Positions 1-64,000 of a stretch of DNA of 64,000 nt are shown piece by piece. The position numbers were made by a program, and so were the translations under genes. Position 1 is the stretch's first letter. Every line of letters begins with the position of its first letter. A model generated the notes under the pieces. It was not told where the DNA came from. It was given only the letters and a program-made list of their open reading frames with translations, and made no database searches. The stretch is from Sphingomonas brevis (GTDB taxonomy: Bacteria > Pseudomonadota > Alphaproteobacteria > Sphingomonadales > Sphingomonadaceae): the NCBI RefSeq assembly GCF_023516505.1, contig NZ_JAMGBB010000001.1, positions 496,001 to 560,000 of the forward strand. Direction: 5' to 3'.

Positions 1-28
1 TGATGTGGACCAGGTACGGAGTAGCGGC

Positions 29-511
29 ATGATCGCGCGGACCATCAAGGCTTTCACGCTATGGGAATTCGTCAGGGCGCATGCCCTGACCTTGAAGTAT
101 TTCTTCAAGCCCAAGGCGACGATCAACTATCCCTACGAGAAGACGCCGACTTCGCCCCGCTTCCGCGGCGAGCATGCGCTGCGCCGCTACCCGAACGGCG
201 AAGAGCGCTGCATCGCCTGCAAGCTGTGCGAGGCGATCTGCCCGGCGCAGGCGATCACCATCGAAGCCGAGCCGCGCGAGGACGGCAGCCGCCGCACCAC
301 CCGCTACGACATCGACATGGTGAAGTGCATCTATTGCGGCCTGTGCGCCGAGGCCTGCCCGGTCGATGCGATTGTCGAAGGGCCGAACCTGGAGTTCGCC
401 ACCGAAACTCGCGAGGAATTGCTCTACGACAAGGTCAAACTGCTCGAGAATGGCGACCGCTGGGAACAGGCGATTGCCGCCAACCTTGCCGCCGATGCGG
501 CGTATAGATAG
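29..511 (+). CDS. nuoI: NADH-quinone oxidoreductase subunit I (NuoI)
   Basis: Subunit of respiratory complex I that carries two 4Fe-4S clusters (N6a and N6b) on the path from the peripheral arm to quinone. Both ferredoxin motifs are visible: Cys61, 64, 67 and 71 in [12 protein letters not shown], and Cys100, 103, 106 and 110 in [12 protein letters not shown]. At 160 residues it has the family length. The ATG at 29 is preferred over an in-frame GTG at 5 because it gives the usual N-terminus MIARTIKAF and has GGAG about ten bases upstream. It is the first gene of the nuoI-J-K-L-M-N run; earlier nuo genes must lie left of the window. Confidence 0.95.
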
Positions 512-556
512 GGGCGGGCGCACTTGTTCAAACAGGGACCATCCGTGACCTTCCAT

Positions 557-654
557 CGTCGTGCCAGCGAAGGCTGGCATCCATGTCATTGCGGTTGCGC
601 ATCGAGCGCAGTGGCATGCGTCGACCTGGGCCCCAGCCTTCGCTGGGGTGACGG
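557..654. repeat. Dispersed palindromic repeat, family A, nuoI-nuoJ gap
   Basis: The left arm reads GTGCCAGCGAAGGCTGGCA and the right arm CCCCAGCCTTCGCTGGGGTG, so both ends contain an AGCGAAGGCTGG palindrome in opposite orientation, closed by GTC/GAC ends. The same element lies at 1286-1370 and 34711-34796. It fills most of the gap between two complex I genes. Confidence 0.8.
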
Positions 655-669
655 CTTGAGGGAGCCGTC

Positions 670-1275
670 ATGATCGCAATCTTCGCCTTTTACCTGTTCG
701 CTACGCTGACCATCGCTTCGGCGGTGCTGGTGATCTTCGCGCGCAACCCGGTTCACAGCGTGCTGTGGCTGATCATGGCCTTTTTCAATGCGGCCGGCCT
801 GATGCTGATCCTGGGGGCCGAATTCATCGCCATGTTGCTGGTGATCGTCTACGTCGGGGCGGTTGCGGTGCTGTTCCTGTTCATCGTCATGATGCTCAAT
901 ATCGACTTCGCGCAGCTGCGGTCCGGCTTCACCAAGAACCTGCCGTTCGGATTGCTGGTGGCACTGGTGCTGCTGGCCGAGATGATCGTCGCCGTGTCGG
1001 CGTGGAAGGCGGGCCCGGTAACCGGCAATATCCAGCCTGCGGCCGGGACGCAGCCCAATATCGAGGCGATCGGCGAGCTGCTTTACAGCCGCTTCCTGTT
1101 CCCGTTCGAAATCGCCGGCCTCATCCTGCTGGTGGCGATGATCGGCGCGATCGTGCTGACCCATCGCAGCCGCGGCGACGTGCGCGGCCAGAAGGTGTGG
1201 AAGCAGGTCGACAGGCGACCCGACGAAGCGATCAAGCTGGAACAGCCAGCTGTCGGAAAGGGCGTCAAGCTATGA
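670..1275 (+). CDS. nuoJ: NADH-quinone oxidoreductase subunit J (NuoJ)
   Basis: Membrane subunit of complex I, 201 residues, with about five hydrophobic segments and a polar C-terminal tail. The region AEFIAMLLVIVYVGAVAVLF matches the conserved third helix of NuoJ, which contains the pi-bulge Tyr/Gly stretch. A strong ribosome site (GAGGGAG, 5 bases before ATG) supports the start. The gene is flanked on both sides by family A palindromes (557-654 and 1286-1370), unusual inside a nuo operon. Confidence 0.94.
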   Translation: MIAIFAFYLFATLTIASAVLVIFARNPVHSVLWLIMAFFNAAGLMLILGAEFIAMLLVIVYVGAVAVLFLFIVMMLNIDFAQLRSGFTKNLPFGLLVALVLLAEMIVAVSAWKAGPVTGNIQPAAGTQPNIEAIGELLYSRFLFPFEIAGLILLVAMIGAIVLTHRSRGDVRGQKVWKQVDRRPDEAIKLEQPAVGKGVKL

Positions 1276-1285
1276 GCCTCACGGC

Positions 1286-1370
1286 CGTCGTGCCGGCGAA
1301 GGCTGGCATCCATGTCTTGGAAGCTGGGCAGTGCGGTCCAACATGGGCCCCAGCCTTCGCTGGGGTGACG
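1286..1370. repeat. Dispersed palindromic repeat, family A, nuoJ-nuoK gap
   Basis: Second copy of the element at 557-654. The outer arms (TGCCGGCGAAGGCTGGCA and CCCCAGCCTTCGCTGGGG) are conserved and the centre differs. It ends 24 bases before the nuoK start. Confidence 0.8.
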
Positions 1371-1393
1371 AATAGCCACGAAGGCAATCCGGC

Positions 1394-1699
1394 ATGATCG
1401 GCCTGACCCATTATCTCGCCGTCGCGGCGATCCTGTTCACGCTTGGCGTGCTCGGCATCTTCCTCAATCGCCGCAACATCATCCTGATGCTGATGGCGAT
1501 CGAGCTCATCCTGCTGGCAGTCAATATCAACCTGGTCGCCTTCAGTGCTTTCCTCGGCGATTTGACCGGCCAGGTATTCGCCATGTTCGTGTTGACCGTA
1601 GCCGCGGCCGAGGCCGCAATCGGTTTGGCGATCCTCGTCATTTTCTTCCGTCGCCGCGGTTCGATCGCGGTCGACGATGTCAACCGGATGCGCGGCTGA
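1394..1699 (+). CDS. nuoK: NADH-quinone oxidoreductase subunit K (NuoK)
   Basis: Small membrane subunit of complex I (101 residues, family length) with three transmembrane helices. The two buried glutamates typical of NuoK are present in [13 protein letters not shown] and [11 protein letters not shown]. Its stop codon overlaps the nuoL start (TGATG at 1697-1701), so the two are translationally coupled. Confidence 0.95.
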
Positions 1700-3750
1700 T
1701 GCACCCAGTACTCTTCATTGTCTTCCTGCCGCTCCTTGCCGCGATCGTCGCGGGCCTAGGCGGCCGCGCGATCGGCAAGACCGCGTCAAAGATCGTCACC
1801 ACCGGCGCGCTGATGATCGGCGCGGTGCTGAGCTGGCCGATTTTCCTGAGCTATGTCGCAGGATCGGGCGAACCGATCGTCGTACCGGTGCTGAAGTTCA
1901 TCGAAAGCGGCGCGATGAACGTCGATTGGGCGCTGCGCGTCGATACGCTGACCGCGGTAATGCTGGTGGTGGTGACGACGGTGTCGAGCCTCGTCCACCT
2001 CTACAGCTGGGGCTATATGGAAGAAGACCCGGGCCAGCCTCGCTTCTTCGCCTATCTCTCGCTGTTCAGCTTCGCCATGCTGATGCTGGTTACCGCCGAC
2101 AGCCTGGTTCAGATGTTCTTCGGATGGGAAGGTGTCGGCCTCGCTTCCTACCTGCTCATCGGATTCTGGTATCACAAGCCCTCCGCCAACGCTGCGGCGC
2201 TGAAGGCGTTCGTGGTCAACCGCGTCGGCGATTTCGGCTTCTCGCTCGGCATCTTCGGCACCTTCCTGGTGTTCGGCACCGTGTCGATCCCGGCGATCCT
2301 CGCGGCAGCTCCCGGAATGGCCGGATCGACCATCGGATTTGCCGGCATGCGGGTCGACACCATGACCCTGCTGTGCCTGTTGCTGTTCGTCGGCGCCTGC
2401 GGCAAGTCGGCCCAGCTTGGCCTGCACACCTGGCTGCCCGACGCGATGGAGGGTCCGACACCGGTAAGTGCGCTGATCCACGCCGCGACGATGGTCACCG
2501 CCGGCGTGTTCATGGTCTGCCGCCTGTCGCCGATGTTCGAGACCAGCGGCACCGCGATGACCGTCGTCACCTATGTCGGCGCCGCCACGGCGATCTTCGC
2601 CGCCACCGTCGGAACGGTCCAGAACGACATCAAGCGGGTGATCGCCTATTCGACCTGCTCGCAGCTCGGTTACATGTTCTTCGCGGCCGGCGTCGGCGCC
2701 TATGGCGCGGCCATGTTCCACCTGTTCACCCACGCTTTCTTCAAGGCGCTGCTGTTCCTCGGCGCGGGCTCGGTGATCCATGCCATGCACCATGAGCAGG
2801 ACATGCGTTATTACGGCGCGCTCCGTAAGGAGATCCCGATCACCTTCTGGACGATGATTGCCGGCACGCTGGCGATCACCGGCGTCGGCCTGTTCGGGAT
2901 TGGCTTCGCTGGATATCATTCGAAGGACGCGATCATCGAGAGCGCCTTTGCCAGCGGCACGGTGCACGGCCATGTCGCCTATTTCCTCGGCGTGTTCGCG
3001 GCGCTTCTGACCAGCTTCTACAGCTGGCGCCTGATCTTCCTGACTTTCTATGGCAAGCCGCGCTGGGCGGGTAGCGAGCACATCCAGCATGCGGTTCATC
3101 ATGTTCATGAAGACGCGGGCGAAATCGCGTCGGATCATGATAGCGCCGCCGACCATGGCTGCGCCAAGGTCGAGGGCACGGCCGGCTATCACCCGCACGA
3201 GAGCCCGTGGGTCATCCTGCTGCCGCTGGTACTGTTGTCAGTGGGCGCGATATTCGCCGGTTTCCTGTTCAACCACAGCTTCATCCAGCCCGAAGGCGGA
3301 CCGGAGTTCTGGCGCGGCAGCGTCGCCTTCAGCGAACATCTGGCCCATGCGATGCACGAGGTTCCGGACTGGGTGAAATGGTCGCCGTTCACGGTAATGC
3401 TGATCGGGCTCGCCATCGCCTATCGCAATTACATCGTGAAACCGGAAGCGCCGGCGGCATTCGTCGCCATGTTCCCGCACCTGCACCGCTTCCTGATGCA
3501 CAAATGGTATTTCGACGAGCTCTACGACGTCATTTTCGTCCGTCCGGCGATGTGGCTGGGCCGCCTGTTCTGGAAGGGCGGCGACGAGCAGATTATCGAC
3601 CGGTTCGGCCCGCACGGCGCCGCCTATGCGGTCGGCGTCGGCAACCGCATCACCGCGCGGCTGCAGAACGGATATGTCTATAGCTACGCCCTGGTGATGC
3701 TGCTCGGCCTGATCGGCGCCGCGACCTGGGTCTTCTGGTGGGTGAAATGA
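1699..3750 (+). CDS. nuoL: NADH-quinone oxidoreductase subunit L (NuoL)
   Basis: Largest antiporter-like proton-pumping subunit of complex I, 683 residues, many transmembrane helices. Conserved landmarks are [16 protein letters not shown] (essential Glu), [20 protein letters not shown], and a C-terminal lateral helix region. A histidine- and acid-rich loop near residues 455-495 is discussed as a finding. The start overlaps the nuoK stop. A family D repeat separates it from nuoM. Confidence 0.96.
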
Positions 3751-3774
3751 GCGCGTTGGGCATCCAATTAAGTT

Positions 3775-3842
3775 CCGTTCGTCCCGAGCGTAGCCGAGGG
3801 ACCAGAGCACCAACGTGCCTCGACTTCGCTCGGCACGAACGG
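3775..3842. repeat. Dispersed palindromic repeat, family D, nuoL-nuoM gap
   Basis: Element bounded by CCGTTCGTCCCGAGCG and GCTCGGCACGAACGG, which are inverted relative to each other. A related copy lies at 21494-21588. It ends just before the nuoM ribosome site GGGGAGA. Confidence 0.75.
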
Positions 3843-3860
3843 TTGTGGGGAGACCGCTAG

Positions 3861-5386
3861 GTGCTGGCCAATCTTCCCATCCTTTCCATCCTGGTCCTGC
3901 TGCCGCTCGTCGCCGGCGTCCTCGCCCTGTTCCAGTCGGCCAATGGAGCCCGCTGGAATGCGCTGATCACCACGCTCGTCAGCCTGGGCCTAGGCGTCTG
4001 GCTATGGACCGCGTTCAACGCCGATGGCCCGCAGTGGCAATTCACCGAATTTCATCCGATCGGCGGCGGAGTCGCATGGGCGATGGGGATCGACGGCATC
4101 GCGCTGGTGCTGATCGAGCTGACCCTGTTCCTGATGCCGATCTGCATCGGTGCGAGTTGGAAGGCGATCGACAAGCGGGTGCCGGAATATATGGCATCGT
4201 TCCTGATCATGCAGTCGCTGATGATTGGCGTGTTCACCGCGCAGGATTTGCTGCTGTTCTACATCTTCTTCGAAGCCGGTCTGATCCCGATGTACCTGAT
4301 CATCGGCATTTGGGGCGGCGTCGAGCGGATCAAGGCGAGCTACAAATTCTTCCTCTACACGCTGGCCGGATCGGTGCTGATGCTGATCGCCATGCTGGTG
4401 ATGATCCTGAAGTCCGGCACCACCTCGATCCCGGCGCTGATGGCCTATGATTTCGACCCCAGCCTGCAATGGTGGCTGTGGCTGGCCTTCTTTGCCTCAT
4501 TCGCGGTCAAGATGCCGATGTGGCCGGTCCACACCTGGCTTCCCGACGCCCACGTCCAGGCGCCAACCGCCGGGTCGGTAATCCTAGCCGGCGTGCTGCT
4601 GAAGATGGGCGGATACGGCTTTATCCGCTTTTCGCTGCCGATGTTCCCGGAAGCGTCGAATGCCTTCATCCCGTTCGTCTATGCGCTTTCCGGCATCGCC
4701 GTGGTCGTGACCTCGCTGATCGCGCTGGCCCAGACCGACATGAAGAAGCTGATCGCCTATTCGTCGGTCGCGCACATGGCGTTCGTCACCTTCGGCCTGT
4801 TCACCTTCAATCGCCAGGGCATCGAAGGCGCGATGCTGGTGATGCTGAGCCACGGCCTGGTGTCGGGCGCATTGTTCCTGTGCGTCGGCGTAATCTACGA
4901 TCGGCTGCATACCCGCGAGATCGCGCGCTACGGCGGCCTTAGCGACAATATGCCGAAATATGCGCTGCTGTTCATGATCTTCACCATGGCCAGCGTCGGA
5001 CTTCCCGGCACCAGCGGCTTCGTCGGCGAATTCCTGTCCCTGGTCGGAACCTACGCCGTGTCGAGCTGGGCGGGCATCGTCGCCACGACCGGCATCATCC
5101 TCGGCGCCTGCTACATGCTCTATCTTTACTGGCGCATCTGCTTCGGCAAGCTGGTTCATGCAGACGCGGCCGCGATGACCGACCTCAACATGCGTGAGCT
5201 GTGGCTGCTGGGCCCAATCGCGGCAGCGGTGTTCTGGATGGGCGTCTATCCGGAAAGCTTCCTGCGGCCGATCCGTGCCGATGTCGGCCGGCTGATCGAG
5301 CGGGTCGAGCGCGCCGCCCCGCCGGGTGACGCGCATCTCACTGCCGGCAAGCCCGCCGCCACCCCAGCCCATGCGGAAGCGCATTG

Positions 5387-5387
<1 letters not shown>
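3861..5387 (+). CDS. nuoM: NADH-quinone oxidoreductase subunit M (NuoM)
   Basis: Antiporter-like membrane subunit of complex I, 508 residues. The motif HTWLPDAHVQAPTAGSVILA contains the lysine/histidine proton-path region, and an essential Glu lies in the helix FFEAGLIPMYLII. It starts with GTG, preceded by GGGGAGA at 7 bases. The C-terminal tail is Ala/Pro-rich. Its stop overlaps the nuoN start (TGATG at 5385-5389). Confidence 0.95.
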
Positions 5388-6819
<1,432 letters not shown>

Positions 6820-6823
<4 letters not shown>

Positions 6824-7509
6824 GCCGAATCCGCATCGTCGAAAGGCTCGGCTCAACCAATAGTGCATTGCTGGGCGACACCCAGGCGATCGAGGGTGAT
6901 TGGCTGGTTGCGCTGCGACAGGACGCCGGCAAGGGACGTCAGGGCCGCGCCTGGCAATCGATCGAGGGCAATTTCACCGGTTCGACCCTGGTCCAGCTGC
7001 GGGCGGCCGATCCACCGGCGCCTTCGTTGGCGCTGGTAGCGGGACTGGCGCTGATTGAGGCGGTCGACATCGCGGCTCCTGCTGTGCCGGCCTCGCTCAA
7101 ATGGCCCAACGATCTGATGCTTGGCGATGCCAAGCTTGCCGGGATACTGCTCGAGCGCTCGGGCGACCGGATCGTCGTCGGGTTCGGCGCAAACCTGGCC
7201 AAGGCGCCAAGGATCGAGGGCCGCAAGACCGCCGACCTGGGCGCGGTTATAGCGCCGCAGTCATTCGCGCCGCTCCTTGCCGGCAAATTCGCCCAATTGC
7301 TGGCCGCCTGGCGCGCGTCGGACCCGGTGCAATTCGCCCAGGCCTGGTTGGCCCGTGCTCATCCGGTCGGAACGCCGCTGGAAGTGCATAGCGGTTCAGG
7401 CGAAAGTGTCGCGGGAACCTTCGACGGGATCGAACCGGATGGGGCAATGCGGCTGAAGCGCGACGGGATGATCGACATCGTCCGCGCCGGCGATGTCACG
7501 CTGGCGTGA
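6820..7509 (+). CDS. birA: Biotin--[acetyl-CoA-carboxylase] ligase (BirA)
   Basis: Attaches biotin to the carrier domain of acetyl-CoA carboxylase. The catalytic landmarks are KGRQGRAWQS (biotinyl-AMP binding loop), KWPNDLML and KLAGILLE, followed by the C-terminal SH3-like domain. At about 229 residues it has no N-terminal DNA-binding domain, so it is probably not a repressor. The first ATG/GTG/TTG available is TTG at 6868, but this would cut off the conserved GSTN stretch just upstream. The frame is open to CTG at 6820, which forms a CTGA overlap with the nuoN stop, and I take that as the start. Followed by coaX. Confidence 0.88.
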
Positions 7510-7548
7510 CGCTCGCCATGTCAGGCAAGGAAGGCTAGGGAGGCGCCC

Positions 7549-8325
7549 ATGCTGCTCGCGATCGATGCCGGTAATACAAATTGCGTCTTCGCCCTGGTCG
7601 ACGGGGAGGAGATCAGGACGCGTTGGCGGATCGCCACGGATCCGCGCCGGACCGCCGACGAATATGCGGTCTGGCTCCACCAGCTGCTCGAACTGGAAGG
7701 CTATGGCCACGGCGATGTCAGCCAGGTGATCATCGGCACGGTCGTGCCGCGCGCGCTGCACAATCTGCAGGTGCTGGCGACCAAATATTTCAAGGTCGAA
7801 CCACTGATTGCCGGACAGGGCAAGGCAGAATGGCCCATCGCGCTCGACGTCGATGAGCCGCAAAGCGTGGGCGCCGACCGGGCGCTCAATACCATCGCCG
7901 CGCATACAAAGCACAAGGGCGACTTGATCGTCATCGATTTTGGCACGGCGACCACCTTCGATGCAGTCGATTTTTCGGGAGCCTATAAGGGCGGGATCAT
8001 TGCGCCGGGCATCAACCTCAGCCTCGATGCGCTGGTCGGAGCGGCGGCGAGGCTGCCGCGCATCGCGATTTCCGCGCCGGAAGAAGAGACTGTCATCGGG
8101 CGAACCACGGAAACGCAGATGCTTATCGGCGTTTATTGGGGATATGTGGCAATGATCGAGGGCCTGGTTGCGCGGATGAAGGCCGAGATTGGGCGGCCGG
8201 TGACCGTAATTGCGACCGGCGGCCTCGCCATCCTGTTCGACAAGCATACGGATGTATTTGACGTGATCGAGCCCGACCTCACCGTTCAGGGACTGGCGTT
8301 GCTGGCTCTGCGGGCCGGCAAATGA
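7549..8325 (+). CDS. coaX: Type III pantothenate kinase (CoaX)
   Basis: First step of coenzyme A synthesis, phosphorylating pantothenate. At 258 residues it has the family length. ASKHA-fold motifs are present: [11 protein letters not shown] (phosphate 1), GADRALN (substrate Asp), [11 protein letters not shown] (phosphate 2) and GGIIAPG. The start has a strong GGGAGG site. Its stop overlaps the rnj start by four bases. Confidence 0.95.
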
Positions 8326-9962
8326 CACCGGGAGAAGAGCTGCTGTTCCTGGCCCTGGGCGGGTCGGGCGAGATCGGCATGAACGTCAATCTCTACGGCT
8401 GCCGCGGCAAATGGCTGATGGCGGACCTTGGGCTGACCTTCGCCGATACCGATTATCCGGGCGTCGATCTGATCCTGCCCGACCTGGAATTCATCGAACA
8501 GCGGATGGACGATTTGGTCGGGATCGTCCTGACCCACGGCCACGAGGATCATATCGGTGCGCTGCCCTACCTCGCCGCCGATTTGAAAGTTCCACTCTAT
8601 GCGACGCCGTTCACGGCGGGGCTGATCGCCGGCAAGCTGGAAGAGGAAGGCCTGACCGGGCAGGTCGCTTTGCGCATCATCGAGCGCGGCGGAACCATCG
8701 ACCTCGATCCGTTCCGGGTGACCTATGTGCCGCTTGCCCATTCGATCCCCGAAGGCAACGGCCTGATGATCGAAACCCCGTTCGGCAATATTTTCCACAC
8801 CGGCGACTGGAAAATTGACGAAACGCCCGTGCTCGGCTTGCCCAGCTCGGCCGAGACGATGGCCGGGATCGGCGATGCCGGCGTGCTCGCGCTGGTGTGC
8901 GATTCAACCAACGTTTTTCAGGACAAGGCATCGGGTAGCGAATCCGGTGTTCATGCCGGGCTGCTCGAAGCCGTAATGAAGGCCAAGGGGCGGGTGCTGG
9001 TTACCACCTTCGCATCCAATGCAGCCCGGCTGGAAACGATCGGCAGGGTTGCGCTGGAAACGGGCCGCCGGGTGTGCGTTGCCGGACGAAGCCTCGACCG
9101 CATTCTCAAGGTCGCCAAGGCGACCGGTTATCTACGCGACTTCCCCGAGCCGGTTCGGTTCGATGAAGCGATGATGCTGCCCAAGCAGGAACTGCTGATC
9201 ATCGCTACGGGGGGGCAGGGCGAAGCCCGTGCCGCGCTGGCCCGGATCGCATTCGGCCAGCATGAGCTGAAACTTGTCGAAGGCGACACGGTAATCTTCT
9301 CTTCGAAGCAGATTCCCGGCAACGAAATCGCCATCGGCCGGATCATGAACGCGCTTAGCGATATCGGGACGCTGATCGTCACCGACCGCCAGGCACATGT
9401 CCACGTTTCCGGACATCCGGGCCGGCCCGAGCTCGAGGCCATGTACCGGTGGATCCGGCCGCAAATCCTGGTTCCGGTCCACGGTGAGATTCGCCACATG
9501 CGGGAGCAGGCGCGCTTCGGCCTGGCACAGGGCATTCCGCACGCCGTGGTGCAACGCAACGGCGATCTCATTCGCCTTGCGCCTGATGGCCCGGAGAAGA
9601 TTGGCGAGGAACGGATCGGGCGGCTGGTGCTCGACGGGGATGTAATTCTTCCCGCCGATGGATCGACCATCAATGAGCGCCGCAAGATTGCAATCAACGG
9701 CCTGATCACCGTCGCGGTGCCGGTCGACGGGGAAGGTCGGTTGGCCGGCAGGGTGCTGGTGCGGCCGTTCGGCGTTCCGATCGAAGAGGATCGCGACGAT
9801 TTCCTTGCCGACGCGACCGACGCCGCGGAGCGCGCTTACGAACCGACGCGAGACGTGGAGAAACTGCGCGAGGCTGTACGGTTGGCGGTGCGCCGCTGCG
9901 CCACGCTTTGGACCGGAAAAAAGCCGGTGGTGGAAGTGATGCTGGTCGAGGTTGCCCAATGA
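8322..9962 (+). CDS. rnj: Ribonuclease J
   Basis: Metallo-beta-lactamase/beta-CASP ribonuclease acting in mRNA decay and rRNA maturation; 546 residues, as expected. The zinc motif [12 protein letters not shown] is intact, with HTGDWKID and [10 protein letters not shown] further on and a C-terminal domain. It overlaps both neighbours by four bases, and the order birA-coaX-rnj-DUF1467 is one I know from sphingomonads. Confidence 0.95.
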
Positions 9963-10219
9963 AATGGACCTCGGTCCTGGCGATTTATTTCCTCGTGTTC
10001 TGCTTTTCCGCTTTCCTGCTGTTGCCATTCGGGGTGCGGACCCACGAGGAAGTCGGCGCCGAACGAGTGCCGGGCCAGGCGGATAGCGCACCACACAGGT
10101 TCGACCTGCCGCGCCATCTGCTTAGGGCGGCGCTGGTCGCTTGCCTGCTGACGGCGCTTTATGTCGCCAACTACAAGTTCGGCTGGATCACCACCGACGA
10201 TCTCGACTTCTACAATTGA
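9959..10219 (+). CDS. DUF1467 family membrane protein
   Basis: Small inner-membrane protein of 86 residues with two hydrophobic helices (about residues 5-27 and 55-75) separated by a charged loop containing GVRTHEEVG, which I recognise from the DUF1467 family. Function unknown. The ATG at 9959 overlaps the rnj stop (ATGA), so it is translated with RNase J. Confidence 0.85.
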   Translation: MKWTSVLAIYFLVFCFSAFLLLPFGVRTHEEVGAERVPGQADSAPHRFDLPRHLLRAALVACLLTALYVANYKFGWITTDDLDFYN

Positions 10220-10228
10220 CGTAGAGAC

Positions 10229-12541
10229 TTAGCGGCGCTTCTCCACCGCCTGCGCCAGCGCTGCGTAGAGCTTGCCCATATCGCTCGACATCAATGTCAC
10301 CGCGATCATCCCGCCATCGCGCTCGGCCAGCACGCGCCTGAGCATCGCTTCGAAATCGTGGACATAATGATTGACCGCGTTCTGGAACTCGGGATCGGAC
10401 TCATAATGGGCCGCGATGCCGCGGCTTTCCGCTCCATCCAACAGCCGGACCGCGCGGCGGGTGAACACCCCGCGATTGCCCTTCAGATAGTGGTTCCAGG
10501 CCTTGTCATCGACTTCGTCGCTGAGGATTTTCTGCACATCGATCGACGCCGAATGCATGGAGTCGATCAGCAGCGAGACGCGGCGGGCGAAGTCTTCGCC
10601 GCTGTCCTTCATCTGGGCTTCCCGGTTGCGCTCGATATGCGCTTCGAGCGCGGCGGCGCTTTGTCCGATCGACAACATTTGCGCGGTCAGCCGGTCCGAA
10701 GCTTCGCGCGCCGTTTCCACCGCCCGCCCGGCAACCTGGTCGAGTTCGGCCAGCTTGGACTCGACGCTGTCGCGAACCGCCTTTTCCAATGCGATGCGGG
10801 TCTGCTCGCTGAGTTCGCCGGCGCACTCCGGAATAACCTTGGCGATCGCTTCGCGGGCTCGATCGGCGGCATGGGCAGCGGTTTCCTTGACCCGCACCAG
10901 GGCCTCGACCAGCGCCGGTCCGGTCTCGCTCGACAGGCGATTGGCTTCGTCGCTGGCGGATGCAATGGCGGCGCCAAGCTCGGCGAGCCGCTCCTCCGCC
11001 TGGCGGACGCCAAGGTCAACCGAGGTCATCAGCGTGGCCAAGCGGTCCTGCTGATGCTCGACGATCGATGCACTCGATTCGATCCGGCTCTGCGCTTCGA
11101 TCGAGGCATCGCGCATTTGCTCGACATGGGGCCGCGCAGCTTCTGCCGACGCCAGCATCCGAGCCGCACCTGCTTCGGCTTCCCCGAGGGTCGCGATCAT
11201 CTCTCCCGACAACACCGCGCCAAGCCGATCGAGACCTTCGCGCAGCCGCTCGGATCGGTCGGCCAGCCCATCGAGGCTGTTGTCGTGGCCCGCCGTCGCC
11301 GACGAGAGGGCTTCAAGCTCGCCCCGCAGGCGGCCCAATGCGGTCTGCACATGGCTCGCGCGCTCGTCGCCTGAACGAGCAAGGTCCAGGAACCGCTCGT
11401 CAAGGGCAGCCATTCCGCTGTCGAGATCGGCTATCAGCCGCTGCGAAGCGCGCTCCTGCTCGGCAATGCGGGAACTCAGGCCGTCGAGCGCGGAGCCGGC
11501 ATGGGTCAGCCGTTCGCCAAGAAGTTCCGATGCGTCCATGCCGGCGCGGCCGATGCTCGCCTGGCTCTGGGCGACAAGGGCGGAAATGGCAGCGGCCTGG
11601 GCATCGATGCCCGTACGAATTTCGGTCAAGGCTTCAGCGGATCGAGCAAGCAACGCGTCGACAGTGGCGCTGGTTTCGGTGCGGACTTCTGTTACTCGCT
11701 GCGTGGCGACCGCACCGGCACTTTCTATGTTGGCGAGGCTTGCAAGCAACCGTTCGGACGCTTCGCGAACGATGGAATCGGCCTGCTGTGCGTGCGCGGA
11801 AAGGCTCGAGACCTGGGATTCAAACCCGCCGGCCTGTTCGATCGCGGCCTGGCCAGCCTGGCGCAGCGTATCAGCCATTCGCCGGGTAGTTTCCTCGGCC
11901 TGCGGCAGGTCGGTCAGAAGTACGCCGATATCGGTACGTGCCGATTCCGCCGCCCGATCCAGCGCCGCGCCATGTTCGGCCAACGTCTGCGATCCGCGAT
12001 TCAAGTCGGCGGTGATCGCCCCCAACCGGGTGGCAGCCTGGTCACCGAGGCCCATCAAGTCGCCGGCCATGACCCCGAGCGTGCGATGATTCTCGGCAAT
12101 CTGGTGCGACAGCGCCGCCAAAATATCCTGCAGCGAGCGCGCTTCCTTGCGCATCGCGATTACCGAGCGCGTGAATTTCTCCGCTTCCTTGCGCCGCGTG
12201 CGGCCGAACATCAGCCAGACCAACCCCATCAGCGCCAGAGGGCCGGCCAGGATCGCGACCCATTGCGCGATTGCCGGACTGGTCAGAGGTTCAGCGGCAA
12301 GAACCCGGCCCGCCGACCAGGCAGTGTAGCCGGTCCAAAGCAATGCAAGGATGCCGAGGCCCCAGCCAAGGACCAATCGCCCGCCTTCGCTGGCAACGTC
12401 ATGGACGTCGCGGATCTCGGCCCAATCCGCTCGGCTGAAACTTGGTTCCGAACCAGCCCCTTCGCCTTCGATCACCGGAGTTGGGTCATCCCGGTCTTCG
12501 GGATAGCGATTGCCCTGGGCGCGGTACGGGTTGGTGCTCAT
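10229..12541 (-). CDS. Membrane-anchored long coiled-coil protein (unknown function)
   Basis: Protein of 770 residues. After about 65 polar residues come two hydrophobic segments (about 70-90 and 98-118), then some 500 residues of Ala/Glu/Arg/Ser-rich heptad sequence predicted as coiled coil, and a compact C-terminal part with FTRRAVRLLDG and an acidic/aromatic stretch. The layout (two N-terminal membrane helices, long cytoplasmic coiled coil, conserved end) resembles alphaproteobacterial polarity factors such as TipN, but I cannot prove orthology. The start at MSTNPYRAQ is chosen over an upstream TTG-type extension. It is divergent from the next gene. Confidence 0.75.
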   Translation of the reverse strand: MSTNPYRAQGNRYPEDRDDPTPVIEGEGAGSEPSFSRADWAEIRDVHDVASEGGRLVLGWGLGILALLWTGYTAWSAGRVLAAEPLTSPAIAQWVAILAGPLALMGLVWLMFGRTRRKEAEKFTRSVIAMRKEARSLQDILAALSHQIAENHRTLGVMAGDLMGLGDQAATRLGAITADLNRGSQTLAEHGAALDRAAESARTDIGVLLTDLPQAEETTRRMADTLRQAGQAAIEQAGGFESQVSSLSAHAQQADSIVREASERLLASLANIESAGAVATQRVTEVRTETSATVDALLARSAEALTEIRTGIDAQAAAISALVAQSQASIGRAGMDASELLGERLTHAGSALDGLSSRIAEQERASQRLIADLDSGMAALDERFLDLARSGDERASHVQTALGRLRGELEALSSATAGHDNSLDGLADRSERLREGLDRLGAVLSGEMIATLGEAEAGAARMLASAEAARPHVEQMRDASIEAQSRIESSASIVEHQQDRLATLMTSVDLGVRQAEERLAELGAAIASASDEANRLSSETGPALVEALVRVKETAAHAADRAREAIAKVIPECAGELSEQTRIALEKAVRDSVESKLAELDQVAGRAVETAREASDRLTAQMLSIGQSAAALEAHIERNREAQMKDSGEDFARRVSLLIDSMHSASIDVQKILSDEVDDKAWNHYLKGNRGVFTRRAVRLLDGAESRGIAAHYESDPEFQNAVNHYVHDFEAMLRRVLAERDGGMIAVTLMSSDMGKLYAALAQAVEKRR

Positions 12542-12672
12542 GATCGGGGAGTTTACCACCTTTGTTGTCAGGCGAAAGCGACAAATGGGCACAGTCGAGG
12601 CTAGAAATTGGGACACTCGCTGCCCTATGGTCGATGCCCTCAGGGGGGAATTACCGGATCGCGGGGTAATCT

Positions 12673-13872
12673 ATGGCGCTTGGCGCCTTGATCGGTGCCT
12701 ATCAGGAAGACGATGCGGGCGGTTTGCGCGCCCTGCTTCCGCTCGCCGGTCGGACGTTGATCGAATATCAGGCGCGCTGCCTCGCCATCGCCGGGGCGGC
12801 GCCGTTGACCGTGCTGGTCGAGCGGGTGCCGCCGGCGCTGAACGAGGCATTCGAGCGGCTTCGCGGAGAGGGAATCTCCGTGGTCCCGGTCAGCGACGGC
12901 AATGAAGCCGCCAGCCGTTTCGAGGCAGGCAGCCAGCTGATCCTGCTGGCCGACGGCCTGGCGCCCGACATGGGAGACCTTCAGTTGCTGCTGGAGGAAG
13001 GCGATGGCGCGATCATCACCGTGCCCGATGACGAGGCACATGAAGCTTTTGAGCGGATCGACGGCCACAATCGCTGGGCGGGCCTCGCCAAGGTCGATTC
13101 CAACATGCTCGGCGCGACGGCAGCGATGCTTGGCGACTGGGACCTGCAATCAACCTTGCTTCGGCGTGCGGTGCAGGCCGGAGCGCGGCTGATCCCATCC
13201 ACTCCGGGAGAGGGGCGGGGGCCTTTCCTTGCCAACGACGAAGCGGTGATGGCGGGCTTCGAGCGGCGTTTGCTGGTCGCTTCGCGCACCGCGCGGGAGG
13301 ACGCGGTCGCCCGCTATTTCCTGCCCGTCGTCGAGGAAATGGCGACCGAAAAGCTGATGGAGACCGGAGTGCGACCCGGCTGGCTGGTCATGGCGGCGCT
13401 GATAATGGCCATCGCCGGCGCTTTCTGCTTCAGCAGGGGCTGGCATTTGGCGGCACTCGCCCTGTTGATCCTGTCGACCCCGTTCGACCTGGTGGCCCAA
13501 CGTCTCGCAATGCTTAGGCTGCAGCCGCTCAGTCCGGCAATGCTGTCCCGCCGGCTGTTGTGGCCCGCGGGCGGATTGGCGTTGCTGGCGCTGGGCTGGT
13601 TCGAAGCTCGGCATGGTTCGGGTTGGGGCGCAATGATGGCGGCGCTGGCCGCCACCGCATTCGGCGAGGCCGGGCGGATCGAGCGCATCGGGCGCCAGCT
13701 TCCCGGCATCGAATGGCATTTTGCGCGCCGCAACGCGATCTGGCTGGCAATTCCGTTCGCGGTCGGCGGTTGGTGGAACCTATATCTTGCCAGTGTCGCC
13801 CTCTACGCCACGGCCAGTTTCTTCATCGTTCAGCATTTCCGGCACTCGGTGGAATCAGCACCTCATAATTGA
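12673..13872 (+). CDS. Nucleotidyltransferase-like protein fused to a polytopic membrane domain (unknown function)
   Basis: 399 residues. The first 200 look like a sugar-phosphate nucleotidyltransferase fold: LLPLAGRTLIEYQARCLA resembles the PLxGKPLIEY segment and LILLADGLAPDM resembles the later LLVLGD strand, but the usual GxGTRL signature is absent. The last 170 residues form about five membrane helices. The segment FDLVAQRL occupies the place where a CDP-alcohol phosphotransferase would carry DGxxAR, without the catalytic aspartates. The start has a GGGG site. It reads towards DUF2336 and the kinase-like gene, probably as one unit. Confidence 0.7.
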   Translation: MALGALIGAYQEDDAGGLRALLPLAGRTLIEYQARCLAIAGAAPLTVLVERVPPALNEAFERLRGEGISVVPVSDGNEAASRFEAGSQLILLADGLAPDMGDLQLLLEEGDGAIITVPDDEAHEAFERIDGHNRWAGLAKVDSNMLGATAAMLGDWDLQSTLLRRAVQAGARLIPSTPGEGRGPFLANDEAVMAGFERRLLVASRTAREDAVARYFLPVVEEMATEKLMETGVRPGWLVMAALIMAIAGAFCFSRGWHLAALALLILSTPFDLVAQRLAMLRLQPLSPAMLSRRLLWPAGGLALLALGWFEARHGSGWGAMMAALAATAFGEAGRIERIGRQLPGIEWHFARRNAIWLAIPFAVGGWWNLYLASVALYATASFFIVQHFRHSVESAPHN

Positions 13873-13907
13873 CCGCGCGTTAACCCGATCCGTTCTATAA
13901 AAACTGG

Positions 13908-14921
13908 ATGATGCCCGTGGAATGGCCGCTCGCTGCATCGGCAGCCGACCGCCCGGTCGATCCTGCGCGCCCGCGCGTGGGGCGCGACCGGCTGGGCGTC
14001 GCAATGGCTGATTTCTTCCTGGACGAAGGCTCGCGGCTGACTGACGAGGAGCGGGCGCTGATCGCGGCGATGCTTCGCGGGCTGGTTGGAGATATTGTTG
14101 ATGAGCTCGTTGCCGGCCTTCCGGCAATGCTGGCTGCGCAGGCCGACAGGGGTCGGGAGGGGCTTTACCGGCGCCTCCGCGCGGCCGGGCTGATGGAACG
14201 GCAGGGGCTGGTCGCCTTGCTCCTGCGCCGGGCCGATGAGCAGCAATTGTCGGCTCGCGCGGATCCCCGCCACCCGACGGTCGCATCGCTGGTCAGCGAC
14301 GATAGCGCGCCAGTCGCGGAGGCCGCGATGGCGCTTGCCTTGGCTCGCGGCCGCCGCCGTGACCGGTTCGGCCGGATGAGCGTCGAGTTCGACGATCTCG
14401 ATGCCGAGGATGCCGTGGCACTGGTCCACGCCGTTGCCGCAGGTCTTCGGGACGCGCTGACTGAAGACGCCGATGAGGCACTAGGCTCGGCGTCCCATGG
14501 CCTGCTTTCTCGGCACGACGAAGGCCGGCGGCTTGAAGCTGCCGTCGCCGCACTGGCCCGGGTACTCGACGCGCAGAACCGCGCCGACGATGTCCTGGTC
14601 CGTAGGGTTGCCGAGGATGGCGACGCATCGCTGCTGGTCGGCTTGTTGGCGCGCCGCGCCGGTATCGACCAGCTGGACGCATGGAATTTCTTCACTGGCG
14701 GCGATGCGATGATGCTTGCCCGCCTGGCCGGATGCGACCGCACCGCCGCCGCCCAGATGCTGGCGGCTTTCGAGCCAATGGCCGGCGCAAGCGCCGCGGA
14801 ACGATTTATCGACCGCTACGATTCAATTGACGATGCGGCCGTCGAGCGTTGCCGTCGCTGGCTGCGGCTTGACCCCCACTACCGTGCGGCGCGCGACGCC
14901 CTGGAGCCGGGCAATGGCTAG
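13908..14921 (+). CDS. DUF2336 domain-containing protein
   Basis: Soluble, helix-rich protein of 337 residues with repeated short alpha-helical units (for example DDVLVRRVAEDGDASLLVGL), fitting the HEAT-like DUF2336 family known from alphaproteobacteria. Molecular role unknown. The start could be either of two adjacent ATGs at 13908 and 13911; an internal ATG at residue 33 is also possible. It overlaps the kinase-like gene by eight bases, which implies coupled translation and shared function. Confidence 0.7.
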   Translation: MMPVEWPLAASAADRPVDPARPRVGRDRLGVAMADFFLDEGSRLTDEERALIAAMLRGLVGDIVDELVAGLPAMLAAQADRGREGLYRRLRAAGLMERQGLVALLLRRADEQQLSARADPRHPTVASLVSDDSAPVAEAAMALALARGRRRDRFGRMSVEFDDLDAEDAVALVHAVAAGLRDALTEDADEALGSASHGLLSRHDEGRRLEAAVAALARVLDAQNRADDVLVRRVAEDGDASLLVGLLARRAGIDQLDAWNFFTGGDAMMLARLAGCDRTAAAQMLAAFEPMAGASAAERFIDRYDSIDDAAVERCRRWLRLDPHYRAARDALEPGNG

Positions 14922-16248
14922 CGCTCCCTTCGACCTCGGACCGGTCACCGGCCGCGTCGATCGCGAAGGACGCCTGACGGAGGCCGATTCCGCGCTGCTG
15001 AGGCTTCAGGAGGAAGCTGGCTCGTCGCTCGGTGCGCCACTGGCACTGCCACAGGTTGCAGCGGTTGCACGCTCCGCAATCAAGCTTGGCGTGCCATTGG
15101 CGCGCTCGGTAGTTGCCGCATCGAGCGATCGCGACCTGGACCTATGGGTTAGGGCAGTGCCCGATGCCGAGGGCGCCAGCCTGACGATCGAAGGGTGGAA
15201 GGCCCGGCCTGCAGCGCCGCCGCGTCTCACGCTGGTCACTAACGAGTCGCTCGACGTAGAGGAAAGGGTCGCCCGGCCGTTGAGCTTCACCACCGACGGC
15301 GAGCTCAAGATCAAGCGGATCGACGAAGAACTGGCGCTGATGATCGGAGTCGCCCCTGCCGATGCGATTGGCCAGCCGCTCACTCGTCATTTCCTGCTGG
15401 TCGACAATGGCGATGGCGCAATGCCGCTGTTGATGGCGCTCGTCAGCCGCGCCGACTTCTCCGGGCAGAGTGCCCAGTTGCGCGGGCAGGACCGGGAATC
15501 GCTGGTGACACTGAAAGGCCTGGCCTTGCGGACCGCCGGAGACCGCTTTGACGGATATGAAATCGAAATCGACCGGCCGGCGGAGATGGATTCATCCCCC
15601 TTCGCAGTGCTCGATCCTGCGCTGGATGAGGCGCTGCGCTCGCCTCTCGACCGGATCATCGCCGCCGCCGAGCGAATCGTCGATCGCAGCGAGGGTCCGT
15701 TGAGGAGCGATTATGCCGCCTACGCCGGCGACATCGCCGCGGCGGGGCGGCACCTGCTGTCGGTTATTCGCACGATGAGCGAGCAGGAGGCAGCCAAGGG
15801 GGATGCCGAGGTCGATTTGGCAAGTACTGCCGCCGAGGCGGTGCAGCTGGTCGAGGAAGCCGCCGAAAAACGATCGGTCAAGGTAGAACTGGTCGGCGCG
15901 GACGGCCCCTTGCCTGCCGCCGGCGAGAGCCGGGGCGTGGTGCAGATACTGGTCAATTTGCTGGCCAATGCGGTCCGCCACTCTCCTGCCAGCGGCACGG
16001 TTGCGGTTATCCTGGAGCAACGGGGCGCGCAGGCCGCGGTCACGGTTGCCGACGAAGGCCCTGGAATCGCGGAAGCAGACCAGGAACGGATATTCGAGCG
16101 TTATGAACGGGCCGATGACAGTAAGGGCGGAATTGGCCTCGGTCTCGCCATCTCCCGCAGGCTTGCGCGCTCGATGGGCGGCGATATCGAACTGCAAAGC
16201 GAGCCCGGCGAAGGGGCGCGCTTCACATTGCTGCTGCCTTCGGCCTAG
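14914..16248 (+). CDS. Histidine-kinase-like protein with degenerate H-box
   Basis: 444 residues, no membrane helix. An N-terminal region and a PAS-like middle (about 120-220) precede a dimerisation helix pair and a clear HATPase_c domain: N-box NLLANAVRHSP, G1 DEGPGI, F-box IFERYER and G2 GIGLGLAISRR. The helix that should read HELRTPL reads EALRSPL, with Glu239 in place of the phospho-acceptor His. ATP binding therefore looks intact but autophosphorylation on histidine is not possible at the normal site. The ATG at 14914 lies inside the end of the DUF2336 gene. No response regulator is adjacent. Confidence 0.8.
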   Translation: MASAPFDLGPVTGRVDREGRLTEADSALLRLQEEAGSSLGAPLALPQVAAVARSAIKLGVPLARSVVAASSDRDLDLWVRAVPDAEGASLTIEGWKARPAAPPRLTLVTNESLDVEERVARPLSFTTDGELKIKRIDEELALMIGVAPADAIGQPLTRHFLLVDNGDGAMPLLMALVSRADFSGQSAQLRGQDRESLVTLKGLALRTAGDRFDGYEIEIDRPAEMDSSPFAVLDPALDEALRSPLDRIIAAAERIVDRSEGPLRSDYAAYAGDIAAAGRHLLSVIRTMSEQEAAKGDAEVDLASTAAEAVQLVEEAAEKRSVKVELVGADGPLPAAGESRGVVQILVNLLANAVRHSPASGTVAVILEQRGAQAAVTVADEGPGIAEADQERIFERYERADDSKGGIGLGLAISRRLARSMGGDIELQSEPGEGARFTLLLPSA

Positions 16249-16251
16249 CGC

Positions 16252-17538
16252 CTAGCGCTTCGACGCCGGGATGTAATCGCGCTGCGTCGCGCCGACATAT
16301 AGCTGGCGCGGGCGGCCGATCTTTTGCTCGGGGTCGGAAATCATCTCGTTCCATTGAGCCACCCAGCCGACGGTGCGGGCGAGGGCGAACAGGGCGGTGA
16401 ACATCTCGGTCGGGAAACCGATCGCGTTGAGGATGATGCCCGAATAGAAATCGACGTTGGGGTAGAGCTTTTTCTCGATGAAATAATCGTCGTGGAGCGC
16501 GATCTGCTCCAGCTCCTGGGCGACGTCCAGCACCGGATCCGAGAGCTTCAATTCCTTCAACACCGCCTCGGCGGTCTGCTGCATCACCTTCGCCCGCGGA
16601 TCGTAATTCTTGTAGACGCGGTGGCCGAAGCCCATCAGCCGGAACGGATCATTCTTGTCCTTGGCGCGGGCGACATATTCCTTGATCCGCTTCACGTCCC
16701 CGATTTCACGCAACATGTTCAGTGCCGCTTCGTTGGCGCCGCCATGGGCCGGGCCCCACAGGCAAGCGATGCCGGCGGCGATGCAGGCGAACGGGTTTGC
16801 GCCCGACGATCCGGCAAGGCGGACGGTCGAGGTAGATGCATTTTGCTCATGATCGGCGTGGAGGATGAAAATCCGGTCCATCGCCTTTTCGATGATCGGG
16901 TTGACCTCATAGGATTCCGCCGGGACGCCAAACGTCATGCGAAGGAAGTTGCCGGTGTAGCTGAGGCTGTTGTCCGGATAGAGGAACGGCTGGCCGATCG
17001 AATATTTGAACGCCATCGCGGCGATCGTCGGCATCTTGGCGATCAGCCGATGGGAGGCGATCAGCCGCTGCTGCGGATCGGTGATGTCGGTGCTGTCGTG
17101 ATAGAAGGCGCTGAGCGCCCCGACCACGCCGCACATGATCGCCATCGGGTGGGCGTCTCGGCGAAACCCGCGATAGAATGTCGCCAGCTGCTCGTGCAGC
17201 ATGGTGTGGCGGCTGATGGTATAGTCGAACTCTTCCAGCTCTTTCTTCTTCGGCAGGTCGCCGTGGAGCAGCAGATAGGCAACCTCCATGAAGCTCGAAT
17301 GCTCGGCAAGCTGGTCGATCGGATAGCCGCGATGGAGCAGGATGCCCTGGTCGCCGTCGATGTAGGTGATCGCGCTTTGGCAGCTTGCGGTCGAGGTGAA
17401 GCCGGGGTCGTAAGTGAATTTGTCGATCTGGCCGTAAAGCTTGCGGATATCGATCACGTCAGGGCCGACTGATCCTTCCAGAAGGGGATAAGGAAAATCG
17501 CCGCCTTCGGTGGTGAGTGTGACGGTCTTTGCGGTCAT
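16252..17538 (-). CDS. gltA: Citrate synthase
   Basis: Condenses acetyl-CoA and oxaloacetate in the TCA cycle. It is a 428-residue type II enzyme. Active-site stretches are [14 protein letters not shown] (catalytic His), [14 protein letters not shown] (second His and Asp) and the C-terminal [19 protein letters not shown]. The ATG at 17538 has GGAG upstream and gives the usual MTAKTVTL-type N-terminus. It is convergent with the kinase-like gene (3 bases apart) and downstream of gltX. Confidence 0.96.
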
Positions 17539-17554
17539 GAGGTCGGCTCCGGCT

Positions 17555-18976
17555 TTAATTCGGCTTTGGCATTTGGTCGGCAATGCGCCCGAGGCTCTCG
17601 TCTTTGCCAAGCAGGACAAGGACGTCGAAAATCCCCGGCGAGGTTGTCTTGCCCGTCAATGCCGCCCTTAGCGGCTGGGCGAGTTTGCCTAGCTTAAGTG
17701 AGTTGCGTTCCGCAACCTCCCGCACTGCAGCATCCAGCGGATCGTGCTCCCATTGCGGCGTTGCAGCAAGCGCCGCGTGTGCAAGTGCGAGATGGGCGCG
17801 GCCTTCGTCATTGAGGAGGGCCGCGGCCTTTTCGTCCATCGCGAGCGGCCGCTGCGCGAAGAGGAATTCCGCGCCGTCGGCGAGTTCGTTCAGATTATGC
17901 GCGCGGGCTTTCAACTCCGGCATAGCGCGGACGAGCAGCTGAAGTTCCTCGTAGCTCAGCCCGAGTTTGCGCGAAGCAAGGGTCGCAAGGCGCGTGTCGT
18001 CGGCCTCGCGGAGGTAATGACCGTTGAGATTTTCGAGTTTCTTGAGGTCGAACCGCGACGGACTTTTGCCGACATGGTCGACGTCGAACCACTCGATTGC
18101 CTGGTCGCGGCTGATGATCTCGTGATCGCCATGACCCCAGCCAAGGCGGAGGAGGTAATTGAACAGCGCCTCCGGAAGGATGCCGAGCTCGTCGCGATAG
18201 GCATCGACGCCAAGCGCGCCATGCCGCTTCGACAATTTGGCGCCGTCAAAACCGTGGATCAGCGGAACATGGGCGTAGGTCGGCACGGGCCAGCCCATCG
18301 CCTTGATGATCGCCAGCTGGCGAAACGCGTTGTTCAAATGGTCGTCGCCGCGAATGACGTGAGTCACACCCATGTCGAAATCGTCGACGACCACGGCAAG
18401 CATATAGGTCGGGGTTCCATCCGATCGCAGCAGGATGAAATCGTCGATCTCGGCATTGGCCACGGTAACGCGACCCTGGACCAGGTCGTCGATGACCGTC
18501 TCGCCATCCTGGGGGGCCTTGATGCGGATGACATAGGGGTCGCCCTCCGGCCAATCGGTGCGATCCCGCCACGGGCTGCTGATCTTGAAGGGCTTGCGCT
18601 CGGCCTGGGCCTTCTCGCGCGCCGCCGCCAGCTCGTCCTGCGTCATGTAGCAACGATAGGCGGCACCCATATCGAGCAGCTGGTGCGCGACCTCGGCGTG
18701 GCGCTGTTCGAACTGCGACTGGAAATAGGGTTCGCCGTCTCCATCGATTCCCAGCCAGTCGAGCCCGTCCAGGATCGCGTCGATCGCTTCCTTCGTCGAG
18801 CGAACCTTGTCGGTATCCTCGATCCGAAGCAGATATTTGCCGCCGTGGTGGCGGGCGAACAGCCAATTGAATAGCGCGGTGCGGGCGCCGCCGATGTGCA
18901 AATAGCCGGTGGGCGAGGGCGCAAAGCGGGTTACGACAGGCTGTCCCACTTGGGCGATTTTGCCGCTTGCGCTCAA
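17555..18976 (-). CDS. gltX: Glutamyl-tRNA synthetase
   Basis: Class I aminoacyl-tRNA synthetase, 473 residues. HIGH-type motif in [11 protein letters not shown] and KMSKS-type motif in KLSKRHG; the C-terminal anticodon-binding domain is helical. The start is taken as TTG at 18976 because it has a strong upstream site (AGAGGAAAG) and gives a short leader before [11 protein letters not shown]; no ATG fits. It is divergent from comEC with a 30-base gap that must hold both promoters, and probably cotranscribed with gltA. Confidence 0.94.
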
Positions 18977-19006
18977 CCGATCTTTCCTCTTGTCTGCTGG
19001 GGCCGA

Positions 19007-21136
19007 ATGGACTGGACGAGCGCCCCTATCACAGAGGACGCGCCGCTGGAACCGGCGCATCGACGCTTTTTGCCTGCGGCATTTTCGGCAGTTTTCGCGG
19101 CGGTTGAAGCCTTTCTCGAGCATGAGCGGGCGCAGGTGCCACCGTGGTTCACGGCCGCGTTCGGCGCCGGGATCGCCGCCTGGCTATGGATTCCGGACAG
19201 GAGCGGCTGGAGCGCGGCGATTTTGCTCGGCCTCGGCCTGGCCGCGGTGGGGGCTGCGATCGGCACCAGGCGCATTGGCGGGGCCTTGCAGTTCGGCGGA
19301 TTGGCGTTCGCCGCCGGCTGCACCCTGATCTGGTGGCGAAGCGAGCATGTCGCAGCGCCTCGGCTCGATCGGCCCCGGGTCGCGGCGTTCGAAGCGAGGG
19401 TCGACAGATATGAAATGCGTGCCGCCAAGGGCGACGTTCGCCTTACCCTTGTTACCGCCACGCAGGGGCTGCCGCGGTTGGTACGCATTTCGGTTCCTGA
19501 CGAGGATGTCGCGATCGGCCTAGGCATTGGCGCCAGGATCCGTGTCAGGGCGCGGCTGCAGCCTCCGCCGCCGATGGCGTTGCCGGGCAGCCATGATTTC
19601 GCGCGCGACCTCTGGTTTCAGGGTATCGGCGCGGTCGGCCGCGCAATTGGCCCGGTGGAGGTTATCGAGCCCTCTCCAGGCGGTGGCCTCGACGCGCTGC
19701 GCGAACGGCTCGGCCGCCATATCCGCGGGCAATTGCGGGACAGGGCCGGCGGCATCGCCACCGCGCTGGCGACCGGAGACCAGTCCGCGGTCGGTGACGA
19801 AGATGCCGAAGCGATGCGCCGCTCCGGCCTTGCCCATCTCCTCTCTGTCAGCGGCCTGCACATTGCCGCAGTGATCAGCGCGGCAATGTTGCTGACGCTC
19901 AAACTGCTGGCGCTCAGCGAGCGGTTGGCGCTGCGCTTCAACCTCGTGCTGGTCGCAGCGGGAGCGGGAGCGCTGGCGGGCCTGGGCTACACGCTGCTGA
20001 CCGGGATGCAGGTGCCAACCGTAAGGGCGTGCATCGCGGCGCTGCTGGTACTCGGCGGAATCGCGCTGGGCCGCGATGCGATCAGCCTGAGGCTGGTCGC
20101 GGTCGGGGCGTTGGCGGTGCTGCTGATCCGGCCCGAGGCGCTGGCCGGCGCGAGCTTCCAGATGAGCTTCGCCGCCGTCACTTCGATCATTGCGCTGCAT
20201 CATTGGGAACCGGTTCGGAAAATGTTTGGGCCGCGCGATGAAAGCCGGTTCTCGAGGATATTGCGCGGCGCCGTCGGCCTGTTGCTGACCGGGCTGGTGG
20301 TCGAGCTCGCGCTAATCCCGTTCGCGCTTCATCATTTCCATCGCGCAGGCCTCTACGGCGTGGCGGCCAATCTCATCGCAATCCCGCTCACCACCTTCGT
20401 CGTCATGCCTTTGGAAGCGCTGGCGCTGATCCTGGACCCGCTTGGCCTAAGCGCGCCCATTTGGACGGCCACCGGATGGTCGATCGATGCCATGCTGGTC
20501 CTGGCTCATCGGGTGGGCGAGGCCGAGGGGGCGGTCGCGATGCTGCCAACCATGCCGAGCTGGGCGTTCGCCTTGATGATTGGAGGCGGGCTATGGCTGA
20601 CCCTATGGAGCGGTCCCGTCCGGAGATGGGGCCTTTTGCCGTTTGCGATGGGCGCGCTCGGCGCTGCCATGGCGCCGGTTCCGGACATATTGATTACCGG
20701 CGATGGCCGGCACCTGGCCTTGATCCGCGACGATGGAGTGCCCGTCCTGCTCCGCAGCCGGACCGGCGATTTTGTCCGTGACCTGATGAGCGAGGCGTCG
20801 GCCTATGACGGCGACCCGCTTTCCCTTGAGGAACAGGGTTTCGCCCGCTGCAGCCGCGATGCATGCGTCGCCGACATTGTGCGGCACGGTACGGTTTGGC
20901 GCTTGCTCGCAACCCGCGGCCGCGACCGGATCGACTGGGCGGAGCTTACCAAGGCTTGCGCGGATGCCGACATCGTCGTTGCCGATCGCCGCTTGCCGCG
21001 AGGATGCTCACCGCGCTGGCTCAAGCTCGACCGCCAATCTCTGGAGAAGAATGGTGGCGTCGTAGTTTTTCTCGACGGCAGCCCGCGCGTTTCCACGGTT
21101 GCCGAAAGGGTCGCGCGTCATCCTTGGAGGAGTTGA
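19007..21136 (+). CDS. comEC: ComEC/Rec2-family protein
   Basis: Polytopic inner-membrane protein of 709 residues related to the DNA-uptake channel. N-terminal DUF4131-like region, then the competence domain with the hallmark LSVSGLHIA and about ten membrane helices. The C-terminal part corresponds to the metallo-beta-lactamase-like domain but I find no HxHxDH motif, so it looks degenerate. Whether the organism is naturally competent cannot be judged here. Located between gltX and lexA. Confidence 0.88.
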
Positions 21137-21481
21137 TCAGGCCTCTTGCCACACAGCCAATTCGCTGCCGGATGGGTCGATGAAATGGAATCGCCGGCCG
21201 CCGGGGAAGGAAAAGATCGCCTTGGCGATGATCCCGCCCGACTTCATCACCGCGTCGAATGCCGCTTCGAGATCGTCAACCCGGATCACCGGGAGCGGCG
21301 CTGCCAGCGCCTCCGACGGCTGTCCGTTCAATCCCAGGTCGACATCGCCGCTGCTTGTCGCGGCATAGTCGGGACCATAGTCGGTGAACTTCCAGCCGAA
21401 CGCCTTGGCGTAAAAGCCGCGCGTCAGCTCATGCGCCGTGACGCTGGGGAGTTCGACATAGTCGATGCGGGGTGAGGGCAT
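21137..21481 (-). CDS. VOC family (glyoxalase-like) protein
   Basis: Small vicinal-oxygen-chelate fold protein of 114-116 residues: DYVELPSVTAHELTRGFYAKAFGW is split here as the first beta-alpha unit, and FHFIDPSGSELAVW is the closing strand with the usual Glu. One module only, so it is probably a dimer. Substrate unknown. Two ATGs lie six bases apart; the second (21481) has AGGA at 6 bases, while for the first the site abuts the start codon. It is convergent with comEC. Confidence 0.82.
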   Translation of the reverse strand: MPSPRIDYVELPSVTAHELTRGFYAKAFGWKFTDYGPDYAATSSGDVDLGLNGQPSEALAAPLPVIRVDDLEAAFDAVMKSGGIIAKAIFSFPGGRRFHFIDPSGSELAVWQEA

Positions 21482-21493
21482 GTCCATTCCTAA

Positions 21494-21588
21494 CCGTTCG
21501 TCCTGAGCGAGAGATAGACCCAGAACTCCGTCATCCCCATGCGCGCCCTTCGACTACAGCCCTTCGGGCTTCCGCTCAGGACGAACGG
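21494..21588. repeat. Dispersed palindromic repeat, family D, VOC-lexA gap
   Basis: Bounded by CCGTTCGTCCTGAGCG and CGCTCAGGACGAACGG, perfect inverted ends of 16 bases. An internal hairpin (AGCCCTTCGGGCT) lies near 21559. Related to 3775-3842. Confidence 0.8.
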
Positions 21589-21607
21589 AGGGGTTGGTAA
21601 GTCAAAC

Positions 21608-22258
21608 TCAGTAGCGCCGGATCAGGCCGGACAGGCGTCCCTGAATGGTCACCCTGCTTTCGTCATAGCGCTGCGGTTCATAGGAACGATTGGCGGGATC
21701 GAGGCGGATCATCTGGCCTTCGCGACGATAGGTTTTGAGCGTCGCTTCCTCATTGTCGATAAGCGCGACGACGATCTCTCCGTCACGGGCGCTGTCGACC
21801 TTGCGAATGAGGGCGAAGTCCCCGTCGAGAATTCCTTCGTCGACCATGGAGTCGCCCGACACCTCCAGCGCATAATGCTCGCCCGGCCCAAGCAAGGCAG
21901 CAGGGACAGCGAAGCCCTCATTGCCTTGCAATGCCTCGATCGGCGTACCGGCGGCGATCCGGCCGTGCAGCGGAATTTCGATCGTGTCGTTGGCCGCAGT
22001 GGGCACGACCGGCCGGGCCTGAGCAACTGGCGCAGGGGCCGCGACCTCGGGCATCTTCACCACCTCCAGCGCCCGGGCTCGATTGGGCAGGCGGCGGATG
22101 AACTGCCGTTCCTCAAGCGCCGAGATGAGCCGGTGCACGCCTGACTTGGATTTCAGGTCCAACGCCTCGCGCATCTCGTCGAAACTTGGCGAAACGCCGG
22201 TTGCGGACAGCCGCTGGTGAATGAAGTTCAGCAACTCGTGCTGCTTGGCGGTGAGCAT
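21608..22258 (-). CDS. lexA: LexA repressor
   Basis: SOS-response transcriptional repressor with self-cleavage, 216 residues. The N-terminal winged helix (residues 1-65) is followed by a linker and an S24 peptidase domain. The Ala-Gly cleavage site lies in GRIAAGTP, nucleophile Ser in SGDSMVDEG and catalytic Lys in EATLKTYRR. The start has a strong GGAGGGG site. A perfect GTTC-N7-GTTC operator lies 16 bases upstream, so the gene is autoregulated. Confidence 0.97.
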
Positions 22259-22274
22259 CGGACCCCTCCGTGCG

Positions 22275-22289
22275 GAACGAACAGAGAAC
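22275..22289 (-). promoter_or_regulatory. LexA operator (SOS box) of lexA
   Basis: On the minus strand the sequence is GTTCTCTGTTCGTTC, an exact GTTC-N7-GTTC direct repeat, the alphaproteobacterial LexA-binding consensus. It sits 16 bases upstream of the lexA ATG and overlaps the last base of the proposed -10 hexamer. Confidence 0.9.
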
Positions 22290-22317
22290 GTGTAGGCAAC
22301 AAAAAGTCCGGCGTCAA
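22289..22317 (-). promoter_or_regulatory. Putative sigma-70 promoter of lexA
   Basis: On the minus strand TTGACG (22317-22312), 17-base spacer, TACACG (22294-22289). The SOS box begins at the end of the -10, so LexA bound there would block initiation. The -35 overlaps the stop codon of trpG. Confidence 0.55.
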
Positions 22318-22898
22318 GCAGTAACGAAGCAGGCGGTTAGGAATGCGTTGAGCAATGGCCGACCCTGTTCCGAGGCAACGCTTTCGGGGTGGAATTGAAT
22401 GCCGTGAACCGGCGCGTCGGCATGCCGCATCGCCATTACCGTCCCATCGTCGCTCCAGGCATTGGGCAAAAGCGGAGGTCTTGGATCGGTTACCGCCAGC
22501 GAATGATAGCGGGTGGCGGCGAAGGGCGAGGGGATTCCGGCAAAAAGTCCGCTGCCGTCGTGGCGCACCTGGGCGATCTTGCCATGGACCGGATGGGTCC
22601 GCCCGACGGCAGAGCCGCAGGCAACCGCAATCGCCTGGTGGCCAAGGCAGACGCCAAGCAGCGATCTCCGCCGTTCGATGCACGCCTTGGCCAGTGAAAC
22701 TGATATTCCGGCGTCTTCGGGCTTGCCGGGGCCAGGCGAGATCAGGATGCCGTCAGCGCCAGAACCAATCGCTTCGGCAACTGTCAACGCGTCGTTGCGC
22801 TTGACCGCCACCTCGGCGCCAAGAGCGGCAAGATAGTCGACCAGCATGTAAGTGAAGCTGTCGAAGTTATCGACCACCAGGATCCGCGGAGCGGTCAC
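22314..22898 (-). CDS. trpG: Anthranilate/aminodeoxychorismate synthase glutamine amidotransferase (TrpG/PabA)
   Basis: Class I glutamine amidotransferase of 194 residues that supplies ammonia to anthranilate synthase, or to aminodeoxychorismate synthase in folate synthesis. The triad is visible: Cys in [13 protein letters not shown] and His/Glu in GIQFHPESV; the N-terminus [14 protein letters not shown] is typical. It starts at GTG 22898 with GAGG six bases upstream. No trpE, trpD or trpC is nearby: ppiD lies directly upstream and lexA directly downstream. Confidence 0.93.
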
Positions 22899-22911
22899 TG
22901 GCCGCCTCAGC

Positions 22912-24849
22912 TCATTGTTCGGCGCCGGAATAGCGCTGCTTGGCGGCCGCGATCGCCTCATCGTTGCGCTTGACCCCTTGCTCGATCTTCATCGCCGCCA
23001 GCAGCTGCTGGCCGAGCTCATCGGAGACCGCGCCCTCGAACTCGCGCTGAGTTCTGACGATCAGGCCAGGCGCGGAAAAGGCGTTGCCGGGCACAATCTT
23101 GTTGGTTTTGACAATGAAGAAGCCACGGTCGCGCGGGTCGGCAACCATGCGGCTTTTTCCCTGGGTCAGGGAAAACAGCATTTTGAGCGGCGCGGCGGCA
23201 TCGGCATTGGCTTCCGAGATCTGGATGCGCCGCGCTACAACCGGCTCGACCGGGGGAAGTGCCACACCGGCTTCGGCGATAGCTTTTTCCATCGGTTCGC
23301 CGCGCGCTACCTTGGCCGCGATCTGGGAAGCGACCGCCTGGGCCCGGTCCATCGCCTTGCGGCGGATCCAGTCGGCGCGGACCTGATCCTTTATTTCCGC
23401 CAGCGGGGCAGGCGCGGCTTCGATGACCCGGTCGACCGCGACAATCACATAGCCGCCGTCATTTGCCAGCGTGACAACTTCCGGGTCGTCGTCGACCGCC
23501 ATCGCAAAGCCGGCCTTTAGCGCGGGTTGAAGCTCCGCCGGGAATTTGTAGGCGGCGTCGCCGCGCGCAGCCCCGCCGGCATTGATCGCAGGAGTGGTAA
23601 CGACCGGCAGCTTCGCAGCGCCAACCGCCTCGGCGAAGCTGGCCCCATCGTCGATCCTGTCCTCGACCTTGGTCACCGCGTCGGTCAATGACTCCTTGCG
23701 CTTGCTCGTCGCGAGCAGCGCGGCGATCTCATCATGCGCCTGGGCCAGGCTCTTGCCGGTCGCATTGCGAATGTCTTCGATCTTGATCACGTGCCAGCCG
23801 AGGTCCGACCGGACCGGTCCGACAATCGCGCCCTTGGCGGCGGCGAAGGCGGAATTGGCGATTGCCGCTCCGCCAAGGGTCGAGAATTGGGCGCGGGTCT
23901 GCGGGCCGACAGCCACATCGGCAGCGGATAATCCTGCCGGGGCGGCGGCGGCGGCGAAGCTGCCACCGGCCTTCGCCCGCGCCGCGATGCCGTCGGCCTG
24001 CTGCTTGTCCTGGACCACGGCCTGGCTCAACACGCGGGTTTCGCTGCCGGCATAATTCGCCTGGTTGGCCTTGTAATAGGCGGCGATCTCGGCCTCGCTC
24101 GGGGCAGCTCCAGCTACCGTTTCGGGGCTGATCGTGGCCAGCCGCAAGATTCGCTGCTCCGCAACCATGTAGCGCGGACGATTCTGGGTGTAGAAGGACT
24201 GAAGATCTCCATCGGACGGGTTGAGGCCTCCGCGGAAAATATCGGCCGGCACCACCGACATCTGGCCCTCGCGCTGCTCGAGCAGCATTGCCGCATAGGG
24301 CCGGGCAACCCCTACCGGGACTTTGGCCTCGACTGCGGCGGGCGCCAGAATCAGCCGCTGGGTTATCGCCACCTGAATCAGGCGGCGGACGTCGGCATCG
24401 GTGAGCTGTTCCTGCGCCAGAAAGGCATTGTAGGCCTGCTCATTGAATTTGCCGTCGAGCCCCTTGGTCTGCGGCAGGGCGGCGATTTCGCCGTCGACCA
24501 GTCGCTTGGACATGACGAAACCATGATCTTCGCCAAAAGCGATCAGCGCGTGCTCGTTGACCAGTGCCTCGAGAATTTGGTCGAATTGCTTGGCGAGCGT
24601 CGCATAGCTCGCTTCCGGATTTTGCTGCCGTGCGTCGGCGAGTGCACGCTTCATCGCACTATCCAGGTCGCGCTCGCTGACCGGCTCGCCACCGATCTTG
24701 ACCAGCGTCCCCTTGCTCATCCCGAAATTGCCGGAAAAGACGCTGCGGATGTCCTGCATCGCAAAGCCGGCCAGGATCATCAGCAGGATCAGGACCATCA
24801 GTCCGGTACCGACCGCGGATTTGGACAGGCGGCGGAAGAATGAAAGCAT
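22912..24849 (-). CDS. PpiD-like periplasmic peptidyl-prolyl isomerase/foldase
   Basis: 645 residues. One N-terminal membrane anchor (GLMVLILLMILAGFAMQDI, residues 17-35) and a large periplasmic part with a SurA_N-type chaperone region and a rotamase domain (about residues 255-360). It should assist folding of exported proteins at the Sec translocon. The ATG at 24849 gives MLSFFRRLSKSAVG, a standard PpiD start. It is followed, 14 bases on, by trpG and is divergent from tpiA. Confidence 0.9.
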   Translation of the reverse strand: MLSFFRRLSKSAVGTGLMVLILLMILAGFAMQDIRSVFSGNFGMSKGTLVKIGGEPVSERDLDSAMKRALADARQQNPEASYATLAKQFDQILEALVNEHALIAFGEDHGFVMSKRLVDGEIAALPQTKGLDGKFNEQAYNAFLAQEQLTDADVRRLIQVAITQRLILAPAAVEAKVPVGVARPYAAMLLEQREGQMSVVPADIFRGGLNPSDGDLQSFYTQNRPRYMVAEQRILRLATISPETVAGAAPSEAEIAAYYKANQANYAGSETRVLSQAVVQDKQQADGIAARAKAGGSFAAAAAPAGLSAADVAVGPQTRAQFSTLGGAAIANSAFAAAKGAIVGPVRSDLGWHVIKIEDIRNATGKSLAQAHDEIAALLATSKRKESLTDAVTKVEDRIDDGASFAEAVGAAKLPVVTTPAINAGGAARGDAAYKFPAELQPALKAGFAMAVDDDPEVVTLANDGGYVIVAVDRVIEAAPAPLAEIKDQVRADWIRRKAMDRAQAVASQIAAKVARGEPMEKAIAEAGVALPPVEPVVARRIQISEANADAAAPLKMLFSLTQGKSRMVADPRDRGFFIVKTNKIVPGNAFSAPGLIVRTQREFEGAVSDELGQQLLAAMKIEQGVKRNDEAIAAAKQRYSGAEQ

Positions 24850-24930
24850 GGGATCTCTTGGCTTTGAAAAAGGTTCGCGCCGCTTTAGGGGCCGCATCTA
24901 ACAACGGCAAGCGGGCTGAAGGGGAGATTT

Positions 24931-25683
24931 ATGGCACGGCGAAAGCTGGTCGCGGGAAATTGGAAGATGCATGGCCTCGCGGCTGATCTCGGCGAAATTT
25001 CCGCCGTTTCGATTGCCGCGGAGACGGCCGGCGCCGATGTCGCGCTGTGCCTTCCGGCAACCCTGATCGAGCGCGCCGTGCGGGCAGCGCCAGGCTTTGC
25101 AATCGGCGGCCAGGATGTGCACCAGTCGGACAAGGGCGCGCATACCGGCTGTGTGTCGGCGGCCATGCTGATCGATGCCGGCGCCAGCTTGACCATCGTC
25201 GGCCATAGCGAGCGGCGCGAGGCGCAGGGCGAAAGCGACGCCGACGTTAAAGCCAAGGCAGAATCGGCGCTGCTCGCCGGGCTGTCGGTGATCCTGTGCG
25301 TCGGCGAAAGCGATGCAGTCCGCGAAGCGGGCGATGCCGTCTCGACGGTGTCGTCCCAGCTCGATTCTTCCCTGCCTCGCGGTGACGTTGCTTCGGCCGG
25401 CGTCCCGGACCGTCTGGCCGTGGCCTATGAGCCGATCTGGGCAATCGGTACCGGCAAGGTGCCGTCGATCGCGGACATCGGCGAAATGCATGCCGCGCTG
25501 CGGGAACGGCTGAAGGCCGCCTATGGAGAAGCAGGGGAAGGCGTGCGGATTCTCTATGGGGGATCGGTCAAGGCCACGAACGCCGCCGAAATCTTCGGCG
25601 TCGATGACGTTGATGGAGCGCTGGTCGGCGGGGCGAGCCTCAAGACAAGCGACTTCCTGCCGATCGTCGAAGCAGCGCGTTGA
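24931..25683 (+). CDS. tpiA: Triosephosphate isomerase
   Basis: Glycolytic interconversion of dihydroxyacetone phosphate and glyceraldehyde 3-phosphate; 250 residues, TIM barrel. Active-site Lys in AGNWKMHG, His in VGHSERR, Glu in AYEPIWAIGTG, and the phosphate loop YGGSVKATNA. Start preceded by GGGGAG. Upstream of secG and pyrG, the usual sphingomonad order. Confidence 0.97.
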   Translation: MARRKLVAGNWKMHGLAADLGEISAVSIAAETAGADVALCLPATLIERAVRAAPGFAIGGQDVHQSDKGAHTGCVSAAMLIDAGASLTIVGHSERREAQGESDADVKAKAESALLAGLSVILCVGESDAVREAGDAVSTVSSQLDSSLPRGDVASAGVPDRLAVAYEPIWAIGTGKVPSIADIGEMHAALRERLKAAYGEAGEGVRILYGGSVKATNAAEIFGVDDVDGALVGGASLKTSDFLPIVEAAR

Positions 25684-25745
25684 ACAATCCAGGATCCGCC
25701 GCTATCTGGCGGTCCGAATTTCCTTTTTTCGGTTAGGCCTTTTCA

Positions 25746-26090
25746 ATGTTCACCTTCCTGCTGGTCGTCCAGACCCTGGTCGCGGCGGCGCTTGTCGCAG
25801 TCATTCTCATGCAGCGTTCGGAAGGCGGCGGCCTTGGTGTCAGCAGTTCCTCGGCCGGCCTCATGACCGCCCGCGGGGCGGCGGATTTCCTGACCCGCGC
25901 CACGGCGATCCTGGGCGGCCTGTTCATCACCATCTCCATCGTGCTGGCTGCGATTGCCGGCGTCAGCCGCGAATCGACCGCCGTCGACACCAGCCTGGTG
26001 AAGCAGCAGCCGGTGCAGCAGGCTCCGATTGCTCCCACGGCGCCCCCGGCCGGCAACGAGACTACGCCTGCCGTCCCGCTCGCTCAGTAG
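25746..26090 (+). CDS. secG: Preprotein translocase subunit SecG
   Basis: Inner-membrane Sec component, 114 residues, with two hydrophobic helices (about 3-22 and 50-72), the conserved MQRSEGGGLG between them, and a Gln/Pro/Ala-rich tail. 62 bases follow tpiA. A strong hairpin separates it from pyrG. Confidence 0.93.
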   Translation: MFTFLLVVQTLVAAALVAVILMQRSEGGGLGVSSSSAGLMTARGAADFLTRATAILGGLFITISIVLAAIAGVSRESTAVDTSLVKQQPVQQAPIAPTAPPAGNETTPAVPLAQ

Positions 26091-26114
26091 CGCTTTTTCA
26101 ACTTTATTTGACTC

Positions 26115-26143
26115 GGGCGCTTGCCACGAATGGCAAAGCGCCC
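26115..26143 (+). other. Hairpin in the secG-pyrG gap
   Basis: GGGCGCTTGCCA pairs with TGGCAAAGCGCCC around a CGAA loop, about 12 base pairs with one bulged A. It ends 16 bases before the pyrG ATG and is not followed by a T-run, so it is more likely a leader or processing element than a simple terminator. Confidence 0.6.
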
Positions 26144-26147
26144 GTAA

Positions 26148-27794
<1,647 letters not shown>

Positions 27795-27838
27795 GCTGTC
27801 ATCCCGGACTTGATGATCGGCATGCGGGACAGGGGGCC

Positions 27839-27922
27839 GTCACGAAGTGAATTCGTGACGTCAGTCGCTGCTGCGCGCGCTGGCCGGCATTCGTCGACTG
27901 TTCGCCGAAGCCAGGCTTCGGC
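27839..27922. repeat. Two tandem hairpins downstream of pyrG
   Basis: First hairpin GTCACGAA-GTGAA-TTCGTGAC (27839-27859, 8 base pairs, perfect). Second hairpin GCCGAAGCC-A-GGCTTCGGC (27904-27922, 9-base arms). A degenerate GTCATCCCGGACTTGATG start at 27798 looks like the remains of another dispersed repeat. They may end pyrG transcription; no T-run is present. Confidence 0.5.
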
Positions 27923-27979
27923 TCCGCGCCTCATGCCGATTCATTTGGCGTTCATCGACAGAGGCGCTACCTCGGCTCC

Positions 27980-28216
27980 ATGCAGGGGAAGCTCATCATC
28001 GGAGCATTGTTGGTAACGGCCTTCGGCGCCGTCCCGGCGATGGCGGGCGAACCGGTCAAACGCCAGACCTGCCAGAAAGGCGACCCGCCTCAGCAGGTGC
28101 AACAGCAGCGGCAGCAGGTTGCGAACCAGCAGCAGGCAAAGGTCAAGCCGCAGGGCTGCCCGATCACCCGGATGATCCCGTCCGTGGTCGACCCAACTCC
28201 GACCTTCCTGCTCTGA
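27980..28216 (+). CDS. Small exported Gln-rich protein (unknown)
   Basis: 78 residues. The N-terminus MQGKLIIGALLVTAFGAVPAMA is cut here by a likely signal peptidase site after AMA. The mature part has two Cys (one either side of a Gln-rich stretch with QQVQQQRQQVANQQQ) that could form a disulfide, and ends in PTPTFLL. No family recognised. Codon use fits the neighbours, but there is no clear ribosome site. Lies between pyrG and trxB. Confidence 0.6.
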   Translation: MQGKLIIGALLVTAFGAVPAMAGEPVKRQTCQKGDPPQQVQQQRQQVANQQQAKVKPQGCPITRMIPSVVDPTPTFLL

Positions 28217-28262
28217 TTTTCAAACCATTGCGGGAGCGCGAGTCGCACCCTAATTGACGGCG

Positions 28263-29231
28263 ATGAGCAATATCGTTTCCAGTCGCCTGATCGTCCTCGG
28301 CTCCGGTCCTGCCGGCTACACCGCCGCCATTTATGCCGCGCGCGCCGGCCTCAATCCGATCGTCGTCCAGGGCATCCAGCCGGGCGGCCAGCTGACCACC
28401 ACGACCGACGTCGAAAATTATCCGGGCTTTCGCAGCGTTATCCAGGGACCCTGGCTGATGGACGAAATGCAGGCCCAGGCCGAGCATGTCGGCACCAAGG
28501 TCGTCTGGGATCACATCTCCGAGGTCGATTTGTCGCGCCGCCCGTTCGTTCTCAAAGGCGACAGCGGCGGGGAATATCACGCCGATGCGCTGGTCATTGC
28601 TACCGGTGCCCAGGCCAAATGGCTCGGCCTGCCGTCGGAAGAGCATATGAAGGGGAAAGGCGCTTCGGCCTGCGCGACCTGCGACGGCTTTTTCTACCGC
28701 GGCAAGAAGGTGGCGGTGATCGGCGGCGGCAACACCGCGGTCGAGGAAGCACTTTACCTCACCAACCACAGCCATGACGTGACCTTGATCCACCGCCGCG
28801 ATTCGCTTCGCGCCGAGAAAATCCTCCAGGACCGGCTGTTCGCCCATCCCAACATCAAGATCATCTGGGACAGCGAAGTCGCCGAGTTCGTCGCCGGCGG
28901 CATGCCGGAAGCGCTGGTCGGGCTCGACATCCGCAACGTGAAGAGCGGCTCGATCAGCCGGATCGATGTCGATGGGGCATTCGTCGCCATCGGCCACAAG
29001 CCGGCAACCGAGTTATTTGCCGGCAAGCTCAAGCTCGACAGCGACGGCTATATCGAGGTCGAGACCGGAACGACCCGCACGTCCGTCCCCGGAGTCTTCG
29101 CCTGCGGCGACGTGATGGACAAGATCTACCGACAGGCGGTGACCGCCGCCGGGACCGGCTGCATGGCTGCGCTCGACGCCGAGAAGTTCCTCGCCGCCGA
29201 AGAGTTTGGAGCCCTGCAAGCCGCTGAATAG
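28263..29231 (+). CDS. trxB: Thioredoxin-disulfide reductase
   Basis: NADPH-dependent flavoprotein that reduces thioredoxin; 322 residues. FAD motif [19 protein letters not shown], redox pair in [10 protein letters not shown] (CxxC), NADPH motif [12 protein letters not shown], and the C-terminal FACGDVMD. The ATG at 28263 is preferred to TTG at 28254. It is convergent with pit. Confidence 0.97.
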
Positions 29232-29256
29232 GCTGCGGCATCGTGCACAACCTCCT

Positions 29257-29326
29257 CGTCATCCCCGCGAAAGCGGGGACCCAGCGGAATCAATAGATTT
29301 AGGTTCCCGCTTTCGCGGGAAAGACG
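29257..29326. repeat. Dispersed palindromic repeat, family B, trxB-pit gap
   Basis: Left arm CGTCATCCCCGCGAAAGCGG, right arm TCCCGCTTTCGCGGGAAAGACG, inverted copies of one arm around an AT-richer centre. It lies between convergent genes, where it could stop transcription from both sides. The same family is inside fmt (35685-35756). Confidence 0.8.
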
Positions 29327-29350
29327 AAATTTTACTGTCTGCTCAGCGCT

Positions 29351-30367
29351 TTAGTCGAACAGCGTTGTAATCCAGAAAAACAGCGCCGCCACGGCCGCCG
29401 AGGCCGGGATGGTGATCAGCCAGGCCATCACGACATTCTGCGCTACTCCCCAGCGGACAGCCGACGCCCGCTTGGCCACGCCGGCGCCGATCACCGCGCC
29501 GGTGATGGTGTGAGTGGTCGACACCGGGATTCCGAACCAGCTCGCTCCGAACAACATCACCGATCCGCCGGTTGAGGCGGCGAAGCCCTGATGCTGCGAC
29601 AATTTGGTAATCCGGCTGCCCATCGTCTCGATGATCCGCCAGCCGCCGGTCATGGTCCCGAGGCCGATCGCGATGTAGCAGCTGATCGCGACCCAATGCG
29701 GTACGTGGAATTCACCGCTGAGATAGCCCGTCGAATAGAGCAGCACGGTGATGATGCCCATCGTCTTCTGCGCATCGTTGAGGCCGTGCCCGACCGAGTA
29801 AGCTGCGGCCGACGCCAGGTGCAGCGCCCGAAACGTCCCCTCAGCCCCACGGTTGGATGCGCGCAGCGCGGCCCAGCTGGTCAACAGCATGATCAGCATC
29901 GCCACCAGCATACCGAGCAGCGGCGCCAGCGGAATGAACAGCAGGGTCTTGTTGAGGCCGGACCATTGGATGGTGCCGGTACCTGCCGCCGCCACGCCCG
30001 CGCCGACAATTCCGCCGACCAGCGCATGGCTCGATGACGAGGGGATGCCCTTCAGCCAGGTCACCACGTTCCAGAACATGGCCCCGATCAGCGCGGCGAA
30101 GACCACGGCCGGCGTGACCATGTCCTTGTCGATCAGACCCTTGCCGATCGTGTCAGCGACCTTGTGCAGGGCCGGGAACCACAAGGTAAGGAAATAGGCC
30201 GCGAAGTTGAAGAAGGCGGCAAAGGCCACCGCTTGTACCGGCCCCAGAAGCTTGGTCGCAACCACGGTGGCGATCGAATTGGCCGCGTCGTGAAGGCCGT
30301 TCAAATAATCGAACGCCAGCGCCAGGACGATTAGTCCGATCAGCAGCGGCATCGCCAGTTCATGCAT
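29351..30367 (-). CDS. pit: Inorganic phosphate transporter, Pit family
   Basis: Low-affinity phosphate (metal-phosphate/proton) symporter; 338 residues with about ten membrane helices. The internally duplicated family signature is present as FDYLNGLHDAANSIATVVA and as SVGHGLNDAQKTMGII, with GIPVSTTHTITGAVIGAG near the end. It lies 14 bases after the Nudix-DUF47 gene, a standard DUF47-Pit pair. Confidence 0.94.
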   Translation of the reverse strand: MHELAMPLLIGLIVLALAFDYLNGLHDAANSIATVVATKLLGPVQAVAFAAFFNFAAYFLTLWFPALHKVADTIGKGLIDKDMVTPAVVFAALIGAMFWNVVTWLKGIPSSSSHALVGGIVGAGVAAAGTGTIQWSGLNKTLLFIPLAPLLGMLVAMLIMLLTSWAALRASNRGAEGTFRALHLASAAAYSVGHGLNDAQKTMGIITVLLYSTGYLSGEFHVPHWVAISCYIAIGLGTMTGGWRIIETMGSRITKLSQHQGFAASTGGSVMLFGASWFGIPVSTTHTITGAVIGAGVAKRASAVRWGVAQNVVMAWLITIPASAAVAALFFWITTLFD

Positions 30368-30381
30368 CAGAGGCGGCCCGC

Positions 30382-31443
30382 TTAGCTATGTTCGATGACG
30401 ATGCTGTCGATGACGTTTGCCACGTCCTCGAATGCGTCGACGATCCGCTCGAGGTGCTTGAACAGTTCGCGCTTGACGATGAACTCGATCGCATTCCCGT
30501 CGCGGTGGGTCTGGAACGCGGCTTTCAGCCCGAGCGAGTGAATTTCGTCGGCATGGCCCTCCATCCGGACCAGCCGTTCGGTCAGTTCGTGGAGGCGGGT
30601 GCCATTGTCGCCGACGTTGCGCAGCAGCGGCATCGCCTCCGCGACAAGCCTTGCCGAGTCGACGATGATTGCGGCCATGTCCTTCATTTCCTGGCCGAAC
30701 TCAGTCACTTCATAAAGTTCGATGGCGGAAGCCGCCGCCTGCATTTCGTCGATCGAATCGTCCATCGCCCCGATCAGCGCGGTGATCGAGCTTCGATCGA
30801 ACGGGGTGAGGAAGGTTTGCCGAACCGTCTTCAGCACCTCGCGGATGATCTCGTCGGCGTCATGTTCGCGCTCGTAAATCTCACGCGCATTTTCGTGCAT
30901 GGCCGGCCCGCCCTGGATCAGGCGGCCGATCGCGTCGCCAGCGCCGGTGATGGCCACGGCATGCGCTTCGAACAATTCAAAGAAGCCGCCGGTTTTTGGT
31001 AGCAGCCGTTGGAACCAGGCAAACATCGGGCCCACTTTCGATTTCTCGGCGACGACGCTGAGGACCGAAGTCCGGCGCGCCACCTGGTTGAATTCACTGC
31101 TGTTAAAGGAACGGATGAGGTCGCGAAGATCGGGTTCCTCGACCGCGTTTGCGGCATCGCTCAGGCTGAACCAGCGCCGCTTGCGTTGCTTCTTCTCTTT
31201 CCAGTCGGAAAGTTCCTCGCTCACAGACAGGGGAAACACCTCGACGTCGGCCATCAGCGCCGCGCCGCTGCCCTTGCGCTTGCGGTAGCGATAGGTGCCA
31301 AGCGGAGTCGGGCAGACCGCGCCACGAACCCCGGCCTCTTCCTCCGCCTCCTGTGCGGCGGCGGAGTGAGGCGATACCGTGTTTGCGAAATTGCCCTTGG
31401 GAATCACCCACCTGCCTGATTCGCGCGACGTCACCAGCAGCAC
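30382..31443 (-). CDS. Nudix hydrolase-DUF47 (Pit accessory) fusion protein
   Basis: One open frame of at least 353 residues. Residues 1-110 form a Nudix domain of the DIPP type (GRWVIPKGNF, then QEAEEEAGV as the Nudix helix, with the usual first Glu and Arg replaced). After a linker, MFAWFQRLLPKTGGFFELFE begins a complete DUF47/PhoU-like domain, the usual partner of Pit. An internal ATG at 31026 could also start DUF47 alone. GTG 31443 is the first standard start, but Nudix-like sequence (IRQIAALPYRN) continues upstream to about 31506, where ATT follows AGGGG by 8 bases. The true start is therefore uncertain. Confidence 0.8.
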   Translation of the reverse strand: MLLVTSRESGRWVIPKGNFANTVSPHSAAAQEAEEEAGVRGAVCPTPLGTYRYRKRKGSGAALMADVEVFPLSVSEELSDWKEKKQRKRRWFSLSDAANAVEEPDLRDLIRSFNSSEFNQVARRTSVLSVVAEKSKVGPMFAWFQRLLPKTGGFFELFEAHAVAITGAGDAIGRLIQGGPAMHENAREIYEREHDADEIIREVLKTVRQTFLTPFDRSSITALIGAMDDSIDEMQAAASAIELYEVTEFGQEMKDMAAIIVDSARLVAEAMPLLRNVGDNGTRLHELTERLVRMEGHADEIHSLGLKAAFQTHRDGNAIEFIVKRELFKHLERIVDAFEDVANVIDSIVIEHS

Positions 31444-31589
31444 CTGGACCGGCGCGCGGAGCCCGCGGCCGACGTTTCGATAAGGCAGTGCGGCAATTTG
31501 GCGAATGGCTCTTACCCCTGTTGAGCGTTGGCGACGGACCTAGAGCCGAGGGATTGCCCCCGCAAGAACAATGACAATGATGTTACAGG

Positions 31590-31862
31590 TCAGCTTAGCG
31601 AGAGCCGCTCGGCGAGACCCACCAATCTTCCAAAGGTCATTAGATCTTCTGCCTCGACATCCTCATCCTCGATCAGGATTCCGAGCCGCTCCTCCATTTC
31701 GGTGAGCAGCGTCGCGACCGCCATTGAATCGAACTCCGGAAGGGCGCCGAACAGCTCGGTCTCGTCATCGAATTTGGCGACCCGCGATTTGGCCAGGCTG
31801 AGCACGTCGACCAACAGCGATCGCACCGTTTCATCGACTTGATTGCGATCGTCCAACGCCAA
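31590..31862 (-). CDS. Acyl carrier protein
   Basis: 90 residues. The phosphopantetheine site is the Ser of LPEFDSMAVATLL, and the four-helix ACP pattern is clear, with an acidic EDEDVEAEDL. It starts at TTG 31862 with a GGGGGA site. It is divergent from an acyl-CoA ligase and a PLP decarboxylase that match exosortase A-associated families, so it probably carries the acyl group for that module and not for general fatty acid synthesis. Confidence 0.85.
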   Translation of the reverse strand: MALDDRNQVDETVRSLLVDVLSLAKSRVAKFDDETELFGALPEFDSMAVATLLTEMEERLGILIEDEDVEAEDLMTFGRLVGLAERLSLS

Positions 31863-31921
31863 TTGCGGTCCCCCATGGTCGATATGCCGGGGCCTAAGGA
31901 AACTGCAGGCTCAATGCAATT

Positions 31922-31998
31922 CGTCATTGCGAGGAGCGCAGCGACGAAGCAATCCAGCAATCCAACATCTGGATTGCTTCGCTACGCTCGCAATGACG
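31922..31998. repeat. Dispersed palindromic repeat, family C, copy 1
   Basis: Arms CGTCATTGCGAGGAGCGC and GCTACGCTCGCAATGACG flank two GCAATCCAG/GGATTGC units, an imperfect long palindrome. Its last bases (CAATGACG) contain the ATG used by the downstream acyl-CoA ligase gene. Other copies: 36546-36618, 38181-38266, 38676-38761 and 46136-46215. Confidence 0.85.
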
Positions 31999-33489
31999 AC
32001 ACTTAGTCCGACACCCTATCCGCTCGACCATCTGGCGCTGCGCGGCGCGCCGGACGCGGTTGCCCTGGTGGCGGGTGATGAGCCGCTGACATTCGCCGGG
32101 CTGGATGCTGCCGTCGGGCGTATGGCTTTCGCATTGATGTCTAAGGGTCTGGAGCCTGGGGACCGCATCGCAACCTGGATGGGCAAGACCCGCATGGCCT
32201 GCCTGATGCCGTTGGCGGCGGCGCGCGCCGGGCTGGTCCATGTGCCGATCAATCCTGTCCTGAAGCACGCCCAGGCCGCGCATATTCTCGCCGACAGCGG
32301 GACGAAGCTGCTGATTGGCAATCGAGGCCGGCTGGATAGTCTCGGGACCGGCGAACTGGCGTGTGCGAATGCCATCGCTCTGGAGGATTGGGCCGATGGC
32401 GCGGAGGCATTGCCGCCATCGTCGTGCGATCCGAACGATCTCGTCGCGCTGCTGTACACAAGCGGCTCGACCGGCCGGCCCAAGGGCGTGATGCTGAGCC
32501 ACACCAATCTTTGGCTGGGTGCGGTCAGCGTGGCTCGCTACCTTGGGCTTTCGCCAAGCGACCGGACGCTGTGCGTGCTGCCTCTGGCGTTCGACTATGG
32601 CCAGAGTCAGCTGCTCTCGACCTGGGCGGCGGGTGGCTGCGCGATCGCCTTCGACTATCTCCTGCCGCGCGACGTGGTTCGGGCGGTCGGACGTCATGAC
32701 GTCACCGTCCTGGCCGGCGTCCCACCCTTGTGGCTGCAACTGGCCGAACAGGATTGGGGCGATGCCGGCCGAAGCTTGCGAACGCTGACCAATAGCGGGG
32801 GTCATCTGCCGGAGCGCGTGGTCCGCCGCTTGCGCGCACTCTTCCCTGAAGCGAAACTGCACCTGATGTACGGTCTCACCGAAGCCTTCCGCTCATCGAG
32901 CCTCGATCCTTCGCTGGTCGACGCGAATCCCGACAGCGTCGGCTCGGCCATTCCTTTCGCCGAGCTGATGGTCGTTCGCCCCGACGGAAGCGAAGCGCCA
33001 GCTGGCGAGGAAGGCGAGCTGGTCCATGCCGGGCCGCTCGTCGCGCAAGGCTATTGGCACGACGCGACGCGCACCGCCGAACGGTTCAAGCCGGCGCCCG
33101 GCTTCAGCAGGCTTGGCGGCATCGCCGTCTGGTCGGGCGATACGGTAGCGAAGGGCGAGGATGGGTTGCTGCGCTTCCGCGGCCGCGACGATGCAATGAT
33201 AAAGGTGGCGGGCAATCGCATCAGTCCGACCGAAATCGAGGAAGCAGCTCTCGCCAGCGGCGCGGTAAGCGAGGCAGCGGCATTCGGCGTGCCTGATGCG
33301 CGGCTGGGGCAGGCCATCCTGCTTGTCGCGGTGGCCAAGGGTCAGGACGCAGAGCAGAGGCTGCTGACCTGGTTCCGGCGCGAGCTTCCCGCGCACATGT
33401 TGCCGCAGCGGGTCATGTGGAAGCTGGAATTGCCTGTCGGGCCGAACGGCAAGCTGGACCGCGCTGCCTTGAAGGCTGAGCTCGCATGA
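31993..33489 (+). CDS. Acyl-CoA ligase (AMP-forming), exosortase A-associated type
   Basis: ANL-superfamily enzyme of 498 residues that activates a carboxylic acid as acyl-AMP for transfer to CoA or a carrier protein. P-loop LLYTSGSTGRPKGVMLSH, A5 motif MYGLTEAF and the C-terminal FRGRDDAMIKVAGNRISP with the later Gly/Lys (GPNGKLDR). I recognise it as the type found beside exosortase A loci in proteobacteria. The ATG at 31993 lies inside a family C repeat. It overlaps the decarboxylase gene by four bases. Confidence 0.87.
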   Translation: MTTLSPTPYPLDHLALRGAPDAVALVAGDEPLTFAGLDAAVGRMAFALMSKGLEPGDRIATWMGKTRMACLMPLAAARAGLVHVPINPVLKHAQAAHILADSGTKLLIGNRGRLDSLGTGELACANAIALEDWADGAEALPPSSCDPNDLVALLYTSGSTGRPKGVMLSHTNLWLGAVSVARYLGLSPSDRTLCVLPLAFDYGQSQLLSTWAAGGCAIAFDYLLPRDVVRAVGRHDVTVLAGVPPLWLQLAEQDWGDAGRSLRTLTNSGGHLPERVVRRLRALFPEAKLHLMYGLTEAFRSSSLDPSLVDANPDSVGSAIPFAELMVVRPDGSEAPAGEEGELVHAGPLVAQGYWHDATRTAERFKPAPGFSRLGGIAVWSGDTVAKGEDGLLRFRGRDDAMIKVAGNRISPTEIEEAALASGAVSEAAAFGVPDARLGQAILLVAVAKGQDAEQRLLTWFRRELPAHMLPQRVMWKLELPVGPNGKLDRAALKAELA

Positions 33490-34703
33490 AGGCGCTGGGA
33501 CCGATCCCGCCTGGTTTCGAGAATGACGGCGAAGGCCGGCTGTTGATCGGGGGCCATGATGTCGAGACGTTGGTCGAACATGCGGGTGGCACGCCGTTGT
33601 TCGTCTATGACAGCGAGCGGATCGCCCTGCAGGTCCGGCGGTTGCGGACGGCGTTTCCGGAGTTGGGGCTGCATTATGCCGTCAAAGCAAATCCTTACGC
33701 GCCGCTACTCGAAGCCATGGCAAATCTGGTCGACGGCTTCGACGTGGCTTCGTCGGGTGAGCTCGGCAAGGTCGCGCATCTCGGCCTGCCGATCAGCTTT
33801 GCCGGGCCGGGCAAGCGCTCGCCTGAAATTGAGACCGCGATCCGCGCGGGAATTACCATCAACCTCGAAAGCGAAGGCGAAGCGGAGCGGGCTTTGGCGA
33901 TCTGCAAGCGCGAGGAGCTGGAGGCCAAGCTGGCGGTGCGGGTCAATCCGCCGTTCGGGCTCAAGGGCTCGGGGCAGAAGATGGGCGGCATCCCGAGCCA
34001 GTTCGGAATCGACCATGACCGCGTCCCGGCACTGGTCCGTCGCATCGTCGAGGCAGGCGCCAATTGGCAGGGCCTGCACATATTTGCCGGCAGCCAGGCG
34101 CTTCAGGCCGATGCGCTGATCGAGCTGCAGCGCGAAACGGTCGCGCTGGCGGCCTCGATTTGCGAGGAGGCCGGCCAAGTGCCTCCGCACGTCAATCTCG
34201 GCGGTGGTTTCGGCATTCCCTATTTCTCCAAGGACGAGCCGCTTGACGTCGAAGCGGTGGGAGAATCGCTTGCCAAGACTCTGACGGAACGACCTAAAAT
34301 TCTTCGCGACACTAAGTTTGCAATTGAGCTGGGCCGATGGCTGGTTGGCGAGGCGGGGGTCTATCTGACCCGCATCGTCGACAAGAAGGAGAGCCGCGGA
34401 AAGACCTTCCTGGTGACCGACGGGGGGCTCCAGCACCAGCTCGCGGCCTCGGGCAATTTCGGCCAGCTGCTGCGCCGCAACTACCCTGTCGCCATCGCCA
34501 GTCGAATGGGCGCTGAGGCCGAGGAAGAAGTGACCATTACGGGCTGCCTGTGCACCCCGCTCGACCTCCTGGCCGACGAGGCGATATTGCCCCGGGCGGA
34601 GGTCGGCGACCTGGTCGCCATCTTCTGCGCCGGCGCCTATGGCCTCAGCGCCAGCCCGACCGGCTTCCTCAACCAGCCGATGGCGAGGGAGATGCTTGTT
34701 TAG
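33486..34703 (+). CDS. PLP-dependent decarboxylase, exosortase A-associated type (LysA/ornithine decarboxylase fold)
   Basis: 405 residues, fold-type III. The PLP Lys is in LHYAVKANPYAPLLEAM; HIFAGSQAL and VNLGGGFGIPYF are the barrel and phosphate loops, and GAYGLSASPTGFLNQP closes the active site. It resembles diaminopimelate decarboxylase but belongs to the group found with exosortase A. It may make an amine or act on a ligase-bound amino acid; the substrate is unknown. Coupled to the ligase by ATGA. Confidence 0.86.
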   Translation: MKALGPIPPGFENDGEGRLLIGGHDVETLVEHAGGTPLFVYDSERIALQVRRLRTAFPELGLHYAVKANPYAPLLEAMANLVDGFDVASSGELGKVAHLGLPISFAGPGKRSPEIETAIRAGITINLESEGEAERALAICKREELEAKLAVRVNPPFGLKGSGQKMGGIPSQFGIDHDRVPALVRRIVEAGANWQGLHIFAGSQALQADALIELQRETVALAASICEEAGQVPPHVNLGGGFGIPYFSKDEPLDVEAVGESLAKTLTERPKILRDTKFAIELGRWLVGEAGVYLTRIVDKKESRGKTFLVTDGGLQHQLAASGNFGQLLRRNYPVAIASRMGAEAEEEVTITGCLCTPLDLLADEAILPRAEVGDLVAIFCAGAYGLSASPTGFLNQPMAREMLV

Positions 34704-34710
34704 CTCGAAC

Positions 34711-34796
34711 CGTCACCCCAGCGGAGGCTGGGGCCCATGTCGCTCCGCAACGCTTGTTTTGAATGACGTGGATCCCAGCCTTCGCTGGGATGACGG
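34711..34796. repeat. Dispersed palindromic repeat, family A, third copy
   Basis: Arms CGTCACCCCAGCGGAGGCTG and CCCAGCCTTCGCTGGGATGACG, as at 557-654 and 1286-1370. It separates the convergent decarboxylase and truA genes. Confidence 0.8.
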
Positions 34797-34801
34797 TGGA
34801 A

Positions 34802-35542
34802 TCAGGGATACACCGCCTCGACGAAATACAGCCCTTCCGGCGGCGCGTTGAGGCCGAGCGCCTGCCGGTCCTTCGCCTCCAGCGCGGTCTTCACATCCCC
34901 CGGCGTCCACCGACCGCGCCCGACCAGGGCCAGGCAGCCGACCATCGATCTCACCTGGTGATGGAGGAAGCTCCGGGCGGCGGCGCGGATATGGATTTCC
35001 TCGCCGACTTGGCTGACCGTCAGGCTGTCGAGCGTCTTCAACGGACTTTGCGACTGGCAATGGACCGATCGGAAGGTGGTGAAATCATGGCGCCCGACAA
35101 GGTGCGCCGCGCCCTCGGCCATCGCCTCCGCATCCAATGCGATCGGCACATGCCACACCTTGCCTTTGTCCAGCGCGGGAGGGGCGCGGCGGTTCAGGAT
35201 CCGATAGAGGTATCGCCGGCCGACGCAGCTGAATCGCGCATGCCAGTCGTCGGCAACCGGCTCGACCGCCGTCACGCTGACCGGGGCGGGCCTGACCAAT
35301 GCGTTGATCCCCTCGCGCAACCGATGTTCAGTCAGCGTCTTCATAACGTCGACGTGGGCCGCCATCGCCAGCGCATGCACGCCCGCGTCAGTGCGCCCTG
35401 CGGCATGGATCGTGGCCAGCTCCCCGGTCATCCGGAACGCCGCCTGCTCCAGCGCCTCCTGCACCGACGGGCCATGGTCCTGCCGCTGCCAGCCCATGAA
35501 CGGCCCGCCGTCATATTCGATCGTCAGGCGCCAGCGGGTCAT
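34802..35542 (-). CDS. truA: tRNA pseudouridine(38-40) synthase TruA
   Basis: 246 residues. Catalytic Asp in [15 protein letters not shown]-terminus [17 protein letters not shown] and the C-terminal [13 protein letters not shown] are typical. Its ATG overlaps the fmt stop (ATGA at 35539-35542), so both are translated from one message. Confidence 0.96.
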
Positions 35543-36507
35543 TGAAGCATCGTGCCCTTTGCGATTGCAAAGCCTCGAAGCAGCTCGTTGCCGCTCATCG
35601 CGCCCTTACCGGCGCGCTGCAGGAGCGTCGGCCTAAGGGCGCCATTGCCGCACTGGATTAGCAAGCCATCGTCCAATACCTGTCCGTCATTCCCGCGAAA
35701 GCGGGAACCCAGATCTTCTATTTGGTCCGCTGGGTCCCCGCTTTCGCGGGGATGACAAGCTGAAGGTTCAACTTCCGCGGCCAGGATCTTGATCCGCTCG
35801 CCATTGGCTTCGAACCAGGCGCCTGGGAAGGGCGCCAGGCCACGGACGAGGCGGACCAGCTCGGCCGCTGGCCGTGACCAGTCGATCCGCGCCTCGGCCT
35901 TGCTGATCTTGCCGGCATAGGTGACCCCATCCTTGGGCTGCTCGATCGGATCGTAATTGGGCAGGTCGGCGAGCACCTCGACCATCATCGCCGCGCCCAA
36001 TTTCGCTAACTCTTCCGTGAGTTGTGCAGCATTCTTGTCATCGATTTCAACCGCGCGCTTGAACAGCATCGGGCCAGTATCGAGGCCCGCCTCCATCTGC
36101 ATGATGGTGATGCCGGTCGCCTCATCGCCGGCCATGATCGCCCGCTGTACCGGCGCGGCGCCGCGCCAGCGCGGCAGCAGCGAGCCATGGACGTTCAAAC
36201 ATCCCAGCATCGGGGCATCCAGGATCGCTTGCGGAAGGATCAGGCCATAGGCGGCGACCACCGCGACGTCGGCCTCCAGCTCGGCGAAGGCCTGCTGCTC
36301 CGCTTCACCTCTGAGCGACTTCGGATAGCGAACCTCGATGCCCAGCTCTTCGGCGCGTTGCTGCACCGGGGTCTCTCGCTCGCCCTTGCCGCGGCCGGCG
36401 GGGCGAGGCGGCTGGGTATAGGCCGCGACCACCTCATGGCCGGCGTCGACCAGCGCCTCGAGCGTCGGTACCGCAAAGTCCGGGCTGCCCATGAAGATGA
36501 TCCGCAT
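35539..36507 (-). CDS. fmt: Methionyl-tRNA formyltransferase, with in-frame repeat insertion
   Basis: Formylates initiator Met-tRNA; 322 residues. N-terminus [19 protein letters not shown], the catalytic region [34 protein letters not shown] and the C-terminal OB domain. Residues about 251-274 are encoded by a family B palindromic repeat (35685-35756) inserted in frame, between the end of EVEPSA and [13 protein letters not shown], in the C-terminal domain. The rest of the enzyme is intact, so the protein is probably functional. Followed by truA; def lies about 750 bases away on the other strand. Confidence 0.95.
35685..35756. repeat. Family B palindromic repeat inside fmt
   Basis: 72 bases (24 codons) with both arms intact: GTCATTCCCGCGAAAGCGGG and CCCGCTTTCGCGGGGATGAC. 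It is the same element as 29257-29326 and encodes a hydrophilic Arg/Gly/Asp-rich stretch in Fmt. Confidence 0.9.
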
Positions 36508-36545
36508 CGGCGCCCTATGGCCGAGCAGAGGGAAAATTCCTACAT

Positions 36546-36618
36546 GGATTGCTTCGTCACTGCGTTCCTCGCAATGACGGTATCTCTGTCGTCATTGCGA
36601 GCGAAGCGAAGCAATCCA
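36546..36618. repeat. Dispersed palindromic repeat, family C, copy 2 (arms swapped)
   Basis: Two family C units meet the other way round: GGATTGCTTCGTCAC...GCAATGACG followed by CGTCATTGCGAGCG...GCAATCC. It lies between the divergent fmt and recR starts and ends three bases before the recR ATG. Confidence 0.8.
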
Positions 36619-36621
36619 GTC

Positions 36622-37218
36622 ATGGCTAGCCACCAAATAGAGGCGCTCACGCAGGCGCTTGCCAGGCTCCCCGGCCTTGGCCCGCGCTCCGCGCGGCGGG
36701 CGGTGCTGCACCTGATGAAGAAGCGCGAGGCCTCGCTTGAGCCGCTGCTGGCCGCCCTCCGAGCCGTCGCCGATACGCTGTCGACCTGTTCGACCTGCGG
36801 CAATGTCGACACCAGCGATCCGTGCAGCATCTGCCGAGACGCGAAGCGCGACGACCGCCTGCTGTGCGTGGTCGAGGAAGTCGCTGACCTGTGGGCGCTG
36901 GACCGTTCGCGGCTGTTTCCCGGCCGTTACCATGTGCTAGGCGGCCGGCTGTCGGCGCTGGAAGGGGTGCGGCCCGAGGATTTGTCGATCGACAGGTTGG
37001 TCCAGCGCGTTTCCGCCGGCGGGATCGACGAGGTCGTCCTCGCCATGAACGCGACGCTGGAGGGCCAGACCACGGCCCACTACCTGGCTGAGCGGCTGGA
37101 GAAATTTCCTATTCGTCTCACGCAGTTGGCCCACGGTCTTCCGGTTGGCGGCGAGCTCGACTATCTTGACGAGGGGACGCTCGCCCAGGCCTTGCGCGCG
37201 CGGCGACCCGTTGCTTGA
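36622..37218 (+). CDS. recR: Recombination protein RecR
   Basis: 198 residues; works with RecF and RecO to load RecA at gaps. Helix-hairpin-helix [19 protein letters not shown], a zinc finger with [16 protein letters not shown], then a Toprim domain. ATG 36622 is immediately after a family C repeat, so its ribosome site (if any) is part of the repeat. 31 bases before def. Confidence 0.96.
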
Positions 37219-37249
37219 ACCCCTTCACTTGAAAGACTAAATCGCCGCC

Positions 37250-37798
37250 ATGGCCCTTTTGCCCATCTTTGAGACGCCCGATCCGATGCTCCGCCAGATT
37301 TCGACGCCGGTCGAAAAGGTGGACGATGAGCTGCGCGCGCTAATCGCCGACATGTTCGAAACCATGTACGCCGCGCCGGGCATCGGCCTTGCCGCGGTGC
37401 AGGTCGGCGTTCCCAAGCGGCTTCTCGTGATGGACTTGCAGGAGCCGGAGGATGAGGACGATCCGGAGAGCAAGCCGATCCGCGAGCCACGTGTGTTCAT
37501 CAATCCCGAGATCATCTCTCACTCGGATCAGGAAGTGCCCTACACCGAGGGTTGCCTGTCGGTGCCCGACCAATATGCCGAGGTGATGCGGCCGGACCGG
37601 ATCCGCGCCCGCTGGCTCGACGAGCATGGCAAGAGCCACGAGAAGGACCTCGACGGGCTACTGGCCGTCTGCCTGCAGCATGAAATGGACCATCTCGAGG
37701 GTATTCTCTTCATCGACCATCTGTCGAAGCTGAAGCGCGACATGGTCCTGAAAAAGCTGGCCAAGGCGCGGAAAGAGCGCGGATTGCGCGCCGCTTGA
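37250..37798 (+). CDS. def: Peptide deformylase
   Basis: Removes the N-formyl group from new proteins; 182 residues. All three motifs are intact: PGIGLAAVQVG, EGCLSVP (metal Cys) and QHEMDHLEGILF (HExxH). The C-terminus is extended with basic residues. It is downstream of recR and overlaps the next gene by TGATG. Confidence 0.97.
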   Translation: MALLPIFETPDPMLRQISTPVEKVDDELRALIADMFETMYAAPGIGLAAVQVGVPKRLLVMDLQEPEDEDDPESKPIREPRVFINPEIISHSDQEVPYTEGCLSVPDQYAEVMRPDRIRARWLDEHGKSHEKDLDGLLAVCLQHEMDHLEGILFIDHLSKLKRDMVLKKLAKARKERGLRAA

Positions 37799-38169
37799 TG
37801 GGCGACGCGCCCTATCACGCCCATATTTATTACTCCGACGGGGAACGATCGGCCGCGAGTGCCCTGCGCGATCAATTCACCGCCCGCCCCGAAATCCTGT
37901 TCACCGGCCAGATGACCGACCGCGGCGTTGGCCCGCACCCGATCCCTCAATATGAGGTGCACTTCCTTGGATCGTCGCGCGACAGCGTCATCGCCGCGAT
38001 CGAAGCATCGGGCCTGCGCGCGCTGGTCCATCCGCTGACCAACGACGACCTTGTCGACCATACGACGCTGGCCCACTGGATCGGCGAGCCACTGGAACTG
38101 GACGTGTCGGTGCTCGATCCGCCCGGCATCAACCAGGGCGTCCCGCGCTTCGGCAAATCGGATTTCTAG
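37798..38169 (+). CDS. DOPA 4,5-dioxygenase family protein
   Basis: 123 residues; the start YHAHIYYS and the middle PHPIPQYEVHF match the DOPA 4,5-dioxygenase family (small alpha/beta protein with conserved His). Real substrate in bacteria unknown. The ATG overlaps the def stop. HTTLAHWIGEPLELD contains the second conserved His. Confidence 0.84.
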   Translation: MGDAPYHAHIYYSDGERSAASALRDQFTARPEILFTGQMTDRGVGPHPIPQYEVHFLGSSRDSVIAAIEASGLRALVHPLTNDDLVDHTTLAHWIGEPLELDVSVLDPPGINQGVPRFGKSDF

Positions 38170-38180
38170 TCGGCCGTCTT

Positions 38181-38266
38181 CGTCATTGCGAGGACCCCGG
38201 ACTTGGTCCGGGGGACGCGGCAATCCAGTTGCGACGCTGGATTGCTTCGCTACGCTCGCAATGACG
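38181..38266. repeat. Dispersed palindromic repeat, family C, copy 3, with nested hairpin
   Basis: Arms CGTCATTGCGAGGACC and GCTACGCTCGCAATGACG. The left arm carries a nested CCCCGGACTTGGTCCGGGG hairpin (38194-38212). It lies between convergent genes. Confidence 0.8.
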
Positions 38267-38274
38267 GAAATTAT

Positions 38275-38664
38275 TTAGGCCAGGCTCGCCGCCGCATTGG
38301 CGCAGTCGCTGGCGCATTCGCGGCAGATTTGCGCGCACAGCTTGCAATGCTCATGGTCGTGCTGCTCGCACTCGGCGGCGCATTGCTCGCACATTCGCGC
38401 GCACAGCTGGAGAAGCTCGCGCAGGATCGGCTGGTCGTTGCCGGTTCGCCTGAGGCCCAGGCGTGCGGTCGCCTCGCAGATGTCCGAGCAATCGAGGCAC
38501 AGCCGGACACATTGGGTCATGTCCATCGCCTCGGCCATGCAGGCGTCGGCACAGCTCAGGCACATCTTCGCGCAGTACATCAAATGATGGACCGCATCGC
38601 CGAGCGGCTGGTTCACATGGTCCTTGGATGCCGGGTGAAGCGCGATCATCTTGCGGATGGACAA
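38275..38664 (-). CDS. Four-helix bundle copper-binding protein (DUF326)
   Basis: About 130 residues, Cys- and His-rich: YCAKMCLSCADACMAEA, LCLDCSDICEAT, LCARMCEQCAAECEQHDHEHC and CKLCAQICRECASDCA fit the DUF326 ferredoxin-like/copper storage family (Csp-like), in which the Cys line a helix-bundle core. TTG 38664 has GGGAGA seven bases upstream; an ATG four codons on (38649) lacks such a site. No signal peptide, so probably cytosolic. The start lies next to a family C repeat. Confidence 0.85.
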   Translation of the reverse strand: MSIRKMIALHPASKDHVNQPLGDAVHHLMYCAKMCLSCADACMAEAMDMTQCVRLCLDCSDICEATARLGLRRTGNDQPILRELLQLCARMCEQCAAECEQHDHEHCKLCAQICRECASDCANAAASLA

Positions 38665-38675
38665 TAGAATTCTCC

Positions 38676-38761
38676 CGTCATTGCGAGCACGGCATAGCCG
38701 GGCGCGGCAATCCATGCACCCCCCAATGGATTGCTTCGTCTCTTCGTTCCTCGCAATGACG
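38676..38761. repeat. Dispersed palindromic repeat, family C, copy 4
   Basis: Arms CGTCATTGCGAGCACGGC and GTTCCTCGCAATGACG with GCAATCC/GGATTGC inner units. It lies between the divergent DUF326 and hydrolase-OsmC starts, so it must lie in or beside both promoters. Confidence 0.8.
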
Positions 38762-38768
38762 GGCTGAA

Positions 38769-40016
38769 ATGATCGACTCGCTCGAGTTTCGTGGGGCCGA
38801 AGGCCGCCGGCTTTCCGGCAAGCTGGAATCCCCATCGGGCCGCGTGCGCGGCTGGGCGCTATTCGCCCACTGCTTCACTTGCGGTAAGGATAATCTCGCG
38901 GCGGTCCGCATTGCCCGTACCCTGTCGGGGCAGGGAATCGGCGTCCTCCGCTTCGACTTCGCTGGCCTTGGCGAAAGCGACGGGGAATTCCACGAGACCA
39001 GCTTCTCGTCCAACGTTGGGGACATTGTCGCCGCCTGCTCGGCCATGGCTGAGCGAGGCTGGCCGGTCAGCCTGTTGATCGGGCACAGCCTGGGGGGCGC
39101 GGCGGTACTGGCCGCCGCCGGCAATTGCGCCACGGTCCGGGCCGTGGCCACGATCAACGCGCCGTTCGACGTCGCCCACGCGCTGTCGCAGTTCGCGCCA
39201 GACGACCTTGCGGCGATCGAGCGCGACGGCATCGCCGAGGTTCGCCTGGCCGACCGGCCGTTCCGGATCAGCAGGGAGTTTGTCGAGAATCTGCGCGACC
39301 AGGAACAAGGGCGGCGGATCGCCTCGTTGCACCGGCCGCTGCTCGTGCTTCACGCCCCGACTGACAATACCGTGTCGATCGATCATGCGACCAAAATCTA
39401 TACCACTGCACGCCACCCCAAGAGCTTCATTTCACTCGACAAGGCCGACCATCTGCTGACGGGCAAGGGGGATGCCGCGCGCGCGGCAAATCTGATCGCC
39501 GCCTGGGGCGACGCCTATATCGAGCCAGCGCCGGACGCTGTCCTGCCGGCCGACGTCGAGGCGGTCGAGACCGGGCGGGGCAAGTTCCAGCTGTTGATCA
39601 AGACCGGCAAGCATCAGCTGTTCGCCGACGAGCCCGTCGATTTCGGCGGCCTCGACAGCGGGCCGTCGCCGTTTCAGCTGCTGGGCAGCGCATTGGCTGC
39701 GTGCATGACCATGACGGTGCGCCTCTATGCCGAACAGAAGCAATGGGCGCTGAAACGGATCCGATCGTCCGTCGGCCACACCCGCGAACTCGATCAGACC
39801 CCTCGCGACCGGTTCGATGTCCGCATCGCCTTCGACGGCGACCTGGACGCCGAACAGCGCGAGCGGCTGGTTGAAATCGCCGGCAAATGCCCGGTGCACA
39901 AGGCGCTGTCCGATGGAGCGCGCTTCACTTTCGAGGAAAGCATGGAGCCGGCGCCGATGGAGCCGCCGGAGGCCCACGCCGAGGCGATGGGCCGGGTCGC
40001 CGACCGCAACCCCTAA
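38769..40016 (+). CDS. Alpha/beta hydrolase-OsmC fusion protein
   Basis: 415 residues in two parts. Residues 1-255 form an alpha/beta hydrolase with nucleophile Ser in IGHSLGGAAVL, an acid in VLHAPTDNTV and His in KADHLLTGKG. Residues 275-405 form an OsmC domain (LDSGPSPFQLLGSALAACMT) of the thiol-peroxidase/redox family. This bifunctional architecture is known in proteobacteria. Start is 8 bases after a family C repeat. It converges on, and overlaps by four bases, the next gene. Confidence 0.9.
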   Translation: MIDSLEFRGAEGRRLSGKLESPSGRVRGWALFAHCFTCGKDNLAAVRIARTLSGQGIGVLRFDFAGLGESDGEFHETSFSSNVGDIVAACSAMAERGWPVSLLIGHSLGGAAVLAAAGNCATVRAVATINAPFDVAHALSQFAPDDLAAIERDGIAEVRLADRPFRISREFVENLRDQEQGRRIASLHRPLLVLHAPTDNTVSIDHATKIYTTARHPKSFISLDKADHLLTGKGDAARAANLIAAWGDAYIEPAPDAVLPADVEAVETGRGKFQLLIKTGKHQLFADEPVDFGGLDSGPSPFQLLGSALAACMTMTVRLYAEQKQWALKRIRSSVGHTRELDQTPRDRFDVRIAFDGDLDAEQRERLVEIAGKCPVHKALSDGARFTFEESMEPAPMEPPEAHAEAMGRVADRNP

Positions 40017-40531
40017 AGCTTGCGAACAGTCCCATCGGAGCGTCCGACCGTCATTCCCAGCTTGCGGATGGTCGTCTTGCTTCGGGCAACTTTTCCACCG
40101 GGGAGGGGCGTCAGCCACTGCTCCACTGAAAGACTGCCCTTCAGCTTGAAGCGGAAGCGATATTGATCGCCCACTTCCTCGACCGTGACCGGCCCGACCG
40201 CTTCGTTCATGGAGCCGGTAAAGTGGCCCGGGCCCACCTGACGCATCTTCCACCGACGGTCGAAAGGCGTCTTGCCATCCTCCTCCACTCGCTGGACAAG
40301 GTTCAGCACGCCGTTGGCAATCTCGCCCTGGCCCATCGACCGGGAGCTGAAGGGCCGATGCATGAACAGCTTGACGGTACTGGTGCTTTCGGTGCGTCCT
40401 TCGAAGAAACGCATCGGATCTGACGGCAATTCGACCGCCGCGGATCCAGCGGATGCGGAGCCGAGCATCGCGATCGGCACGGCGGCAAGCGCAAGGGGCC
40501 TTGCGAAGATCGTACGATAGGTACCTGACAT
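40013..40531 (-). CDS. DUF3833-like exported protein
   Basis: 172 residues from ATG 40531 (AAGGG just upstream), with a signal peptide ending near AGSAA. Mature part contains MRFFEGRTES, RRWKMRQVGPGHFTGSMNEA and YRFRFKLKGSLSVEQWL, which suggests the DUF3833 lipocalin-like family, here without a lipobox Cys. An upstream GTG at 40555 would add eight residues before the signal. Function unknown. Confidence 0.72.
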   Translation of the reverse strand: MSGTYRTIFARPLALAAVPIAMLGSASAGSAAVELPSDPMRFFEGRTESTSTVKLFMHRPFSSRSMGQGEIANGVLNLVQRVEEDGKTPFDRRWKMRQVGPGHFTGSMNEAVGPVTVEEVGDQYRFRFKLKGSLSVEQWLTPLPGGKVARSKTTIRKLGMTVGRSDGTVRKL

Positions 40532-40810
40532 CACACCCTTAACGCAGTTAGGCACGAACGTTTCCCTTTCCCAGGGTTAAGGTCAAGCGCACGTGGGCGT
40601 GCCAGCCTAAGCATGTACCAATTGCCACCGACGGACCATCCGGCGAAACCCCATTGTCGACGGCATTGCTCCCTGATTGCAAGGGCGGCGGGCCGAAGCA
40701 ACATCGCGGTTCGAAATGTCCCCGATCCGGACATCGGCGGCGGGCACAATCAGCTTATCTGGGCGGAACATTTTGGGCTGGCTTGTCATTGTGCCGGCAG
40801 GAATCTGCGC

Positions 40811-41125
40811 ATGAATGCTCGCCCGCTCAATAGTTCGATCGGTGGAATGATCGTTCACCACGAGGACCAGCCCGGGATCTCGCGGGCGAGGCACGATCGC
40901 ACCCGGACTCGGGCGGCGCCGACCGAGACTCGACGGCACCACGCCGACCGTATCGCGACAGTCGAGCAGCTGGGGCAAAGCCTGACGGCCATATCGCTTG
41001 CCGCCGTGGCGCTGCGGCAAGGCGGCGATGTTGGCGATGCGGTCAGCCTGATCGGCCTGGCGGTCGAGGAGGCGCGGCTGGAGCTGAAAAGGTTGCGTTA
41101 CGACGCCGAACGGGATGCGGGCTAA
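40811..41125 (+). CDS. Hypothetical protein, 104 residues
   Basis: No family recognised. A polar N-terminal half (Arg/His-rich) is followed by a helix-forming half (VEQLGQSLTAISLAAVALRQ and a later charged helix). GC-rich third positions agree with coding in this frame. An upstream extension to 40613 is open but has poor codon use, so I prefer the ATG at 40811 with AGGA nine bases upstream. The 280 bases before it hold no feature I can support. Confidence 0.45.
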   Translation: MNARPLNSSIGGMIVHHEDQPGISRARHDRTRTRAAPTETRRHHADRIATVEQLGQSLTAISLAAVALRQGGDVGDAVSLIGLAVEEARLELKRLRYDAERDAG

Positions 41126-41141
41126 ATCCCTGGGCTGACAA

Positions 41142-41174
41142 GGCCCCCGGCGTGGGGAAAGTACGCCGAGGGCC
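41142..41174 (+). other. Hairpin downstream of the 104-residue gene
   Basis: GGCCCCCGGCGT pairs with ACGCCGAGGGCC (11 of 12 pairs) around GGGGAAAGT, 16 bases past the stop. No T-run follows. It probably limits read-through or stabilises the message end. Confidence 0.5.
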
Positions 41175-41362
41175 GATACTCTCACGAAACGCATGCGGAA
41201 TGCGCCGGCCTCAATATGCCCGATCGGGTTCGAGCGGCGCCACTGGCTTCCTTGAGGTTGTGCCGGGCTGGCACGCCGCCATTTCGGCGCTTGCATCCCG
41301 GGCCCACCCATTGCGGGCAATTGCATTGTAGCTAAGTTGCAGCGCGACGGTGGGGGATATTT

Positions 41363-42718
41363 ATGCTCAGCGCGATTGCCCTGATGCTGGCGGCGGCCAG
41401 CCCTACATTTACGACAAAGCCCTGCCCGACGGCGGAGTTGGCGAAGGCGCGATGCGGGACGGTCACGGTGCCGGAGGATCGCGCCAAGCCAAACGGGCGC
41501 CAAATCGGGCTTAATGTCATCGTCATTCCTGCGGCAAAACCGGCTCCGCAACCGCAGGCCTTGTTCGACCTCGAGGGCGGGCCGGGCCTGGCAGTCACCA
41601 AGAATGTCGGTTTTTACCTGACCGATGGCGCACCCTATGCCGCGACCCGCGATGTCGTTCTGTTCGATCAGCGGGGAACCGGCGAATCCAACCCGCTCGA
41701 TTGCCCGGAATTCGACGAGGCGGATCGCGCGCTTAAACCGATGTTCCCCGATGCGGCCGTTCGATCGTGCCGGGAAAGGTTGAGCAAGGTCGCCGACCTG
41801 ACGCGCTATACGACAGACGATGCTGTCGCCGACCTCGACGCAGTCCGGACTGCGCTTGGCTATCAGCAGGTCGACCTTTCCGCACTATCCTATGGAACGA
41901 CGCTCGCTCTCCGCTATGTGGCAGTTCATGGCGATCGGGTACGAAGCGCGGTGCTGCTGTCGGCGGTCCCGCCTTCCGCCATGCCGCCTCGCCACCATGC
42001 CGAAGCGGCGCAAAAGGCCCTCGACCATATGATCGCCGACTGCCGGGCGGACAGCGCCTGCAGCGCAGCCTATCCGAACATCCCGTCGGACCTAAGCATC
42101 GCGGTTCGCAAGCTGCGCGACGGTCGGCGCGTTACCCCGGCGGTGGCGATGGAGCGGCTGCGGACCAAGCTCCATTCGCCCGGCGGAGCGCGCGAGCTTC
42201 CGTCCATCATCCATCGGTTGGCGCTTGGGGGCACAACCATATTGGTGTCGAACAATGCGCGGGCCGGCTTCAATTATTATGACGGCGTCTACCTCACCAT
42301 CACCTGCTCGGAGAGCCTGCCCTGGTTCGATCAGCAGGAAGCGATGAAAATCGGGCGACGCACCATGTTCGGATATTACCGGCTGGAAAGACAGCAGGCC
42401 GCGTGCGCCAATTGGCCGCGCGCGCATGTCGACAAAGGGTTCTTCGACCCCATCCGCTCGTCGGTGCCGGTCCTGTTCCTTTCTGGCGGCCGTGACCCCG
42501 TTACGCCGTCCAGCTGGGCAAGCGAAACGGCGAAGGGCTTCTCCCGATCGCGCCAGATCGTCATTCCCTGGGCCGGCCATATCGTCGACGGATTGAGTGG
42601 CTTTGACACCTGCTACGACCCTCAAGTTCTTCGCTTCCTTGAAACGGCGGATCCAACCGTGGTCGATGACCGATGTTTCGCCGATATGGCGCCGGCGCCG
42701 TTCAAGATCGAAAAGTGA
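41363..42718 (+). CDS. Alpha/beta hydrolase with TAP-like C-terminal region (S33-type)
   Basis: 451 residues with a short signal peptide (MLSAIALMLAAASP). LFDQRGTGESNPLDC is the oxyanion region, nucleophile Ser lies in LSALSYGTTLAL, acid in LSGGRDPVTP and His in WAGHIVDGL; Cys-rich inserts suggest disulfides and export. The family includes exported tripeptidyl aminopeptidases and proline iminopeptidases; substrate unknown. 187 bases separate it from the upstream hairpin. Confidence 0.85.
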   Translation: MLSAIALMLAAASPTFTTKPCPTAELAKARCGTVTVPEDRAKPNGRQIGLNVIVIPAAKPAPQPQALFDLEGGPGLAVTKNVGFYLTDGAPYAATRDVVLFDQRGTGESNPLDCPEFDEADRALKPMFPDAAVRSCRERLSKVADLTRYTTDDAVADLDAVRTALGYQQVDLSALSYGTTLALRYVAVHGDRVRSAVLLSAVPPSAMPPRHHAEAAQKALDHMIADCRADSACSAAYPNIPSDLSIAVRKLRDGRRVTPAVAMERLRTKLHSPGGARELPSIIHRLALGGTTILVSNNARAGFNYYDGVYLTITCSESLPWFDQQEAMKIGRRTMFGYYRLERQQAACANWPRAHVDKGFFDPIRSSVPVLFLSGGRDPVTPSSWASETAKGFSRSRQIVIPWAGHIVDGLSGFDTCYDPQVLRFLETADPTVVDDRCFADMAPAPFKIEK

Positions 42719-42755
42719 TGCCGTTGGCCTTGAGGAAGCCGTCCAACCCTTGTAA

Positions 42756-42770
42756 GTTCCTTTTTTGTTC
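42756..42770 (+). promoter_or_regulatory. LexA operator (SOS box) of rmuC
   Basis: GTTCCTTTTTTGTTC is an exact GTTC-N7-GTTC, 18 bases upstream of the rmuC ATG. A TTGAGG at 42730-42735 and TAAGTT at 42753-42758 (17 apart) give a plausible promoter overlapping the box, nearly the same arrangement as at lexA. Confidence 0.85.
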
Positions 42771-42788
42771 CGCGTGTTGGAGGGGCCG

Positions 42789-44126
42789 ATGGACGCCAGC
42801 CTGATCATCGTCGCGATCGTCGCGCTCGCGCTTGGCGGTGTGATCGGCTGGTTGCTTGGGTCGCGCGGCGGCGAGCAGGGCAGGGCAACCGCCGAATCGC
42901 TCCGAATGCAACTTGATGGTGTAGTTGCCGAGCGGGATAAGGCCTTGGCCGAGATCGGCCCGATGAATGCCGAGCTGGCCCGTCTGCGCGCCGAGGCCGA
43001 GCATTTCGACCAGCGGATGAAGGACCTTGCCGCCAATCGCGACGCGCTGATCGCGCAGTTCCGCGAAGTTGGCGATCAGCTGCTGGAAAAGGCGCACAAG
43101 GATTTCCTTGCCAAGGCCGGCGAGCGCTTCACCGAGGCCGACAAGGCGACCCAGGCCAAGCTGCAGAACCTGCTTCAGCCGGTCGAAGCCACATTGAAAC
43201 GCTATGAGGAGGGGCTGGCCAAGGTCGAGAAGGAGCGGGTCGACCATTATGCCGGGCTGCGTGAAGCCGTCGAACTGGTCCGTGCGGGGCAGGGCCAGGT
43301 TCGCGACGAGACCCGCAACCTGGTCAATGCGCTGCGTTCCTCGCCCAAGGCGCGCGGCAGGTGGGGCGAAAAGACGCTACAAAATGTTTTGGAGCAAGCC
43401 GGCCTTGTCGAACATGCCGATTTCGCCACTGAGGTAAGCGTCGATACGGACGACGGGCGGCTGCGTCCCGACGCGATCGTCAACCTGCCGGGCGGGCGGA
43501 AGCTGGTGATCGACGCCAAATGCTCCCTGAACGCCTTTCTCGATGCCTCGGAAGAGGTCGATGACGAGCGTCGCGCGGTGCACCTCACGCAGCACCTCAA
43601 CGCCATGAAAACTCACGTCCAGCAACTCGGATCGAAAAGCTATTGGAGCCAGTTTGGCGATGCGGCCGACTATGTCGTGATGTTCGTCCCCGGCGAACAT
43701 TTCCTGACCGCGGCACTCGAACAGGATCATTTGCTGTGGGAATGGGCGTTCGAGCGCAAGGTATTGCTGGCGACGCCGACCAACCTTGTGGCCATCGCCC
43801 GCACCGTCGCCAGCGTCTGGCGGCAGGAGAAGCTGACCGAAGCGGCCGAGGAAATTGCCGACTTGGGCAAGGAGCTTCATTCGCGCCTGGCAACCATGGC
43901 GCAGCATATGGAGCGGGTGGGCAAGAACCTTGCCACCGCGAACACCGCCTACAACCAGATGGTCGGAAGCTTCGAAAGCCAGGTATTCACCCAGGCCCGA
44001 CGGTTCGAGGCGCTCGGTGCCGGCAGCGCCAAGGAGTTGCCGGAACCACCGATGGTCGAGACCGCGCCGCGCCCCATGACCAAGCTCGCCGGACCGAAGG
44101 CGGCCGACAATGAGGACGCGGCCTGA
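42789..44126 (+). CDS. rmuC: DNA recombination protein RmuC
   Basis: 445 residues: one N-terminal membrane helix, a coiled-coil region (about 35-140), then the RmuC nuclease-like domain (RGRWGEKTLQNVLEQAG, RKLVIDAKCSLNAF and VMFVPGEHFLTAAL). It is thought to limit inversions at short repeats. ATG 42789 has GGAGGGG upstream. A perfect LexA box indicates SOS control. It converges on a META lipoprotein. Confidence 0.94.
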   Translation: MDASLIIVAIVALALGGVIGWLLGSRGGEQGRATAESLRMQLDGVVAERDKALAEIGPMNAELARLRAEAEHFDQRMKDLAANRDALIAQFREVGDQLLEKAHKDFLAKAGERFTEADKATQAKLQNLLQPVEATLKRYEEGLAKVEKERVDHYAGLREAVELVRAGQGQVRDETRNLVNALRSSPKARGRWGEKTLQNVLEQAGLVEHADFATEVSVDTDDGRLRPDAIVNLPGGRKLVIDAKCSLNAFLDASEEVDDERRAVHLTQHLNAMKTHVQQLGSKSYWSQFGDAADYVVMFVPGEHFLTAALEQDHLLWEWAFERKVLLATPTNLVAIARTVASVWRQEKLTEAAEEIADLGKELHSRLATMAQHMERVGKNLATANTAYNQMVGSFESQVFTQARRFEALGAGSAKELPEPPMVETAPRPMTKLAGPKAADNEDAA

Positions 44127-44196
44127 TTTCGCTTCCAATGTAGGAATTGATTTGCTTGGCGTGCCGCGGCTCATTGAACCGTAGGATTCGCTTCAC

Positions 44197-44222
44197 GTGC
44201 GTACGGGCAAGCGCGTACGCAC
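44197..44222. terminator. Hairpin between convergent rmuC and META lipoprotein genes
   Basis: GTGCGTACG and CGTACGCAC, nine perfect pairs around GGCAAGCG. It may serve both converging genes, but no T-run follows on either side. Confidence 0.4.
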
Positions 44223-44299
44223 GCTAGCCGGTGCGACTCTTGTGACTTTTGGATCCGCCGCGACCGCGAACATTTGTGAAGATTCGCTTTTGGTCGGGC

Positions 44300-45298
44300 T
44301 TAGTGAGCCCTGACCAAATCGATCGTCCCGTTGGCGCTGGTCAGCGTCAAATGATTGCCGAACCCTGACACGGTAATCGGCTTGCCCAGCACCCTGGTGC
44401 CCTGGCTTTCGAAGCTCATGTCCGGGCAAGCCATGCGGGTTGCCATGGTCGGGCCGGTCGTCAGCGTGGCGCCCTGTTGGCTGAAGCTGGCACTTAACGT
44501 GTTGCAGCCAAACTTCGCGCCGATCCGGTTGTCGGGCATGAAGTTCATGTAAAAGCTCTGCGGCGGCGTCGGCCGGCCATTGATCGCCGTCACCCGCCAA
44601 TTGGTCCCGCCCAGCATCATTGCGCCGGGGGCGCCGGGGGCGGGATAGCCCTGCTGCGGCGGGTAACCCTGTTGCGGGGGGTATCCTTGCTGTGGCGGAT
44701 AGCCTTGCTGTGGTGGGTAATATGATTGCGCCGGGCTATTCGGCTGTCCGGTCTCGTTGGTCTGGTCGAAATAGGCGATCGGTGCGCCGCAACCGCGGTA
44801 GCGCTGCCTGCCGTCGACCCGGACGTCGACCGTGTCGGGGTAGCTGCGGTCGCTCATCCCGTCATTGCACTGACGATGGACGATATTCACCTCGAGGCGC
44901 TGTGTCCGGTAGGTTTCGCCGGCGACGCCGTTGACGGCCGTTGGTGTCGGATCGTTGACGCTGACATTGTTGCCGCGGTCGGTGAAGATCAGTTCGCGGC
45001 CGATCTCCAGGTCCCAGAATGGCTCCGTACCGACCGCTCGATAGCTCGTCTCACCGGTCGGATAATTAGGGTTCGGATAGCCGGGTGCGGGGACCGGCTG
45101 GCCCTGTCCCGGATAGACCGGTCCGCCCGGCGGCATCGGAGGCCCGCCTTGCGGATAACCGGGCTGGGGATAGCCGGGGTAGGGCTCCGGATAGCCCTGC
45201 GGCCCTTGCGGATAGGGCTGCGGGCCCTGCCCGTAACCGTAGGGCTCGCAACCGGCGAGGGCGAGCGCGAGAAGAGGGAATGCGGCGATTAATTTCAT
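44300..45298 (-). CDS. META-domain lipoprotein with PQQGYP repeats
   Basis: 332 residues. Lipobox LALAGC near residue 19 gives a lipoprotein. A Pro/Gly/Tyr/Gln-rich N-terminal stretch, a domain with TEPFWDLEIGRELIF and a later four-fold YPPQQG-type repeat precede a META (DUF306/HslJ-like) domain with FMPDNRIGAKFGCNT. The ATG at 45298 is preferred to GTG/ATG options further upstream. Envelope-associated; function unknown. Confidence 0.82.
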   Translation of the reverse strand: MKLIAAFPLLALALAGCEPYGYGQGPQPYPQGPQGYPEPYPGYPQPGYPQGGPPMPPGGPVYPGQGQPVPAPGYPNPNYPTGETSYRAVGTEPFWDLEIGRELIFTDRGNNVSVNDPTPTAVNGVAGETYRTQRLEVNIVHRQCNDGMSDRSYPDTVDVRVDGRQRYRGCGAPIAYFDQTNETGQPNSPAQSYYPPQQGYPPQQGYPPQQGYPPQQGYPAPGAPGAMMLGGTNWRVTAINGRPTPPQSFYMNFMPDNRIGAKFGCNTLSASFSQQGATLTTGPTMATRMACPDMSFESQGTRVLGKPITVSGFGNHLTLTSANGTIDLVRAH

Positions 45299-45327
45299 TG
45301 GAACTGACCTCCCTGAGGCCGACATTA

Positions 45328-46128
45328 TCAGCGTCGCCAGCTTGCTCTAACATGAAAGGCCATCACGGCCGCCGCAATTGCTGCGTTCAGGCTGTCGGCC
45401 TTGCCCAGCATCGGCATCTTCACCAGCAGGTCGCATTCGGCTTCGTAGGACGCCGGCAATCCCTGACTTTCATTGCCGATCAGGAGGAAACAGGGCTGCT
45501 GATATTCTGCCGCCAGGTAATCGCTGTCGGTATTGAGGCTGGTTCCGACCAGCTGGCCGGGACCGGACCTTAGCCACGCCAAGAATTCATCCCAGCGCGC
45601 GGTGACGACGGCCTGGGTGAAGATCGCGCCCATCGATGCCCGCACGGCTTCGACCGAATAAGGATCGGCGCTGTCGTCGAGCAGGATCAATCCGCCGGCC
45701 GCGGTTGCGTCGCCGGTGCGGAGGATCGTGCCGATGTTGCCCGGATCGCGCAGCGCCTGCGCGACGATCCACAACGGCGATGCTGTGCGATCGATCGACG
45801 CCAGTGACGTGTCGGGCTGACGATAAGCGCCGAGAATCGCCTGCGGATTGTCCTTGCCGCTCATCTTGGCGAGGATGTCCGCCGTGGTCTCGATTACATC
45901 GGCACCTTCGGCTTCGGCGGCGGCAATGATCTCGGCGGCGAGCGGATGCACCCCGCCCGCCGGCGCATAAGCGACGATCTCGGGCAGCCGGCCGCTGTCG
46001 CGCGCTTCGGCCAGGATCCTCAAGCCTTCGGCCAGGAACAGCCCGTCAGCCTTGCGCGCCTTTTTGTCGCGCAGCGCGCGCAGGCGCTTCACCGTCTCGT
46101 TGGAAAAGGAAGTGATCTGGCGAGGCAT
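45328..46128 (-). CDS. TrmH/SpoU-family RNA 2'-O-methyltransferase
   Basis: 266 residues with an L30e-like N-terminal part and a trefoil-knot SPOUT domain: VAQALRDPGNIGTILRTGDA, FLLIGNESQGLP and a C-terminal DSLNAAIAAAVMAFH. Target RNA site not predictable. 30 bases upstream of the META lipoprotein gene; its own start lies beside a family C repeat. Confidence 0.92.
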   Translation of the reverse strand: MPRQITSFSNETVKRLRALRDKKARKADGLFLAEGLRILAEARDSGRLPEIVAYAPAGGVHPLAAEIIAAAEAEGADVIETTADILAKMSGKDNPQAILGAYRQPDTSLASIDRTASPLWIVAQALRDPGNIGTILRTGDATAAGGLILLDDSADPYSVEAVRASMGAIFTQAVVTARWDEFLAWLRSGPGQLVGTSLNTDSDYLAAEYQQPCFLLIGNESQGLPASYEAECDLLVKMPMLGKADSLNAAIAAAVMAFHVRASWRR

Positions 46129-46135
46129 TACAATT

Positions 46136-46215
46136 CGTCATTGCGAGGAACGGAGTGACGAAGCAATCCAGAACGGCAGAGCAGGAGTGGCTGGATTACT
46201 TTGCTCGCAATGACG
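46136..46215. repeat. Dispersed palindromic repeat, family C, copy 5
   Basis: Arms CGTCATTGCGAGGAACGG and TTTGCTCGCAATGACG with GCAATCCAG inside. It lies between the RNA methyltransferase start and the HPr stop. Confidence 0.8.
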
Positions 46216-46222
46216 ATCGACG

Positions 46223-46495
46223 TCACTCTTCGCCGAATCTGGTTTCGACCAGTTCCGCAAGCTCGGCCAATGCTGCCTCAGCGCCTTCGCCTTCGCAATA
46301 AATGGTGATGCTGTCGCCCATCGCCGCGCCAAGCATCATCAGTCCCATGATCGAGGTGCCGACCACGCGGCTGCCATCCTTTTCGACTTCCACCTTGGCC
46401 GTAAGCTGGGACGCGACGTTGACGAACTTGGCACTGGCCCGGGCATGAAGCCCGCGCTTGTTGGTAATTTCGATCGTCTTTGAGATCGAACTCAA
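46223..46495 (-). CDS. ptsH: HPr-family phosphocarrier protein
   Basis: 90 residues. Phospho-accepting His is in NKRGLHARASAKFV, and the regulatory Ser region is GTSIMGLMMLGA, as in HPr that is phosphorylated by HprK. It starts at TTG 46495 (GAGG seven bases upstream), overlapping the EIIA stop. It probably belongs to a regulatory PTS, since no sugar permease is in the window. Confidence 0.93.
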   Translation of the reverse strand: MSSISKTIEITNKRGLHARASAKFVNVASQLTAKVEVEKDGSRVVGTSIMGLMMLGAAMGDSITIYCEGEGAEAALAELAELVETRFGEE

Positions 46496-46899
46496 GCGGC
46501 GGCCTCGCCAAGGATTTCGGACGCGACCGAAATATATTTGCGACCGGCTTCGCGAGCTGCCGCCACCGCGGCACGCACCGACATTGCTTTTCGGGCGCCC
46601 TCCAGCCGGATCAGCATTGGCAAGTTGACGCCGGCAATAACCTCTACATTCTCGCTTTTCATCAGGCTGATGGCGAGGTTGGACGGAGTCCCGCCGAACA
46701 GGTCGGTCAGGATGATGACACCTTCGCCCTGGTCGCAGCGCTGAATCGCATCGGAAATCTCCTTGCGGCGCATTTCCATATCGTCTTCGGCGTCGATGCA
46801 AATGCCCTCGACCGCCTGTTGGGGGCCGACAACATGTTCCATGGCAGTGATGAACTCGGCCGCTAACCGACCGTGGGTCACCAATACTAATCCGATCAT
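46492..46899 (-). CDS. PTS EIIA component, mannose (ManX) type
   Basis: 135 residues; phospho-His in LVTHGRLAAEF and the core LTDLFGGTPSNLA. In alphaproteobacteria a lone EIIA-Man next to HPr and HprK acts as a regulator. Starts directly after the rapZ stop codon (TGAATG) and overlaps HPr. Confidence 0.92.
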   Translation of the reverse strand: MIGLVLVTHGRLAAEFITAMEHVVGPQQAVEGICIDAEDDMEMRRKEISDAIQRCDQGEGVIILTDLFGGTPSNLAISLMKSENVEVIAGVNLPMLIRLEGARKAMSVRAAVAAAREAGRKYISVASEILGEAAA

Positions 46900-47832
46900 T
46901 CACTCACCCGCTTCAGCACTTTCCCGCGCCCCTGAACTCGCGGGTGAACCTTCAATAGTATCGCTCGGTTGCGACAGGAGGTCGCGGTGGCGGACATTCG
47001 GTGAAAATCCCGCGCCGCGCAACCGTTCCGCCATCTCGACTGCCGCTGCCACCGACCGGTGACGCCCTCCCGTGCAGCCGAATGCCACCGTCAGATAGCT
47101 TTTGCCGGCGGCCCAATAGCGGGGAATGAGCCCGATTAACAGAGCCTCGATCCGATCGATGGTTTCGGGCCAGGCCGGGTCCTCAGCGACATAGTCGCGC
47201 ACCGCCTGGTCCTTGCCGGTAAGCGGCCTGAGTTCGTCGATCCAATGGGGATTGGCGACGAAGCGCATGTCGAACACAAGGTCGGCGCTGCGAGAAATTC
47301 CCCGGGCAAAGCCGAAGGAGGCGACAGTAAGGACCGGCTGGTCGACATCGCCGCCGTAGCGGCGAAGCAATTCCTCGCGAAGTTCGGCCGGGCTAAGATC
47401 GGTGGTGTCGATCACGGCATCGGCCATCTGGCGAAGCGGAGCGGTGAGGTCGCGTTCCCGGGCGATCCCATCCTCGGGCGGCCGGTCGGGCGCCAGCGGG
47501 TGACGCCGGCGGGTCTCGTCGTACCGCCGGACCAGCTCGGCGCCAGCGCAATCCAGGTAGAGAATCTCGGGCTTAACGTCCTTGATCGAGCGAAGCAGCG
47601 CAGGAAGGTCGAACGGATCGAAGCCGCGGCTGCGGACGTCCATCCCTACGGCTACCGGCAGCGGCTGGCGCGCCTCCCGCTCGCCGTGAACGAACTGGTC
47701 GAGCAGCGCGGTCGGCAAATTGTCGACGCAGTCCCAGCCCATGTCTTCAAGCGCGTCGAGGACCGTCGACTTGCCGGCGCCGGACATGCCGGTGACCAGG
47801 AGAAGTCGGGGCAGGGAGGGATTGGCTGGCAC
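46900..47832 (-). CDS. rapZ: RNase adapter protein RapZ (YvcJ family)
   Basis: 310 residues. Walker A GMSGAGKST, core DCVDNLPTALLDQF, RRRHPLAP and the C-terminal FGCTGGRHRSVAAAVEMAERL. In enterobacteria it links GlmZ sRNA to RNase E; here the partner is unknown. GTG 47832, three bases after the hprK stop. Confidence 0.94.
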   Translation of the reverse strand: MPANPSLPRLLLVTGMSGAGKSTVLDALEDMGWDCVDNLPTALLDQFVHGEREARQPLPVAVGMDVRSRGFDPFDLPALLRSIKDVKPEILYLDCAGAELVRRYDETRRRHPLAPDRPPEDGIARERDLTAPLRQMADAVIDTTDLSPAELREELLRRYGGDVDQPVLTVASFGFARGISRSADLVFDMRFVANPHWIDELRPLTGKDQAVRDYVAEDPAWPETIDRIEALLIGLIPRYWAAGKSYLTVAFGCTGGRHRSVAAAVEMAERLRGAGFSPNVRHRDLLSQPSDTIEGSPASSGARESAEAGE

Positions 47833-47835
47833 GGC

Positions 47836-48273
47836 TCAGAATCTAAGGCCGAGCCGGTCGAGTGCCAATGCTACTTTCGATGGTGCCGATGCAGTCGTTG
47901 CATCCACGCTGATCAGCGGGACGCCAATGCCGAGAATCTGCCGTTCTCGGCTGTCATCGGGGAGCCGCGGAATTTCAGTGGTCAATTCGACCACCAGGGC
48001 GATCGGCGCATCCTGCAGCTGATCCACGTCGACGATACCGATTCCCCGCACTTCCAGCTTGCCCTTGATCGCGTCGGGCACGGAGGCAATCAGCTTGCCG
48101 CCGTCCTTGCGAATGATGGTCCGATCGTCGCTGACCAGGATGAAGCCGCGATCAAGCAGGCGTAGCGCGAGGTCGGACTTGCCCGAACCCGACGGACCGG
48201 AGATCAGCACCGCGCGCCCATCCAGGGCGACACAGGAGGCGTGCAGATTCTCCGAACTGAGGCGCGAGGTCAT
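47836..48273 (-). CDS. hprK: HPr kinase/phosphorylase (short alphaproteobacterial form)
   Basis: 145 residues, only the C-terminal catalytic half of the Gram-positive type. Walker A SGPSGSGKSDLALRL, then FILVSDDRTII with the Asp pair, and RGIGIVDVDQL. Acts on the Ser site of HPr encoded two genes downstream. Its ATG overlaps the chvG stop. Confidence 0.9.
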   Translation of the reverse strand: MTSRLSSENLHASCVALDGRAVLISGPSGSGKSDLALRLLDRGFILVSDDRTIIRKDGGKLIASVPDAIKGKLEVRGIGIVDVDQLQDAPIALVVELTTEIPRLPDDSRERQILGIGVPLISVDATTASAPSKVALALDRLGLRF

Positions 48274-49844
48274 GCCCGATCGGCCGCCTTCAGGATGATG
48301 GTGAAGCGAGCGCCCGACGGTGCATCGTCCCGATCGGCCACGGCAATCTCGCCATCATGCCCTTCGACGATCGCGCGGGCAATCGCGAGCCCCAGCCCGG
48401 AGTGGCGGCCGAAGCTTTCAGCATCCGGCCTCACCGAATGGAAGCGGTTGAAGATCGCTTCACGCAGTTCCGTGGGAACGCCGGGGCCCTCATCGTCGAT
48501 CCGGATACGAATTTCATCGCCGACATGGGTTGCGGCGACCTCTACCAGACCATCGGGCGGCGAAAAGCTGATGGCGTTATCGATGATATTATCGATCGCC
48601 CGAGCCAGGCGGCCTGGCTCGCCCATCACGATTGCACTGGCTCGCCGGGGCCGCGCGAACGCGATCCTCACATTACCGGTTTCCCGCCGGGTCTCCCAAG
48701 CCGAAACCAGCTGTTCGATCAGCGCTCCTAGATCGACGGGCTCGAACCGGGCCCGGGCCAGTTCGGCGTCCGTGCGAGCTGCTTCGCCAACGTCGCTGAT
48801 CAGCCGGTCAAGCCGGACCACATCCTGGCGAATGACGTCGATCAGCTGTTTCTTGAGGCCAGGGTCGTCAATCCGCTCCAGCCCATCAACCGCCGAGCGC
48901 AGCGAAGCGAGGGGATTTTTGAGTTCGTGCGTCACGTCCGCGGCGAAGGCTTCGATGTTGTCGATCCGGTGCCGCAGCGACTGGCTCATGTCGCTTATCG
49001 AGCGGGCCAATAGGCCGATCTCGTCGGTGCGCGATGGCAGCCGCGGCACTTTCACTTCACGTGCCCGGCCCAGGCGCACGAGATGCGCGGCCATGGCGAT
49101 GCGGCGCAGAGGCCGGACGATCGTTCGCGCCAGAAACAGCGACAGCAGGATCGACAGGCCGGCGATGCAGCCAAGCGCGATCAGCAACGAAGCGCGTTGC
49201 TTGCGGACGCGGCGGGTGAAGTCGCGGTCATTGTCGGTGGCCAGTAGCGTCGATCCGCCCGCCACTGGCGTAGCCGCGGAAAACACCGGAGTCAGTTCCG
49301 GCGCCTGGCGGATTTCAATCTCGGTCTCGCCGGACCGGCGCGAAGCCGCGATCTCCGACCAGGCTTGCGCGTGATCATGCGCTGGCTCGACGAAATCCTC
49401 CAGGCTTTCCTCGCCGACCAGCGCATTGAACCCCCGGTCGAGCGCGCGGGCGACATCCTTGGTCCATTTCTGCGTCGTCGGATCGCGCAGCCGGTAAGTC
49501 GGCCCGGTTTCCCGCCAGCTGTCCAGCTGAAGCGCTCCGTCCGGCCCGTAAAGCCTCATTCGGACCTCGCTCTTGCGCCCCAGGTCGCCCAGCAGTTCCT
49601 GGCGCCGGGCCGGCACGACATTCGGCAGCGCTGCCGCCGCCAGTGCGGCTTCGGCCTCGACCTTGTGGACGCGCTCTTTTTCCAGCCGGTTGCGATAGCT
49701 GTCGAGGTACACGATCGAGAGACCGACGAGAGCCAGAGTCAGTACGTTCACCGCCAGGATGCGGTGAGCGAGGGTCCACCGTCCTGACCAGGTCAGGACG
49801 AGGTCGCCCTCTTCACTCTTCTCCGAAACGATATCCGACGCCAT
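48270..49844 (-). CDS. chvG: Sensor histidine kinase ChvG
   Basis: 524 residues. Two membrane helices (about 26-46 and 222-244) enclose a periplasmic sensor, then HAMP ([15 protein letters not shown]), HisKA with phospho-His in [15 protein letters not shown] and HATPase ([30 protein letters not shown]). Known in relatives as an acid/envelope sensor. Its first 32 bases overlap the end of chvI. Confidence 0.91.
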
Positions 49845-50538
49845 AGAGGGTCTCGATCACATCGAATTGGGGGTCAGCACTGCGGAACTTGCGGCGGATG
49901 CGCTTGATGTGGCTGTCGATGGTCCGGTCATCGACATAGACGTCGTCCTGGTACGCGACATCGAGCAGCTGGTTGCGCGACTTCACCACGCCGGGGCGCT
50001 GGGCCAGCGCTTCCAGAATGAGGAACTCCGTCACTGTCAGCGTGACGTCATTCCCGTCCCAGCGCACCTTGTGCCGGGCCGGATCCATGACCAGCCGCCC
50101 GCGCTCGATCAACGGCGGCTCCTCGGCGCCGGGTTCATCGACGGAACTGGCTCCCCGGGCAAGATCCTGCCGTCGCAGCAGCGCTCGAATTCGGGCGATC
50201 AGCAGCCGCTGCGAGAAAGGCTTGGCGATATAATCGTCGGCGCCCATCGCAAGGCCGAGCGCCTCGTCAAGCTCATCGTCCTTGGATGTCAGGAAAATGA
50301 CCGGCATGCCGCCCGTCTCGCCGCCCATTTCGCGCACTCGGCGGAGCAGTTCCATCCCGTCCATTTGCGGCATCTTGATGTCGAATACACCAAGGTCGGG
50401 CGGATTGTCGGCAAAGGCCCGGAGCGCCGTCTGGCCGTCAGTATAGACGCGAGTCAGGAAGCCTTCCGCCTGGAGCGCGATCGACACCGATGTCAGGATG
50501 TTGCGATCGTCATCGACGAGCGCGATCACAGGGCTCAT
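49813..50538 (-). CDS. chvI: Response regulator ChvI
   Basis: 241 residues of the OmpR/PhoB type: receiver with phospho-Asp in [13 protein letters not shown] and Lys in IFLTSKDDE, and a winged-helix output ending [14 protein letters not shown]. First gene of the block chvI-chvG-hprK-rapZ-EIIA-HPr; preceded by GGAGAGGG. Divergent from pckA, a known ChvI-linked neighbour in other alphaproteobacteria. Confidence 0.92.
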
Positions 50539-50609
50539 TCCCTCTCCTTAGGCTCCGGCACGTGAGCGATAGCCATGGCTGCTGGGCGAAACAAGCGCCC
50601 GACGTCGCT

Positions 50610-50682
50610 TTGACCCGGACCCCTGTGATATGTATAGGCCCGACGCATCGCGAGGCGGCGACGTCCAGGGCCGGGCGTCGCC
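50610..50682 (+). promoter_or_regulatory. Putative pckA promoter and leader hairpin
   Basis: TTGACC (50610-50615), 17-base spacer, TATAGG (50633-50638). A GGCGACG/CGTCGCC hairpin (50657-50682) follows in the leader, about 25 bases before the GTG start. Confidence 0.5.
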
Positions 50683-50706
50683 CTTGATATTTAAGGGAGA
50701 ATCGGA

Positions 50707-52314
<1,608 letters not shown>

Positions 52315-52316
52315 TT

Positions 52317-52345
52317 GCCCGGTCATTCGATCGGGCTCCTTCTTC
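52317..52345 (+). terminator. Rho-independent terminator of pckA
   Basis: GCCCGGTC-ATTC-GATCGGGC (8 pairs, one G-T wobble), followed by TCCTTCTT, starting two bases after the stop codon. Confidence 0.6.
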
Positions 52346-52361
52346 CAAGAAAGTCCGATCA

Positions 52362-52808
52362 ATGACCGAATTTCCAGTACGCCATTTTTTGTCCGACGAA
52401 GCCGTCGCCCATATCGGCGAGGGCCTGCTTGCCCGCACCCTGCCGCGCGAGGAATGGACCCATGAGGCCCATCTTGCCGCGACGACCTACCTTGTCCTGA
52501 AGCATCCCGAGATCGACCTCGATACCGAGCTGCGCGGGATCATCTCTCGCTACAATGAAAGCGTCGGCGGCGTGAACAGCGATAGCGAAGGCTATCACGA
52601 CACCATCACCCACGCCTATTTGCGCGGCATTCGCCTGTTCCTGAGCGAGGCAGACGTTGCCCGCCCCGTGCACGACCTGGTCAACGAGTTGTTGATGTCG
52701 CCGATGGGCCGTCGCGACTGGCCGCTCCGCTTTTGGTCGAAGGAGCGGCTGATGAGCGTCGAGGCTCGGCGTAACTGGGTCGAACCGGACCTGGCGGCGA
52801 TGCCCTAG
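52362..52808 (+). CDS. Conserved hypothetical protein, 148 residues
   Basis: Soluble, with WTHEAHLAATTYLVLKHP and GYHDTITHAYLRGIRLF; the His residues (THEAH, GYHDT) and helical character suggest a metal-binding helix bundle, but I do not recognise a named family. Follows the pckA terminator. It converges on the DUF885 gene with a four-base overlap of the stops. Confidence 0.7.
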   Translation: MTEFPVRHFLSDEAVAHIGEGLLARTLPREEWTHEAHLAATTYLVLKHPEIDLDTELRGIISRYNESVGGVNSDSEGYHDTITHAYLRGIRLFLSEADVARPVHDLVNELLMSPMGRRDWPLRFWSKERLMSVEARRNWVEPDLAAMP

Positions 52809-54637
52809 CGCTTCGCCGTCGCGATATATTCGTCGACGTTCTTGGCCAGCACGTCCATCGGCACATTACCGCCTTTGACCACCGCATCGTCGAAGTCGCG
52901 CAGATCGTAGCGCGACCCGAGCGCCTTCTGGGCACGGCCGCGCTGCCGGACGATCTCGGTATGCCCGATTTTGTAGCCGCACGCCTGGCCGGCCCAGCTG
53001 CAATAGCGGTCGACCTCGCTCGCCACTTCCTCGGGCTTGGAGCCGTTGGTTTCGACGAAGTAACGCACGGCCTGTTCGCGGGTCCAACGCTTGTGGTGGA
53101 GGCCGGTGTCGACCACCAGCCGGATCGCTCGGAATGCCAGGCTCTGCAGATAGCCCAGCCGCCCAACGACGAAATCGTCATAGACGCCAAGTTCGTCGGC
53201 AAGCTGCTCGGCGTAGAGCGCCCAGCCTTCGCTATAGGCGTTGAACGCGAGCTGGGCGCGGATCAGCGGGAGCTGGTTCGAATATTCGCCCTGCCAGACG
53301 TGGCCCGGGATCGCTTCATGGTGGGCGAGGTCGGGCAGATCATATTTGCGATGCAGGTCGGTGGTCCGCAGGTTGATCCAGAATTTGCCCGGGATGGTGC
53401 CGTCAATCGAGCCGGCTCCGCCATAGGCTCCGGGCGCGCCAGGCTCTTCCTCGGGCGGCAAGCGCTTCACCTCCAGGTTGCCGCGAACCAGCGTGCGGAA
53501 GGCACGGGGGAGCTGGGCGCGGATGATCTTTATCCGGTCCTGGATGAAAGCCATTATTTCGGCGCGGCCGGGATCGCCTTCGGCGAACTTGTAGCGCGGG
53601 TCGTCGGACAATGCCGTCATCCGCGCCCCGACCGTGCCTTGGGTATAGCCAAGGCTCTTCAGGATCCCGTCCATCCGGCCGTGAAGTTCGGCGACCTGGT
53701 CGAGGCCCATCTGGTGGATCTCGTCGGGAGTCATCCTTGTCGTGGTCGAGGCGCGAAGGGCCCATTGATAGAATTCCGGGCCATGAGGGCGAGCCCAAAG
53801 GCCGGCATCCATCGTCGCCTTCGGGCGCTGTGCCTGAAGCGCGGCCAGCTGCCGTTCGAGTGCTGGGGCGATCTTCTGCTGGGAGATCGCCCGGGCGCGC
53901 TCGCCCCAATTGCCGGGAATATCCTTGGTCCGGCGAACCAGGCTTTCGACCAGGCCGCCGCCCTCGCGAGCGCCCTTTACGCTCATCGTCATCTGGTTGA
54001 CGGCCTTGTCGATCAGGAAGCCGGGAGCGATCAGGCCTTTGCCTTCCGCCGCCTTCAGCCGCGCCAGCTCTCCGTCGAGCTGCGTCGCAAAACTCTCAAG
54101 TCGGGCCAGATAGGCCTCGGCGTCGGCGGCATTATTGACCGGATGGTCGGCGTCGAGAAAGCGCGGGACGTCGAGATAGGCACCGACATTCTGGATCACC
54201 ACATAGGGCGTGTTGCGCCAGCCGCCGACGGCGACATCGCCATAGGGTTGCGAAAAGCCGTCGATCGCGGTGCGATAGGCAGAGCGGACCACTTCGACGC
54301 TGGTCCGTGTCGAGTGGGAGAGGGGGGCGGTGTCGATCGCTTCGGCCCGCGCCAGGTCGGCGCGCAACACGGCCGCCAGCCGATCCCGCCCGACTTGGCT
54401 GCGATCGGCCAGTTTGGACCGAAGCGACGCCCGAAGACCGGTGTCGATACCAAGGCTGGTCGCGCCCTCCGGCGACAGGGCGACCAGATTTTCGCCGATC
54501 GTGTCGAGCAACGCCACGGCCTGGGATTCGCCGGCAGGAGCCTGGGCGAAGGCGCGCGTTCCGGTAAGTGCAACGGCCGCCACCCCGGCAGACAGGGTGG
54601 CGAGCGCCTGGCGGCGCGAAAAGCTAAGATCGTTCAC
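52805..54637 (-). CDS. DUF885 (M3-like) exported protein
   Basis: About 610 residues, starting at GTG 54637 with GGAGAG seven bases upstream. A twin-arginine signal peptide (SFSRRQALATLSAG) is present, with likely cut after RAFA. The central motif HHEAIPGHVWQGEY is the HExxPGH zinc-like site of DUF885. Probably a periplasmic Tat-exported metal hydrolase or peptidase; substrate unknown. Confidence 0.85.
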   Translation of the reverse strand: MNDLSFSRRQALATLSAGVAAVALTGTRAFAQAPAGESQAVALLDTIGENLVALSPEGATSLGIDTGLRASLRSKLADRSQVGRDRLAAVLRADLARAEAIDTAPLSHSTRTSVEVVRSAYRTAIDGFSQPYGDVAVGGWRNTPYVVIQNVGAYLDVPRFLDADHPVNNAADAEAYLARLESFATQLDGELARLKAAEGKGLIAPGFLIDKAVNQMTMSVKGAREGGGLVESLVRRTKDIPGNWGERARAISQQKIAPALERQLAALQAQRPKATMDAGLWARPHGPEFYQWALRASTTTRMTPDEIHQMGLDQVAELHGRMDGILKSLGYTQGTVGARMTALSDDPRYKFAEGDPGRAEIMAFIQDRIKIIRAQLPRAFRTLVRGNLEVKRLPPEEEPGAPGAYGGAGSIDGTIPGKFWINLRTTDLHRKYDLPDLAHHEAIPGHVWQGEYSNQLPLIRAQLAFNAYSEGWALYAEQLADELGVYDDFVVGRLGYLQSLAFRAIRLVVDTGLHHKRWTREQAVRYFVETNGSKPEEVASEVDRYCSWAGQACGYKIGHTEIVRQRGRAQKALGSRYDLRDFDDAVVKGGNVPMDVLAKNVDEYIATAKR

Positions 54638-54656
54638 TTGATCGCTCTCCAATAAA

Positions 54657-55112
54657 TCACATTGAGGGCAGGGCCTTGACCGGTTCGACAATCAGGCAAT
54701 TGCCCTCAACGTCGGTAACGGTCAGCCGGTCGCCCGCTGCTGCTGGCCCACCGCGAGCGTTCCACTCGCCATCGCCGACTTTGACGCGGCCGCCATGGTC
54801 GTCGATCTCGGTCACCGCGGTCACGGTTTTTCCGACCAACCGCTTGGCCGGTTGGTTGATCGCATGACGCTGGTCGCCGCCATGCGGCTCACCGTACCAG
54901 CGCTTGCCGATCATCACCGCCAGTACCGCGTAGATCGCGAACAGGGCGAGCTGCGGCGCGGTGCCGAGATCGAACAATAGCGTGAATATGCCGGTGGCGA
55001 TCGCCGCCGCGCCGACGAACACCAGGAAGAAGCCGGGAGCGATAATCTCGGCGATCAGCAGCAGGACGCCGCCAATCGCCCAAAGCCAGCCTGGTTCCAG
55101 CCCGTCGATCAT
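54657..55112 (-). CDS. NfeD-family membrane protein
   Basis: 151 residues: two to three N-terminal membrane helices (WLWAIGGVLLLIAEIIAPGFF) and a C-terminal OB-fold with LVGKTVTAVTEIDDHGGRVK. NfeD proteins work with SPFH/stomatin proteins, and here the partner gene lies directly upstream, overlapping by four bases. Confidence 0.92.
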   Translation of the reverse strand: MIDGLEPGWLWAIGGVLLLIAEIIAPGFFLVFVGAAAIATGIFTLLFDLGTAPQLALFAIYAVLAVMIGKRWYGEPHGGDQRHAINQPAKRLVGKTVTAVTEIDDHGGRVKVGDGEWNARGGPAAAGDRLTVTDVEGNCLIVEPVKALPSM

Positions 55113-56068
55113 TGGTCGACCTTCGGCACTCCGGATTTGATCAGCGGAGCCTTGGGCGCTTCCTTGCCAAGTACTTCCTTGGCCAGCTCGCCGATCCCGC
55201 CCAGCGTGCCCATCAGCTGGGTCGCCTCGACCGGGAACAATATGGTCTTGGCGTTGGGCGAGGTTGCGAACAGGCCGATCGCCTCAACATATTTCTGGGC
55301 GATGAAATAGTTGATCGCCTGGGCGCTGCCGCCCTCGATCGCGTCGCTGACCGATTTAGTGGCGGCGGCCTCGGCCTGCGCCGACCGCTCGCGCGCTTCG
55401 GCCTCGCGAAACGCGGCTTCCTTGAGACCTTCCGCCTGCAGGATCTTGGCCTGCTTCTCGCCCTCGGCGCGAAGGATTTCCGACGCTCGGAGCCCTTCTG
55501 ATTCCAGGATCGCCGCGCGCTTCTCGCGCTCGGCCTTCATCTGCCGGGTCATCGCGTTGACAATGTCCGACGGCGGGCGAATGTCCTTCAGCTCGACGCG
55601 CGTGATCTTGACGCCCCAGGACTCGGTCGCCTGGTCGACCACCGACAGCAGCCTGGCGTTTATCTCGTCGCGCTTCGACAGGGTTTCGTCGAGATCCATC
55701 GATCCCATCACCGTCCTCAGGTTGGTGGTCGAAAGCGCCATGATAGCCAGGTAAAGGTCGCTGACCTCATAGGCCGCCTTAGCCGCATCCAGCACCTGGA
55801 AGAACACCACGCCGTCGACCGCTACCATCGCATTGTCCTTGGTGATGATTTCCTGGCCCGGAATGTCGAGCACTTGCTCCATCATGTTGATCTTGTGGCC
55901 GACGCGATAGACGAATGGCGTCACCAGGTTCAGGCCCGGCTCGGCAACACGAACGAAGCGGCCGAACCGCTCAATCGTGTATCGATACCCTTGGCTGACA
56001 ATCTTGACGCTCATCATGATGACGAGCACCACCAGTGCCACTGCTGCGATCAGGAAATATTCCAACAT
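55109..56068 (-). CDS. SPFH/Band 7 (stomatin/QmcA-like) protein
   Basis: 319 residues: one N-terminal membrane helix (FLIAAVALVVLVIMMSVKIV), a band-7 domain and an Ala/Glu-rich coiled coil (EGEKQAKILQAEGLKEAAF). It should form large membrane-bound rings with NfeD. Confidence 0.93.
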   Translation of the reverse strand: MLEYFLIAAVALVVLVIMMSVKIVSQGYRYTIERFGRFVRVAEPGLNLVTPFVYRVGHKINMMEQVLDIPGQEIITKDNAMVAVDGVVFFQVLDAAKAAYEVSDLYLAIMALSTTNLRTVMGSMDLDETLSKRDEINARLLSVVDQATESWGVKITRVELKDIRPPSDIVNAMTRQMKAEREKRAAILESEGLRASEILRAEGEKQAKILQAEGLKEAAFREAEARERSAQAEAAATKSVSDAIEGGSAQAINYFIAQKYVEAIGLFATSPNAKTILFPVEATQLMGTLGGIGELAKEVLGKEAPKAPLIKSGVPKVDQ

Positions 56069-56131
56069 GTCCTCACCCCTTTTTCACGGCCATGATGGAA
56101 CGGCTTTGGGGCTAGGTGAAGGAAAATCGGC

Positions 56132-56938
56132 ATGACGCTCGACCTGTTCGACAAAAGGGCCCTGCTGTTTCTTCCGGCCAGCAATCCGCGGGCGATCGCC
56201 CATGCGCGGGAAAGCGACGCCGACCTCGTAATCCTTGACCTTGAGGATGCGGTGAAGCCGGAAAACAAGGTTTCCGCACGCGAAGCGGCGGTCGCTGCCC
56301 TCAAGGAACCTTGGCCGATGCCGGTCGCAATCCGGGTCAACGGCTCCCACACCGAATGGCATGGGCCGGACGTCGTCGCAGTGATGCATGACAAGCCCAA
56401 CGCGGTCGTAGTGCCGCGGGTTGAGACCAAGGATCAACTGGGCTTCGTCCGTAATCAGACCGGCCTGCCGGTGCTGGCAATGATCGAAACGGCCAGGGGC
56501 GTCCTTGCGGCTGCCGCCATCGGTCACGAAGCAGCGGGCCTGATCGTTGGGACGAACGACCTCTCGGCCAGCCTCCGCCTGCCGCCCGGAGCCGGAAGGC
56601 AGCCATTGCAGATGGCACTTCAGCATGTTGTGCTAGCCGCCAGGGCTCAGGAGATTGCGGTATTCGACGGTGTCTACAACCAGCTCGACGATCTCGACGG
56701 CTTTGCATCGGAGGCATTGGAGAGCCGGCGGCTGGGTTTCGACGGCAAGTCGCTGATCCACCCCAGCCAGATTGCGCCATGTCATGCGGCCTTCGCCCCG
56801 ACTGAAGAGGAAATTGCCCGCGCCGAGCGGCTCGTGGCGGCATCGACCGGCGGGGCACAGCGCTTCGAAGGCGGAATGATCGAACAGATGCATGTTCAGT
56901 CCGCGGAGCGGCTGCTCAGGAGAGCCGGGCGCGCCTGA
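56132..56938 (+). CDS. HpcH/HpaI aldolase / CoA-lyase-like (CitE-type) protein
   Basis: 268 residues, TIM barrel. KRALLFLPASNPRAI, ADLVILDLEDAV (metal Asp/Glu), LIVGTNDLSASL and GKSLIHPSQI are the CitE/malyl-CoA lyase hallmarks. A lone gene without CitD or CitF, so it acts on a CoA thioester of unknown identity. GAAGGAAAA upstream of the ATG. Confidence 0.85.
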   Translation: MTLDLFDKRALLFLPASNPRAIAHARESDADLVILDLEDAVKPENKVSAREAAVAALKEPWPMPVAIRVNGSHTEWHGPDVVAVMHDKPNAVVVPRVETKDQLGFVRNQTGLPVLAMIETARGVLAAAAIGHEAAGLIVGTNDLSASLRLPPGAGRQPLQMALQHVVLAARAQEIAVFDGVYNQLDDLDGFASEALESRRLGFDGKSLIHPSQIAPCHAAFAPTEEEIARAERLVAASTGGAQRFEGGMIEQMHVQSAERLLRRAGRA

Positions 56939-58453
<1,515 letters not shown>

Positions 58454-58456
58454 GCG

Positions 58457-59632
58457 ATGACGCCGGCTGCGCGAGTCCAGGCGGCGATCGAGATCCTCGA
58501 AGAGGTGATCGCTTCGGCCCGCGATGACGGGCCGCCGGCGGACACGATCATCCAACGCTACTTCAAGACCCGTCGCTACGCCGGGTCGAAAGATCGTCGC
58601 GCGGTGCGCGAGCTCGCCTTTCGCGCCATCCGTCGCAGCGGCGATCGGCCCGACAGCGGCCGGGCGGCGATGATCGGACTGGCCGACGACGATGCGCAGT
58701 TGCTCGACCTGTTCGACGGTTCGCCGCACGGGCCGGCAGCACGCCAGCCAGCCGAAGCGCCGGCTGATGCTTCCGATGTTCCGCAATGGATTCGCCCTAT
58801 GCTCTCGGAACATGTCGGCGCGGCGGAATGGCCGGCGTTGCTGGAACGTGCTCCGCTCGATCTTCGGGTCAACATCGCGAAGATCGGCCGCGACGACCTG
58901 CTCGGCCAATTTGACGGCGCCGTGCCGACGCCGCTTAGTCCTTGGGGCCTCCGCCTCGCGTCTGACAGCAAGGTCGACGATCATCCGGCATTCCTCGATG
59001 GGCTGATCGAAGTGCAGGACGAAGGCAGTCAGTTGATCGCCTTGGCATGCCGGCCGGAAAGCGGAATGCGCATCCTGGACCTGTGCGCAGGGGCAGGGGG
59101 CAAGGCGTTGGCGCTGGCAGCGGCCGCTCCCGGCGCGGAAATCATTGCCTCGGACACCAATCGCGCTCGGCTGTCGCAGCTCCGGCCGCGCGCGGATCGG
59201 GCGGGCGCAGCGATCGCCACCCGCCTGCTCGACGGCGGGCGTGAAGCAGCACAACTGGCCGATCTCGAAGGTCAATGCGATGTAGTGCTGGTCGACGCAC
59301 CCTGCAGCGGGTCGGGTACCTGGCGGCGCAGCCCGGAAGGGCGCTGGCGCCTGACGCAGGGCAGGCTCGACCGCCTTGCCCGACTGCAGGCGCACCTGCT
59401 CGACCTCGCTGCACCCCTGGTTCGGCCTGGAGGAGCGTTGATCTACGCCACATGCTCGATCATCCGTGCCGAAGGCGCCGACCAGGCGCGGAGCTTCTTA
59501 GGCCGCCATTCATCTTGCATGGTGCAGGATGTGTCATTCGTTGGTGGGCGTGCCGACGGGCCGGGACGGCTCCTGACCCCCGCGCATGACTCCACCGACG
59601 GCTTTTTCGTCGCGCGTTTCGTTCGATCATGA
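58457..59632 (+). CDS. RsmB/NOP-family RNA m5C methyltransferase
   Basis: 391 residues. N-terminal NusB-like region, SAM motif DLCAGAGGKALALAA, catalytic DAPCSGSGTWRRSPEGRW and second Cys in YATCSIIRAEG. Likely methylates 16S rRNA, but the exact site is not shown. The next start lies 30 bases past its stop. Confidence 0.9.
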   Translation: MTPAARVQAAIEILEEVIASARDDGPPADTIIQRYFKTRRYAGSKDRRAVRELAFRAIRRSGDRPDSGRAAMIGLADDDAQLLDLFDGSPHGPAARQPAEAPADASDVPQWIRPMLSEHVGAAEWPALLERAPLDLRVNIAKIGRDDLLGQFDGAVPTPLSPWGLRLASDSKVDDHPAFLDGLIEVQDEGSQLIALACRPESGMRILDLCAGAGGKALALAAAAPGAEIIASDTNRARLSQLRPRADRAGAAIATRLLDGGREAAQLADLEGQCDVVLVDAPCSGSGTWRRSPEGRWRLTQGRLDRLARLQAHLLDLAAPLVRPGGALIYATCSIIRAEGADQARSFLGRHSSCMVQDVSFVGGRADGPGRLLTPAHDSTDGFFVARFVRS

Positions 59633-59661
59633 TAGGCGAGCGCGATTGGTTGGAGATTTTG

Positions 59662-60159
59662 ATGCGCCTCACTCCGTTTGTCCTTTGCCTTGGTCTTGCC
59701 GCTTCGGCCCTGCCGGTCGCTGTGGTCGGCCAGCGTCCAGACGACCAAATCGCTCCCCAATCGCTGGCCCTCATGAAGCAAGGCGAAACGCTGCTGGCCC
59801 AGGGCAAATATGTCGAGGCCGACGACGCGTTGGAAACGGCGCTTGCGGTCGATCCGAAGAACCGCGCGGCGTTCACGGTCATGGCTCGGGTCGCGATCAA
59901 GGAAAAACTGTTCGGGCAGGCAATCCGCCTTACCAACAAGGCACTGGCGCTTGAGCCGACCGATCGCGATGCATTGGCGGTCCAGGGCGAAGCGATGGTC
60001 GAGCTGGGTGCTCTTCCGCGCGCCAGGGACAATCTCGCCAAGTTGCAGAAGCTGTGCGGAACGGCCGGCTGCCCGCAGGTAGCGGTGCTTTCCACGGCGA
60101 TCGCCAAGGGGCCGGCGCTGGCCGCGGCCAAGGCGCCGGAAGTCCCTAAGAAGAACTGA
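59662..60159 (+). CDS. Exported TPR protein
   Basis: 165 residues with a signal peptide ([21 protein letters not shown]) and about three tetratricopeptide units ([39 protein letters not shown]). Ends in a short Cys-containing segment (LCGTAGCPQ). ATG 59662 has GGAG six bases upstream. Role unknown; its end overlaps rsmA by 14 bases. Confidence 0.82.
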
Positions 60160-60967
60160 GCGCCCTCGCGAGGGCGACAAATTCCGCGACGCTGACCGTT
60201 TCAGCCCGGCGCGCGGGATCGATTCCGAGAGCCGCCAGGGCGTCGAGCGCGTCAGGCATGGCCTTCAGGCTTGACCGAAGCATCTTGCGCCGCTGGCCGA
60301 ACGCCGCTGCCGTGAGCCGCTCCAACAGGCCTGCATCGACTCCGTCCGGTTCTTCAGCAGGAACAACATGCACGACCGCCGAGGCCACCTTGGGCGACGG
60401 CACAAACGCCGAGCGGTGAACAGCCATTGCGATGCGAGGGGTCGCGCGCCATTGCGCGGCCACTGACAGGCGGCCGTAATGCTCGCTTCCAGGTTTGGCG
60501 ACGATCCGCTCCGCTACTTCGCGCTGGAACATCAAGGTCAGCGACGACCACCAAGGCGGCCAGGGGCCTGCAAGCCATCGGAGCAGCAACGCGGTTCCGA
60601 CATTGTAGGGCAGGTTGGCGACGATATGCGCCCCGTCGCCGGCCTCGGCTCGCTCGTCGATTTCCAGCGCATCGCCGGAAATGACGTGAAGGCGCTCGGC
60701 AAACTCCGCCTCCAGCTCGGCCAGCGCGGGCAGGCAGCGCCGGTCGCGCTCGACCGCGACAACCTTGGCCCCCGTTTCCAACAGAGCTCGTGTCAGGCCC
60801 CCAGGGCCTGGCCCCACCTCATAGACCGATGCATTGTCCAACGGCCCGGGGATCGCCGCAATCCTCGCCAACAGCTGACGGTCAAGGATGAAATTCTGGC
60901 CGAGGGACTTGGCAGCTTGCAGCCCATGGCGGGCGATGACCTCGCGCAGGGGTTCCGGCCCTGCCAA
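60146..60967 (-). CDS. rsmA: 16S rRNA dimethyladenosine transferase RsmA (KsgA)
   Basis: Dimethylates A1518/A1519; 273 residues. [23 protein letters not shown] (SAM) and [11 protein letters not shown] (catalytic NLPY). Starts at TTG 60967, immediately after the pdxA stop. Confidence 0.95.
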
Positions 60968-61972
60968 TTAAGCAGCCACTGCCGCGCGGTGAACAGCGCT
61001 TTCGGCCGCCAATCGGATCGCCGCGGCCATCGCACGCGGGTCAGCCTGATCCTGGCCTGCGATGTCGAATGCCGTGCCATGGTCGGGCGCCGTGCGGACG
61101 ATCGGAAGCCCAAGCGTGATGTTGACCCCTTCCTCGAAGTGGAGGGCCTTCAACGGGATCAATGCCTGGTCGTGATACATGCACAACGCCACGTCATAGT
61201 TCGCCCGGGCGGCAGCGTGGAACATGGTGTCGGCGGGGTGGGGACCGGTTACCCTCCAGCCTTCGGCGCGCAGGGCCTCGATCGCTGGCATGATCAATTC
61301 AATTTCCTCGCGCCCGAGCGATCCGCCTTCGCCGGCGTGAGGATTGATGCCCGCAACTGCCAGCCGTGGATCGGCAATGCCGAAGCTGCGCTGCAATCCG
61401 CGCAGCGCGGCGCGGCCGCGAGCTTCGATCAGTGCGGGCGACAGCGCGCCGATCACTTCGGCCAGGGGGATGTGGGTCGTAACCGGCACGGTGCGCAGCG
61501 TCGGACCGGCCAGCATCATCGCCACGTTGGTAGGAGAGACGCCACAGCGTTCGGCAACAAATTCGGTCTGGCCAGGATGAGTGAATCCGATGGCATAAAG
61601 CTGATGCTTCGATACCGGCCCGGTCACCACTGCCGAGGCCGACCCCGAGCGGGCCAGTCCGACGGCAAGCTCAAGTGCATCGAGCGAGCAATGGGCGCCC
61701 GCGACGCTCGGGTGGCCGGGAATGTCAGCCGCGACCGACGCGATCGGCAGGATCGGCAGACCGACATCAAACGCGGCGTCCGCCTCGCGGGGATCGTCAA
61801 TCGTGGCGATGGGGCCGTCCCATACAGCGGCAAGGCTGCGCGGATCGCCGATTGCGACGAACGGCGGCAGGTCAAACCGGGCTCGATGGTCCCAGCATTT
61901 GCCGACAACCTCGGGGCCGATACCGGCGGGATCGCCAAGCGAAACCGCCAGTGGACGATAGCTGCTGGCCAT
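60968..61972 (-). CDS. pdxA: 4-hydroxythreonine-4-phosphate dehydrogenase PdxA
   Basis: Vitamin B6 synthesis; 334 residues. GDPAGIGPEVV, metal His in FTHPGQTEF, in LAVAGINPHAGEGG, and in MYHDQALIPLK. In the order surA-pdxA-rsmA, a common proteobacterial operon. Confidence 0.96.
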   Translation of the reverse strand: MASSYRPLAVSLGDPAGIGPEVVGKCWDHRARFDLPPFVAIGDPRSLAAVWDGPIATIDDPREADAAFDVGLPILPIASVAADIPGHPSVAGAHCSLDALELAVGLARSGSASAVVTGPVSKHQLYAIGFTHPGQTEFVAERCGVSPTNVAMMLAGPTLRTVPVTTHIPLAEVIGALSPALIEARGRAALRGLQRSFGIADPRLAVAGINPHAGEGGSLGREEIELIMPAIEALRAEGWRVTGPHPADTMFHAAARANYDVALCMYHDQALIPLKALHFEEGVNITLGLPIVRTAPDHGTAFDIAGQDQADPRAMAAAIRLAAESAVHRAAVAA

Positions 61973-61981
61973 GGGGCCGCC

Positions 61982-63337
61982 TTAACGGAAGTCGATCACC
62001 GCGTCACGCCGCAGGTCGCGCAGATAACGCCGCGAGCGCAGGTTGATCCGCTCCTCGTTGATCTGGGCGAAGACCTGATCGAAACTGGGCATGCTGGGGT
62101 CGACCTCGTCCCGGCCGCATAGCACGAGCACCCGGACGCCTTCTTCGATCGAGCCGAATGGACGGGTGGCTTGGCCGACCTGCATCTGCAACATCATTTC
62201 CTGCAGCTGCGGCGGCAGGTCGCGCATCTTTACATCGTCCGACTGGACGACTTCTCCGTTGAATTCGCCGGCAATGCGCTCAGCGCCGCCGCACCCGCCG
62301 ATATTCTGCACCGCCGCTGCGAAGCGCCCAAGGATCGGCTCCGCTGACGCCCGGGTCGATCCCTTGGGAAAGGCGACAGTGAGCTGCTTCAAACTGAGGA
62401 CGGCGTTGCGCGGATCGGCGGTCAGTATCTTTCGGACATCCTGGACAGCGACGATCGAATAGCCACCCTGAACCTTGATCGGGGCGGAGAGCGTCCCCGG
62501 CCGCATCTGGCGGACGGCATTCGCAAGCTGGTCGGGCAACTGCTCGGGCCGGACCCAGCCAAGATCGCCGCCAACGGCCGCCGACGACGACTGCGAGAAT
62601 TGACGGGCGTAGCCGACAAACGAAGCCCCTTGCTGCAGGGCGTTGAAGATCTTGGCCATATTGCCCTGGACTTCGGCGTCGTTGCTGCTGTTCGCGGCGA
62701 GGAAGATCTCGCCCACGCGATACTCTTCGGCGCCCTTCGACGCTTCGAGCTTCTTGATGACCGCCTGGACCTCTTCGTCGCCGACGCTGACGCTGCTTTC
62801 AATCTTCTTCGATTGCAGCCGGCGCCAGGCGATTTCGCCCTGGATCTGGCGGCGCAACGAGCGGATCGAGGAGCCGCGCGCTTTCAGATAATTCGCCATC
62901 TGGTCCGGCGTTTGCTTCGCAGTGTTGGCAACCCGCGCGATGGTCTTGTCGATGTCCGCATCGGAGATTTCGATCTCCTCCGCCTTCGCTGCCTGGATTT
63001 GAAGGGTCTCGTCGATGAGATTGCTGAGGATCTGCTGGCGCAGCCGATCGATCTGGTCTTGCGGGATTGGCGTATTGTTGGCGATCGACAGGAAGGCGAG
63101 TCGCTGGTCGATGTCGGTCTGGGTGATGACCTCACCGTTGACGATGGCAGTCGCTTTGACCACCGACGGCATGGCGGAACCGAACAGTTGCGGATTTTCC
63201 GGCAGCTTCAAGGTTGCGGTCGAATCCACCGTCGGCTGCTGTCCGGTGCCCTGCGCCAGCGCTGCTGCCGCAACGGTGAGGCCGATCGCCAACGGAGCGA
63301 TCCGCGTCAACCAGGTCGAACGATCCAAATGCTTCAC
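61982..63337 (-). CDS. surA: Periplasmic chaperone/peptidyl-prolyl isomerase SurA
   Basis: 451 residues, signal peptide (APLAIGLTVAAAALAQG), SurA_N chaperone domain, and one clear parvulin domain (EYRVGEIFLAANSS to GYSIVAVQDV). Assists outer-membrane protein folding, fitting its place after lptD. GTG 63337 is preferred: AGGGG is five bases upstream. Confidence 0.93.
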   Translation of the reverse strand: MKHLDRSTWLTRIAPLAIGLTVAAAALAQGTGQQPTVDSTATLKLPENPQLFGSAMPSVVKATAIVNGEVITQTDIDQRLAFLSIANNTPIPQDQIDRLRQQILSNLIDETLQIQAAKAEEIEISDADIDKTIARVANTAKQTPDQMANYLKARGSSIRSLRRQIQGEIAWRRLQSKKIESSVSVGDEEVQAVIKKLEASKGAEEYRVGEIFLAANSSNDAEVQGNMAKIFNALQQGASFVGYARQFSQSSSAAVGGDLGWVRPEQLPDQLANAVRQMRPGTLSAPIKVQGGYSIVAVQDVRKILTADPRNAVLSLKQLTVAFPKGSTRASAEPILGRFAAAVQNIGGCGGAERIAGEFNGEVVQSDDVKMRDLPPQLQEMMLQMQVGQATRPFGSIEEGVRVLVLCGRDEVDPSMPSFDQVFAQINEERINLRSRRYLRDLRRDAVIDFR

Positions 63338-63409
63338 TACCACCCCTAAAATTCCTTTGTAGCCAACGCTATAGGGAGTTGCCTTTATCGCTGCGGGCTG
63401 AACCGAAGC

Positions 63410-64000
63410 TTAGCGGCCGATGCCCTTCAATGCGAAATTTATCGAAAAAGTGCTGCCCTTGCGGAACTCCCCGATGCGCTCATAGTCGCGCTTCCACGCC
63501 ACGCCAAGCTCAAGGCACTCATCTTCATATGTTATTCCAACGCGATGCCGGACTGGATCGAATCCATCGGCCAGGCTGATCGGGTCTTCGTCCTTGCTCG
63601 TCAGATCGAGCACGGTCGATCCAAACACTGACCAATAGGGGTGGAATTGCCAGCGGCCAGCGAGCCTCAGCTCTTCCTTGTCGCGGAGATCCTCGACGGT
63701 CGGCGATATGTCTCGGTTGAGTCTCAGATAGCCGGCCTGGATATAGGTCAGGTCGGTACCCACCGTAAGATCGACCTCGCTCCGGCGAAGGGCCAGATTA
63801 TCCTTGTCGATCCGGAAACGGTTGGTGATGTCGACCAGCCGGCCAAAACGGATTCGGGTTCGGCCGACGATGTCAGAAAATCTATCGGAAAGGCCGGTCC
63901 CGTTAGGAAATATGCCCGGCTCGCGAGTGAGGCGATAGCTCTGGCCGATCACGGTATAGATTGACCATTTGGGACGATCGAGCGCCCATTCGAAGCCGTA
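63410..64000 (-). CDS. lptD: LPS-assembly protein LptD, C-terminal part
   Basis: Open to the window edge; 196 codons visible. Outer-membrane barrel strands (YRLTREPGIFPNGTGLSD, FRIDKDNLALRRSEVDL, LELGVAWKRDYE) ending in GSTFSINFALKGIGR, a typical LptD end. The order lptD-surA-pdxA-rsmA is conserved. The N-terminal part lies outside. Confidence 0.9.
   Translation of the reverse strand, partial: YGFEWALDRPKWSIYTVIGQSYRLTREPGIFPNGTGLSDRFSDIVGRTRIRFGRLVDITNRFRIDKDNLALRRSEVDLTVGTDLTYIQAGYLRLNRDISPTVEDLRDKEELRLAGRWQFHPYWSVFGSTVLDLTSKDEDPISLADGFDPVRHRVGITYEDECLELGVAWKRDYERIGEFRKGSTFSINFALKGIGR

Follow-up and report, generated by a model that had tools for sequence, protein, structure and literature searches.

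A REPIN unit is a pair of REPs in inverted orientation, separated by a short spacer. REPINs that are mobilised by a RAYT have been described (in the part of PMC3116915 cited here), and RAYTs are tied to REPs of the GTAG type, as stated in the portions of Di Nocera, De Gregorio and Rocco 2013 (PMC3733652) on which we draw throughout. The same portions describe CGTC REPs, which carry a CGTC tag, an 8-9-bp stem, a 4-5-nt loop and a CCA-like tail, form head-to-head dimers, occur mainly in alpha-proteobacteria and have no dedicated transposase (PMC3733652). CGTC-1 in particular has an 8-bp stem with A-T pairs at its first two positions, a 4-nt loop and the tag variants TGTC and CCTC; homodimers predominate, an excess that we treat as a tendency rather than a criterion since exceptions are given. 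CGTC-1 of Neisseria is equated with dRS3 and that of R. conorii with RPE-6, RPE-1 being a longer insertion. Already known from these portions are intragenic REPs encoding 20-30 aa, also in sphingomonads, and truB as a target; in S. alaskensis and E. litoralis, REPs lie in the genes of tRNA pseudouridine synthase B and in those of tRNA synthetases. It is likewise reported that the REPs in recB of Xanthomonas campestris and X. oryzae share about one common site, and that REP sites differ for the other genes within a functional category (PMC3733652). Fmt is not named among the intragenic cases of the main text as cited here, the supplementary list aside. A more recent source on the subject is RepRanger 2025 (PMC12306157, cited in part).

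Here we describe a palindromic element inside fmt of a sphingomonad genome of 2.59 Mb (99.99% complete, 2 contigs) and explore which genes and which sites such elements occupy. The window is the whole stretch of 64,000 nucleotides that was analysed, bases 496001-560000 of contig 1. Other genomes and loci are referred to by our own G and L labels where they have to be told apart. The features concerned are the following, in window coordinates.

35542..36507, minus strand: fmt, methionyl-tRNA formyltransferase, 322 aa; stop codon at 35539-35541; insert = residues 251-274
35685..35757, no strand: CGTC-1-type REP head-to-head dimer, 73 nt including both 4-nt tags
35685..35712, no strand: left REP arm, T-type, CGTCATTCCCGCGAAAGCGGGAACCCAG
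35713..35729, no strand: arm-to-arm spacer, 17 nt
35730..35757, no strand: right REP arm, C-type, TGTCATCCCCGCGAAAGCGGGGACCCAG on the minus strand
35686..35757, minus strand: 24 in-frame codons from the element
29257..29326, no strand: second dimer copy, intergenic, trxB to pit

An earlier note on this DNA had reported a 72-base palindrome with both arms intact. The arms are indeed complete (35686-35712 and 35730-35756, 27 nt each, 93% complementary, 17 nt between them), and the size of 72 bases holds for the in-frame codons at 35686-35757 but not for the full element, which takes up 73 nt at 35685-35757. The tags are CGTC on the left and, on the minus strand, TGTC on the right. The 4-nt loop of the arm is GAAA, the tail after the stem (CCCAG or CCTAG) fits a short unpaired CCA-like tail, and the stem within one arm, read by eye, has 7 contiguous pairs with the first A opposite C. 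The coding-strand RNA folds at -51 kcal/mol compared with -21.7 +/- 3.1 in 200 shuffles (z = -9.3, 0/200 as stable), which bears out the strong mRNA hairpin expected by the same note within the coding region.

By most of the published criteria, applied to its sequence, the fmt element is a head-to-head CGTC-1 REP dimer. With the CGTC-1 dimers of PMC3733652, as described in the portions cited, it has in common the tag, the 4-nt loop, the CCA-like tail, the head-to-head arrangement, an alpha-proteobacterial host and the lack of a dedicated transposase. It differs in the stem, which is 8 bp in the published description and 7 bp here by eye, and the published copies are mostly homodimers whereas those of this genome are mostly T/C heterodimers. 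The palindromic elements of Rickettsia, to which the insert had been likened, are also in-frame palindromes within conserved protein genes (here fmt and truB). They belong to another alpha-proteobacterial order and the likeness is limited to the published equivalence, yet the comparison is apt because CGTC-1 of R. conorii is equated with RPE-6 (PMC3733652, portions cited). The element shares the inverted-REP-pair layout of RAYT-mobilised REPINs, but no Y1_Tnp gene was found in its genome. A search for this RAYT-type gene gave 0 matches in the genome studied, with the control positive in 5/14 genomes, and found it in only 3/71 genomes of the genus; a RAYT was therefore rejected as the mover. 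The REPs of Xanthomonas recB resemble our case in the repeated use of a site within one gene; there it is one gene in two species, as far as the portions cited report, whereas here several unrelated palindrome families are found at common sites in several genes.

With at most one mismatch allowed, the 14-nt core CCCGCGAAAGCGGG matches the genome 46 times, the reversed pattern 5 times. Reading 31 core-pattern sites by eye gave 23 dimers, 5 single or degenerate copies and 3 chance-looking ones, and one arm is degenerate in some of the 23 paired copies; since sites were chosen by the core pattern, the copy count is a lower bound. A covariance model of the element found 62 matches in the same genome, both strands counted, and had matches in 51/71 genomes of the genus. 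The consensus of the 23 aligned dimers is CGTCATTCCCGCGAAAGCGGGAACC[C/T]AG, a variable spacer and then an inverted C-type arm. A T-type arm is paired with a C-type arm in at least 17/23 dimers (read by eye), and homodimers do not predominate. The copy between trxB and pit that the earlier note had listed is real, and in G054, whose Fmt is the most closely related, the syntenic gap is empty, the flanking matches being only 16 nt apart. The note had also proposed a genome search for further genes holding the unit. Of 28 element sites compared with open reading frames and no annotation, fmt and truB are, as read by eye, the clear cases of an in-frame copy inside a gene. At three other loci of the genome (L113, L125, L126) CGTC elements are located at the predicted N-terminus of exported-looking proteins, whose start codons may be inside or downstream of the repeat.

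The reading frame of fmt stays open across the whole element including both junctions. Both Fmt domains are detected by Pfam, the C-terminal one spanning the insert, and with the 322-aa frame unbroken the claim of an in-frame insertion is upheld. Fmt of the closest relatives has 301 aa with a loop that reads 'AAEMAGGHRGPGEVLDD' or similar, so that 21 codons have been gained on balance; beside the insert, where the alignment is loose, about 3 codons of the host are absent. The figure of exactly 24 codons is thus correct for what the frame reads, though it does not give the length of the insertion. Because both arms are read without a stop and the length changes by +63 nt overall, a multiple of three, a full-length Fmt is predicted. 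In an AlphaFold2 model (44 aligned sequences, mean pLDDT 93.5) whose fold matches 5uai and 2fmt, the element is placed in the turn joining two beta strands of the C-terminal domain. Blocks 251-260 and 261-270 have pLDDT of 61 and 59, the neighbouring blocks 93, and residues 251-274 probably form a hydrophilic, disordered surface loop, modelled with low confidence. Conserved motifs including GLDTG, which we take to belong to the catalytic region, are intact. Judged from its substitution rates against G054 (dN 0.105, dS 0.686, which cover the whole branch and not only the time after insertion), fmt is under purifying selection. A full-length Fmt carrying the 24-residue loop would, we infer, be made and functional.

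Among named relatives, a Sphingomonas MAG (nzgw538), S. caseinilyticus, S. cremea and S. edaphi come nearest in Fmt. The nearest Fmt is 89% identical over residues 1-246. A C-terminal Fmt query matched 68/71 genomes of the genus and the loop was parsed in 66; the same-genus sets lack 5/71 genomes for Fmt (66 rows) and 4/71 for TruB (67 rows). Loop length is 34-36 aa in 61 of the 66 and 56 aa in the genome studied, and a CGTC-1 dimer was found in none of the 65 other parsed loops. G009 (L007) has a single half-repeat with 3 mismatches in 23 to the arm and with the right junction of our element, and the loops of the other relatives differ from the arm by at least 8; the half-repeat may be what is left of a dimer, or it may have inserted independently. 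The alignment recommended in the earlier note shows the loop to be empty in close relatives. Its suggestion that the insertion is recent holds only in relation to sister species, the nearest Fmt being 89% identical and the half-repeat being present in the more distant G009. The note had named loops of similar length with unrelated DNA in all related Fmt proteins as evidence against its reading; such a pattern does not appear within the genus and appears in part outside it, where the loop of some relatives in the family contains unrelated palindromes. In G007, the fmt locus (L174) has two overlapping Fmt matches with a stop, a frameshift or an assembly error.

The comparison was extended to 172 Fmt rows, of which 18 are named contigs whose Fmt DNA is the same as that of a G genome; G040, with a partial Fmt, was excluded from loop scoring. 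All non-genus Fmt rows, like the 45 TruB rows from outside the genus, were picked by score, mostly with an insert-bearing query, so they give no estimate of frequency. Insertions of at least 8 aa relative to the core alignment amount to 15 segments in 13/172 rows, all of them in one loop and distributed over 8 core columns. An inverted-repeat score of at least 12 was obtained for the loop in 10/172 rows versus 2/1415 control windows of 126 nt from the remainder of fmt and truB, loop lengths varying around 126 nt. The ten comprise the genome studied, G075 and G191 (CGTC-type dimers), G290 and G439 (other palindromes) and, with weaker palindromes, G196, G400 and G554 (scores 12-13). The last two are S. 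lycopersici and a related MAG, whose Fmt loop contains a CCGTTCG-type palindrome. No palindrome was found in the Fmt loop of G522 and L096, both of which are long-insertion rows, or of G321.

The second internal in-frame CGTC dimer of the genome is in truB (L129:2952-3024), in a turn that joins strands 148-157 and 186-193 of the model and has a pLDDT as low as 52-54. Among 67 parsed TruB loops of the genus, 36 have exactly 25 aa, the empty length, and 20 have at least 39 aa. The inverted-repeat score reaches 12 or more in 14/67, with about six repeat families by eye; the long loops of G054 and G009 show no clear palindrome. Over all 112 TruB rows, insertions of at least 8 aa occur in 65, every one at the same place, and 49 loops are palindromic (score at least 12). 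For rows whose loop has at least 36 aa, the 27 nt that follow a conserved Leu codon were scanned for a CGTC-like tag. This gave 28 tagged rows, among which G005 probably has no true tag and related rows are counted separately. The tag starts 6 nt after the Leu codon in 18/28, at offset 0 in 5/28 and otherwise at 2, 3, 9 or 10, and it is in phase 0 in 26/28. The TruB row of the genome studied (tag CATC) falls outside the 28, and the tag of G324 lies further in, beyond the 27 nt searched. On a quick genus tree of 62 genomes, built without the loop and with 19/59 inner branches weak, the long TruB loop is scattered, requiring 14 changes versus 15.1 +/- 1.3 when shuffled (595/2000 shuffles as low). 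Beyond the order but within the class, most of the TruB matches listed are split at the loop, which was readable in 8 of the 29 loci added for this comparison.

A long TruB loop cannot be read as a repeat, a notion we rejected as many long non-genus loops are not palindromic. An extension of the type 'GRPDPYDP' with low inverted-repeat scores is present in G082, G095, G169, G334, G176 and similar rows, and long loops were therefore not equated with repeats. The loci L365, L366, L313 and L377 have a conserved non-palindromic extension (GRPDPYDP..APLE), which in G089 (L377) is adjoined by a CGTC dimer.

In the alpha subunit of a CoA-carboxylase, 32 loci were collected and 27 parsed. The loop contains CGTC dimers in G034 and G045 (Pfam) and several other palindromes elsewhere, 9/27 parsed loops scoring at least 12 in what is a score-picked sample. 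The homologue in the genome studied (L416, ~C1:2447608-2447985; 68% identical over the searched part) has in this same loop an element that is in frame but belongs to another palindrome family, with the peptide VIARSEATKQS...LLRSARND. G034 also has an in-frame CGTC dimer (L276:2499-2568) inside an ABC-type ATPase (Pfam ABC_tran), presumably SufC.

We consider it probable, at about three chances in four, that a CGTC-1 REP dimer inserted in fmt and was kept because the turn tolerates additional residues, and that the same filter operates elsewhere. A non-autonomous REP dimer, of which the genome has at least 23 paired copies, would have inserted into fmt and come to lie where two beta strands of the C-terminal domain are joined by a turn. 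Alleles that keep the frame in such a tolerant turn would survive and insertions elsewhere in Fmt would be lost. The same filter acting on other proteins, in the loops of Fmt, TruB and CoA-carboxylase alpha, is proposed as the reason why different palindrome families recur in the same few loops. That inserts survive only in tolerant surface turns is most likely, and would account for the confinement to a single loop in each protein, the diversity of families and the scatter on the tree. The insertion thus seems mobile-element-like and its site would be explained by tolerance rather than by targeting. No target-site duplication was found by eye at the loci compared, nor a strain-level empty site with near-identical flanks, so that no insertion event was caught. 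A further rule, that of the open frames the one in use is the most hydrophilic, was tried on the cases with another open frame; it failed (19/41 TruB, 2/8 Fmt) and was dropped as a general rule.

Tolerance by itself leaves the repeated TruB boundary unexplained, the regularity of the tag exceeding what it predicts, and two other readings address this boundary. A transposase or recombination process that recognises the truB site in the DNA, and that of fmt less strictly, would bring different families to the same nucleotide; the identical offset and phase of most TruB tags across several families and genera speak for such targeting, as does the scattering of long loops over the tree. We think it unlikely, as inspection by eye revealed neither direct repeats nor a conserved DNA target common to empty and filled sites, families without the CGTC tag occupy the same loop, some tagged TruB inserts are at other offsets, Fmt insert positions spread over several columns, and a RAYT was not found here and is rare in the genus. 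The common boundary would also follow from one old insertion per site that was replaced in place by other CGTC-tagged palindromes through recombination or gene conversion, truB and fmt alleles moving between species. TruB insert rows are often flanked by LEEITL and most empty rows by SATL (by eye), and the right junction of the half CGTC repeat in G009 Fmt equals that of our element, both of which agree with replacement. This history is nevertheless improbable: more than half of the TruB loops in the genus have exactly the empty length, which is hard to reach by erosion, tagless families are at the site as well, and long loops do not cluster on the tree.

The remaining two readings weigh still less. 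Fmt and TruB both act on tRNA, and the hairpin is very stable, as might be expected if the mRNA hairpin or the added loop were functional and selected, for example by adjusting the expression of fmt or truB. That insertions might be selected is raised as a speculation by Di Nocera 2013 (PMC3733652, portions cited). Against this, the peptides encoded by the different families differ, most genomes of the genus lack inserts, and no overall frame preference for hydrophilicity is seen, which makes selection very improbable. An artefact of assembly or annotation is scarcely credible; the element is known from assembled contigs alone, but the frame is open across both junctions with conserved flanks, the genome is near-complete in 2 contigs and other assemblies have palindromes in the same Fmt loop.

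What is new here is the repeatability of the insertion site across palindrome families, and no report of many such families re-entering one loop of one protein was found in the open-access literature. In-frame REPs have so far mostly been described as scattered cases; here several families re-enter single loops in many species. We tentatively suggest that fixed turns of Fmt, TruB and CoA-carboxylase alpha may be landing pads for many unrelated Sphingomonadaceae palindrome families, often nucleotide-exact in TruB, possibly through a shared process of insertion or exchange that goes beyond tolerance. The filled, partly filled and empty alleles constitute a natural series in which to test by what route palindromes that have no known transposase are moved, and whether new protein segments arise by tolerance or by targeting.

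Other palindromes are present in the window. A second CGTC-tagged family (CGTCATTGCGAGGA...) is located at 31922-31996, ~36566-36616, 38181-38264, 38674-38763 and 46135-46216, its copy near 36566-36616 being directly upstream of fmt. At 21494-21588 there is an inverted repeat, CCGTTCGTCCTGAGCG, that resembles the Fmt palindrome of S. lycopersici. A related palindrome (CGTCGTGCCAGCGAAGGCTGGCATCC...GGGGTGACG) occurs twice, at 557-653 and 1286-1370, and a family similar to it is present in TruB of G022 and G063.
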